Source of the DNA: Odontesthes bonariensis
Lineage: Eukaryota; Chordata; Actinopteri; Atheriniformes; Atherinopsidae
Assembly: GCF_027942865.1 (NCBI RefSeq)
Contig: NC_134521.1
Location: 24,556,949-24,620,948, forward strand
DNA: 64,000 nucleotides
Direction of reading: 5' to 3'
Shown piece after piece: positions 1-64,000 of the stretch (its first letter is position 1; each line of letters starts with the position of its first letter). The position numbers and the translations under genes are program-made. The notes beneath the pieces are model-generated. The model was not told where the DNA came from and did not search any database. It worked only from the letters and a program-made list of their open reading frames with translations.

Positions 1-147
1 TGTTTTAGTAAATGGCATGGTTTCCCTTCAGTACAGATGAGCTGAAATGACATACTGAGTTCTTCATATGTGCAGAGAATTTTGTTCTTTCATGACATTG
101 CATTGAATATGCAGTATCTCTACAAGAAATACAGCACATTCAAGTAC

Positions 148-3100
148 CTAAATAGATGACATAAGGAGCTGTGATACTGCCAATGCGAGCAGCAGAAGAG
201 CACATTCCCATGCCAACATTCCTTAGTACAGTGGGGTAGATCTCAGCGGTGTAGATGTACACAGTGCTGAAGGCCATGGTGAAGCCGAACTTCCCAGTCA
301 TTTCCAGTGCCAGAGCAACATAATGAAGGCCTGAGGTGGAAAGACAGAGTAAACAGTTTTATATTTCATTTCTGTTCTTTTGACATGAGTAAACTGATGG
401 AAACTTATATAAAAAAAAAAACTGACAAAAAAAAGAAAGAGTCAAAGCAAACAAAACTAATCCTTTTATCTGAGCCTAAAGACAGTGAAGTGTTTTCTGA
501 TCAACTTGATGACCCAGAAGACTTCAGAATGCACCCCAACCCACCACCATATCCAGATCCTCTCCCTCCAATGCCTACTTGACAGGCCACCTTCATGCTT
601 ACCTGCCTCTCCACCAATCAAGGTCCACATGATGAAGCACCCAGGCTTCTCGAAGAAATCAGATCAGCGACATAATCTTTTTCTCCAGGTGTTTAACCAT
701 TTTGGACCAAAGGAATGCAGTTAAAGACAGCATTCTTGAATAACTACAAACCAGAGATCAGTGGTTTAATAAAAAAGTTAAATAAAATAAAAAAAATCTG
801 ATGAGATGTTAAACAGCGAACTTGCATCAGATCAAACATTATGCAGTACATGCAGAGGAAATGTAGCAAGATAAACATCAGACGCTTGGTAAGAAATCAG
901 GCTCATATGATGTGGAATTACAAAATGAAGACTGTGATTAGACACATTTGTGTTCTTCAGCTTCTGTCTTGTTTCTGAGGGGATCACTTTGGAAATTGTA
1001 GCCAGAGGGCTGGAGACTGATGCAAGGGTGAGGACTGTGGTTGTTACATCTGTGGGAAAAAACTTAGGACAAAATAGTTCTAACATCCTATGAACAACAT
1101 ATTGAAAATCAATAGAAGTGGAATAGCTTTCATAAATGTATTCTCTTAACATTCTTCTGAATTTTTCCCCTTGTTTTTTTGTTATTTTCAAAATAAACGG
1201 TGGATTAATGAGAACATGGCTTCACTTTTTAAATGTACCTTCTCATGTGAGCTGAAACTGCTATTTGGAGTCTGTCTGACCTTTATGTTAATTTAGATAG
1301 CATTAGTCGTACTCATAATATAAAATGGATTGCAGCTGTGCTGGGTACAGAATGCTCTCATAATTAGGGACATTCTGATGCTTTGTATATCATACACACA
1401 AGGATAAACATGGAATGTTTGCTTGCTTATGTATATTAGGTGTATGATCTAAGCATTCTTTGAAGCTTCTGCCATAGAACTGACTTTTGTGTTATTCTGT
1501 GCCATATAATGTAGAATAAAAAAACTTAACCAAAGAACTTCCTGGTTGATTTATTTCAATTAACTAACAAAAAGTCAGCAACGTTCTCATCTCGATTTAA
1601 CTTATTATAATATGCCACTCAGTCTTTACATTAAAAACACTGACAGGTGAACTTTTTGCCTTGTTTCAATGCAATGTTCAAAAAGCCTAAATCTTTGACT
1701 CAACCTCCAAATTCTCTAGCTCTAAATCCACACAAGCATCCATGAGATAAAGTAGAGCAAAGCCATCCAGACCCACAAGAACCAAAAGCTCTACAGCCAT
1801 CATGCCAGAATGCAACATCACAAATTTAGCATACCAAGATTCATGCCCAGGGTCAGCTACCTGTTTGGTTGGTCACTAGAACACTAAATTCTCAAACTTA
1901 TGGCTGTTTTGACAGAGACAGAGTGGACAGAGGTACAAACACCTGTCACAACATCTCAGTATACCAGGTGCTACCTTTAATGTTATTTTAAAGGTTGGAG
2001 ACACATGGCCTAAATCTAGGCCAATTGGTCTACGATTGTCGGTGATTAGTTGCTATGTGCAAATGCTTCAAAGATGTGATTTGTGAGGCTTGGAGACATC
2101 CTAGATTCCCACAAAATAATAACTGCTTGATATTTTTGAGAGGTTGATAAAAGGAAGAGATGTTCTGTGAGCCGCTAGCGGGGACCAATAGCTCATTACA
2201 GTGAGAAGGAACAGGAGAGGTAGAAGATTGGGAGAAGAATTCAACAAAGAAACATACAAAAAAAGGACTCAGGACAGGACTGTACAGGAAACTGTACAGA
2301 ATTTGGTTGAACTTTAGCAAGAAAGCACATACCCCTTAGATATGTTCAGCATGCAATGTCATGTCAGATCTGAGTTAAAGAAGATGTGGAGAGAGTGGTC
2401 TTTTTTTGAGGGACTCCATAAAATACTTGTAAGTTGCCATTGTCTTGCCTGCAGCAGACAGCAGTCGAGAGCTCTTCACTTGGAGAATCAGAGGCATTCC
2501 TGGAAAATGACTAAACCTAAAAGCTACTCAGAATGGTTCTACCAGAAGGTAAAACAACTCAAACCAAAAATATATCATAGCGCTTCAAGCGATGGCTATA
2601 TTGTAGTATATATTAGTATATATTTAAGTATCCGATGGAGAAATTAAAAAATCAATTTGATCTACCACAATTTAGCATCAGCTTGTTCTGCTATGAACTT
2701 TTTTTCTTATGTTTGAGCAGTTGTAGATTGCAAGAAGTTTCCTTTTCTGGTGGTCCCGTTCTGAGTAACTTTTAGCTCTAACTCGCCTGTTGGAAAACCA
2801 TCTAATTCTCCAGAATGCACCGCTGCCTCCTACAACTAAAATACTGACTTCCCATAAGTCCTCTGAATAACCATATTTTAATGAAAAGATAAAAACGTAA
2901 CTATATACACAGAATTGATTAAATGAGGAAAGTTTATCTCCAATCTAGAGATGAGAAAAAAGAAAATTATCATGTCTTTTCTGTATTTAACCAAATGAAA
3001 TGTAATATATTTTAATTAATACATTGGTCTACTCAGAGAATGTGCTAGTAATATATTTACCATATTTCTGAAAATTTCTGATAATTTCACCTGACTTAGC

Positions 3101-6067
3101 TTGCTCGTCTGTAGAGCCATTATAGCTTCTAAGGTGTACTTATTTGAAACTGTTATTTCAGACACTCATGGCAAGCTATATATTGCCAATTTCAGAAAAT
3201 ACTGCATTTAAATACATGATCTTGAAGTATATAGCTATATTTCAATACTTCTATTCCACAGCATTTTAGAGTAAATGTTAAAAGACATATGACCAGGCCT
3301 AAAAATTATATGCATTCCTAAAGATTAAACCACACAGCAGCAGTAATAGGTTGTGAATGATATGTTGTGTATGCTGGTATGGAGCGATAAAAGAAGTCTC
3401 ACTGTCAGGGATGAACTGGATGAGCAGCAGAACTCCCCCTCCGATGGTGAGGAATGTTGACAGCAGTGCTCTTCTTGGGCATTTCCTCAGTAGCAAAGTT
3501 GAAACAATGTATCCAGGAACTTCACTAAGAGCTGATAAAAAACAGTTCATGAAGGGGTTGCCACTCAGGTTTGAGGTGTTTAGGGACAAACCAAAATACC
3601 CAATGTTTATTGCCATCCTGGAAAGACAAAAACAACATCAGAATTAAAGGCATGTGCACTTTTTTTTTTATTACCAAATAAATGATGAAGGATGAATGTT
3701 TATATGATACATGGTGCTTCCTTTTTATGTGTGTTTAAAATTGTGATAGACAACAATTACTTTATGTCTACCACACTCACCACAAAAGGAGACACATCAG
3801 TGTGATGCATCTAATGTTCTTGGATTTCAGAATATCAAGCATGGTGTACTTCCTGCTTGGAGACCTTTCTTGTATCTAAAACCACAGTGAGAAAATGATG
3901 ATCCAGTTTGCACACGTTCACACAGAATTTCTCAAATATATCATGATCTGTTTTGTTTATTGGGCAATTGATGAATACGTGAACAGATTTAGCAGATGGG
4001 ATTATGTATGATTTTTTCTCCACAAATGATGGAATGATGCTCAATTCCAATTTGTAATTAAAGTTTTCAGCATCAAGAAAACATGCGGAGACACACCACC
4101 CAAGTTTCTGTCATCGGTTCTTAAAGGCGAATTAAGTAGCATTTCATTTTCTGTTTTATTGGAACTTTTTTGGTAATTCAAGGAGACAGGAGTACTTTTG
4201 AGTCAGCTTTGATTCAGTCTACTTATACACAGATTCATTGGGAGGATAAAACCCTCCAAGTGAGCCAGTAAAACAATTCCAAGAAGTCTCAGGAGTAACA
4301 TTTTTATATTTGAATACTGGTTATAGAACACTCGTTATAATCAGTCACATTAAGAAATAACATTTGTGTTTCCAATTATGAGAAATCCTCAATGTCAAAC
4401 TACAGGTTAAAATCAATTAGTTTTAGGTTCATACTTGCATAGAATGAATAACAGTGTTGATACAGAAGCCTCACCTCAGACTCTTTAAAGATTACAGGTG
4501 GTGCCTCAACTTTATTTTTCCTTGCAGCGTCTCTCACAATGACCTCAGCCTCTGCCACTCTGCCCTGAGTAATCAGCCATCGAGGAGATTCTGAGATGAA
4601 CCTGCAACATCGAAGTTTTTGTTTGTTTTTAAACTGTGTATGACAATGGGAGCGTTACTTGAATATAAGCTGAAAAATCAGTAGATTTTAGAGGAAACAT
4701 ACCACCACAATGGGATGTACACCACAGAGGTTGCAGATAGAACAGCAAGCAGAGTCCTCCATTCTCTGATGCCATATGCAATCCATGGTAGTGTCATATA
4801 ACCAATGCAATAAAACAGGAAGGCCCCGAGCGTTGTGAAGAGAACTCGCATGGTTTTACTCAACACTTCTGTACCTGTCCAACATAAAAGCATGGTGTTC
4901 AGTCATGGCCATGTGACCTAAAGCTATGAGTGAGCAAAGAGTAAAAGCCATACCTGTGTGTTGGAGTAATTTACAATGCTTACCTAGTACAAATGCTGAA
5001 ATGTAGATGGATATCTGAGAAGCTCCAATAAAAAGGAACATGATACAGAACATCCGCCATGAATGAGAGAATGACTGAAGCAGGACTGACAGACACTGGG
5101 CCCCAAGAGACATGAAAATCACCTTCTTCCTCCCAAACCTGAAGTAAAAAGACAGTGTATTTAGAAAATAGAATGAAATACACATTTCTTGCATTGAGGA
5201 ACAATGCTACAACAAGGAATTTTAATAACATGGCAGCTGGCCTGCATTCAAGAAAGAGCTTACTGAGGAGGACCATGCTGAAGAGAAAACAGCTCAGTCT
5301 AGATGTAACAAATCTGATTTTCCCTGACAAAACATGCATCTTCATCAACAGCAGATGGGGCTGTTGCCTTTGAAGGCAGCTAACCGAACACCAGTAACAG
5401 AATGACAGACCTGTGCTCTAAAGAGTGCTTTTCAGAGTAACTAAATTGATAACTGAAGTGATAATAAGGAGGAAATACCTGTCAGAAAGCTGTCCTGATA
5501 TCAGGGACCCAAAAAGGTATCCCACAAAAAGAGTTGAGGATGCAAATGGAACTTTCCACTGGTTGTCACAAACAAGGTCCCACTGTGAGAGATACGAAAG
5601 ATGGGATTTTTGAACAAAAAATAAAGGGGAAAAAGCAGCAGAGCTTTTAATGGACATAAATTAACTTCCATACAAACCTCAGTGACTATAGTGGATTGGT
5701 AGATCTCCTTGCTGTATGTCCATCCATCTAAACATCCCTCCTGCTGCAGACTGGTGAGATTAACATCCCCTCCAGGAATATATCCTTCTGCAGAAAGATT
5801 TCTAACCACATCCAGCCTATATCTGCTGCATTGGCTCTGAACCTCCTCACCATCCTCTATCGTGAAGGGGATGATGGCATTTCTCCACTCCTCTGTCAGA
5901 TTGACATCTGGAATGAGACAGTGGTGTTTCGGAGCTGCTCCAGCAAAGATAATGTAAAGTCCATTGAATCCAGTAGACACAAAAACTGTATTAAGGAGGA
6001 AGAATGTGGTCCAGAAATAAGGACCTGTTTGTCCCAGAAATGCAGTGTCTTCATCATAGTCTCCCAT
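148..6067 (-). CDS. Gene A: SLC22 OCTN-like transporter, 3' end beyond window
   Basis: Predicted MFS plasma-membrane carrier of the SLC22 OCTN type (carnitine/organic cation family by homology; substrate not provable here). Exons on the minus strand: 6067-5678, 5582-5479, 5138-4984, 4874-4703, 4601-4475, 3875-3781, 3617-3403, 330-148, all with GT-AG borders and continuous phase, giving 480 codons so far. I chose the ATG at 6067 because it gives M-x-DYDE-x-TAFLG as in OCTNs; an in-frame ATG at 6088 would add seven residues. The first extracellular loop (residues ~45-130) has NLT/NLS sequons and ends STIVTE. The TM2-TM3 loop reads SGQLSDRFGRK, and exon 5 has ESPRWL and GRVAEAE. After TAFLG the usual GxWGxFQ is replaced by QTGPYFW. 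Family exons 9 and 10 should lie left of base 148. Head to head with gene B. Confidence 0.9.
331..3402. other. Gene A intron 7; one GPCR-like fragment, otherwise nothing recognised
   Basis: AT-rich intron between exons 7 and 8 of gene A. Apart from the fragment at 2363-2500 I see only short A-rich tracts and no further gene or transposon termini. Confidence 0.6.
2363..2500 (+). pseudogene. Possible C-terminal exon fragment of a class B GPCR
   Basis: A plus-strand frame inside gene A intron 7 reads [12 protein letters not shown], which resembles the start of the cytoplasmic tail of secretin/glucagon-type receptors (family pattern EV-x-x-E-L-K/R-K/R-x-W-x-x-W). It continues about 90 codons to a stop at 2647 without features I recognise. 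There is no transmembrane exon upstream, so if real it is a dispersed fragment or pseudogene, not an expressed receptor. It could also be chance; the match rests on about twelve residues. Confidence 0.3.
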
Positions 6068-6088
6068 TCTATGTAAAAATGCCCTCAC

Positions 6089-9000
6089 TGGTCTTCAGAG
6101 TAAAGTTCCTCTTAAAGTCCTCAATGCAGTACTGAAGGTGTAGGGTTGAGCTCTCTTTGGGGTAGGATGAACAGATCCCTCGGTGGGACGGAGTCACATT
6201 TAAAGAATTTCCAATTCCAGTCCTCAGAGAGTATTAAACCCCCTTTAAAAAGAATAACTGAGAAACTCTAACAGTAAAGGCTTGTTTACGGACCCTCTCT
6301 TAAAAGCAGACAAAGGAGAAAATTTATCTAAGATTACAGAATGAAAGACCACTCACTCAGTGATTTGATTGAGTGGAACTAAAATAAACTAAGGTTTCAG
6401 AGAGGCCAGTCTACTGTACTGTTGGCACACAGCCCCCCTGCACTACTGTGGTATTTTCTCTAAACAGCATTCCACACTTTTAAATACTCCAAAGAAGCCC
6501 TCGTGCCTGTACTCTAAATGTTGCTAAGTAGTATTAAGACTCCTATTGGAGTATTTTTGGACACACTGTGGACACAGGCATGCCTTTATGGAAAGTTCAG
6601 CAGAAACTGTATCAACAGTGTATGTTTGTTTTTACTATCTTAAAGATAACACAACCAATCCATGTAAAACTACACTTGGGTTTAAAGTAGAAAGACTTTT
6701 AAAGTCTCTACATATTCTCTACTTGGTCATTGTGTGCACTGATGTTTGCATATATATTTCCTTAATTGACCCTAAAAATGTGATGTGTGCATGTTACACT
6801 CAGTGCTTACAGGTATTTCTGCTCAAACAGACTGATACTCTGGGCTGTGACGTAACAAACTGCCCCCTGTGCTGCAGCCACTGCAGCTGACTGCCTTTCA
6901 TTGTAAACTTCAACTGAATACAGCTTCACTCTACATGTGTTGTGTTTGCAGGATTAAATAGTTTATAAAGAGTGTTGGCCTTGTTGGTGTAGCATACCTC
7001 CATACTACTGGGAGATTTAGTCAAACTCTATTTACTGCCTGAGCACAAAGCCATATAATATAGCAAAAAAGAAAGAAAAGAAAAAGATCTCACTATATTT
7101 ATGAATGAGATGCACTCATATACCTTTCTTATGAAAAACTAGGTGCTTTTATCCTGATGGTTGTCTCTTGTTCGATATCTCTTGCCCAACTCTTTTTAAT
7201 AGAGCAAGTTCACCCACAGTCTGCGGTATTGGTTCTATTATAAGAAAATGCTAATAATGTCAAATTTTAATTGCGTGGATAAAATAAATTTCTATTGGCT
7301 TTAAATGGCTTTTCAAGGTCTCGCCTTTTAGGGCATAAGGCTTCAAATACTTCCACAATTGTTCTGATTGCTGAGACCGTCCTACTTACCAAAACATGCC
7401 CATATGTTATCTGTTCATGCAGGCAACAGACCTACGATTGCGTTCAATGAATACACATGAATACACAGCCTCGAGTGGCTGTATGGAAGAACTGCATTAA
7501 AGTGCAAAAATGGAGTCTACAAAGGCAACATAAAAAATAAAAAAAAAATCATTTTTGTCATAACCATGATCATGGTTCTTTTAACCCTGACAATATTTTT
7601 CTGATTTCTAATTCTAACCAAGTGATGTTATTCCCTAAAGTCAACCAAAAAGAGACATTTTGTCATAAGGTGTTTTGTTTAAATGTGATCAAGGCAGCCA
7701 CCAAAATGGTATCTTCGGGTCAATTGCATTGTAAATAGAATGTCTTTATTTTTGTTGCCTAAATCCAACTGGAATGGGACAAAAGTGGTTTAGTAAAGCA
7801 ATGTTGTGTCACTGACTGAATGGAAAATAAAAACAAGCATTGGTGTCGATCTCATTTTACATGAAGGCAAATGGTTGAAAGCGCTCTGCACAAGTACCCC
7901 ATCAAACTCCCCTGCTTCCTTTTTATGGGAACTTTGTGGTTTCTAAAATGAAAGACTTCTGCTTCGATGTGGAGATGCTTAGATAAGGTGTATAACCCTC
8001 CTGCCAGTTATTGGGGTCTACTTTAAATAATTGGTTGTATCTAAAGTAATGAACACTGACCTATGTGGCCATATCAATTGTAGATCTCAACTGACTGCTA
8101 CATCAGTGGTGACTCACCTCACCTCTTAATGGGCTTAATCAGTTCATTCTAAAGACTAAAGACAATCGGGAACATTTCAACTGTACTATATAATCTAACA
8201 GGTTATTTGCATTATTACCATTTGTTAAGCTGTTATGTTTGGTCTTCTGAACAATGTTAATTGAGGACTTTGATATTTGACAGGATTAATCATTGTGTGA
8301 GGTATTTTATTCTCCAGAGGAAACTGATAAAGATTTCTTTAACAGATGCTTAACAGACTAATATAGGTCCTGTATCTGGATTTGGTGTTTTATAAGTGCA
8401 TTTTCCGTAAATATATTTCTTTCTAGGTTATCATGAATGTGTGTCATTCCAAAATGTCCTAAATGTGGCATCGATGCAAATTTATGACATGAACATCTAT
8501 ACACACAGACACTGAATGACAGACTATCCCCTGACATTCTTTTTGCATGCACTGGAACATACACACATGTCACCCTTTTCTTATTAACAAGGATCAAACA
8601 CATTAGATCAGACTTTATTCACATATAGTGAAGATTTAAATGGACTGCAGACATAAAATAATGGTTTAAATACTATTTGCCAGTTCGTAAAGTGGTTTTA
8701 TTTTTATTAGTAATTGACATCACTGAAGTTGTGAAAAGCATCAGCATCTGCTGACCTGTTTTTCTTTGTAAATAGAAAAAGCATATAGCAGTCTGGTAAA
8801 CATTAACGTGAGCTTTAATGCCAGATTTTTCTGGTCTGATACAGAGGATCATGGGGCACAGTCAGAGGCTTTAGTGACTGCAATTACATACACATGACAT
8901 GAAAGCAGAGCACATAGATGCAATCAGCACATATATAAAGGGTGTCTGTTTTGGTCTGGGTTACTTTAGAGCATCTTTGATTCATTTGGCTTCTCTTGTA

Positions 9001-10923
9001 AATAAGATCATGGGTTATATATCAGTAAGTTTATCTTCTATTTCAGGTTCTGGATTAATTAGAAAAAATAAAGTAACACAAAATATGCACTTTAAACAGC
9101 TGTGGAACCAACTCAATCTGAGTCTGAAAATTTCAATTTTAGCTTATAAGACTTATATGACACAGCTTCATATTGTGAATTTTGTTTGGGCAGTCTGCTT
9201 ATTGACATAAATATTGAGTTTTTTTTTGTTTTTTTTTAATGATTCTTTCTGTTTTGTAAGTCTCGCATGTTAGTTGAATCTACTGATAATTTACGAAGGT
9301 AAAACCTCCACAATTTTGTGAGACAATTTTACAAGTCAAGCAAAGATAATCACACAAATACTTTTTAAATGTCTTGTGGTTATTTAAAAGTTTTTATCTA
9401 GATATTTACATGTTGCTCTATCAAAAGGATACATGACAATATATTTTAGGGATTTTCTACAGAAGAACATTGGAAAGAAAAATCATCAAAGATTAACACA
9501 CTTTCTCTCTCTTACACACACACACACATGCCCATATGTATGAAAGGTTAAATAAAACCGCTTGATGTTGTTAGGTGTTGCTTATCAAAGTTCCTCGAGT
9601 TTCTCGGTTTCTTGGCAGCTGATCAGAGTCAAGAAATAATCTGACACCAACAATAACCTTGATTCTTGTCTGTCTTTTTGTCTAAAGATTAAACCAGTTA
9701 TTTACATTCATGTTATAAATTGTGGTTGGTGGGGATTTTATTACCGTGTTAAATTAGTTGGTCCACCCCACACACCACTATATCCACTCTTTGTTACAAG
9801 CTTATAAGGTGAGGGCTCCAGCTACAGTATATTTACTGATATCCTCCCTCTCATTTCATATCTGTCAGTGACACACCCTAGTCCATTTTCCAATCCCTAT
9901 AAAGTTCTCATCATCATCACACAATCAGCTGTTATGAAATGTTCAAGATAAGGCCTCCACCCCGTAACTTGAGGCACTGGACAGGCTAAAATGTCTGCTT
10001 CTCTGAGGGGGAAGGCTTCAAGGAGGTGTAACCAAAAAATTGATTTGTAGTCTTACCATGGATTAATGATAATTAGTGCATGAGCCGGTACAATGATTCA
10101 AAGGCCCACCATACGTATTATATATTTATCGTTTCTGTTTCAAAGCAATGTGGTAAAACCTGGGTCTTTCTGGGTGTTTTTTGTCTTTTCAGGTGGGAGA
10201 TAATTCTGTACGATGGAATAATCACCAGGATCAAGACCACGGAGGAATATTCTATCAAGTTACAGCCAATATTTATTTTCATTTTTGTAAATTTTAGATT
10301 TACAGTTCCTTTTAAAACTTAGAATTATGGTAAATGGAAATGCCAATCTAGCATTTTGCAAATGCGAACAGATACTGAATGTTCAACAAGCAGTTAGAAG
10401 TCATAATTTACTAATTGCTTACTTTACTAAGACTAATTTATATCTGATTTAAAAAAACTGTTCAAAGAATTTTAGAGAGATGCAGAAGTTTAAAAGCCAC
10501 ATGTTGTTTGATTGGGCAGAACCAGGCTCCAAAATAAAGAACTTGCATATAATATAACACATACACACACAACAAACAAAAATTAGGAACAATGGTATAT
10601 GAATAAATAAACTTGGAGTGAGTGAACAAAGACAGACTACCTCATATTTCATTTGCAATTTCTGCTTCGCCCCTCTACAAGACTGATTAGGCTATTTCTA
10701 ATTGTCTTTTCGCACCAAGACAAACCTGCAACACATATAGCATTGGTTTTATTTTGCATGAAATATGGTGTAGATACACTCTCTATGTTTGGGAATATTT
10801 GATACTTTTAACCATAATTTGATTGGGTATAAAAAGTGTGTAATCGATTTTTCCAGATCAGATTTACATTTAAAGAGGATACTTTAATTCACCATAATTA
10901 ATCTTAATCTATAGACCCGTTTT
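6089..10923. other. Intergenic spacer between genes A and B, left part
   Basis: About 4.8 kb upstream of gene A. I find no exon, long ORF or transposon terminus here. There is a short CA microsatellite near 9516-9530 and several homopolymer A tracts. It presumably holds the gene A promoter, but no TATA box or clear element can be assigned. Confidence 0.6.
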
Positions 10924-11044
10924 ACTACGGTGGCCGACACGTGCAAACGCGCTGCAAACGGCGAAACAAATCCAACAGTAAAACGCTGCAAGAGAAAAAT
11001 GCGGCAATCACAAAAACGACCGGAGCACACGCGCTGCAAACCCC

Positions 11045-13066
11045 AAAACACATGCAAGAGAGAAACGCTGCAAACATCAAAACACATGCAAGAGAGAAAC
11101 GCTGCAAACATCAAAACACATGCAAGAGAGAAACGCTGCAAACATCAAAACACATGCAAGAGAGAAATGCTGCAAACATCAAAACACATGCAAGAGAGAA
11201 ACGCTGCAATCATCAAAACACATGCAAGAGAGAAATGTGCTGCAAACATCAAAACACATGCAAGAGAGAAACACTGCAAACATCAAAACACATGCAAGAG
11301 AGAAACGCTGCAAACATCAAAACACATGCAAGAGAGAAACGCTGCAAACATCAAAACACATGCAAGAGAGAAACGCTGCAAACATCAAAACACATGCAAG
11401 AGAGAAACGTGCTGCAAACATCAAAACACATGCAAGAGAGAAACGCTGCAAACATCAAAACACATGCAAGAGAGAAACGCTGCAAACATCAAAACATATG
11501 CAAGAGAGAAACGCTGCAAACATCAAAACACATGCAAGAGAGAAACGTGCTGAAAACATCAAAACACATGCAAGAGAGAAACACTGCAAACACCAAAACA
11601 CATGCAAGAGAGAAACGTGCTGCAAACATCAAAACACATGCAAGAGAGAAACGCTGCAAACATCAAAACACATGCAAGAGAGAAACGCGCTGCAAACTTC
11701 AAAACACATGCAAGAGAGAAACACTGCAAACACCAAAACACATGCAAGAGAGAAACGCGCTGCAAACTTCAAAACACATGCAAGAGAGAAACGCTGCAAA
11801 CATCAAAACACATGCAAGAGAGAAACGCGCTGCAAACTTCAAAACACATGCAAGAGAGAAACACTGCAAACATCAAAACACATGCAAGAGAGAAACGCGC
11901 TGCAAACTTCAAAACACATGCAAGAGAGAAACGCTGCAAACATCAAAACACATGCAAGAGAGAAACGTGCTGCAAACATCAAAACACATGCAAGAGAGAA
12001 ACGCTGCAAACATCAAAACACATGCAAGAGAGAAACGCGCTGCAAACTTCAAAACACATGCAAGAGAGAAACGTGCTGCAAACTTCAAAACACATGCAAG
12101 AGAGAAACGCTGCAAACATCAAAACACATGCAAGAGAGAAACGCTGCAAACATCAAAACACATGCAAGAGAGAAACGCTGCAAACATCAAAACACATGCA
12201 AGAGAGAAACGCTGCAAACATCAAAACACATGCAAGAGAGAAACGTGCTGCAAACATCAAAACACATGCAAGAGAGAAACGCTGCAAACATCAAAACACA
12301 TGCAAGAGAGAAACGCTGCAAACATCAAAACATATGCAAGAGAGAAACGCTGCAAACATCAAAACACATGCAAGAGAGAAACGTGCTGCAAACATCAAAA
12401 CACATGCAAGAGAGAAACGCTGCAAACACCAAAACACATGCAAGAGAGAAACGTGCTGCAAACATCAAAACACATGCAAGAGAGAAACGCTGCAAACATC
12501 AAAACACATGCAAGAGAGAAACGCGCTGCAAACTTCAAAACACATGCAAGAGAGAAACACTGCAAACATCAAAACACATGCAAGAGAGAAACGTGCTGCA
12601 AACATCAAAACACATGCAAGAGAGAAACGCGCTGCAAACTTCAAAACACATGCAAGAGAGAAACGCTGCAAACATCAAAACACATGCAAGAGAGAAACGT
12701 GCTGCAAACATCAAAACACATGCAAGAGAGAAACGCTGCAAACATCAAAACACATGCAAGAGAGAAACGCGCTGCAAACTTCAAAACACATGCAAGAGAG
12801 AAACGTGCTGCAAACATCAAAACACATGCAAGAGAGAAACGCTGCAAACATCAAAACACATGCAAGAGAGAAACGCTGCAAACATCAAAACACATGCAAG
12901 AGAGAAACGTGCTGCAAACATCAAAACACATGCAAGAGAGAAACGCTGCAAACATCAAAACACATGCAAGAGAGAAACGCTGCAAACATCAAAACACATG
13001 CAAGAGAGAAACGCTGCAAACTTCAAAACACATGCAAGAGAGAAATGCTGCAAACTTCAAAACACA
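11045..13066 (+). repeat. 34/36-bp minisatellite, about 58 copies
   Basis: The unit contains CATGCAAGAGAGAAACGCTG followed by CAAACATCAAAACA. By hand count the first CATGC is at 11051 and the last at 13031, with 36 spacings of 34 bases and 21 of 36; the longer units contain GTGCTG or GCGCTG instead of GCTG. Because the unit has no stop codon in any plus-strand frame, open frames of 500-720 codons arise in all three frames. They have no start context, change frame with every unit and should not be read as a protein. Confidence 0.95.
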
Positions 13067-13100
13067 ACGGAAGTTCACCAGGCCACTAGGGGGTCTCGAC

Positions 13101-13307
13101 CTACCATATTAATGAAAGAGAAGAAAGTCAAAAGGTACGTTGTCATTTATGTCTTTTTTAAACACTTGGCCGTAATCTTTTACCTTATTATAGCGACATA
13201 ACTCCGCTGCTCTTCTATATTAAAGTAAAATATTACGGCCAAGTGTTTAAAAAAGACACAAATGACAACGTACCTTTTGACTTTCTTCTCTTTCATTAAT
13301 ATGGTAG
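13101..13307. repeat. Inner palindrome of the foldback element
   Basis: Bases 13101-13176 are repeated in inverse complement at 13232-13307 with few mismatches, around an AT-rich loop of about 55 bases. This joins the two arms of the larger foldback element. Confidence 0.85.
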
Positions 13308-13374
13308 ATCTCTCATAGTCAATCCCCTATCCCACAGGTTGAGACCGCCTAGTGGCCTGGCGAACTTCCGTTGT

Positions 13375-13557
13375 GTTTTGAAGTTTGCAGCGTTTCTCTC
13401 TTGCATGTGTTTTAAGTTTGCAGCGTTTCTCTCTTGCATGTGTTTTAAGTTTGCAGCGTTTCTCTCTTGCATGTGTTTTGAAGTTTGCAGCGTTCCTCTC
13501 TTGCATGTGTTTTGAAGTTTGCAGTACATTTTTCTCTTGCATGTGTTTTGGGGTTTG
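13375..13557 (-). repeat. Short inverted counterpart of the minisatellite (about 5 units)
   Basis: About five units of the same minisatellite lie in opposite orientation in the right arm (CTCTCTTGCATGTGTTTT core). This is probably closer to the ancestral copy number than the 58-unit left arm. Confidence 0.85.
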
Positions 13558-13969
13558 CAGCGCGTGTGCTCCGGTCGTTTTTGTGATTGCTGCATTTTTC
13601 TCTTGCAGCGTGTTGGATTTGTTTCGCCGTTTGGACGTGTCGGCCACCGTAGTTTCCTGATTAAAAGTAGTGACACACAATATGCAGACATCCCAAGTTC
13701 CAAAAAACTCATTTCAGGGAGATGCTTATCGCTTATCGAATATATTTACGCTTTATTTATTTTGTCTATTTATCAAGATATTAAATTGGGGATTTTTTAA
13801 AAGGCTTAGACAGGCTGGATATAGATAGTTAGATACTGTAGCTGGCTAGTTAGATATAGGCCTACACAATTTAGTAACTAAATGTGTATTGATACTTCAA
13901 ATAAGTCTTTGATACGTTTTGCTTTATTTTATAACAGCATTTAACCTACAGAAATAAAATGCAGATGAT

Positions 13970-14166
13970 GGGGCGTTCAGCCTACCTCCACATGTTTTTA
14001 CAGTCATTAAGTCCGCCGTGGGCAATACTGAAGTCACTATTGCATACAGTGCACCTCGCTTGTCATCATTCTTCACCTTCTCTACACATGGGTATACTTT
14101 AGTATGTTCTGCTGTAAAATGAGTCTTATACCTTCGTTTTTTACTGGAGGATTCACCCTCTGCCAT
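13970..14166 (-). pseudogene. Decayed hAT-type transposase N-terminus
   Basis: The minus-strand frame from an ATG at 14166 reads MAEGESSSKKRRYKTHFTAE and then a KVYPCVEKVKNDDKRGA segment, typical of the N-terminus of hAT/ZBED-like transposases just before a C2H2-like finger. After KRGA the homologous reading (CTVCNSDFSIAHGG, then LNDC) continues in another frame, so there is a frameshift near 14045. The expected fingertip is followed by no further transposase. This is a dead fragment. Confidence 0.55.
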
Positions 14167-14337
14167 TTCGCAGGATGCACAGTTTTGAGTGGTAATTTAG
14201 GTGACTGTCAGAGAGTAAATCGAAGCCCTCCCACACTGAACCTTATTGGCTTATTTTGCTGACTAAACCAATCAGCGCGCCCAGCAGTCGCCTTGAACGC
14301 TCGTTGAAGCATCGCTTCTGACAGATACGCACAGGTC

Positions 14338-14446
14338 CCCCCCCCCCCCCCCCCGCCACACACACGCACACACACATGCACACCCCTCTCTCACGAGTTA
14401 TTGTATTGCCTGCACGCTCTCACTCGCATTGAAAAAAAAAAAAAAA
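14338..14446. repeat. Poly(C), CA and poly(A) simple repeats
   Basis: A C tract at 14338-14354, a CA-rich stretch to about 14382 and an A tract near 14431-14446. These are simple sequence only and are likely assembly-sensitive. Confidence 0.8.
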
Positions 14447-14509
14447 ACACTCCCTCTAATAGTCTAAAATCCGGGATATTTTATCCGACTCGCGGGCATC
14501 CGTGATTAA

Positions 14510-15384
14510 AGTGATACTCCGGAGTAAATTCAACCTGGGGTCATTTGAACGGTGATATCCAGCCAAGTAGCCCACCCGCAGTTTTTTCGATCTTGGCTGA
14601 ACATCAGCTGAGTTACTGAGTTATCCCGAATAGCTTCGTACAAGGGTTAATGGATCCAGGTCCGTATCTCCAAAATTACCACACTAAAATCACATGCCAT
14701 GACACCAAACTTCTACAGTAGTACAAATATGGTCTGTACTCACAAAGCGATGCATTTGGAAGTTTGAAAATAGTCCAGGAGTTTATTATTATCAACACAA
14801 GCCTGATAGCTTCTCTGCAGCTAAAGCTGCGTCGACGTCACTTCAGAGAGCTGGGAGCTTCAAAGTAAGATGAGGGTTGATCTACTACTGTAGACAACAA
14901 AGCAAGGCTGCTCAATTTCTCCATTGATAAAATAATTTCACAACTCTACAACACAAAAATTCATAAAAAAACATGTAGAATATAGCATATACTTTGTTGT
15001 CTACAGTAGTAGATCAACCCTCATCTTACTTTGAAGCTCCCGGCGCCTTGGAGTGACGTCGACGTAGCTTTAGCTGCAGAGAAGCTATCAGGCTTGTGTT
15101 GATAATAATAAACTCCTGGACTATTTTCAAACTTCCAAATGCATCGCTTTGTGAGTACAGACCGTATTTGTACTACTGTAGAAGTTTGGTGTCATGGCAT
15201 GTGATTTTAGTGTGGTAATTTTGGAGATACGGACCTGGATCCATTAACCCTTGTACGAAGCTATTCGGGATAACTCAGTAACTCAGCTGATGTTCAGCCA
15301 ATATCGAAAAAACTGCGGGTGGGCTACTTGGCTGGATATCACCGTTCATATGACCCCAGGTTGAATTTACTCCGGAGTATCACT
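14510..15384. mobile_element. 875-bp near-palindromic DNA element flanked by TTAA
   Basis: The element starts AGTGATACTCCGGAGT and ends with its complement, with TTAA immediately outside both ends (14506-14509 and 15385-15388). The arms are inverted repeats of roughly 400 bases each with scattered mismatches, around a ~90-bp AT-rich centre near 14910-14995. There is no coding capacity. A TTAA target site points to a piggyBac- or Kolobok-type transposase acting in trans; the exact superfamily is inference. It lies about 640 bases upstream of the gene B ATG. Confidence 0.85.
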
Positions 15385-15388
15385 TTAA

Positions 15389-16024
15389 CTATCAATATCA
15401 GGGAGACTCCCGGAACTTTCGGGAGACTTGGGATATGTTGAATCTGTTGAAACTTCGATTAACCACAGATATGTTGTGTCAGTGTTGAAATGTTATATGC
15501 TTCCTTTGATGTGCTCTCACAAGGATCAAATAACTCACTAACTTGCTGTCAAGGAAAGAGATAACGAGAAGATAGATAACCTTCAAAGAGAAGCTGGACC
15601 TGAGAAAAGTTCTGGGATCAGAGGTGAAATTTAGAATTAAAGGTGGGAGTTGTTTTATTCAAGGTCATTAAAAAAAACATTTTTTTCAATTTAACTAAAT
15701 TCTCTTTGATGGAATATCAGTCATTTCTTCCACTGATATATAAACATAACTGTAAGATCACATCAACATATCATTCACACACGTTAACTCCATTTGTGAG
15801 TGTGTGTGAGCAGTTAATGATTTGAAGAGTGGCAGTTCTGGATTATGGTTTACTCGACATTACACTCACGGATAGAACCTTCGAAGACGAGGTTAATTCA
15901 GAAAACCACAGGCACAAAAAATATTACAGCGGGTGGTGGGAGGGATGGTGTTGTGGCTGAAACCAAGGCTTCAGAAATGCCCAATCTGAACTCATTCATT
16001 TGTGTTCCTTTACTCTTCTGAAAC
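15389..16024 (+). promoter_or_regulatory. Upstream region of gene B (promoter not resolved)
   Basis: About 640 bases between the TTAA element and the gene B start codon. It must hold the gene B 5' UTR and probably core promoter unless the transcript starts inside or beyond the transposon. I see no convincing TATA box or CpG island. Confidence 0.3.
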
Positions 16025-19000
16025 ATGTGCGCAGAGCCTTCGGCCACCAACAAAATACCCGACTATGAGGCTGAAACCGCCTTCCTGGGAGAGTGGGGAC
16101 GCTTCCAGCAGCGGGTTTTTTTCCTGCTCTGCCTGAGCGTAATCCCCAACGGTTTCAGCGGCCTATCCGTCGTGTTTCTCGCCGACACGCCGCCACACCG
16201 CTGCCTCGTACCAGCGCACCTCAACCTCACTGCAGCATGGAGGAACAGCAGCATCCCGCTGGAGAGGGACGAGAGCCGCGCCGGCGCCTTAATGCCCAGC
16301 AGGTGTTCCAGATTCAAGCTTGAAGAGGTAGTGAGCTTCTCGGAAAGAGGCTTGCTACCCGGCATTGAAGTTAATCTGTCTAATGTACCGAGAGAAGGCT
16401 GCCTAGACGGATGGGAGTACGACCAAAGCATCTACACATCTACCATCATTACTGAGGTGTGTATAGGGCTTTCCAAAAGGCAGCTGCCCTCAGCACAAAC
16501 TTGGAAAACTGGGTGTAAACTAACTTTTCCAACAGTAATATAACAGTAATGCATATCTCTTTTCTCATAGGGTTCACTTTCAGATTTGTGTTTTACTTTT
16601 GGTACTCAATTGAGAAAAAAAAAGAAGAGAAAAACACAGCCTAGGATTTGAACATGTGTTTTGCACCTTACGCTTCCCAATGTAATCTGTACAGTTTATT
16701 TATGCCTGTGTGTTTTGCAGTGGGACTTGGTGTGTGGTGAAAGCTGGAAGAACCCACTGACTTCTTCTTGCTTTTTCTTTGGTGTTCTCACTGGCTCCTT
16801 CATTTCAGGACAGCTCTCTGACAGGTTATGGACAAAGACTAGTGGTTTAAGAAATAACAAAAAAACAGACATGATCATTGATGCACCTCCGGTGCAGATA
16901 GTACAGATCTATCAAAACAGAAGTCTTAGAGTAAGCCAATCATTCTTACTGCCCAAATTCAATGTACTATTGAACCCTCAGCCGAAAGTCTTTTGAGTTC
17001 ATCTTGACATCGTTTATGCCACTGTTAATGAATCACTAAATCTTTCAGCTATTTAAACTTTGTAGTGCTAGACTTTTTGTTTCTTTCACTCTAGCTTACT
17101 GGCAGTTCTGTCTCCATTAGGTTTCTGTGGTTACCCATTTAAGACAGCTTACAAACAACATTGCTGCCAGTGGTGACGCAACTGTTTGAGTAGGACAGAC
17201 TGAAAGGGACAAGACAAAAGACATAAAGTGATTTCACGGTTTTAAATCAAATTGCTGAGGGAAAATTATCAGCAATTAACAGTTGCAAGTTTCAAGAATT
17301 GTGCCCAATGTAATTGTAGTTCTCTGTTGTCAGGCAGCATATAAAGCTAACAGAATAATCAACAATTGATATTTTCTCGTACCTAGCTTGAAGTTATCCT
17401 TTGAAATTCTTAAGACAAAACTTGCTGCGCCGTGGCTCATTCCTAGTAAGGCTTTGGTGACAAAATCGTCACAGATAATAAATATAGATAAAAGGAGGTT
17501 TTTTTAGATCCTGATAAGCTTTAGATCAGTTTGCCTTATAGCCAGAAATAAATCTGTTCGGCACATTGGCTGACTACTGTTGTTCTACTGGTGATCACAG
17601 TAAATTACTGCAAAAAAAATATCAACAACCCCCCCACCACCACCACCAAAACACACACACACAGACACAAACAATAACTTTAAGAACCATATGATGTCAT
17701 AAATCATAGTCACGATACAATGAATTTACAGCAACTAATTGTAAAGATAATTTATGCTTTAATCAGATATTTGTAGTATTTTACTATAAATTACAGTAAA
17801 GGCTAACTGGTTATATGTTAACAGTAAATGACCATAAACTTTTTAAAAAAACGACACTGGCTTATAAAAAATGATTGAGTGGTAAAGATGTTTTATGGTT
17901 TACTGAATAATATTTGGTATTCTACTGTGAAAATGTGTGTATCAGGAATCAGGGTGCCAAATCTTGCTGGTTGGTTATCTTTCAGAGAAATTAGGACCTG
18001 TTGAACAAAATAGCTCAAGTTTTCTCCTTAATTAGGAAACTTAAACCTTAATCTCTCCTTAAAGATGATGTACAGGACCCCTTAAATTGTGGTTTGGGTC
18101 ATCTAATAAATGGAAAAAAACATCTGTTCATCCTACTTTGCCATTTGTCTGCATCTCAACAACCAACTCCTGAGAAAACAATCTTTGGGTCTGCAGCTGC
18201 TTTCTTCACAACCTAGTTTCCATTTACACAAGATAAAAGCAGATAGGAGGGGTGAGAAGCTAGTGTACAGTAAAAATGCTGTAAGACAAAAATAGTGGGA
18301 AAAAGATAAAGGCATAGTACAAGTTGAAGAATGTCAGTTTAAATTAAGTAATGTAAAAGCAGATATACTTTGAGACTTAAATTGTGTTATGAATTGTATT
18401 CCCCTATATGTGAAAAATGCTTACTTGGTCAATCTTTTGTGCTTTGTGTCCATTTCAGATTTGGGAGAAAAATAGTGATGTTTGTCACAATAGCTCTCCA
18501 GACAGTCGCCACATTTGTTCAAGTTTTCTCTCAGAGCTGGACAGCATTCTGTGCTGTGTTTTTTGTTATCGGGTTGGCTCACATTTCCAATTATGTGGCT
18601 GCATTTGTCTTAGGTACATTAGTTATTTTGTGTTCAGCTTATTCATCATGATATCCATGATACTATGTATTTGTAAAAAAAAACAAAAAACAAGTATAAT
18701 TTAACATGTGTTTCAACATGTGTTAAGGCACCGAGATATTAGGCCCAAGGGTTCGGACAATTTTCTCCACTGCGGGAGTGTGTCTGTTCTTCGCTGTGGG
18801 CTACATGCTTCTGCCACTGCTTGCTTTCCTCATCAGAGACTGGAGGATGCTTCTTCTCAGCCTCACGCTGCCAGGCTGCCTCTGTTTGCCTCTCTGGTGG
18901 TAGGTGGGTGTGTGTGTCTGTTTGATTTCTGAGGTTATGTAATGGGCTTTTCATGCTTTATGTTTTGGCAGCTTTAACAAAAGACAAATCAATTAATCGA

Positions 19001-22000
19001 GTTTTGGGATTGACATATGAATAATTGCAAGATTTCTTAATATGTTTTTTTTTTACATTTTAGGGTTCCTGATTGTTGGTTAAAGAGACGAGAAATTTCA
19101 AGATGTACATTTGAAAATTCTGATAAACATGTCATACTTTAACATTCACGTTTTTTGAAAGGTTGAGAGACTTTGTGAAATGTACATATGAAGACATGGT
19201 GCGATGAGTTGCAAACTATTCAAATCCTATGTTTAATTGAAAGTGGTGCAGAATGTTTATCAGATTCACTTGCATTGGTGCTAGTGAATTTTTCTTTTGA
19301 ATGAGAGGGAGAGCAGAAGACTAGAAAAGTTGTGGAATGGTTCAATAAAAAACTAGGGTTACATCTCATTTATTAATTAAATTGAATGACAAGAAGTCAA
19401 GGTCTCAAAAGAACATCCCTGAGAAGCTGAGTCTTTTAGTTGCAAAGAAAAACCCCTCTGTTAAAAACTGACCGAAACACTGGTCATGAACTTTGGGCTC
19501 TCACATCCAGAAACTCTACTTCCTTTTCTGCAGACTCAGTGGTCATTATGTGCTATTCAGTTGTCAGACCTGGGAATTTAGCTGATCTAGCCAGTAGCAC
19601 GTGCTTGTCTCCCAGATGAAGCCAAGCATGTATAAATGCATACGACTGGAACAGTGAGGCTGTGAATGGCTAATTAGATGTGGCGATGTTGGAAAATGTG
19701 CTGGGATTTGATTGGAGAGGGGCCATTCAGCTTGTTAACAGCGCGCACTTCAAAAGCCACCATATGTTATGGCAGTGCGGTAGAATAACCCATAGGGTAT
19801 GGATAACTCAAACATCTTTGAGTGCACCATTGATGCTGAATGATATACACAGGTTTTGAAGCAAGTTTTGCTGCTATCAGCATGATGTCTTCATTGGGAG
19901 AGGCTTTGTTTATTTCAGCAAGACAATTCCAAACCACATCAGTCACATTTTACACTGTGTCAGCTCTTTTGAAAACAGGGTTGTCTCAACATTATGTTGT
20001 AGACAAAAAATTGGAATTATCTAAAAGTAATCAGGGCTGCACGGTGGTGTGGTGGTTAGCACCGTCGGGTTCCAGGTTTAACTCCCAGCTGGGCCCTTTC
20101 TGTGTGGGGTTTGCATGTACTCCCTGTGTATGTGTGGGTTCTCTCTGGGTACTCTGGCTTCCTCCCACTATACAATAACATGCATGTTAGGTTAATTGTT
20201 GTCTCTAAAATTTGTCCTTAGGAGTGAGTTTGAGCGTGTGTGGTTGTTTGTCTCGTTTGTCTCTGTGTGGCCCTGTGATGGACTGGCGGCCTGTCCAGGG
20301 TGTACCCCGCCTCTTGCCCGATGACCGGTGGGATAGGCTTCAACCCCCCCGCGACCCGACCGAGGGATTAAGCGGGTATAGAAAATGGATGGATGGATGG
20401 ATAGAAGCAATCAACTATTAGTAAAGTTCCTACAAAGATAGCCGCCTCACAGGTAGAAGGATCCTGGTTCAAATCCCAGCTGGCACCTTTCTTTTTTGGA
20501 GTTTGCATATTCTCCATGTGGGTCCTCTCTGGGTACCCCAGTTTACTTTCATTATCCACCAAACATGCATGTTTGGTCGATTTGGGGATTTTAAATCGAC
20601 CTCATTTGTCTCTAGTTAGGCCCTGCGAAGGACTGGCGATTTCTCCAGGGTGTACCCTACCTTTTGCCTGTTGGTAGCTGGGATAGGCTCCAGCAACCCT
20701 AACGCCACAACCTTGAATTGAATTAAGAGGGTATAGAAGATGGATGGATGGATCCAGAATTATAGACTTATCCAGGCAAATAACCACAAAAACTTCACCT
20801 AGATGTTTAAAGGTGGGGTATGAGATCTTGGAAAAACGGTTCCTGCAAGCTATATTTTTGAAAATACACAACCTTGTCCTTGCCTCTCCCTTCAGCCCAC
20901 CCCTCGAAACCACGCCTTCAAAACACATGAACGAGTCACGAGTCTGTGAACGCGCAGGGGGGAGGGGTGAGGGGGGCTGACGGTTGATGGGCATGTCAGA
21001 ATCCAATAGAAGTAACTCTCATCAGTACTTCTATTGGTCAGACATTTCCTCTTGCTACACCCTCTACAATGGACTAAAATATTATTTTTTTTCCAAACAT
21101 TCTATTTTAGTGGGTGCAATGTGGTCGTGAGGAGGTTTTCAGACAATATGATAAAAAATGCTCCAGAAAACATCTCATACCCCATCTTTAAGCTGGGTTT
21201 ATGTAGATTTTACTTTTATGGAAACACTCCGATTTTATTGTTGGAAAAAACAAAACAAAACAACAACAACAACCCCCCCCCCCCCCCCCAAAAAAAAAAA
21301 AAAAAAAACTGAGCTGTAAACTGTGTTTTTTAAGTTCCTTTGGATTGGACTTCTTTGTCTTTCTGTTGTGTAATGAGGCAGGTTCATCCCAGAGTCTCCT
21401 CGGTGGCTGCTTTCTCAGGGAAGAGTGAAAGAAGCTGAGGCCATATTCAGAAATGCTGCTAAGCTGAATAAGATCGAGCCTCCACCGGTCATCTTTAGTT
21501 CTTTGCAGGTGAGAGCGTAATTGTATTGCTGTAGTAAACAGATTCAAACTTACTTTGTCATGAGAATGTAACTTTTGCATCTGCATACTCTTAACAAAAT
21601 TATTAACAAAGTTAGTCTTTGGAAAGGTAAATCCGACTCAGTTTTCTTTTGCTCTTAAGTGACTTTCCATTCTTTTAACTGCTACAAACCTTTTGTCAAA
21701 CCAAATTATTATTGGTTTACTGACAACGCTTAAAATACATATATCAGTCAAAGGCTGAGAATCAGGGGAACAGAACCATCTAATCTGCAACTGAAACATG
21801 AAGTGTGCAGAAATAAAATAGTTAGCACTTCAGTCTTTTACATGTCTCCTAATTGAAAATGTGATGTTTGAATTAAATCAAAGATACTGAGAAAAATTGC
21901 CTTCTCATTTAGAGACAATGACAGTGGCTGAGGGACATGCAAACAGACAAAAGATAAGCAAACTAGGGAAACACTATCATCAATTGATGTTCTATTATTT

Positions 22001-25000
22001 TTGTGATGCCGCTACATATAAAAGTTAAGTTATGGGATATTTTTCTTGATTCAGTGTTGCACTTTGTGAACTGCCCTCGCAGGTCTCTCATCTAGCTGCA
22101 CAATCAGACCAGGTTATTTGTCCAACTTGGAAGAAGGCTTGTTTTGAGAAAAGTTAAAGTTGTAGAGTATGTTCTGCTGTACTACAGTTACAAAAAGATT
22201 TCTTGTTGAAGAGAGGTGTTTGTTTCTTTTAAGAATGATTGAATTCAACCTAAGTCAAAAAAAGAAGAAAAAAAAGAAATCACTTGAAAACTAGGGTGGA
22301 AACAAATCAGTTATCATGTGTGAAGATTCGAAGTGCAATGAGCTTCCTGAGCCACCACAGAAAGCACTTGACTGTTCTGCAACCCTTTAAGCCATAAACC
22401 ATTGGTAATTGTTTCACTGCTCACACTGGGTTTGAGCAGGGAAAGTTTGAAAAGCCAGTGGTACAGGGAGCATTTCATTTGCTTGTAGAAAAAACAATTA
22501 AATGAATCACTTTAAAATCTGGAAGAAAGCTGATTATTTTTATTTTGATTGGCTGTAAATGCCCTTTTCTATACCCCTGCTGCTCCTATAGACAGCTGGT
22601 TTCAGTGTCATGTACCCAAACCTGTGGACTTGATTCTAAGAAACCGAGCTGCCACAAATCATGACCTTTACTCTGTGCAGACACATGCTGTTCTCTAGTT
22701 ATCTTTGTTACGAGCAAACGATCCTTAGCAGGTGTCAGAAAGTGGTGCTTACAACCAATATAATTGGTATGTAATTCAATGATAATACACAGGCACTGAA
22801 CAATTGAGTTCTAATGCACCAACACGTGAGTCCTGGGTACTTCTAATCTGTTATGTGGGAGCACTTTCTACATACATTTATAGGTATAAGAACATTTTAA
22901 TTTGTCCCAGTAACCTTTCTTGTACCCCTTAGACTTGTTGTAATTTGTGTGGAACTGCTCAGTTCTGTTTTTTTGGCAGCAACCCAGGCTAAATTCTTGG
23001 TTGCTTTGTAAAGAACAAGTGGGACATGGTAACATGATAAATGACAATCTGTTACAGCACTGAGAAACAGATTTGTTTGCACATTGCATGTGTGAACGTG
23101 TGTGCTCAATTTGCAAGTGGTCAAGCATCCCTCTCATTACATTATTTCAAGACTGACGGCTTTTCTCGTTAAACGGTTGTTGTTCCTCACGCTCTGCTGC
23201 CCCACAGAAAGACACTAAGTCTGAGAAGAGGAGGCCCTACAACATCTGTGACCTGCTTCGTTCTCGAAACATCCGCTGGATTTCCATCACGCTGTGGCTG
23301 GTCTGGTGAGTCCTTGCTGTCCCAGCTGGCCTCCACATTCCTCACAGTGACCATGAGTACACATGAGACCCAGCACTAACAAAAAGGCACACTACAGAGC
23401 ACACAGTTGCACATATAGTGTACATGCACAGTTTTTGCCTGTTCATGCGTCATCTCAGCCACATGTCAGCCTGTTTTACTAACAACAAATAATGACCCGT
23501 CAGGGGCTGTGAAGCCTGCAGCTAAGATCAAACTCAGATTTTATGTAACTGCACAGTATGTCTTTGGTGGTCTTATGCATGCTGAGTCTGAAAACAAGCT
23601 CAAAATGACATTCTTTCTTTCATTTTTAATTATCTTTTAAACAGGACTTACAAACTATTAACTCTCAGATCTGATGGATGGTTGTTAAGAAACAGTTTGC
23701 TCATAAGAACAAGAAAGTACAGAAAAATTCAATTCAAGGCACAAAACAAGTACTAACTGGCTGTTAGCCTCAGCTTAAAAAAAACCCATGACATTAAAAA
23801 ACATGTACAAATAAGATAAGATAAGATATTTTTCCAACAGAGCAATCACTTATTTGATCCCCCTACACATGTTCCTTATGTGTGTTATAAACCATAGTTT
23901 GTTTTTTTGCGTCAAATTTTTCCTCAACAGGAACACCCTTACCATCGCCTACTTTGCTCTTTCGTTGAACACGGCAAATCTCCATGGGAATCCGTTCTTC
24001 AACTGTTTCCTGTCAGCTCTGGTGGAGTTCCCAGCCTACACTTTGTCTTGGGTCATGTTCCGCTGGTGTTCCAGACGGCTGAGTCTCTCCTCAACTCTCT
24101 TCACTGGAGGGTTGTTTCTACTCATCGTACAGCTCATACCAGCACGTATGACACCACAGCTGGCAACAGTTTAATACAGACTATGTTTCTGCCATTTAAT
24201 CATTCTTTCAGTTAACTGAGCCAATGACTCACAGACTTGAACAGTTTAATATCTAATTCCCTGCAGACTTGGTCTATGTAGCTATAACACTGGAGATGAT
24301 GGGGAAGTTTGCAGTGACGACAGCGTTTGCGGTTGTGTACGCCTACTCAGCAGAAATCTACCCCACTGTCCTGAGGAATACAGCTGTTGGCACTTGTTCC
24401 ATGGCTTCAAGAATTGGCAGCATCATTGCTCCCTTCTTCATTTACTTAAGTAAGAATGCTGTTTCTCTTCCCTGAAGTACACCAAGGTCATGGCACTCCA
24501 CTTACATTTATGGCTCAGTAATATTAGAATTCATGTACTGTCATTCCATTAAGCTACAGCACTTGTATCAAACATCCCACCCCGATATGGGAATATTATG
24601 GCCTCTTGAAATACAAAGTGAAAGGACCACCCGCTCAGTTCCGACATTCACAATCACACTTTTAGTCAACTTCAACTTGATCTAACCTGCCTGTTTTTGT
24701 ACTCTTGGAGGAAACCACACATAAAAACATAGAAACATCCCAGCCAGAAATATTGGCAAGACCAACTACTTGCTCAAAAACAAAAAGGCAGGCTTGATTA
24801 GAAATCAGAATGAACACAACAGTTCTCTGTAATGTCCTAAACTGCTCTATAGTACCATTATAAACTAAGCTGTTTCTCACTGTCTGCCTCCCCTTTTATT
24901 GTTTTGCCACAGGAAGCTATTCCATTTCACTGCCTTACATCCTAATGGGAACCCTCACAACTCTGGCGGGGTTGCTGAGTCTCCTGCTGCCTGAGAGCTT

Positions 25001-27110
25001 TGGAATGCCTCTGCCTGACACCATCACTCACATGCAACACTTCCCGGGGTAAATCTGCACTTGCATTTGAGAGACCAGTATTATCACATTTTAGGATTGC
25101 TCATTCCTTTAGAATTTTGTTTACAGCGTTTTGGAATTTTCAAACAGGATCAAGAATAATAATTTCTTTTCATGATATAGAAACATAAACATAAAACATT
25201 TCTCTATTAGGATAGAGAAAAGGGCTTTTTTTTGCAAATGACTAAATTACTCTTACGTTTACATTAGTCCATAGAGCAAGACATTGCAGTCTCATAAAAA
25301 GTGCTTTAAATGGAGAACAGATTACCTGATGAAGTGTACATTTATTGTGTCCCCATGTTCTTGCTACATGATGACGTTCAACTGCCACATATAGCTGCAT
25401 GACGATATTATTCACTTGTAACGTCTTGACACTGCACACATGTTACACATTATTAATTCTGTCACTTCTATGGAGGAGGAAGGCTGGTAGATGACGTTAC
25501 TTGGCTGATCGTTGAGCACCTTTCAAGTCTATTCACTCTTCTACTCCCCCTCTCTCTCAAAATCGCACTTTTCAACTTCTATGCCTGCAAATAGGTTAGA
25601 GTTATGAATTGAAAGTACACAGTTAGGCTTAGATTTTAAAGACAGAGGTTTAGAGTTATAAAAGTATACAACGATACAGGTTACATATTATAATACTTAT
25701 GGGTTGTGGTCATGTGACCGTACGCAAATAAACCCACTGATACGTGGACATCTCAAATTTTTACCCATGGATCGTGACACTATTACATTTTGGTCACGTG
25801 GAAATCCCTTCTGTATTTCACGTTTTCTGGTAAGACCAGACTGGTACGTGCGGCAGATTTTCAATTGTTAACCTGGTGTGTTTATACACAATCCCAGACA
25901 CATTTTGCCCTTTGACTGTTTTACAGTATTGTCTAACTGACAGCATAAAGATGAAATATTCCTCACATATACAATAAGTAACTAATTCTTTCTCAAGATC
26001 CAAGTTCAAACAAACTGTTCTCTGCTATGTACAATCAACTGCTCTGACATGTTTTCATATTCAGTCAACCAACCAGGCTGTTTGTGTCTCCTACCGCTGT
26101 AAGACCATTTTGCACATACCATGCCACCATTAGACATTTTTAGAAAAACACACTCTTGCAAGCTTAGCTATGCATGAAAGATTAGTTTGATAATAACTTG
26201 TGGCTTGATGATGATATATGTTATTTATCGATATGAAAGAAAGTACGGTAAGGAAGATATGATTAGTGCATACTAGAGATAGATTGTGTTGCTTTCCTCT
26301 TGAGTCAGGCTTGCTTTTCCCCCTGTTTGAAGTGTGTGTTAAGCTTAGCCAACTTACAGCTGGTTATTGAAAAAACAAGAGTGGTGTCGAGCACCTCTAG
26401 TAAAAGAGATTTTCCCAAAATGATAATCTCTTCCTTTGATACCGTGGTTCCTACCGTAGAATATAACTCCTTCAGTGAGTTTCCTTCCGTGTCATGAACA
26501 AGAAGAAATACTTGGAAGAGTAAAGGTGAGGCATTCAACCCCAAGACAGCCATACCAGCTGTTCACTATGATGGAGGTAGCATCACACTCTAAATTTAAT
26601 CATCACCAGAAAATCAGCAAATTTGACTAAAATGCTAAGTCATTTATCCAAACAGAAATCCACCAGATGTTTGTTGATGTCTGACAAAAGTGTCTTGTCA
26701 AAGAACAACTTTTTAAGAGACGTTCAGCCACACATTGGACACGCTGCGCATAGACAGCATTTCTGACCAGATATTGCTTTCAGGAAACCCAAAATAAACC
26801 AATATGTGCATACAAAATACTTTTTGTTCCTTATAAATTATTCTGAACAATCATTCTGGTCTAGATGAACACTGAAAGTAAATATTTGGGATGACATGCA
26901 CGTAAATTTCCAACCTGATGTACATTGTTAAAAAATACTTTTCCTTACCTTTTTATCCAAGCTAGTTTCAACGATCACTGTGTATTATTATCATTATTAT
27001 TTTGTATTTCCAGATGCTGTCGGAAGACACCTTATACACTAACGCACACTGTAGAAGAGGAAAACACCACTGAAGGAAAACCTCAGCACTCAAATCTGAC
27101 CTGTAAATGA
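16025..27110 (+). CDS. Gene B: complete SLC22 OCTN-like transporter (572 aa)
   Basis: Complete ten-exon SLC22 carrier, closest in layout to human SLC22A4/SLC22A5. Exons: 16025-16456, 16721-16824, 18459-18613, 18728-18899, 21382-21508, 23208-23305, 23931-24145, 24267-24449, 24913-25048, 27014-27110, ending in TGA. The N-terminus has [17 protein letters not shown], matching the OCTN start. Residues ~45-144 form the large glycosylated loop with an NLT sequon and a CLDGWEY segment. Exons 2-3 join as SGQLSDRFGRK (MFS motif), exon 5 has [12 protein letters not shown], and exon 9 has [12 protein letters not shown]. The residues after the exon 3-4 junction read GTEILGPR, where human OCTN1 has GTEILGKS. 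Exon 1 is unsplit, unlike C and D. It is the only gene of the four on the plus strand. Intron 3 is only 114 nt and its acceptor has a poor pyrimidine tract, but exon length and phase support it. Expected Na+/carnitine or zwitterion transport is inference from family. Confidence 0.95.
17620..17670. repeat. C-rich, CCA and CA microsatellite in gene B intron 2
   Basis: A C tract followed by CCA units and CA units with a GACA interruption. The rest of intron 2 (16825-18458) shows no feature I recognise. Confidence 0.7.
20036..20402 (+). mobile_element. SINE-like teleost repeat ending in (GGAT)n
   Basis: The stretch begins GGGCTGCACGGTGGTGTGG, has a TGGTTAGC box and later phrases such as CCTGTCCAGGGTGTACC and GGGATAGGCT, and ends in ATGGATGGATGG. 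This is a very common teleost interspersed repeat with an RTE/Rex3-type GATG tail. It lies in gene B intron 4. Confidence 0.75.
20430..20757 (+). mobile_element. Second, more diverged copy of the SINE-like repeat
   Basis: This starts inside the conserved head (GCCTCACAGGTAGAAGGATCC, then GGTTCAAATCC, which resembles a Pol III B box) and ends again in GATGGATGGATGG. It follows the first copy directly in the same orientation and is more decayed, so two insertions of different age are likely. Confidence 0.65.
20811..21187. mobile_element. 377-bp TTAA-flanked MITE, copy 1
   Basis: Terminal inverted repeat AGGTGGGGTATGAGATC with TTAA just outside each end (20807-20810 and 21188-21191). It is non-coding and located in gene B intron 4. 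A second copy lies in opposite orientation at 28551-28923. Confidence 0.85.
21262..21308. repeat. CAA, poly(C), poly(A) simple repeat
   Basis: CAA units, a run of about 17 C and a run of about 18 A, about 75 bases upstream of gene B exon 5. The run lengths are likely polymorphic. Confidence 0.85.
25049..27013. other. Gene B intron 9, no recognised feature
   Basis: A two-kilobase AT-rich intron before the short last coding exon. I see no transposon end, long repeat or additional exon. Confidence 0.6.
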
Positions 27111-27456
27111 CTGTCAGAACAGTTTTTTCATATAAATCTTGCAAAGAGATTGTTATGTTATCATGTATGTGTAGTGTATGATGCAACCATGCGTGTAAAC
27201 AGGATTGTGTGTGTGGCTGTTAAAATGCAATATTTCCACTAAGGAATAATGTTTTCTTTCTACATACTCAAAATAGTGAAAGGGAGAAACTACCTCTCCC
27301 TGTGCTTTACACATGCTCACCTTCAATGCAACTGTTAGCGTACTTATGTAGTATTGTTCACATCATACAGTTAAAAATTGAGAATACTGTGCTTTGTGTA
27401 AACACAGTACACAAAGAGTCTACTCCATGTACTGAATGGAATACATCTGTATGTAG

Positions 27457-27482
27457 AATAAAGTTTTTATTAACCTAATAAA
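27457..27482 (+). other. Poly(A) signals of gene B
   Basis: Two AATAAA hexamers (27457-27462 and 27477-27482) lie about 350-370 bases after the gene B stop at 27110. They are the first good signals downstream and fit a normal short 3' UTR. Confidence 0.6.
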
Positions 27483-27628
27483 GGTTACATCTAAACCTCC
27501 AGTTTTTTCTCATTTTACACATAACACAACAGTTTAGTTTCTAGTTAATATGTTGTGTATATATTTGTGAAAATAACATGTAGAGTGCAGCAGAAAATCC
27601 TGTACGCTTCATCAGTTCTTTAATAAAT

Positions 27629-27634
27629 TTTATT
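27629..27634 (-). other. Candidate poly(A) signal of gene C
   Basis: On the minus strand AATAAA occurs at 27634-27629, about 530 bases after the gene C stop at 28167. It leaves under 150 bases to the convergent gene B signal at 27482, so the two 3' ends nearly touch. Confidence 0.5.
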
Positions 27635-28166
27635 TGTAAAACTTGATAAGAAAATTGAACTCAAATTACAAAATGATTGCAACAGTGTTTTTTCTTAAGT
27701 CTTCCTTTAATGCACGGTGTTAGAATTGAGCTTTTGTTTTAATTGAAAAAGCGATCATAAACAAACAAACAACCAAAAAACACAACTTGATATAAGTACT
27801 CAACCTTTTCCTCAGAGAATAAATAGAACACTAACATTACAATTGTATAAAAAAAATGTCCACACTGTACATGCAGTCCCAGTGAAAAGGGTGGACACAT
27901 ACCCATTCATTTAAAGCAAGGTTCAACACTTTTGGCTGGTGCTGTAGTAGCTTCTGCTTTGTATTTTCTAATGAACTGTACCTCAAAAAAGATTCAATGC
28001 ATCCTCCAAACATGGGAAGTAAAATAGATTTACTCTTATGTTATATCAGGCCTTAATCTGCTGATTAAAAACTTCACTTGGAAAAATGAATAAGGCTTAA
28101 CAGCAGCTGCTGCACATTAAGAATATTAATCACTGACTCAGTCATTTAAATGCTCTCACAATACAA

Positions 28167-31100
28167 TCAGAGCTGACTTCCAGAAAGTGTCACAGGTTTT
28201 GAATGTTCTTTTCTTGTGATGAATGGGCACTTCATTCTGTTGGGAGCAGAAAGGGACACTCTTAAAAGCTGCAGTGGAGATATTTTTTCCACTTCAGAAA
28301 CCATTTTCAGCATCATGGTGTTTTCAGTGTAATAACAGCATCAGGATTATCGCATCATCTCTATCATAATGGGCAGGGTTACGTGACTGATGGTTACAGA
28401 AAGGAAGAACTGTAATATTACTTTTTTTTAATGTTAAAACCCAGTAGGTGAACACAGCTCTGACATAAAACTAAATTGGCGCGTTACACGTGTAGTTCAG
28501 CACATGTTAAGTGGGACAGTTTTTTAAACTATGGTGTAATGACTCATTAAAGGTGGGGTATGAGATGTTTTCTGGAGCATTTTTTATCATATTGTCTGAA
28601 AACCTCCTCACGACCCCATTGCACCCACTAAAATAGAATGTTTGGAAAAAAAAATTAATATTTTAGTCCATTGTAGAGGGTGTAGCAAGAGGAAATGTCT
28701 GACCAATAGAAGTAATGATGAGAGTTACTTCTATTGGATTCTGACATGCCAATCAACTGTCAGCCCCCCTCACCCCTCCCCCCTGCGCGTTCACAGACTC
28801 GTGACTCGTTCATGCGTTTTGAAGGCGTGGTTTCGAGGGGTGGGCTGAAGGGAGAGGCAAGGTTGTGTATTTTCAAAAATATAGCTTGCAGGAACCGTTT
28901 TTCCAAGATCTCATACCCCACCTTTAAGAGATGGCATGAACTGGAAAGGAAATACTCAGGACTGGACACAAGCCCACACAAAGAGAATAGTATATAGTAA
29001 TGATTATAAGACAACAGCCAATTTATCTTAGAACAACAAAAACAACATTAATTATAACTAGAAAAATCAGTGAGGGATCATGTAACTACACTGGCTGCAT
29101 GAGATACACCTCTTGTTTTTAAATCTGTTCATAATTTTCAATAACTCTAAACGCAGTAGCTTCCCAGATAGCAGTGGACTCCGGGGCGGATCCGCCCTCA
29201 AGCCGGGCAGGTCCGCCGTCCTGATCAATCGCTCGCCCCGCCTCCCCACAGGGTTATAGGACGCGTTGCGGACTCTTGGCGGATCCGCACATTGTACGTG
29301 CTCCCCAGATAGCAGTGGACTCCGGGACGGATCCGCCGTCCTGATCAACCGCTCACCCCGCCTCCACACAGTGTTCAGCGGTCTTTTGCAGCTTCACAAT
29401 AAATCATTTTCCGGTGTATGAGGCTAAACTGGTGGGATTTTTATGGAGTCATTTCTAGTTGGTAAGCAAGTTTTTATCTGTATCTACTTTTATTAATAAT
29501 TCATAATAAATAAAGGTTCTGGACCAAATGAGTCCACCTCCGTTATAAGTATCATAAACGGATCCGAAACGGATCCGGGCCAGATGATGTGATCTATGAA
29601 CGGATCCGGGCCGGATATAGCACTTAATGTGTGGATCCGGATAGGGTCCGGGGCGGATCTGGGCCGGATGTAGCACTAAATGTGTGGATCCGGATAGGGT
29701 CCAGGGCGGATCCGACCCGGATCCGTGATCTGGATCTGTTCCGGATCCGTTCCGGTGTGCAAGTGGACTCCGATCCGGATCCGTTTTGCGGATCCGTTCC
29801 TGAGTCTATCCTAAATCCGGAACGGATCCGTTCCGGAGTCCGTTTGCTATCTGGGTTATCTCTGCTTTAAATATCCCATATATTATTTTAAAAACAGGAA
29901 GTTGGAACACGCTGCAGCCGTCCTCTCTGTAAAGTCTGTTGGAGTGTTGTCTGTCGAATATCCAACTGAAAACTAACCTAACTGAAGTGGTCGGACCAAT
30001 GGTGCCACAATATGTCTGACACAATATGTGTGCCCTCCCTTTGGCATTGGTACCCATAAAATAATAAGCGTCCAACACAATAGTAATATGTATGTCCTGC
30101 CTCTGGCATTGGCACCCATACTGATTATGCACAATAGTAATATGTGTGTCTAATTCCTTCAGCATTGGCACCCATAATAATCCCACACAATAGTAATATG
30201 TGTGCCCTGCCGTCGGCATTGGCACCCAAAATAATAATGTTTTAAAAAGTTTAAAATTCCAAAATTATTTTTATTTATTTGCATATTTCCTGACAGAGAA
30301 CAAGCATGATATATAGCCTCTTACTTATCCCGCTTATGCATCTGATGAATAGTTTGAGGCAGAGGTCGTCCAAAACTCTCCGGTAGGAAGAAAGTGGCAA
30401 AAGCAGACAGAACTGCCAGAGTCCCCAGAATGACATAGGGTAGGTTCTTAAAGTAAACATCTGTACCAGTAAAAGGACAAACTGAGTCAGTATGTGGTAT
30501 GTGTATGCACAACATTGACTGTGTGCCGTGTTAAATTTAATTCACATTTGAATAAAGAAAGTGATTATTTTCTCCAATAGCACTTTACTTACTCAGCTGT
30601 AACAGAAAAGGTGCAATACAGCTTCCCACTCTGGACACACAAGCACACACCCCTGCTGCGGTGTTCCTCAGCATAGTTGGGTACAGCTCGGCTGTGTATG
30701 CAAACATCAGGGATGTACCTGCGGTTATACCAAATTTGCCCAGCATCTCCAGAGCGATAGACAGATTTGACAAACCTGAAGGAGAAGATATAATTTGGCA
30801 AATAATCTAAAAGTGCAGAGTCACAAAGTCTGTTTCTGTAGGACTCTGTATTAGACTAAATGGATGAAATCATAGGTTTGGAGTTTTTTTTTTAGATTTG
30901 CTCTTAGTTAATGCACTCATTCCCTCATCTGTTTAAGAAAAGCTTCCAACCTCATTCATGATTTGTCAGTCTTAGAGCTGTCTTGCTGACTATTTCTGCT
31001 GAAAATTCACACATAGAAATGCTACAGTAATATTTGTGGTAGTTCAGTCTAACATCTGAGGTATATACTAATTGAATATACTGATTATGTCGTTTCATAA

Positions 31101-34100
31101 GCTCTTGTTTGACAAACTACTACTGCCGTTATTTTTTCTGCTTACCTTGAGGCACCACTTGTATGATGTACAATGACACTCCACCGAGGAGCAAGATACA
31201 GACGACAGACGGTCTTCGTGGAAGGTTGCGCAGAGCCAGCCAGGTGGAAATGTATGCAGGCACCTCTACAGCTGCTGAGATGAAACAGCTGACATAGGGA
31301 TCAGAATGAAGACTGGATGTGTTGAGGGACAGGCCATAGTAGCCAGCACTCAGACTGAACCTGGAACACCAAGTAAAACAAGTGATGGAGGGAAAGTTGA
31401 TAAGACACCAGCTTGTCAGTGCTCTGTATAGAAGACTTATTCTACTGTACATTTACAGGTTCATAGGATCCGATTGGTTGCACTTGGGAGTATATTGAAA
31501 AGCATTTGAGTCCCTCACTGGCTTCTCGTTCATAAACTCTTACCATTCTCCTCATTGAATGCGCAGTCAGCTGTTAAACTTAAAGCAGTGTCAGGGAATT
31601 CTGGACCTGCACTCTCTGATTTTGAGGTTGTATTGTAAGGTTGTGTATTGAATTGAATTTTATTGTGCTGTTTATAATAAACACAGCAATAAAAAGTATA
31701 AAAATATAATGTGGAGCAATTAGTCTTTACTTTGATGGGAATTTACAGCCTTCACTGGTGTGAAAATAATGTTTTAATGAGCTGCTGCTAATAATGCTCA
31801 AAATCTGGCTGATTGTTCTTCGACTCACCACACCAGACACAGAGTGGCAGTTGTGCTTCCAATGTTTGTGGTCCTCAGTAGGTTAAAGAGATCATAATTC
31901 TTCTGAGCTTCTCTCTCATCAGCCTGAAAGATACAAAACCTCAGTGTTAGCAGCTGTATTGTTTTCGCTGTATTGTACTGGGCTCCTGTGTTAACAGTTG
32001 CTCTACACAGAAGAGAAGAAATTTTGGTGTAACAAATTGTGACGGTGGGATTCTTATCGAATCGTTTTTTTTAACAAAAACACGTTTCTCTGTTTCTGCG
32101 TGATTAAACTCAAAGCCAACATACATGCACAGTGGTATCACCAAAGATGACTTGTGGAGCCTCAATGTTGTTCTTCTTAGCAGCACTTCTAACTATGTCC
32201 TCTGCCTCTTTCACTCTTCCCTGAGAGAGCAGCCACCGAGGAGACTCTGGGATAAACCTGCCACAGTATTCAACACAAAGACAGAAAGGCTCAGTCTAGA
32301 TCAAAGTGGTGTAAAACACAAAAGGGTGAGCAGAAGTTTCAACATTTCTTTTTCAATTTCCCCCATTTAAAAAAGGTTGGCAGGAGCTTACAATGCCAAG
32401 TAAAGATACTCTTTTTCTCAAAATAAGTCAAATGTACCACCAGAGGATCAGGGAGAGTAGGCCAGGCACAGACAAACCCAACAAGAGAGATTTCCAGTCC
32501 CTTAAAAAGTAAGCAAAGAGAGGCAGCATCATGTAGCCAAAGGAAAAGCTCAAACATATGCCTAGAGATGAAAACAGGACTCGCACATTGCCAGTAAAGA
32601 TTTCAGTGCCTGCATAAAAAGAAGGAAAATACAGAGAGAAGTATGGAGTCAATAATGAGAATAAACAATGTTTTCTCTGTATTTCTGTTATTATTTAAAA
32701 TCACTGACTACTTTGCAGTAACTAAAGTATGATGTATTCATATTTACCTAGCACAAATGCTGATATATAGTTGGAGATATATCCCAAACCGCTCATGAAG
32801 AGCAGGATGGAGAACACTGTCCAAGAAGGTGAGAAGATTCCAGCAAAAGTGAAAACTGTTTGGACTGCAATGGTTGCAAAGAGAACAGGCTTTCTTCCAA
32901 ATCTGCAGTGAAAAAAGAGCAGATAAACAGTGAGAAAAAAGAAAGCGTATTGGGATTATTCTTCAATGTTTTTCAGCCACTGTATCTTTTGTCTTGGGTT
33001 CGGAATTCATAATACTGTATGCAATGCAGCAACATGTAAAACTAGAACATAATGAAAGACCACCAATGCATAAAATAATGAATGGCAGCTTTCAGATGGA
33101 AAGAAACTACTGTACAGGTATTATGCAGCAAAATTAAATAAAATTAAAGCAATAATAAAAAAGGAAACAAATTTTTCAACTTTACTTGTCTGAGAGCAGT
33201 CCTGAAAAGAAAGATCCAACTAAAACTCCCAGGAAGTAAATTGTGGCTGTAAATGGCTGCTTCCACTGCTCATTGCACACCAGGTCAAACTGGAATACGT
33301 TCATTTAAGAACAATTAGACAGTGAAACAGATTATATGATGTCAACAAACCATTTAACACTTTATAATGCTTTAACTGAATCATTCAAAAGTGAAATAAT
33401 GATTTTTTTTGGCAAACATTGGTAATGCTTCAAATTTAAGGCAGACCCTGTCATGTCTTGTTGAGATGAACATGTGTAAAGATGAGAAGAATCTCTCAGA
33501 GATTCTGGGGTGGGGCTGTCATTGGGTGTGAGGTGAGGTACACCCTTGACAGGTTGCCAGTCCATCACAGGGCCACACAGAGACAAACAACCATACACGC
33601 TCACTCACTATAGGGCCGATTTACAGAAACAAATTAATCTGACATGCATGTTTTTGGACGGTGGGAGGAAGCCGGAGTACCCGGAGAGAACCCATACATA
33701 CACGGGGAGAACATGTAAACTCTTTTAAGATATATCTTTGAATATTTTATATATTAGAGTCCTCGCTCAGAAGTTGTTCTTATGTCCACAGTTCCTCCAC
33801 GTTGGATGAGAAATTTTTTACTACACTTTGTGTAGAACAGTGTTACTTTTTACTTCATTAGTTTATATATTAAGAATACAGCTGACAAAATTCAATCAAT
33901 GGCTCATCTGATTCTTGCAGATTTTCAGTTTTGTGAATTGTACATTAAAGCAAGATCTGGCTTATGTTTATTTGCTGTTAATCTCTAATATAACAGGAGA
34001 GATTTCTCCTCTCTACCAGTGTGCACCTTTGTTTACCGATGATGAGAGCAGCCTTCAAGTTTGAAAGAGAGTAAGTTATATTAAATTGTGAATTTTTTTC

Positions 34101-37100
34101 TTTTGGTCCCTCCTTTTCACATACATTCTGTGCAACCTCAAAATCATATTAGCTTTATTTTACTATAAAGAGCTTTCATGTTAGGCTGTCAGTGGGCTTT
34201 TGGTTGTTAGTACAAAGCTTAGCTAGTGTATTTATGCTGATTACATGTGCAATGATTGAATTTAAATTGTGTTGCAAATGAATATTTACCTCACTAAGGA
34301 TTTTGCTGAGGTTATGGGGACGTTTTTGTACCAGGCTGATGCAAGTTTATGAATTTCTTTCACAAATTTCATGAGTTCCTGAGGACAGGGGCGTCATAGT
34401 GGGGTGAAAAGTGGGACTGAGTTACCTGGGCCCTAAGTGGCGGGGGCCCTTGAGGAGTCTGGAACTTTTTTCCCCTTTAAATATTAATATGATTTAAAGA
34501 TCACGGTAAATGTTGCTAACTAATGTAAATTTAACGTTTTGGGTAAATAAATCAGTTGATTGATAGATTGAATTTTGTGTCCTAAGCCCCTTTCACACTG
34601 CCGAATAACCCGCGTTTAATTCGCGAATTTAGCGTGTCCGGTGTTGCGTTCACACTGCCGACCCGGGCTGCCGCGTCAACTCGACTCGCCTTTCGACCCG
34701 CGTCGGACCCTAGTCTTTTTGCCGAGCCGAGTTTGATGTGAACGCAATCGACGCGGGTCGGACGTGGGCGTGATGTGAGGAGTTTAAAATACAGAATGGA
34801 CAGCTGATTCAGAACAACAGCGACAGGTGAGGACAAGTTTTACTCTGTTTTAGCCTACATCAAGTTGGAGACATTTTTTAATATGGCCAACTGGGGAGAC
34901 AAGGAGGTCCGTGAGCTCCTCAGCCCCCGAACAGAGGACGTTATTTTCCGCCACATTTTGGGGACGGTGAAAGATGGACCTCTGCTGGAAGGGCTGGCGA
35001 GAAAGATGGGAGAGCGCGGTTTCCCACGCACCATAAAGTAACATCTCCATGAACTGCATATACAATTGCATAAACGATATCTCAAGGTGTCCCGCCATCG
35101 TTTGTTTGAAAAATTTGATGCAGACAGGTGTATTTAACCCTACCTCCGACGCATGGCTTGTGCCTACGTCATTGTACACGCCCAGCATTTTATGTGTTTC
35201 GTGTGACGCTCTGCCACTAGGCAACGCCCCCAGAACTCGGCTTCAGGCGACAATGGTCACCCTGACACACAAGCGTTCACATTGCTCGACGCGGGTCGAA
35301 GGTGCAATTTGGACCCGCTAAGGTAGCGGGTCGCAGTGTGAAAGGGGCTCTAGACTACATATAGTGTCTGAGTATGATACATATAGTGTCTCACCCCTTG
35401 CACAAATGGTTTAGTCGGCTTTCACCGGGTTTTTTAGGCGCGAGCATTTCACTTAGCGTTCATTCTGCTGAAACAGCAGTGCGCAACACGTTGAAGATGA
35501 TGCCCAAGAAAGCAAAATCAGGTTTTCAAAAAGGAAATAGAGGAAAGAAACTGCTAAAACGTTTCAAAACCACCGCGATTGTCAGTGCTAAATACTGCAG
35601 AACACAAAATTAGAAATAACGTGATGCCTCATCTGTAATCCTACGGAAGCGTATTGCATTCACTTTTTCTGTTTTTCTGTCTAATTTATTTTTTGGTTTG
35701 TTTTTCAGGGTAATTTTTTCTGTTTTCCTGTCTAAGTTATTTTTTGGTTGGTTTTTCTGGGTAATTCTTTTTCTGTTTTTCTGGCAATTTTTTTTTCTGT
35801 TTTTCGTGGTAATTTTTTCTTCCTCTGTTTTTCGGGGTAATTTTTTTCGGATATATCGAGATACTTTGAAATCCCGCGAGATTATCCAGCCTGCAAGCGA
35901 CTCCGGTGGATCCAATATTTTCAGCAGACTCCTGATCGTCTCTTGAATCACCACATAGCCAGCCTGAATGCATTTCAGATGCACCATATATCCATGGAGC
36001 ATGCCATAATGTCCAGCTGATCCTGGAGAAACATTGCTATGCCTAGGAGATCTGAATGGGCTTTCCTTCTGAAGTCTTCAGGTGTCTGCGTAAAGTCGAC
36101 AAACTAATAGACAGGACTATCTCCCAGTGTCTTAAACCCAGGTCAAAGTAAAACTTGATTAAACTAAACAAACCAGTCATGTTTGCTTCCATTAAATCGA
36201 GCCCTCATAAAGGAATGAATGCGTTGATTGTTGCTTTCTAAACTAAAAAAAAAATTACCCCGAAAAACAGAAAAAAATTACCCCGAAAAACAAACCAAAA
36301 AACAAATTAGACAGAAAAACCGGAGTTTTTTTTTTTTTCTTAAGTGAATGCAATACGCTTCCGTAGTAATCTGAGGTAAAGTCTAAATATTTTTTTTTGC
36401 ATAGCCTATCACACCATTGCTATAGTATACTAATTCAAAAATAGAATTGATATTTATTATTGGGCCATAACATAATCAGGCTGATAGACTAACTTAGTAG
36501 ACTCAGTGTCATAGGTTCATAAGGATAGGCTGTCAAACGAGGAGCAAAGCTAACTTGTGTCACAAAGGATGATGCAGCAACACACCCCTCATCCTCTGAT
36601 ACTGTGGACTTGAGACAAGGTGAGTTTAAAATGAAAGCACATAATTTTAGCTATTTATACTGTAATGTGTTTTGCAACACCAAAGTCATGCTCTGTGTTT
36701 TACTGTAGCCTAATTAGAATAAGAGACTAAAGGCAATTCTATCCAAAGTTGAGTTGAATTTTTTGCCACAGGTCAGAAATGTGTGTGTGTCACATTTGGT
36801 ACTTACTGGGGTATACATTTCTGTGTTTAGCACTTTCTTTTTGCCCTTTTTTTTGGTAGTTTTTAGGCTACCTTTGGTGGCATTTACTGTTATAGCTTTA
36901 AATCATTCTGTAAATAAAACAGAAATTCTTGTGTGATTAGGCTATTTTTGTTGTACACTTAAGCAGGGCGGAGGACTGCTGAATGGCAACGTGCAACGCT
37001 TTCATCCACAGCATCTAACATTAAATCCCCTTAAAGCGCTTTTATTAACACTCACATATGCTCATACACAGTCTGTAAGGGTGTGTGAGCATCAAAGATA

Positions 37101-38604
37101 TTGGAAATGAAACATTACCAATGTGATCAGCTCTAGACTATAGCTTAGATCAGCAAACGCATATGCATGCACAGGGTTACCTCAGTTACAATGGTAGAGT
37201 GGTAGATGTTCATGCTGTAGCTCCAGCCGTCCATGCAGCGCTCCTGCTCCAGTTCAGTGACGTTGATGTCCCTGCCAGGAATAAATCCCCAGGCAGAGAG
37301 ATTTCTGACTACATCCAGTTTGTATCTGCTGCATCGGCTCAGCTCTTGTTTCTCATTCACCACCTCACAGTCACATAACAAACTTAGCATTATTGGTAAC
37401 CACATGTCTTCAGTTAACTTATGGCTGTTATAGATATAGTAGATATGACTATGGTAGAAAAATTGTAATACAATATCTGACAATACCTCTGCAGTGGTCT
37501 ACAATATTTATGATAAGAAATGTAGAGTCCCCTTTTTAAGGGTTTAAACGCAGTGACAAATTAGCACAGCCGTAATAAAAATATCAATGTTTCATACTTT
37601 GTTGAGCATGCTTTGCAGGCAATGACTGCCTTAAGTGTGGAAGCACACATATATATGAACAGCTGCCTCCCTGCTGATTTTCAGCATAAATAATTTCAGG
37701 GACTCACCAAATGCTTCAGTTTCAATTCTATGAAGTAAATAATGGTTGACTGTAAGGTCTAACTTGTATCATTATCTTGTCAAATTGGTTTGATCTCTGG
37801 TCTATCTTTGACACTCAAATGAATAAATTTGACATTGGCTTGTAGGTGATGATTTGTTAACTTTAGATTTAGCCGATTAGGTTTCCTTCTGATAACTCCT
37901 CCATGGAGATCCTGTCTACTTGCCAATGCTGCAGAAAGGAACTATCATTCCTGTGTCAGCTGAACCCTTCTTCTCATTTTTTGCAGTTTCCAGTTTCATC
38001 CTAAAGTTTTCTTAAGGTTCTCTAACTTTTGTTTAAAAGTAAAAAAATTTTAACGTTCGCACTTGTCACACTAAAAATCCCAGAATACCTATGGGTGAAG
38101 TAGTACAGTTGTAAAGATTATAATTTTTTTTTTTTAAAGCTGTGTGTTTGTTTTAAAGAGTAACAATCAAACACAGAAAAAAAACAAGTGCCGTTGCTGC
38201 ACGCTCCACCAAGGCCAATACACTATATTTCAGTATTATAAAATATGTTGATACATGAAAAATAATTTCAGAACTTTTCTAACTGTGGTCCACTTCTCCC
38301 CCGAGTTTCATGATATTTTGCAGACAGACAGCAACAATCTCATGAGAAATGGGATAAATCTGCAATGCTATCCTTATGAAGTCATAAACGGATTTACCTT
38401 GATAGGGATGATAGCTTCGCGCCAATCTTGGGTCAAGTTAACCTCTGGAATCAGACAATGGTGACTGGGACTATCAGTCAGAAAGATAAGGGAAAAGGCA
38501 CCAAATCCATTTGGCAAAATGCTGGCACAGAGCAGGAAAAAGACACTCTTTTGGAAATGTCCCCACGATCCTAGAAATGCTGTGCATTCATCATAATCCT
38601 GCAT
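28167..38604 (-). CDS. Gene C: complete SLC22 OCTN-like transporter (548 aa)
   Basis: Eleven coding exons: 38604-38398, 37363-37181, 33289-33186, 32902-32748, 32609-32438, 32257-32131, 31923-31829, 31360-31146, 30775-30593, 30460-30325, 28236-28167. The first two (207 + 183 nt) together equal the single 390-nt first exon of gene A, so an extra phase-0 intron sits after IIPIK. The ATG at 38604 gives [15 protein letters not shown]; an upstream in-frame ATG is at 38628. The TM2-TM3 motif is SGLLSDKFGRK, with Lys for the usual Arg. Exon 5 has [12 protein letters not shown]. The last exon is 2 kb downstream across repeats; I recognised it because its MKCPFITR…SKPV tail matches the gene D tail (IKCPCITR…SAPV). 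Membrane carrier of the OCTN type, most similar to gene D by intron pattern and tail; substrate unknown. Confidence 0.92.
28551..28923. mobile_element. 373-bp TTAA-flanked MITE, copy 2 (inverted relative to copy 1)
   Basis: Same family as 20811-21187, in opposite orientation, with terminal AGGTGGGGTATGAGAT and TTAA flanks at 28547-28550 and 28924-28927. It sits in gene C intron 9. The two copies are similar end to end, suggesting fairly recent spread. Confidence 0.85.
29163..29855. mobile_element. GGATCCG-rich element with CCCAGATAGC terminal inverted repeats
   Basis: It begins CCCAGATAGCAGTGGACTCC and ends with a close inverted copy (ending GCTATCTGGG at 29855). A second left end starts at 29305, so the left terminus is duplicated. 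The interior repeats CGGATCC/GGATCCG every 10-40 bases, most densely from 29558 to 29840. It has no coding capacity. It looks like a non-autonomous DNA element; I cannot assign a superfamily, and no clear target duplication flanks it. Confidence 0.65.
30012..30235. repeat. About 60-bp minisatellite, ~4 copies
   Basis: The phrases ACACAATAGTAATATGTGTG and GGCATTGGCACCCATA recur about every 57-62 bases, about four times, with point changes. It lies in gene C intron 9, just downstream of exon 10 of the eleven. Confidence 0.85.
33478..33722 (-). mobile_element. Third SINE-like repeat copy, truncated
   Basis: Same family as 20036-20402, in reverse orientation: CTTGACAGGTTGCCAGTCC, CATGCATGTTTTTGGACGG and GGGAGGAAGCCGGAGTACC are its conserved blocks. 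Both head and GGAT tail are missing. It lies in the gene C intron between exons 2 and 3. Confidence 0.65.
34385..34480. repeat. hAT-end-like or other dispersed repeat fragment
   Basis: A stretch starting CAGGGGCGTCATAGTGGGGT and continuing GGGCCCTAAGTGGCGGGGGC looks like a dispersed fish repeat, possibly a hAT terminus. No partner end is visible. Confidence 0.3.
34585..35349. mobile_element. PIF/Harbinger-type non-autonomous element
   Basis: The ends are AGCCCCTTTCACACTGC and its near-complement ending at 35349, with a 3-bp duplication CTA outside both (34582-34584, 35350-35352). Three-base target duplications and a Myb-like ORF are hallmarks of PIF/Harbinger. GC content is much higher than in the surroundings near the ends, which also contain several TCGACGCGGGTCG-like motifs. 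No DDE transposase is present. Confidence 0.75.
34883..35041 (+). CDS. Small Myb/SANT-like ORF of a Harbinger element (52 aa)
   Basis: The ORF from ATG at 34883 reads [14 protein letters not shown]…, then [13 protein letters not shown]-x-RT and a TAA at 35039-35041. A W…EV..LL…I…LE.LA..M.ERGF.RT pattern is the first two helices of the Myb/SANT-like (trihelix) DNA-binding protein that accompanies Harbinger transposases. After the stop the frame continues with a plausible helix ([13 protein letters not shown]), so the TAA is probably a truncating mutation in a longer ancestral protein. It is likely a dead fragment. Confidence 0.5.
   Translation: MANWGDKEVRELLSPRTEDVIFRHILGTVKDGPLLEGLARKMGERGFPRTIK
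35641..36366. mobile_element. 726-bp inverted-repeat element with T/A-rich subrepeats
   Basis: The ends CTACGGAAGCGTATTGCATT and its complement (finishing CCGTAG at 36366) form a ~23-bp terminal inverted repeat, flanked on both sides by TAATC (35636-35640, 36367-36371), a likely 5-bp target duplication. Near the left end a unit of about 25-50 bases (GTAATTTTTTCTGTTTTTCTG) is repeated several times, and its complement recurs near the right end at 36255-36320. Superfamily not assigned. Confidence 0.7.
35880..36002 (-). pseudogene. Possible captured integrase/transposase N-terminal fragment
   Basis: A minus-strand frame inside the inverted-repeat element reads [19 protein letters not shown], then SLLKILDP. 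It resembles the helical region that precedes the integrase core in fish proteins with an rve-type DDE domain. No core domain follows. The likeness is from memory of the family pattern and is moderate at best. Confidence 0.35.
36372..37180. other. Rest of gene C intron 2, nothing recognised
   Basis: AT-rich intron sequence between the inverted-repeat element and exon 1b of gene C. I see no exon, repeat terminus or tandem repeat. Confidence 0.5.
37364..38397. other. Extra intron within first coding segment of gene C
   Basis: A 1034-base phase-0 intron with GTAAAT donor and TGTGAG acceptor. It contains a weak Tc1-like phrase near 37595-37645 (GCAATGACTGCCTTAAGTGTG) but no intact element. The equivalent gene D intron is 440 bases. 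Confidence 0.7.
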
Positions 38605-38939
38605 TGTCGCAGACACCAAACTGTGCAAACCTGTCTATTCTGTATATCACAAGGTTTACGGTGTTAAAATCGTCGATTCCCTGAGGGCCACTCCACAGAC
38701 ACAAAGTGCAAGTCGCAAAGCTAAATAATTAATTTTTTTTATTGTTAAAGGGTTATACATTACAAGGATAACAAAAAAGTTCAAGATGCTACCCTTTGAC
38801 CAGTCAGTGTGTTAGGCATGCAACAAACACAGAAACCTTGTAACTGATTATAGAAACATAAACAGTCATCTAGAAGTTTTATTTGTGATCTTAAATGACA
38901 AAGAACATTTCTATTACTCATAATTTATGAATGTATATA

Positions 38940-40077
38940 CACTATAATGCCAAAAGTATTTGCGCAACTGCCTTTACACACATATGAAGTAACATCCCAT
39001 TCTTAATCCTGAGGGTTTACTATGACGTCGGCCCACCCTTAGCAGCTATAACAGCTTCAACTCTTCTGGGCAAGCTTTCCACAAGGTTTAGGAGCGTGTT
39101 TATGGGAATTTTTGATCATTCTTCCAGAAGCGCATTTGTAAGGTCAGACACTGATGTTGGACAGAAGGCCTGGCTCGCGGTCTCCGCTCTAATTCATCCC
39201 AAAGTTGTTCTATGGGGTTGAGGTCAGGACTCTGTGCAGGCCAGTCAAGTTCTTCCCCACCAAACTCTATCATCCATGTCTTTATGGACCTTGCTTTGTG
39301 CACAGGTGTGCAGTCATGTTGGAATAAGAAGTCCCCAAACTGTTTCCACAACGTTGGGAGCATGAAATTGTCCAAAATCTCTTGGTATGCTGAAGCATTC
39401 AGAGTTCCTTTCACTGGAACTAAGGGGCCAAGCCCAGCTCCTGTAAAATAACCCCACACCATCATCCTCCCTCCACCAAACTTTACACGTGGCACAATGC
39501 AGTCAGACAAGTACTGTTCCCCTTGCAACCACTGCTCTAGAGTCCAGTGGTGGTGTGCTTTACATCACTGCATCCAATGCTTTGCATTGCACTTGGTGAT
39601 GTTTGGCTTGGATGCAGCTGCTCGGCCATGGAAACCCATTCCATGAAGCTCTCTACACACTGTACTTGAGCTAATCTGAAGGCCACCAGAGGTTTGGAGG
39701 TCTGTAGCGATTGACTCTGCAGAAAGTTGGCCTCTATGCACTATGAGCTTCAGCATCCTACCATTTTGTGGCTGAGTTGCTGTCATTCCCAATCGCCTAC
39801 ACTTTGTTATAATACCACTGACAGCTGACTGTGGAATATTTATATTTAGTAGCGAGGGAATTTCCCGACTGGACTTGTTGCACAGGTGGCATCCTATCAT
39901 GGTACCCGATGGAATTCACTGAGCTCGACTGAGAGCGACCCAACCTTTCACAAATGTTTGAAGAAGTAGTCTGCATGCGTAGGTGCTTGAATGTATACAC
40001 CTGTGGCCATGGAAGTGAATAGAACAGCTGAATTTAATTATTTGGATGGGTGAGTGAATACTTTTGTCAATATAGTG
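38940..40077 (-). mobile_element. Tc1/mariner element, inactivated
   Basis: The ends CACTATAATGCCAAAAGTAT and ATACTTTTGTCAATATAGTG form the usual Tc1 inverted repeat, flanked by TA at 38938-38939 and 40078-40079. The length of 1138 bp is slightly short for the family. The minus strand encodes a broken transposase. It lies between genes C and D. Confidence 0.9.
39100..39900 (-). pseudogene. Tc1-like transposase pseudogene
   Basis: The N-terminal half (39900-39565) has the helix-turn-helix region; the C-terminal half (to 39100) has [28 protein letters not shown] and [20 protein letters not shown]. These carry the second Asp and the Glu of the DD34E triad. The segment that should contain the first Asp is missing between about 39530 and 39565, and a stop lies in the same place. 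No active enzyme can be made. Confidence 0.88.
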
Positions 40078-41011
40078 TATATGAACTCTCAGAGTTCTTT
40101 GGAATTTTACATCAAATACATATACATTATATAAAAAAGTTGTTAATCAAATTAATTTTGTTCATTAAGTAAAGATACTCGAGATTCTGATGTTAATTAA
40201 ACCATTTATTTTGATGTACTGAACATTTATACCCATTTAGAACCCACTTAAAGGGGAAGCCCCCCATACACCCGTATACACACACACATGCACGCCCTTC
40301 CATCTTTTTTCTTGTTTAACAGACATACAAAACGGCATCAATTTTACTTAGCTTTAGTAATCCCCTGTGAGAAAAGTTGTTAGAATAATATAAACATTAA
40401 GCACACAACATTGAATAAAATGTAATTTGAAGACAACTTTACCAGATACCATGGACCATTATCTGGCACCACAATCAAAGTCATTGGAAAATTTGATTGC
40501 ACTGGACAAAGGACCTCCTGAGTCTTTGACTAGAACAAAGAGCATCAAAGCTGCTCACTAAAACAGATTCTAGGGCCACTGAAAATAATATTGTTATAAT
40601 AATATTGATCTCATGTTAGGTTTAACTCTAGACCTGAGCTAGCTACACAGAAGTTAAACTTAATTCTAAACACATCTGGGCTCGCTGCTCTGTTGTCAGT
40701 TGCAGAGAGCAGCTCAAATCATTACATGAACAAGAAAGATTTGCCTTTATATCTTTGCAACCTGGTGAAAGAAATAAATGCTTGTGCCTAAATAATACAA
40801 TAACAGATTTCAAATGTAAGAAAAAGATAACACTACATAGTCATTTTTAATGAATAACTATATCAACTGACATCCTACATATATATATAGAAAAAAACAA
40901 AAAATTATCACCTAAATTTGAAGAGCTAAAAACAGTAATAACGGCACTCAATGGCAATACCAACATTTCAAGTATGCCCATAAAAAAAGTTTTAAAAAAA
41001 AGAGCAGGTGA
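40078..41011. other. Gene D 3' UTR and intergenic spacer
   Basis: AT-rich sequence after the gene D stop. It includes the likely 3' UTR and the poly(A) signal at 40205; nothing else recognised. Confidence 0.5.
40205..40210 (-). other. Candidate poly(A) signal of gene D
   Basis: Minus-strand AATAAA at 40210-40205, about 800 bases after the gene D stop at 41012. It is the first hexamer I see before the Tc1 insertion. Confidence 0.35.
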
Positions 41012-44000
41012 TCATACAGGACCGTCCAGCAGTTCTACAGGTGCTGAGGTTCCATCTCTTGTTATGCAGGGACACTTTATTCTGTTATGAGGAGAAAAAC
41101 ACAAACAACAAACTGGTTGTGGTGTTGTGCTCATGAAATGGAACAAGTAAGAAAAATACTATAAATACTGGTTTTACTTTTACATGTTTTGGTGACACTA
41201 TTACAAAAGAAAGGACAATGGGTATGTTCACACGCTCACAAATATTCTGATACAACTCTGATAAACACTGAATATGCCACTGTCAGAATAACCAGCATAA
41301 TGTAAACACATTTGCTCCTTTAACGCACTATTGCTAGCATAAATATTTGTATTTTCAAACAACTTGATGACATACAAAGTATTATGTGTGCATCACACAT
41401 TAATCTGACTATGTTCTATAATATGTAAACCAGAATATGGATGGTATATCCTACATGCTACTCATGTAAACACTATAATTCAGAAAATAATATCAACATA
41501 TTTTTCTGATTTTACATCTAAGCTGTTAGGCTGGTTAAGATTTAAAGAAACTCTGTTTGTCTGGTTGGTGCAGGCTGACATTATGTGAAAATCATTTAAT
41601 TTTGTTATTTAAATTTTACACCTGTCTAACTGTTTTGGACCTGCAGATGTATGTTGTCACTGTATTTTAACAAAAAAAATGTTTTTAGGTGTTAAAAACA
41701 AATGCTGAAATATCGGTGTTCCAGCCCAGTGGAGAACAGTGCTCCAGAATCTCATCGGATCATTTATTTTGTGTGATGTCATTTCTCTAAATAAGAAGAA
41801 GAAAAAGTGGTCCTTTTACAGGAATTCATAATTAGTTTAATGTGTCCTGGAAAACTATTTAAAAATGCTGATAACGCAGCCTACACTTGGTGGCATAAAA
41901 CAGCTTTGTACCCAATGAAAGACTTTCTTGAATTTAGGCAGATCTCATGTGAAATGGTGGGAGGTACCTGATCAAACTACCGGAGCAGACCAATCAGAGC
42001 AGATTAGAAATTGGTAGCAGTTTCAAGAGAAATTTAAAATGACGTTTAGAGTTTTTTTAATCTCTTTTTACTTATTCCATTTATTATTTTGTCTGTTTAC
42101 TATATTCCATCCTTTAATTCAAATATATAAAATGAGTGGGACACACTCTGTACTATATGAATATATAATCGCAAAAGTAACTTTTATACTAAGCTCTGTA
42201 TTTTTACTCTGAATATTAGACTTAAACAGGACACAGATAAGAACACAAGGTGTGTAAAATCTTGAAAAAGCTTAGCAATAATACAGATTATATGGTAGTA
42301 CACAAGCTAATTGTAAAACTTAAGTGAGGATACCACATTTAAATATCAAAAAGAGAGCAAAATAACAATATCTTAAAGTACAAAATGTATTGTATAACTT
42401 CAAACATGTAAAAATCTTGTAAAAATCAGCCGAAGCTTAATAAAAAGCATATTCTTCAATTGCCTACCTTTTTCTTTCATGCATTTGTTGAATAGTTTCA
42501 GGTAATGGTCGTTTGAAACTCTCTGGAAGGAAAAGAGCAGCGAAGGCTGACACAACACCCAGAGTTCCCAATGTAATATAAGGCAGGTACTTGAAATATG
42601 CACCTAAAAGTAAGAGATGAGTCAGAAAAGAGAGAACAGTACCTCATGATTGTGCAGTCACAGTAAATATGAATTCAGGTATGCGCAAGGCTTTCACATG
42701 AGCTTGAAATCAGGTTCAGTCTAAGCATTTACATGCAGCTGATTAACCATCAAAAGTAAATGATATTGATCATTTAAACGTGATTTACTCACTCAGACTT
42801 AATAAAAAAGGGCTGATGCAGCTTCCCATCCTGGAGACAGTGGTAGTCATCCCTGTTGCTGTGTTCCTGATCACTGTTGGGTAAAGCTCTGTAGTGTAGG
42901 CGAACATCAGGGAGAAACCAGTGGTAATGCTATATTTACTCAGCATCTCCAGTACAAGAGACAGACTGGATAGATCTAAAGGGTAAATAATTGATAATTA
43001 CCTTTTTCAACTGATCACAATTGAAGACAAATTAAAGATATTCCAATCAAGTGTTTACTCATCATACTCTTAATTTGCTGTGAGTAAATGAGAGCAGAGG
43101 TACAGATATGAACAATATTTTTTCTGCTTACATTCTGGCAGCAATTGAATCAAAAATAGCGGTACTGCTCCAAGGATCAGGGCAGCAATGACTGACAGCC
43201 TTCGTGGAAGGTAGCGTAGTGCTATCCAGCTAGAAAAGTATGCTGGGACCTCTACAACTGCTGAGATGAAACAGCTGATGTAAGGGTCGGCATGGAGTTG
43301 GGACGTATTGTAGGACAAGCTATAGTAGCCAGCAGTCAAAGTGAAACTGAAAAAATGGAGGACATGAATAACAAAGATGTTGGGGTTCAATTTTGAAAAG
43401 AAATCTGCATGAAAATAGAATATAATGATACACATTTACCTCCTTACCGCCTTTCCTCCTGTGATGGCCACACCTGCAGCCACACAGCGAGGTTGGCAAC
43501 CTCATGCACCAACACTTTTACAGGAGTTTTTTTTATAGGTTTTGCCACATTTTTCTTTACATATATATTTTTCAAATGCATACGTTTTATTTGCATGTTC
43601 AATTTTGTTCTGTTTCTGGAGCAACAGTGTGGCATACATGCAGCGCTGATGGGCCATGAACTGCTGCATAATGGGGGTGGGGTTAATGCATTTATTTCGC
43701 AAATATTTTGTATTTTCTTTCATTTCTGAAGTATTTACTTAATATTGTTTGATTAGAATTAGCTTAACAGTTACTTTCAACCGGTTTTGGGTTTTTTGTT
43801 TGATTATTTGTTAGTATTTGTTTCCCCTTGTGTGTCAGACTGGTCTGATCAGCCGGTGTTTAAATCCCCTGTGTTTGTTGTATGTCAGGTCATTTTCATT
43901 TTCATTTTGTACAAAAGTTAGTTGGGAGTTATTTTGCTGGTTAAGTTGTTGTAATGATTTAAGTTCAGTTTTGCTTTTAAAAAGGGTCCTATGTAGTTAG

Positions 44001-47000
44001 TTTATTTGGTGTTTTTTTTGCATTTTTTGGGCAAATGAAACCCATTTTTCTGGAACCTTACTGTGTCCTCATGTTTGACCGGCTCGGTCGCTCTGTTATG
44101 TCTCGTCAAATTTGTTAATCATGTTTATGTTATGTCATGTCTTGTTTAGTTTCATGTGTGGGTCCTGTATGTTTTACTTTCAGATCCTGACTTCCTCCCT
44201 TTGTGTGCTTTCCTTCATTGTGATTGTCAACCCCGCCTCTGATTGGTTCCACCTGTGTCCCCCTACCTCATGTTCAAATAGTCTGTCTCCCTTGTCTTGT
44301 TGTCAGTTTGTCTTGTCCAGTCAGTCACAGAATAGATTTTAAAAGCCTGCTGATGGTTTACAAATCCCAGAACGGTTTAGGCCCAAAATACACCTGTGAT
44401 ATGTTCAGAGAATATAAACCCAGCAGAGCTCTTAGATCCAAGGACAGGTCAGCTGGTCCAGTCCAGAGTCCAGACTAAACATGGAGAAGCAGCATTTAGC
44501 TGTTATGCTGCAAACAAGTGGAACAAACTGCCAGTGGAGACTAAACTTTCACCAAATATAGACATTTTTTAAATCCAGGTTAAAAACACTTTATTTCTCA
44601 TGTGTCTATGCATGAAATCTGCACGCTATCTTTGAACTTATCTTGACTGTTGCTTGTTTTTAAATGCATTTAAATAATTTTATTTGTTTCTCTTTATATT
44701 CTTTTATGAATTTTAATGCTTCTTCCACTCCCTGCTGCAATGCTTTTATTTTATGTAAAGCACTTTAAATTGTTTGTACATGAAATGTGCTATATAAATA
44801 AATTTGATTTGATTCAGTCCAAGTTAAGTGTATGTCAAGCGTGAGTGACCTTCCAGTCTTCTGGAATTATCGTGTTTTAAGTCTAGTTTGAATTATTATT
44901 ATCGTCATCCTCTTTGAGAGCGTCTTTTGTTTTTGGAAAATAAATACTTTTGTTGGATTACCTCGTCTTCTGAGTCGTGCAATTGGGTCCATCTGGACTG
45001 TGTCTCGTGTCGTGACACGCTCACATCTCCCACCAAAAAAGAACTGTAACTTTCAACTGTAACTTTGTCATATTTGTTGAACTGTCACTGTGCTCAGACA
45101 GTAATGAATCAGACAAACAATTTCTGGAGGAAAAAGGTTTTCCAAATGCATTTTTTAAGAATCAACCATGCCTGAAAGCAGCCAGTAAAAGCAATGCAGT
45201 CTGTCAATGTAGTTGTCATAATCAATGTGTTTATGGCAGCCTACTCTGCAGGGAGGGGCTATAGAGGCAGAACTAAAGCACAGCAGAGACGGAGGGGAAA
45301 GGCTGTAAGTTGCATTTGTTTTCCCATGTTCTTACAATGTTATAAAATTCTGCTTTGAAGAGGTAAAACTGAGCTATTTGAGTAGTGAATGCTGTATACA
45401 ATAAGTTCTGGCAGCATACATATTTTTCAATTTTAGATGTGCAATTTAGGTCATTCAAGAAAACACATTTGCATGTGCTTCCTTTTTGTTGAGCTGATAA
45501 GTTTCAATGGAAGTTTGTAGTGATTTAAGACTTTACTCACAACACCAAGCAAAGGAGGAGTGTTGTGCTTCTAATGCTGCTGTGCCTAAAGAGGTCCAAC
45601 ACAGTGTAATGTTTCTTCTGAGACTTTGTCTTCTTAATCTGCAGGATACACAATTGATTAATGAGCCACCTAAGCCTGAGCTGAGTCTTAAAACATTCTT
45701 CAAACTTTCACCTGAAAAACATCCTAAAATTCAGTTATTAACAGCGCCACAACTGAAGGTTTTCACTCATACAGGGCAAAGTGTTTCAACAATTGTTTTG
45801 TTGGATGATGACTTTTATATTTATCAGTGACAAAAATTGAACCAACAAATCTGGAGGTAGACTGTAAAAACCACTTGACTTTGGGGACACATCTTTCATT
45901 TGTGCATTCAAACCAAGTGCCAAGTATCAATAATTCTAAAGATAACAGTTTAAAGACAGTTTGCAGACAAATAATTGAAGAGTAGCTAACTACTGTCAAG
46001 TTTATGTCCGTAGTCTACAATCAGATGTAGTTGGGCTTTCCAGTCTCAGCAAGTCAGATGACTTTCCAGTCATTAGTACATATCATTTCTGTGTATTCTT
46101 CAAAAATCTATTAAAAGTGACTTAATTTCTTTAAAAGTAATGGATGGTGTTGAAAAGTGAAGTTGGTTGTCACGTCAGAATTCTGTGTAAGCTTGTGCAG
46201 TCACATTGTATGTAGCTATTCATTTAGTCCTCTATGTGTTTCCTAAAGGTCAAACCTTTGGCTCTTCGAATAAGAAACGCACAGGAGCATTCTGAACTAA
46301 CACCAACAATTATGGAATCTTAACACATGGAGGATGTGCATTCAGACACAAAATAATTTCATTTAAAAGCTGAATATTCTAGTTTTGTAAACAACAATAT
46401 TGTCTCTTTTTTTCAGATAAAGTAGAGGAAAAAATAATGGACTCACCCTGTAATTTGCCAGAATTTGCTCAGTAAGTCACCTTATCCTTTTCACGAGACA
46501 AGGGTGAAATTTGAAAAACTGTAACAAAAATTCTGGTTTCTACCCCCATCTAATCAAAATTGTAAATTATAGACTCAATAACAGTCTTCTAACCATGAGT
46601 TGGTCACACAAATGTTACTCAGTTGGTTCTTAAATGCCATATCTTATATATTTATCTAGTACATTCCCGATCCAAACTAAAATGTATTGAATTTTTCCTT
46701 TACCCATCCACTGACTCACAGCCAGTTAAAACATTTGCCTGTGTAGCGTTAGTGAAATCTTGCTAACAGACCAACAACAACAAGTACAAATATCTACTTC
46801 AGCTTCCACCTAAGCGGTCAAATAAACTTGTTCACTAATTTTAGTAGTTGTGATACAAAACTGGTGGGCTTCTTCAGTGAGTTTGCCATGTTTGGGGACT
46901 TTTTAAAAAAAGTGTTTTTAATAATAATAATAATAACAATAAGAAGAATAAGAAGAATCAAACTTATATAGCGCTTTTTTGAAAACTCAAAGAGGCTTAA

Positions 47001-50000
47001 CACGTGTGTGACAAAAAAAAAAAAAAAAAGAAGCCAGTTTCTACATGTGGGTTATGAGGAATTTGAAATTCTGTAATGTTTTTGTAACAAATACAAAAAG
47101 AGTCAGGGTTCTAGAGAACAAAAGGTTAATTTGCCCCTAAATATAAGCTATTTCTATAAAATTTCATGTATTTTGATGCAATATAAGATACATATTATTT
47201 CCATACAGCACTTATTTTGTTATTTTTGCACTACTAATTTTATTCTCATTTTCTGAAATTAACAAAAAGAATATAACTTATTTAGAAAACTTTAGATTAA
47301 CTTGGCCTAGACATACCTTGCAGTGAGAAATACCGCAGGCCAATAATAAACACCTGCTTTAGAGGAATTTGCATAGAGATCTCTCTTGAAATGTTCATTT
47401 GTGTAAATTCTTATGACACATTTGTTATTGTGTTTTTTTTATTTTTTTTATTTTACCACTAACTTGAACCGTAAAGAGGGAGTTTAAATATGAATGTCAA
47501 CATACACTACAGTCTTCAAAGATGACCCTTGGTGCTTGAACTTTGTTCCACTCTGCAGCCTTTCTCACAATGGCGTCAGCTTCCTCAACTCTGCCTTGAG
47601 AAAGCAACCAACGAGGAGACTCTGGTAGGACCCTGGCTCATTATTGAACACAGAGACAAAGAGGTTCAGGCAAGGTCAGATGGACCTAAATAACAAGCCA
47701 TCAATGACAGCAAACAAGAACAGTTCTCTTAGGAAATAGTTTGATTATGAATACAACAAAGTACTATTACTGCAACCTACCACCAGAGGGGGATGTAGGT
47801 CAAACAAGGGACAGATAGAGCCAAGAGGAGCGATTTCCAGTCCCTTAAAAAGTAAGCAAAGAGAGGCAGTATCATATAGCCTATGGCAAAGCCTAAATTT
47901 GTGCCCAAGGATGAGTAAAGGACCCGCATGTTGCCGGTCAAGACCTCAGCACCTGTTAATGAGAAGAAACAAATACACAGAATGGGACATGGGGTGAGTC
48001 AGTATATATGTAGAGTCTTTATGACAAACTTACTGTAGTTATGTGTACTGCATATAGTTATTCTAATAGGGTGATATGCATAGGATGAAATACTCATATG
48101 TACCCAATACTAAAGCGGCCACATAGTTGGATATCTGGCCCAAACCATTGATGAAGAGGAGGATGACAAACACGATCCATGACGTGGAGAAGACCTGAGC
48201 AAATGTAAAAATGGTCTGTGTTGCCATGGTTGCAAATAGAACAGGTTTCCTCCCATATCTACAGAAAGAGCATAAATGATCAAATTAAGCAAGTAAAAAT
48301 GGCCAAGAAAATCACAAAAGACCCCTATTTTCAAAATTTCACACAGGCTAAAGTATTATGAGCAAAAACAGCACTATATACAGTGGCCTGCAAGAGTATT
48401 TCATGTTTTGTTACCTCACAACCTGGAATTAGAATGGAGACTTTGCATAATTTCATTTACAGAACATACCTAGAACTTTGAAGACATCTTGCCCATTCTT
48501 CAAGACAAAACTGTTCCAGCTCCTTCAAGTTGGAGGGTTTTTGCTTGTGAACAGCAATCTTCAAGTCTAACAATGGATTTTAAATTGGAATTGAGGTCTG
48601 GACTTTGACTAGGCCTTTCCAACACATTTAAATGTTTCCTGTTAAACAGTGTTGCTTTAGCAGTATGACTATTATAAGCATATTTAAATGTAATGTTATT
48701 TTTCAAATGAATGAAATAACAAAAAGAAAAGCTTGGCCTTTTTTGCCTTATGTGTGAATTGTGGTAGACACCTAGATCTGGGTAACATGGGGCTATCATC
48801 AGAGGCCACGTTAAAGTTCCTGTGTTTGCAACTCACAGGCTTAGAATATAACTTTAACCGTTTAACAACATTTTGGAAAAGATCTTTGAATTTCCTTGAA
48901 TCTACCTTAAAGTGAATATTATGACTTGGAGATGGTTCTCACCTGTCCGACAGAAATCCTGAGAAGAAAGATCCAAAAAGTACCCCCACAAAGAAGACTG
49001 TGGAGGTGAATGGCTGTTTCCATTGCTCACTGCACACCAAGTCAAACTGTAAAGTTCATACATTTAAGTCTTCATATGTATACTGGTTAAAGATCATAAA
49101 GCTAATCTCTTGTCAATAAAGCTACATCTTTAAAACGAAAAATAATCTATTTATACCTTGAAATCACCTAAATATGTGTGTTTAAATACATTGTCTCCTT
49201 TAGTATTCGGGCTTGCTTAGAGCTGCCCTCCGTACTTTCTGTCTTGATCCATAGTGATTCACTCAATATGGAAAATTAAGCAGTATCCTGGCTTAATTTG
49301 TCAGAAAATCATGAGATATACCAAGGTATCAGTCTTGGCAAACTGACAGCTGTTGAATGACTTTCTTGCAACAGCAAAGTAACCAGTTATAATGTACCGG
49401 ATTAAAAATGTTTCCCATCCTGTCCATAATTCTATCCTGTAATTGTTGTGTAATCTGTATGCAGTCGTTTAATTTCAGCTCAGCGAAAGTGTGGTTTTAT
49501 TTTGCTGCTTTCATATTTCCTCTGTGATTTACGTGTGTGTTTTTGTGTGTATGTGTGTCTCTCAGCCATAACTGTGCAGCTCAACTCTACGCTTTATGAT
49601 CACTTTATCACTGGGTGACACAAATATGTTCCTGTTATCAGAGATGACATTTGTTGTGATCTGGCGCTATAGAAATAAAATTGAAGTGAACATAGAAACC
49701 CTTTAAAGGGAGAAACAGTGAGGAAAAGGAGAGCAGCACAACAACAGCAGACATTCAGCCTGTGTGAAATGTGAAAACACATTCCATATAATAACCAAAA
49801 CCTACAAGGTCGCAAGTCTTCGCAACGGTTTTTCAAACCTTGTATTTTTATTTATTTAACTTTTTTATAACAGGCACCTCTGGAGGAAAGGGCTAAATGT
49901 TTCATCAGTGCTAAAGGAGGTTTAAAAATTGGCTAAAAGCAACATTACACAGAAATGTGAGATTGTTCATTTCATTTGGACAAGAGTTTAACCCTTCTAC

Positions 50001-52732
50001 AGTATTTCCAGGATTAAAAGTATTATTCCAACCTTGTATTATATCAACCTTGTCTGAACAGTGTTATGTTAGCATCATATTACAACTGTGGGACTACACA
50101 TTTAAATTTTAAAACTTAATTTTCATTTTCTTATATGTGTTACATGGTGCTAACAGTTACACTATCACATCGGTGAATGACACAAGCAAACGAAAAACCC
50201 TTGTGTCTCTGTGTGAACCCAGCCAAAGATTGGGCAATGGTGAAATTACATTTGTAATTACAGAATCACATTATGCAAAGAAAAAAGCTCGAGTTCCAAA
50301 ACAGGATCTACCAGTTACAGTGAAAAGAAAAGCCATGTCTCTCTCTTTGTGTAAGAAGTTAATCTCTTCACAGTACATTACATTTTAAAACGTCAAGTTG
50401 ATGAGAGATAATACTGAGGTTGTTAAGCATTTAGTCGAAGTTTGACAATATGATAACATGAAAATGACACATTAACAACCGCTGACAGACCGTTGATTAC
50501 ATTCTAAAAAGCAGGTACTGAGAGCTTTAGACACACCCAAATGCTGCAGGCATACCGACACAGCACAAAATGGGACAGGGTGGGAGGTGGAGATAGCTGC
50601 TAAGGAAAATACCATGTTTTCCAACTTCATTGTATTTAAAATCTTAACAAATATCAAGTTTGATGCAAGCAACAAACTCAAAAAAGGTAGGAGAGTCAAT
50701 GAAAGAAAAGTTTATTCTTGCAGAAGATGCAAGTAACATCATTCTGAAAGATTCAACTATCAACACATTGATTGGTGATAGGTGATGGTGTCGGGATTGT
50801 CTTTGCAAATAATGCTCATTTCACAACACTGTGTGCCAAACCCTGTTAAAAGATCATTGAAGGGTCCATCATTGAAATGTGATGTTATCATCATCATGTG
50901 ATCATTCAAGCCCTCAAGTGGCTCTGCATGAGAAACCATCATGTCACCATGACAGATATAGCCACATGGGCTTGAGACTACCTTGGAAACCATTTTGGCT
51001 AAAACACAATCTGCCACTCGGTTCTCTGGGCATGAGCCTCATCTATGAAGAACAGACAAAGAGTGGAAACCATTTCGGTGGTTACGCTTATGTTGGGGAA
51101 AAAAACATGGGACTCTACACGCAAAGGATGAGTAAGACTAACCATTTTTGGTATAAGTAAAAGGTACTAAGGTCAGAACTGGGATGGTATGGTGTTGCTA
51201 TCAGTGCTCAAGGTACTGGTATAGGTATGAGCATACTATTGATCCTGAGATGCATATTGAAGTTTTGGAGAGACAAATATGACCATCGAAGCGATGTCTC
51301 TCCCTGCAAAGTATTTTTTTCAGCAGGACAGTGGCCTGACTTCATGAACACAGAGTGTATATGCTTATGTGACTTGTTATTAGGAGGAGAATCAGACGAC
51401 GATGACCATGGACTGATGAGTGACTAGAATCTCATTTTTATCAAGGGCGGACGCAGATTCCTCTTAGCAAACCCTAACAGTTAGTGTCTCGAGTTCTCAA
51501 ATGATTAAAAAGTGTAATTAAAAGTAAGATTAATATGACTATGATAAACATGCCTTTTTTTGTGTGTTGGCGCAACTAATTCTAGATTTGTTATTGGTGA
51601 GTGCACACGCCGAAAATCATTCATTTGTACTTTTGTGTCTATTAAGAGGTCAAATGAAGCCACAACTTACAGAATTAATTTACTGTAGCATTTGAGAAAA
51701 TTTCCCAAAACGTCTGGAAATCAAGTTTTGTAGTTTACTTGACCGAAATTTGTGTCATGTTTTATTAGAACAAGAACTCCAGATTCAGCATTTTAAATGT
51801 ACTGTACGTTAAAAGCTGCTTTATTGGGAAATGGTTATAAATTTGAAAGTCTTAAATACAAGACTAAATTAGAGAGTTGCAAAATGACAATTTAACACTC
51901 ACGTGACTCACGACAGTAGATTGGTAGATGTCTTTGCTGTAGCTCCACCCGTCCAGGCAACCCTCCTGTTCCAGGTCAGTGAGATTAATGTCCTTTCCAG
52001 GAATATAACCCTGAGCAGAGAGATTTCTGACCACATCGAGTCTGTATCTGCTACAGCTGCTCAGCTCCTGTTTCCCATTCACCACCTTACAGTCACAATG
52101 ACATACAAAGAATAGCATGTTTTTTTTTTTTCATAAAGAGCAGTAACACGTTCTTCTATTCAACTGAAGTGCATCAGTAGAGCTGTACATGTACAGAAAA
52201 AAACCTGTACTAGTACACCAGATATTATCTCAATGGACTGCACTTATATCACGCTTTTTTAGTCTAGACAATCACATTAAGAGTTGAGTTTATATAGTGG
52301 TGGAGAGGCTGAAGAGAAAAACATAAAAAATGATTATGAAGGATCTGTAAAAATGGAAATGCATATCTGAGAGCCATGAGAGAACCCTATCGCAATGTTT
52401 GCTTTATGTTTGCTTTAATAAATGGCAGCAAATTCACATATTAGCAGAACTGTAAGTTAGTAAATTACATTTACATTAATGATTACTGACAAACAATGAT
52501 AAAAAGTACTCTGAAAGTAACTCACGGTTATTGGTATGATGTTTTCACGCCAGTCTTCTGTGAGGTTAATGCCAGGTACAACACAGTGATGACTCGGTGT
52601 GTCTGTCAGGAAAACAAGATTGAAAGAACCAAATCCATTTGGCACAATACTGGCACAGAGCAGGAAGAAGACAGTCTGCTGGAAACATCCCCACTCGCCC
52701 AAAAAAGCAACGGCTTCAGCATAATCCTTCAT
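41012..52732 (-). CDS. Gene D: complete SLC22 OCTN-like transporter (549 aa)
   Basis: Eleven coding exons: 52732-52526, 52085-51903, 49046-48943, 48258-48104, 47952-47781, 47632-47506, 45638-45541, 43346-43132, 42975-42793, 42603-42468, 41081-41012. The start [19 protein letters not shown] is the OCTN N-terminus. The first coding exon is split exactly where gene C is (207 + 183 nt, after IIPIT). The TM2-TM3 loop is SGFLSDRYGRK and exon 5 has [13 protein letters not shown]. The 98-nt exon 6 (ITRSTT-like core, read [12 protein letters not shown]) is isolated between large introns and was found by alignment to gene C. At the exon 6/7 junction the codon is TT|T (Phe) where A, B and C have TG|G (Trp). 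The exon 1b end reads VVSH instead of IVTE. The reading frame is open through all exons, so this looks functional. Substrate unknown; membrane transport by family. Confidence 0.9.
43830..45010 (+). repeat. LTR-like or other long repeat interrupted by an L2 fragment
   Basis: Sequence on both sides of the L2 piece (about 43830-44335 and 44815-45010) contains phrases common in fish long terminal repeats: CCTCTGATTGGTTCCACCTG, a TATTT/AATAAA-rich right part (AAAATAAATACTTTTGTTGG) and GGGTCCATCTGGACTG near the end. I see no tRNA primer site or coding region, so it would be a solo copy. Assignment is tentative. Confidence 0.35.
44336..44818 (+). mobile_element. L2-like LINE, 5'-truncated 3' end
   Basis: An open frame reads [20 protein letters not shown], then [14 protein letters not shown], the C-terminal end of the ORF2 protein of L2/Rex1-type LINEs. 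After it comes a 3' UTR with GTGCTATATAAATAAA and the tail TTTGATTTGATT, the usual L2-type tail. Only about 0.5 kb of the element remains. It lies in gene D intron 7, between its 98-nt and 215-nt exons. Confidence 0.8.
46915..47030 (-). repeat. AAT microsatellite and LINE/SINE-type 3' tail, plus poly(A)
   Basis: AAT units (46920-46936) and AGAAGAATAAG are followed by TTATATAGCGCTTTTTTG, the complement of the common fish tail with GCGCTATATAA. An A run follows at 47013-47029. Confidence 0.55.
48380..48630. mobile_element. Tc1/mariner-type MITE fragment
   Basis: Phrases CAGTGGCCTGCAAGAGTATT, GTTACCTCACAACCTGGAAT, CTCCTTCAAGTTGGAGGGTT and GGAATTGAGGTCTGGACTTT match a widespread fish Tc1-like repeat with diverged bases. 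It is incomplete, non-coding and lies in a gene D intron. Confidence 0.6.
49635..49690 (+). repeat. L2/Rex-type 3' tail
   Basis: TGTGATCTGGCGCTATAGAAATAAAATTGA is split here as GATCTGGCGCTATAGAAAT and AAAATTGA; it is the common fish LINE/SINE 3' end. The body is not recognisable upstream. Confidence 0.55.
49691..51902. other. Gene D intron, nothing recognised
   Basis: About 2.2 kb. Several short frames exist in both strands, none with a domain, splice context or homology I can name. Confidence 0.5.
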
Positions 52733-53274
52733 GTTAAAACTACCCTCTTCTTTCTAGTTAAAACTTTCTAGTTACTGTCTTCCTGTAATAGGACCCTGTG
52801 AGGTAACAAAGGCTGCGTCATACTATTTAGTTTGCTGTTTCTAGAGTACAAGCAGAGGTTTTGAAAGGTATGACAAGCAGCCTCTGCCCTATAGGGGGAT
52901 ACAGATTATTGTTGAAACCTGCCCAACTGGAATGATCTAAAAAGAATGGGCATGTGACAACAGATCCTCCAAAAGCATGTACAAACACAAACTAATTGCT
53001 AGTACTTGCACAGCTTCCTAAGTAGCCAACAATAAGCAATCTTGATAAAATATTTACAATGCATAGACTTAAGTCTTCGGTTGAAATGTTTTAATTCCCC
53101 TTGCCTTTTATCACTTACTGTTTTTAAATCTTGTTTAAAAACCACACTTTAACTCCCTGGCCTTTGACCCAGAGTAAAAAGTTGACAGTTGTTTTAAAAC
53201 TTGAGAAAATATTTTATGCCTAATGACTATGAATCACTTTAAGCAACTCAGAGATTGAGATAAACTGAGTTTAT

Positions 53275-53440
53275 ATGTTTCTGCATTTGGCAGATGCTTT
53301 TATCCAAAAAGACTTGCACTCATATCCCAGGTAAGGGGGTCTTGCCTAAGGACCCCTACTGGAGGTAGTACCTTTAATGCAGGGGTCTAACTCTGGTCAC
53401 CACATCCTCTGGGCAGCAATCTTACCACTACAATATCCAG
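53275..53440. repeat. Teleost dispersed repeat (GCAGATGCTTTTATCC type)
   Basis: TTTGGCAGATGCTTTTATCC, followed by AAAAAGACTTGCACTCATAT, is a phrase found in a very abundant fish repeat. Class uncertain. It lies upstream of gene D; the rest of 52733-54100 shows nothing I recognise. Confidence 0.45.
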
Positions 53441-54115
53441 TCGCTGGTTAGTCCAGTTACTGCTACTTAGCTGATTTTCTCCTGCAGGGGTTATACAGCT
53501 GGATGTCTTGCACTTTGACACACTACTGACAACAGGTAGCTACTTCCTAACTTTGAACATAGAAAAGGACCAACATAACAAGATGTTCAAGTGGTTGAGC
53601 AATAACCAGTGGGAGAACTGCGCTTGGGGCTTGATTAGGCTTACCTGTCATTTGGCATAAATGGTATGTTCTGATACAATTACACTTCTCTATTTTTTAA
53701 TGAGGCCAATAGAAACACCTTTTTTTTTAACCTCATGTGTTGAACCCCAAATCTCGTCACTAATCATGTGATATCCTCATACTTTATCTTCATTAAGTTG
53801 TTGTGGGTACTTGCGCACTAAAATCCACCAGCCCAGAAAAGACATGCCGCTGAGACAACTGCTTCAATTTACTCCAAAGGGATTCCCACCTGCAGCTTAC
53901 AATGAAAGAGCAGTAGTGATTAACTAGAGGCTGTGTGCTGGTCTAACAGAAAAACACAGGATTAGGGCTGTGTTCAAAATGTTGATTTTCCAATTCAAAT
54001 CTTTTTCCATTTGAAAAATTAAATACATACTTTCAGATTTTTAAAGATTTTTTTCAATATATGCATTTTTTGGCATCAACTTTGTATGTCACTTGACAAT
54101 ATTGCAAAACTAGTT

Positions 54116-54243
54116 GTGAGAATGCATTAAGCATTCTCACTATTAAGTTCCTGTTTCTCTTTATTATTGTGAGAATGCATGAAGCATTCTCACTATTAAG
54201 TTCCTGTTTCTCTTTATTGTGAGAATGCATTAAGCATTCTCAC
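54116..54243 (+). repeat. Three tandem copies of the Helentron-like 5' terminal hairpin module
   Basis: The palindrome GTGAGAATGC…GCATTCTCAC occurs at 54116-54140, 54169-54193 and 54219-54243, each followed by TATTAAGTTCCTGTTT. Stacked 5' ends are common in Helitron/Helentron families that insert next to one another. Confidence 0.85.
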
Positions 54244-55405
54244 TATTAAGTTCCTGTTTCCCTTTATTATTCTTATTCCGTATTATTATTCCGCCGATTT
54301 TTGGCATTCAACTACTCCAGCATACTTTCAGCTATTTCAACAAATTTGGTATCAAAATGTTCAGCTCTTTCAGCTCTTGATGGGAAATATTTTTTGGTGT
54401 TTCTAACTTTTCAACTTTTTAAGATATTAAGCTTTTTGTTCAACTTTTTTCCCCATTAAAAGTAATGGTAAATCTTCAAATCCTTTCAAATCCTTTCAAA
54501 TCCTTCAAATCTTAACTAGTTCAGCATACTTTCAGCTAGAGACACCATTCAAATTTTAAAATGTTCATAAGACATTCAGCTATTACAAAATGTTTCATCT
54601 TTTAAAAATATTCGGCCAATTTTGAAATATGACAGTTTAAAAAATATGAAAATTAAGTTCTTCAAATCCTTATCTTCAAATCCTTTCAAATCCTTCACAT
54701 CCTTCAAATCCTTTCAAATCGTAACTAGTTCAGCACACTTTCAGCTAGAGACACCATTCAAATTTTAAAATGTTCATAAGACATTCAGCTGTTACAAAAT
54801 GTCTCATCTTTTAAAAATATTCGGCCAATTTTGAAATATGATAGTTTAAAAAATATGAAAATGAAGTTCCTTCTTGGATTTTAGAGTGAGACATTCAGCA
54901 GTGCTGATAAGTTTCAACTTTTCAAACAAATTACTATAACTTTCATACAGTTTAACTGAGAGAAACAAATTATACCTTAAAATGTAGGAAAACTTGTCCT
55001 CTTTCAGCCAATGTAACTCCTAAAGAGCTCACATGGACAGATTTTGAACTATGGGCCTTTAAGCTTGAACCAAATCTCAAATTCTGAGGAAATCTGCCAT
55101 TTTTGAATCAGCTTCAAGTGTTTCAAACTGCTTCGATTTAAATATAGTTCACTCCACAGATGTAAAACTACTTTGCTAACTTCCTCTAAGCCTTCTGCTT
55201 CTAATGGTGTTAAAATTATTTTTCTAGCTGCTCAACTTCTTTCACAGGATGTCATAGTATGAAGACTTGCGCTTCAGCTTTCGCCCGGCGCAGGACCTCT
55301 GTGTGTGTCTCATCTCTCCATATATGTTGTGTGTGTTCAAACTGCTTCGATTTAAATATAGTTCACTCCACAGATGTAAAACTACTTTGCTAAGTTCCTG
55401 TAAGC

Positions 55406-57901
55406 CAGGGGCGTCAAAGTCAAATACACCGAGGGCCAAAAAAACAAATTTGTTACAAGCCGAGGGCCGGACTGGTTCAATGTTTATTAGAACATATTGA
55501 AATGATTGCACATTAAACATTTATATAAACATTTTCAACAGGCAAACGGCAAAAAATTAAATTGTTTTTAAAAACAATTTAAAAACAACAACAACAACAA
55601 CAACTGCTTTCAAATAGTATAATAAAAAAATAGATCAAATCAGTTGTATTCTTTCTCATGGCATCTGCAATTTCCGCTGAGCCCATTCAACTGAAAAATA
55701 AATATAAATAAATAAATAAAATAAAATAAAATACAAAATCTATGGCACAGAGACAAAACAATACTTCCTTCAAAGAAAAATCACGTCTTGTCGAAACAAA
55801 TGTAAGAATTTAACTGAATTAAAAACTGAAAATACGCTCTGTGATGCTCACTTGTCTGAGGAGGAGCCTGATACTTGGTGGTGTCTCATCATTTGCACAA
55901 GTTCATCGATGTTCGGGGTTAGGCTCTGAGCTGAGGAAATCCTCAGGATTGAGTGAAGGTGATTGTCGGTAAGACGGCTCCTGTGTGATGTTTTGTTTAG
56001 CTTCATTAGTGAGAACAGTTGTTCACACAGGTATGTGCTGCCAAACATAGAGAGCGTCCGAGCAGCTTGGATGCGCAACTGGGGCATTGTGTCGGGGATG
56101 AAACGTGCAAACTCAGCAGCACCCACTCTCTCGTATTTTACTTTCAGTGTGTCATTGCACTGGAGCTCAATCAACTCCATTTGCAGTTGTGGTGGTGCGC
56201 TTTCCACATCAACTGCAAAGGGATTGCTGAGCAGTTCAAAGCTGCTTTTTTGGGCTTCAAAGTCAGCAAATCGGCGTTGGAAGTCGGCGGCAAGTGTGTT
56301 GAGTTTATCAGCGAACTGTGCACTCGGGAACACAGCGGTAGAGAGCTTCTCCTTCATGGTCTGGCAGCTGGAAAAGTGGCTCAAGTTTTCTTTACGCATC
56401 TGCGTCTCCCACAGACTCAGCTTGGTTTTAAAGGCCTTCACTGTTGTGTACATATCAGAGATGACACGTCCCCGTCCCTGCAGCTGCAGATTCACCTCAT
56501 TCAGATGGCTCGTGATGTCGCAGAGAAACGCCATTTCACACAGGAAAGTTTCATCTCGGAGCTCTGTTGTGTCTTTCCCCTTGCTTTCCATGAACATACA
56601 GATCTCCTCACGCAGCTCGAAACATCTTTGCAGCACCTTTCCCTGGCTTAGCCATCGCACCTCTGTGTGATACGGTAAGTCACCATACTCTGTATCGAAC
56701 TCTCCCAGAAATGCCTTGAACTGGCGGTGATTTAAACCTTTGGCTCTGATGATGTTAACTGCTCGCTTTATGGTGCTCATTACATGTTCCATTTTCAAGG
56801 CTTTGCCACACAATGACTCCTGGTGTATGATGCAGTGATAAGCTGTCAGCTCATCTGTGACGTTTTCCTCCCGCATCCTCTCACGCATCCTTGCCACCAA
56901 TCCACTCCTGCGCCCACACATTGCGGGTGCTCCGTCTGTGGTTAATCCCACAAGTTTTTCCCAAGGCAGCCCCATCTCATTTACACATCTGGATACCTCT
57001 TCATACAGATCTTGTCCTGTAGTTGTGCCATACATAGGACGTAATGCCAAAAACTCTTCTGTTATGCTCATGCTGGAGTCTACTCCACGGACGAAAATTG
57101 ACAGTTGGGCGATGTCAGATGTGTCCGTGCTCTCATCCACAGCAAGAGAATATGCGATGAAATCTTTTCCCTTTCTCACAAGCTGTTCTTTTATGTTGGT
57201 GGAAAGCTGGTCTACACGTTCAGCAACGGTGTTTCTGCTCAGGCTCACGTTTGAGAATAGAACTCTTTTGTCTGGGCACACTGCGTCACAAACTTCAAGC
57301 ATACACTTTTTGATAAACTCTCCTTCTGTAAAGGGCCGGGCTGATTTTGCGACCTCTTTTGCCACAATAAAGCTGGCCTTGACAGCAGCCTCGCTTTGTG
57401 ATTTTACATGTGTGAACATAGCCTGCCTGGACTTAAGTCCTCGTTTTAATTCTTTCACCTTCTGTAGCCTTTGTTCCGTGTCCATATTCTTATCTTTGAC
57501 TGTGTGTTTCTGAGATGTTTGATAGTGCCTTCTTAGGTTGTATTCTTTCATGACCGCCACACTTTCTCCACACAGAAGACACACAGGTTTGCCTTTTACC
57601 TCCGTAAACAGGTACTCTGCCTCCCACCTGGCTTGAAAGTCCCTGTTCTCAGCGTCCACCTTACGTTTTGCCATTTTTGACTCTGACAGCTGATGAATAA
57701 TGAAGCCGCTTGTTCGCGCTGCAGTGACTTCGCGGGCTACCGTTGCATTGTGGGGGATGTAGTGTTGGTGCTTCCAAAACGCCAGCGGGCGGCTGTGGCC
57801 TGCGGGCCGGTTCTAATGGTAATTAAATATCATCCAGAGGGCCATAGATAATTTATTCGCGGGCCGGATCTGGCCCGCGGGCCTTGACTTTGACATGTGT
57901 G
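55406..57901 (-). mobile_element. Full-length hAT transposon inside the Helentron-like element
   Basis: The left end CAGGGGCGTCAAAG and the right end CTTTGACATGTGTG enclose 2496 bp, with a perfect 8-bp target duplication CTGTAAGC (55398-55405 and 57902-57909). The GC-rich subterminal GGGCCGGATCTGGCCCGCGG and GAGGGCCAAAA blocks match hAT-Charlie-type ends. One long uninterrupted transposase ORF lies on the minus strand. Confidence 0.92.
55848..57674 (-). CDS. Intact hAT-family transposase (608 aa)
   Basis: Cut-and-paste DNA transposase of the hAT superfamily, of the Charlie-like group that also gave rise to the C-terminal half of vertebrate GTF2IRD2. Residues C32, C35, H50 and H57 form an N-terminal BED/C2H2-like finger. 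AVDESTDTSDIAQL (residues ~175-190) and LTTDGAPAMCGRRSG (~245-260) carry the conserved acidic residues of the RNase H-like core, EVRWLSQGKVL follows at ~340, and the C-terminal hATC dimerisation region includes LSMFGSTYLCEQLFS near 550. The frame has no stop or frameshift over 1.8 kb and is GC-richer than the host DNA. The start at 57674 is the first ATG after the 5' terminal region and is followed by a basic MAKRKVD sequence. An intact ORF plus perfect target duplication suggests recent activity. Confidence 0.93.
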   Translation of the reverse strand: MAKRKVDAENRDFQARWEAEYLFTEVKGKPVCLLCGESVAVMKEYNLRRHYQTSQKHTVKDKNMDTEQRLQKVKELKRGLKSRQAMFTHVKSQSEAAVKASFIVAKEVAKSARPFTEGEFIKKCMLEVCDAVCPDKRVLFSNVSLSRNTVAERVDQLSTNIKEQLVRKGKDFIAYSLAVDESTDTSDIAQLSIFVRGVDSSMSITEEFLALRPMYGTTTGQDLYEEVSRCVNEMGLPWEKLVGLTTDGAPAMCGRRSGLVARMRERMREENVTDELTAYHCIIHQESLCGKALKMEHVMSTIKRAVNIIRAKGLNHRQFKAFLGEFDTEYGDLPYHTEVRWLSQGKVLQRCFELREEICMFMESKGKDTTELRDETFLCEMAFLCDITSHLNEVNLQLQGRGRVISDMYTTVKAFKTKLSLWETQMRKENLSHFSSCQTMKEKLSTAVFPSAQFADKLNTLAADFQRRFADFEAQKSSFELLSNPFAVDVESAPPQLQMELIELQCNDTLKVKYERVGAAEFARFIPDTMPQLRIQAARTLSMFGSTYLCEQLFSLMKLNKTSHRSRLTDNHLHSILRISSAQSLTPNIDELVQMMRHHQVSGSSSDK

Positions 57902-58082
57902 CTGTAAGCCTTCTGCTTCTAATGGTGTTAAAATAATTTTTCTAGCTGTTCAACTTTTCTCACAAGACGTGTTAGAAGACAGTCTGCGCCTCAGATTTGT
58001 CCCGCGGCTGCAGCAGCTGTGCTCTGTTTCTGTCTGTGTAGTCTTTAAATAGGTCATATGCACTTCCAGTTTCAGAACGAAA

Positions 58083-58135
58083 TGGCCTAATTGTATCACT
58101 AGCGCCCTTTCGTGCGGGCGGCCCGGGTTCAATCC
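58083..58135 (+). other. tRNA-like (Pol III A/B box) segment in Helentron copy 1
   Basis: TGGCCTAATTG at 58083 resembles an A box, and GGTTCAATCC at 58126-58135 is a near-perfect B box. The 40-odd base spacing is tRNA-like. It does not fold into a complete tRNA and is probably a SINE remnant carried by the element. Confidence 0.4.
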
Positions 58136-59782
58136 TCAGCATGTCAGATCAAATTTTTAATTTTTTTAAATTTTTTTTTATAACTATTTAAGCATACTTT
58201 CAGCCATTTCAACTGTTTCTTGCTTAAGTTTATCTTCAAATCCTTTCAAATCCTTCAAATCCTTTCAAATCCTTCAAATCCTTCAAATCTTAACTTCTTC
58301 AGCATACTTTCAGCTAGAGACACCATTCAAATTTTAAAATGTTCAAATCTTTTAGCTTCTTAAGATTTTTTAGCAAGGTAATTCAGCTCATGCATTCTCA
58401 CAGCTGTTTCGCAGGAACAGCTCTTTCTAGTTATTATTGTGAGAATGCATTAAGCATTCTCACTATTACATTCCTGTTTCTCTTTATTATTATTCCGCCG
58501 ATTTTTGGCATTCAACTACTCCAGCATACTTTCAGCTATTTCAACAAATTTGGTATCAAAATGTTCAGCTCTTTCAGCTCTTGATGGGAAATATTTTTTG
58601 GTGTTTCTAACTTTTCAACTTTTTAAGATATTAAGCTTTTTCTTCAACTTTTTTCCCCATTAAAAGTAATGGTAAATCTTCAAATCCTTTCATATCCTTT
58701 CAAATCCTTCAAATCTTAACTAGTTCAGCATACTTTCAGCTAGAGACACCATTCAAATTTTAAAATGTTCATAAGACATTCAGCTATTACAAAATGATTC
58801 AGCTTTTAAAAATATTCAGCCAATTTTGAAATATGACAGTTTCAAAAATATGAAAATTAAGTTCTTCAAATCCTTATCATCAAATCCTTTCAAATCCTTC
58901 AAATCCTTCAAATTCTTTCAAATCGTAACTAGTTCAGCATACTTTCAGCTAGAGACACCATTCAAATTTTAAAATGTTCATAAGACATTCAGCTATTACA
59001 AAATGATTCAGCTTTTAAAAATATTCGGCCAATTTTGAAATATGACAGTTTAAGAAATATGAAAATGAAGTTCCTTCTTGGATTTTAGAGTGAGACATTC
59101 AGCAGTGCTGATAAGTTTCAACTTTTCAAACAAATTACTATAACTTTCATACAGTTTAACTGAGAGAAACAAATTATACCTTAAAATGTAGGAAAACTTG
59201 TCCTCTTTCAGCCAATGTAACTCCTAAAGAGCTCACATGGACAGATTTTGAACTATGGGCCTTTAAGCTTGAACCAAATCTCAAATTCTGAGGAAATCTG
59301 CCATTTTTGAATCAGCTTCAAGTGTTTCAAACTGCTTCGATTTAAATATAGTTCACTCCACAGATGTAAAACTACTTTGGTAAGTTCCTCTAAGTCTTCT
59401 GCTTCTAACGGTGTTAAAATTATTTTTCTAGCTGCTCAACTTTTCTCACAAGATGTATTTGAAGTCAGTGTTCGGCGTCATTTCTCTCCCGCGATCGGCG
59501 GGCGGCCGTCTCATCTCTCCATACATGTTGTGTGTGTTCAAACTGCTTCGATTTAAATATAGTTGACTCCACAGATGTAAAACTACTTTGCTAAGTTCCT
59601 CTAAGCCTTCTGCTTCTAACGATGTTAAAATTAATTTTCTAGCTGTTCAACTTTTCTCACAAAACGTGTTAGAAGACAGTTTGCGCCTCAGATTTGTCCC
59701 GCGGCTGCAGCAGCTGTGCTCTGTGTCTGTCTGTGTAGTCTTTAAATTGATTATATGTAGTTCCGATTTAACAGAATTAAAT

Positions 59783-59833
59783 GGCCTAATGGTGACTCTA
59801 CCGCCCTTTCGTGCGGGTGGACCGGGTTCAATC
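59783..59833 (+). other. tRNA-like (Pol III A/B box) segment in Helentron copy 2
   Basis: TGGCCTAATGG (from 59782) and GGTTCAATC (59825-59833) match the equivalents in copy 1 and resemble the A and B boxes of a tRNA-Glu-like gene. No intact cloverleaf is apparent. Confidence 0.4.
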
Positions 59834-59994
59834 TCCAGCATGTCAGCTCAAAATTAAGAACATTTTTTTTGTAACAATTTAAGCATACTTTCAGCCATTT
59901 CAACTGTTTCTAGCTCGAAATCATTACACTTTCGTCTTTTAAATGTCATTTCAACTTCAAACTCCTGTTTCTTCTCAGCCTTTTTTTAGCTTCC

Positions 59995-60612
59995 ATAGCT
60001 CTTTCAGCTTTTAGCTTCTTTTAGCTTCTTTAGCTGTTTTAGCCTTTTTTAGCTTCTTTAGCTAACTTCTAACTCTAACTCTTTAGCTCCTTCAGCTGCT
60101 AGCTTCTTCAGCTCCTTTAGCTTTAGCTTCTTCAGCTGTTAGCTTCTTCAGCTGTTTTAGCTTTAGCTCCTTCAGCTGTTAGCTTCTTCAGCTGTTTTAG
60201 CTTATTTTAGCTTCTTCAGCTGTTTTAGCTTCTTTTAGCTTCTTTAGCTCCATTAGCTTTTAGCTTCTTCAGCTCCTTCAGCTTTAGCTTCTTCAGCTCC
60301 TTTAGCTTTAGCTTCTTCAGCTCTTTTAGCTTCTTCAGCTGTTAGCTTCTTCAGCTGTTTTAGCTTTAGCTCCTTCAGCTGTTAGCTTCTTGAGCTGTTT
60401 TAGCTTATTTTAGCTTCTTTAGCTTCTTCAGCTGTTTTAGCTTCTTTAGCTCCTTTAGGTTTTAGCTTCTTCAGCTCCTTCAGCTTTAGCTTCTTCAGCT
60501 CCTTTAGCTTTAGCTTCCTCAGCTCCTTTAGCTTTAGCTTCTTCAGCTCCTTTAGCTTTAGCTTCTTCATTTACTTCAGCTTTAGCTTCTTCAGCTGTTT
60601 TAGCTTTTTTTA
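59995..60612 (+). repeat. AGCT-rich minisatellite (TTAGCTTCTTCAGCT type)
   Basis: Irregular repetition of TTAGCTTCTTCAGCTGTT and TTAGCTCCTTCAGC units of about 9-24 bases over some 600 bases. Copy 1 has only a trace of it (58340-58375). Central minisatellites are a known feature of Helentron-derived elements. Confidence 0.85.
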
Positions 60613-60779
60613 GCTTCTTAAGATATTTTAGCATGGTAATTCAGCTCTTGCATTCTCACAGCTGTTTCGCAGGAACAGCTCTTTCTAGTTCTATTTTATT
60701 TCTCCTGATCGCCAGAGGGTGGTGCTTTCAGCACTGGATATCTCCATCTCACATATGTGCAAAGTCACCTGTGACCCAG

Positions 60780-61000
60780 AGCTATAGAGTAATACAGAGT
60801 TACGACCATAGACATAATATACGTAGATGCCTCATAGACTGACGCTGCCCATTGGAGCTGACGTATCAGCGCGGCCGCCATCTTGGATGGGTCTCCAATG
60901 CCCCCGCATTGCATTAATTTTGACTGAGGAAGGTGCATATCCCCAACTACAATAATCATAACTCCCCGAATATTTACTGGATTTTCACACGGTTTGGTTT
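60780..61000. repeat. Dispersed fish repeat (CATAGACATAATATACGTAG type)
   Basis: The stretch with CATAGACATAATATACGTAG, GACGCTGCCCATTGGAGC and CGCGGCCGCCATCTTGGATG is a phrase I associate with dispersed fish repeats. I see no termini and cannot give a class. Confidence 0.35.
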
Positions 61001-61700
61001 GTTACAAACAGCAAAGATTTAGTTATGATACACGCTGTCATACATTAAAAACACGTGCTTTCATGCTGAAAGACTGTATTATGCTCTTTAACAAAGACAT
61101 ATGGTAGCCTATGGCATATTGATACATGTATAAATGAATTTAAGTATAAATTTTATTTTTAGTAAAGAAACAAGTTTCATTGTTCATTTGAATTTGTTTC
61201 TCTCTCACATACACAGACACACGACCCTTCTGTAAGACATATACATACAAGCTCCCATATAGGATTCAAGATTTTTTTTTATTTGTCATTGTATTCCTAC
61301 AACAAAATTTTGTTGGCATTCAAGAAAAACAGACAAAACAACGACAAGGAATAAAATAAAGTGTCGTGAATAATAAAAAAAAACAGTAAAAACAGTTATA
61401 ATAATATTAGAAAAAGATATAGTGGTAAAAATGGTAATTATATATATGGTGAAAGTAAACATTGACGCAGTATATGTCATATAATATTGCACATATATAC
61501 TGTACCAGCTCAGTAAATTGTTTTTAAAGGTAAAGTAAGCGTTATAATTCCAGGTTGGAATTATCATTGTTAGACTTGTAACTGGGGCTGGGGAGCTAAA
61601 ACCCTTGAAAAATAGCTGTTTTGCACAGCTTCTCGCGTATGCTGGCACTCTGTAACTCCAGGGCAGTTAATTTTGCGATGTGGTGCAGCCTTACTCTATG
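61001..61700. other. Spacer with a possible LINE 3' end
   Basis: AT-rich. TTTATTTGTCATTGTATTCC followed by TACAACAAAATTTTGTTGGC (61280-61320) resembles the 3' region of fish LINEs in reverse orientation. No gene seen. Confidence 0.35.
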
Positions 61701-61771
61701 AAATACAGACCCTACAAATGACTCAAGCATCATCTCTAAACCTGACAATCCTACCCGTCCTGTCAAAATCC

Positions 61772-64000
61772 TCAGGAGTGAAGTTGCACCAGGTACATGT
61801 GCCAACGTTCACAGGCCCAGACGCAGACCAGTGCTTCCCTTTCCCCCACCGAGTACTTGCGCTCAGCCGGAGTCAGAGATCTGGAAGTAAACGCCACTGG
61901 CCGCTCTGTCCCTTGCTGGAGTTGGGACAGGACGGTGCCGACTGCTGTGTTGGATGCGTCACAGGTCACAAGCGTAGGACTCAGCAGGTCAAAGTGGGCA
62001 AGCACCGGCAGAGAGGTGAGCTGGGATTTGAGGCGGCGGACAGCGGCACGGCATGCAGGGGTTCAAGCCCAGGGTGCGTCCTGCTTGAGAGGGCATGCAG
62101 CAGTGCAGTGGTCTCAGTGTAGTGAGGAAGAAAGCTCAGGTAATAGGCTGTCATTCCCAGGAATGACAATAGCTGGGCGGGGCAGGAGGGCTCAGGCAGG
62201 CGCAGGACAGCATCAACATTTGAGTGGAGCGGGCTCGGGCCGTCACTGCTCTGGCGAAAGCCCACAAATTCGATAGCAGATTCTGCAAAGATGCACTTCT
62301 CCCCGTTCAACGTGAGGTTGTGGCTGCTGAGGGCGTCGAGCACCCTGGAAAGGCGCTCGTCATGTGAGGCGGACGTCACCCCGTGAACCACAATGTCGTT
62401 GAGATATACAACCACACCTGGGATGGCTGCAAAGATGGTGGCCATGATTTTCTGAAAGCAACTAGGGGCGGAGCTCAGGCCGAAAGACATACGGATGTAC
62501 CGAAAGACCCCAATGTGGGTCACAAAAGCAGTGAGGTTGTGACTGCCAGGATGTAAAGGGACCTGTAGATAACCTTGGCGGAGGTCGAGCTTGGAGAAGA
62601 CTGTTGAGCCATAAAACTAAGCGGACAGCTCCTCCACCGTAGGCAGTGGGTACCTATCTGGGATCACTGCTCTATTTACCCGCCTGAGATCCACGCAGGG
62701 GTGCAGGCCACCCGACTTCTTCTTCGCCACGAACAAGTTAGAGACCCAGGGCGAGGTGTCAACCCGCTCAATGATGCCGGTGTCCAGCAGTTTCTGCAGC
62801 TCGGCCGTGACGTCATCTCGCAGGGCGAGGGGCAACCGGCGTAAGGGTTGGATGACTGGAGGCACAGCCGGGTCAATGAGTGGCTGGTGGTTGAAAGCGG
62901 TAAGGCAGCCCAGCCCGTTGAAAAGTGATGGCCAGCGGTGCTGCCAGGGTGTGGACACTGTCAGTATGGTGGCACCCATGTTGTCTGTGATAGAAAAGCC
63001 CAGGGCGCAGTACAAATCCAAACCCAGAAGGTTGGCACCATGGCGGGACACCTGAAAGGTATATGCTGGGAGAGCCCTGGAGCCGTAGCGGACAGAGAAA
63101 GTGGTGGTGCCCACCATGCCGATTCTAGCGTGTCCGCAGCCATACAGCTCTTCTGCGTCCGCTTTGATCGCCTGTTGGGGGAAGAGTCGCCGGACTGTGG
63201 ACTCGTTGAGCAGAGATCTGGAGGCAGCAGTGTCCAGCAACAGCGGGAGGCATATGCCATCTAGCTCCACCGTGCACCAGGTGAATGGCTTGGCATTGGA
63301 GCCCACAGAATGGATGGTGGTCGGGCTTGGTGGGCGGGGTGAGCGGGGATGGTTGTTTGCGGAGGAAGGTGCTGAGCGGCACACTTTAGCGAAGTGGTTT
63401 AGCTTACCGCAGCGCTGGCACCTCTGCCCCATGGCTGGACACGTTGGTGCACGTGAGAGGTGGGAGGAAGAGCTACAATTTCCACACGGCCGGCGTCCTG
63501 TAGCCCCCTGGTGTCCCGCGACGTTTACCTCGAGGTCGGAGGAGGGTTGAGCAGACGGGGCCACTGTCTGTGCCAGGGTGCTGTGAGTGGGGGCGTCGAG
63601 CCTGGCGCCGCCAGCCGCAATGCTAACTGAGCAGCCGACTCAAGCTGGAAGGCTATTTCCACCGCCTTTGACAGCGACAGGTCGTCCGGCGCCGTGAACA
63701 GTTTCTCACGTCGCTTAGGGTCAACTTTGTGCTCTGCGAGCTGATCTCGAATCATCTCCTCTTCTAACAAGCCGAACTGACAGAGGCTGGCCAAACACCG
63801 GAGGTCGGTGACGTACTGATGAACCGTCTCACCCGGCCGCTGTCAGCGTTGACGGAAGATAATCCGCCGAACCACGAGGCTCTGTGGCGTGGCAAAATGC
63901 CTGTCCAGCAAAGTGACACAGTCTGTGTATTCCGGCGCGGGTCTGAGAGTCCGGAAGATGCGCTGTCCCTCGTTGCCCAGGCTGTGGATAAGTATAGCTC
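61772..64000 (-). pseudogene. Ty3/gypsy-type retrotransposon gag-pol fragment, degenerate
   Basis: Minus-strand order from the right edge: capsid-like gag (to about 63580), zinc knuckle region with two CxxC-type fingers (63490-63390), aspartic protease with LLDTAASRSLL (about 63240-63210), reverse transcriptase (about 62850-62100) with the fingers motif KKKSGG and the palm region YLNDIVV, then RNase H starting TCDASNTAVG (about 61945) and ending at about 61772. An in-frame stop in gag (63843-63845), a frame change near 63580, a TAG at 62617-62619 and a frame change near 61985 break it. The second palm residue that should be Asp is Asn. Integrase and 3' LTR are absent; the 5' part lies beyond the window. 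It is a dead element. Confidence 0.88.

Follow-up and report, generated by a model that had tools for sequence, protein, structure and literature searches.

The question raised by this locus is whether the interrupted repeat found in the genome of Odontesthes bonariensis has been split by an intact DNA transposon, and whether such a transposon could still move. hAT elements are transposons of the cut-and-paste type and are known from vertebrates. The window, that is the whole 64-kb stretch of DNA that was analysed, contains a candidate of this kind, 2,496 bp in length, at 55406-57901, with its transposase gene on the minus strand. With high confidence, it is read here as a structurally complete, potentially autonomous hAT element, probably Buster/Charlie8-like, that entered one of two head-to-tail Helentron-like units by cut-and-paste insertion.

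The borders of the element are well defined. An 8-bp target site duplication (TSD), CTGTAAGC, lies to the left at 55398-55405, and its exact copy lies to the right at 57902-57909. Inside of these are terminal inverted repeats (TIRs) of 18 bp, the low-end repeat CAGGGGCGTCAAAGTCAA (55406-55423, plus strand) on the 3' side of the gene and the high-end repeat CACACATGTCAAAGTCAA (57884-57901, minus strand) on its 5' side. The two agree at 13 of the 18 positions, namely positions 1-2 and 8-18, and differ at all of the positions 3-7. A high-end border 3 bases farther out, with which both ends would start with CAG, was rejected because the outside 8-mers then mismatch. Six of the seven GGGCC words on the plus strand of the element fall within the outer 100 bp of its two ends, and this clustering is consistent with putative subterminal binding sites.

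Could the duplication and the empty site described below be a chance product of a repetitive region, the real borders lying elsewhere? The imperfect match between the TIRs would allow it, and short exact repeats are more likely to arise by chance in a neighbourhood with as many tandem repeats as this one. This explanation is nevertheless hardly credible. A scan of the whole window looked for exact 8-bp repeats that are separated by 300-6000 bp and enclose ends which start with CA and match at 12/18 positions or more, 8-mers made up of one or two letters being excluded; the pair described above was the only one found. Sixty first-order Markov sequences of the length of the window yielded a mean of 0.150 pairs at 12/18 and 0.033 at 13/18, counted before any demand for a transposase ORF between the ends and with local repeats left out of the model. 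The uniqueness in the scan, the rarity in the Markov sequences and the ORF between the ends together imply that the combination of TSD and TIRs is not a chance pattern. The low-end TIR has itself as the sole match in the 64-kb window with up to 3 mismatches, so this search found neither a further copy nor a miniature derivative there. Likewise, a blastn comparison of the entire element with the remainder of the window returned 16 short matches of 15-38 bp, with E values of 0.003 or worse.

A further argument against chance borders comes from the surrounding paralogous repeat, which is interrupted and continued precisely at the TSD when it is compared with three places. The first is CTCTAAGC at 59599-59606, an empty site that belongs to the unit lying downstream and shares 7 of 8 letters with the TSD. 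The second, again CTCTAAGC, is at 55184-55191 in the very unit that holds the insertion, and the third, CTCTAAGT, is at 59388-59395. When the insert is removed together with one of the two TSD copies, the joined flanks, compared over the 128 bases that surround the site, are identical to these places at 121/128 positions for 59599, 121/128 for 59388 and 120/128 for 55184. The preliminary description had pointed to the exact 8-bp duplication and to an empty site in the neighbouring repeat copy; the former is borne out, and the latter is real and one of three. Paralogues without the insert show that a segment of DNA was inserted here. Since the empty site is paralogous, being neither an allele nor an orthologue, it leaves the event undated.

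The interrupted repeat consists of two units arranged head to tail on the plus strand, with approximate limits: unit 1 at 54114-58432, which the hAT element interrupts, and unit 2 at 58433-60690, which carries the empty site. With unit 1 taken from 54165 to its end, the units are 87.9% identical over 1,689 ungapped columns; over the first thousand columns of the alignment the identity is 96-100%, and after that it is 49-93%, the low figure adjoining expanded simple repeats. Both begin near a 25-nt palindrome, GTGAGAATGCATTAAGCATTCTCAC, which is exact at 54116, 54219 and 58439 and has one mismatch at 54169. Both end with TGCATTCTCAC, a hairpin AGCTGTTTCGCAGGAACAGCT and CTTTCTAGTT, the same 42 nt standing at 58391-58432 and 60649-60690. 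There are also 11-bp subterminal inverted repeats, GTGAGAATGCA/TGCATTCTCAC. The 5' palindrome is highly stable (z -8.61, none of 200 shuffles equally stable), and the 3' hairpin, identical in both units, is modestly stable (z -2.15, 6 of 200 shuffles equally stable). Between 54114 and 60690, no ATG-initiated ORF of at least 150 aa was found outside the hAT element.

One account of Helentrons and their non-autonomous partners (PMC4067079) describes inverted repeats in subterminal position, another at the 5' end, and a hairpin at the 3' end. As the host repeat has these traits, it is accepted as Helentron-like and non-autonomous, which supports in this form the Helentron nature that had been ascribed to it earlier. 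The likeness to Helentrons and HINEs lies in the subterminal inverted repeats, the 5' palindrome, the 3' hairpin, the border Ts and the internal tandem repeats, whereas the 3' subterminal repeat is situated about 31 bp from the assumed end as against the 38-60 bp given for mite HINEs (PMC4067079). Two details of the units may be recorded here. At the outer edge of unit 1 (54116-54243), the 25-nt palindrome occurs three times in tandem with a spacing of 50-53 bp, and it looks as if 5' ends had been iterated. Each unit also has one tRNA-like stretch, at 58085-58150 and 59785-59850, with A- and B-box-like words recognised by eye (GGGTTCAATC); a reading as tRNA was rejected, as ARAGORN in its bacterial setting made no call and Rfam gave no match up to E 1 in 57902-60700.

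The element encodes a transposase ORF of 608 aa in one exon on the minus strand (55848-57674). The ORF fills 73% of the element and has zero internal stops, just as it had initially been read, and the same stretch shows 11-39 stops in each of the other five frames. A Spin-doc-type zinc finger (PF18658) is recognised at residues 14-59 with E 2.7e-8, above the Pfam cut-off. Two further Pfam matches are below their cut-offs: DUF4371 at residues 170-255 (E 7.1e-5, 23.2 bits against a cut-off of 32.1) and Dimer_Tnp_hAT at residues 529-577 (E 0.06, 13.6 bits against 21.4). The three stand in the order expected of hAT proteins. By eye, D180, D247, C281, R340-W341 and E551 were assigned as candidate motif residues, which we take to be the usual hAT motifs, and the protein as a whole presumably recalls the transposase part of GTF2IRD2. 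The protein is presumed to be capable of catalysis, and the element to be autonomous. The ATG is 227 bp inside the element end, and a possible polyadenylation signal, the word AATAAA, can be read directly at 55483-55488 on the minus strand, in the 3' noncoding stretch of the element. This short 5' side and the AATAAA word suggest that signals for transcription may be part of the element itself.

Other searches with the protein gave little. Pfam hits up to E 1 include neither a BED model nor a TFII-I repeat, NCBIfam, a prokaryote library, gives no match up to E 1, and a sequence search of the PDB up to E 0.1 finds no relative. In viral and prokaryotic collections (contigs, and phages by tblastn), which are uninformative on fishes, no relative of the transposase was confirmed; one stretch each in the viral and the genome contig collections fitted a pattern and is unconfirmed. 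An AlphaFold model built from the single sequence is unusable, with a mean pLDDT of 39.3.

An intact ORF of this kind may also be expected of a host gene that was domesticated from a hAT transposase and retained by selection, in which case no recent transposition would be involved, and related host genes do exist in mammals, for example GTF2IRD2 and ZBED5 as presented in PMC10641963 and PMC3606216. However, an exact TSD, recognisable TIRs and a location inside a mobile repeat are the marks of a mobile element, and the domesticated Buster genes described in PMC3517528 no longer possess TIRs. Domestication is accordingly held to be very unlikely for this copy. The preferred reading as a transposon would imply the following course of events. 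With the zinc finger at its N terminus, the 608-aa transposase would bind the end and subterminal motifs; excision would be the work of its RNase H-like DDE domain; and the element would then be joined in staggered fashion to an 8-bp nnnTAnnn target, which would leave CTGTAAGC on both sides.

How old is the insertion? The preliminary description called it recent. A clean TSD-flanked insertion stands, and its recency is plausible, judging from the exact TSD, the unbroken ORF and a CpG content near expectation in the ends. The observed/expected CpG ratio of the two short noncoding ends is 0.93 (9 CpG) and 0.99 (16 CpG), and that of the rest of the window is 0.43. For the ORF alone the ratio is 0.56, and for the whole element it is 0.66, a value attained by 17 of the 119 background windows. 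With neutral change of 2%, a 608-codon ORF would have a probability of 0.24 of showing no stop, and with 5% the probability would be 0.03; this estimate considers substitutions only and assumes no selection since insertion.

These values also bear on the possibility that the copy is an inactive fossil of the same kind, an older insertion with an ORF that survived by luck and with outer TIR mismatches that are crippling. It is given a little less than an even chance, and as it concerns activity alone, its probability overlaps with that of the explanation preferred here. The CpG ratio of the ORF is nearer to the background than to 1, the ratio of the whole element is shared by those 17 background windows, and TIR positions 3-7 all differ between the ends, all of which would suit a fossil. 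On the other hand, an ORF of 608 codons would be unlikely to stay free of stops once neutral change had reached a few percent, and the random decay of 5 of the 7 outer TIR positions has a probability of about 2e-6 at 4% divergence. At such a low probability, general decay is an implausible source of the asymmetry; a single local event or, as we think, a trait shared by the family would account for it better. The mismatched outer bases could still impair mobility.

For the complete hAT element as read here, present activity, which the preliminary description had suggested, is no more than a possibility. A bolder proposal, which is offered as a rather unlikely one, is that the copy derives from a still-mobile vertebrate (probably fish) hAT lineage with functionally asymmetric ends, one being a CAGGGG end and the other a CACACA end. 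If true, the small number of hATs with known activity in vertebrates would grow by one of Buster type. Active hAT elements are rarely found in vertebrates according to PMC4890040.

Elsewhere in the window, several other features were observed. A 34-bp minisatellite of about 59 copies occupies 11032-13066 and includes plus-frame ORFs of 686, 693 and 495 aa. As its period is no multiple of three, all three plus frames stay open for hundreds of codons, and these ORFs look like repeat artefacts. A shorter array with a similar unit in the opposite orientation is located at 13372-13562. On the minus strand, an open frame at 39100-39564 matches a DDE_3 endonuclease domain (E 2.2e-10) and is perhaps a broken Tc1/mariner-type copy. 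Retroelement frames are present at 61981-63639, also on the minus strand, where an RVT_1 match (E 2.2e-19, in 61981-62616) adjoins a frame with a gag-like zinc knuckle seen by eye, with a stop between the two; this retroelement is Ty3/gypsy-like by its look only. Exon-like ORFs in opposite orientation are found at 4856-6094 (minus) and 16022-16543 (plus). They resemble, we assume, SLC22-type carnitine/cation transporters, and a weak MFS_1 match below the cut-off at 4856-5206 is the only Pfam support for both.

One transposon sits inside another mobile element here, which is an ordinary arrangement, and the element itself is a well-preserved representative of a group that is already known. Intact and with defined ends, the copy lends itself to tests of activity and might serve for gene transfer. 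An annotation trap is illustrated as well, since ORFs of this type in vertebrates other than mammals are labelled GTF2IRD2, the name of a transcription factor, as argued in PMC10641963. In that account, the non-mammalian 'GTF2IRD2' proteins are misannotated hAT transposons related to hAT-6, and 28 sequences are classed as autonomous. Two other reported genes might be hATs of this kind: a 'GTF2IRD2-like' gene that has more copies and is more strongly expressed in Cottus of hybrid origin (PMC5638112), and 'gtf2ird2b', which in channel catfish is placed within the region that determines sex (PMC9171582).

Among known systems, the element is best filed as a hAT, probably of the Buster/Charlie8-like branch. 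It resembles Buster elements (TcBuster, Mar and hAT5_DR) in the 8-bp TSD with a central TA, the N-terminal zinc finger and the weak dimerisation match, whereas its zinc finger follows the Spin-doc model with no BED hit up to E 1, and its outer TIR bases are unequal. In PMC3517528, the Buster target consensus is given as nnnTAnnn, and a GTF2IRD2-like protein of Xenopus is positioned close to Buster elements. The target CTG-TA-AGC fits this consensus, as one insertion only, for which a central TA is expected by chance in about 1 in 16 cases.

Mammalian GTF2IRD2, a Charlie8-derived fusion gene, has a transposase part that belongs to the same broad branch as the fish 'GTF2IRD2-like' hATs in the account of PMC10641963; unlike it, the present ORF has no TFII-I repeat match and is bounded by TIRs and a TSD. 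The closest published relatives, by the descriptions and not by alignment, are probably these 'GTF2IRD2-like' hATs (PMC10641963, PMC11008031). For hAT-6_XT, horizontal transfer is reported among turtles, fishes and a frog, and 600 amino acids are mentioned for three modelled transposases (PMC11008031). As far as these descriptions go, the element shares with the hAT-6 and 'GTF2IRD2-like' hATs a transposase ORF with DDE and RW residues, which in the present protein are candidates assigned by eye, the TIRs, the 8-bp TSD and a host among the vertebrates, fishes included.
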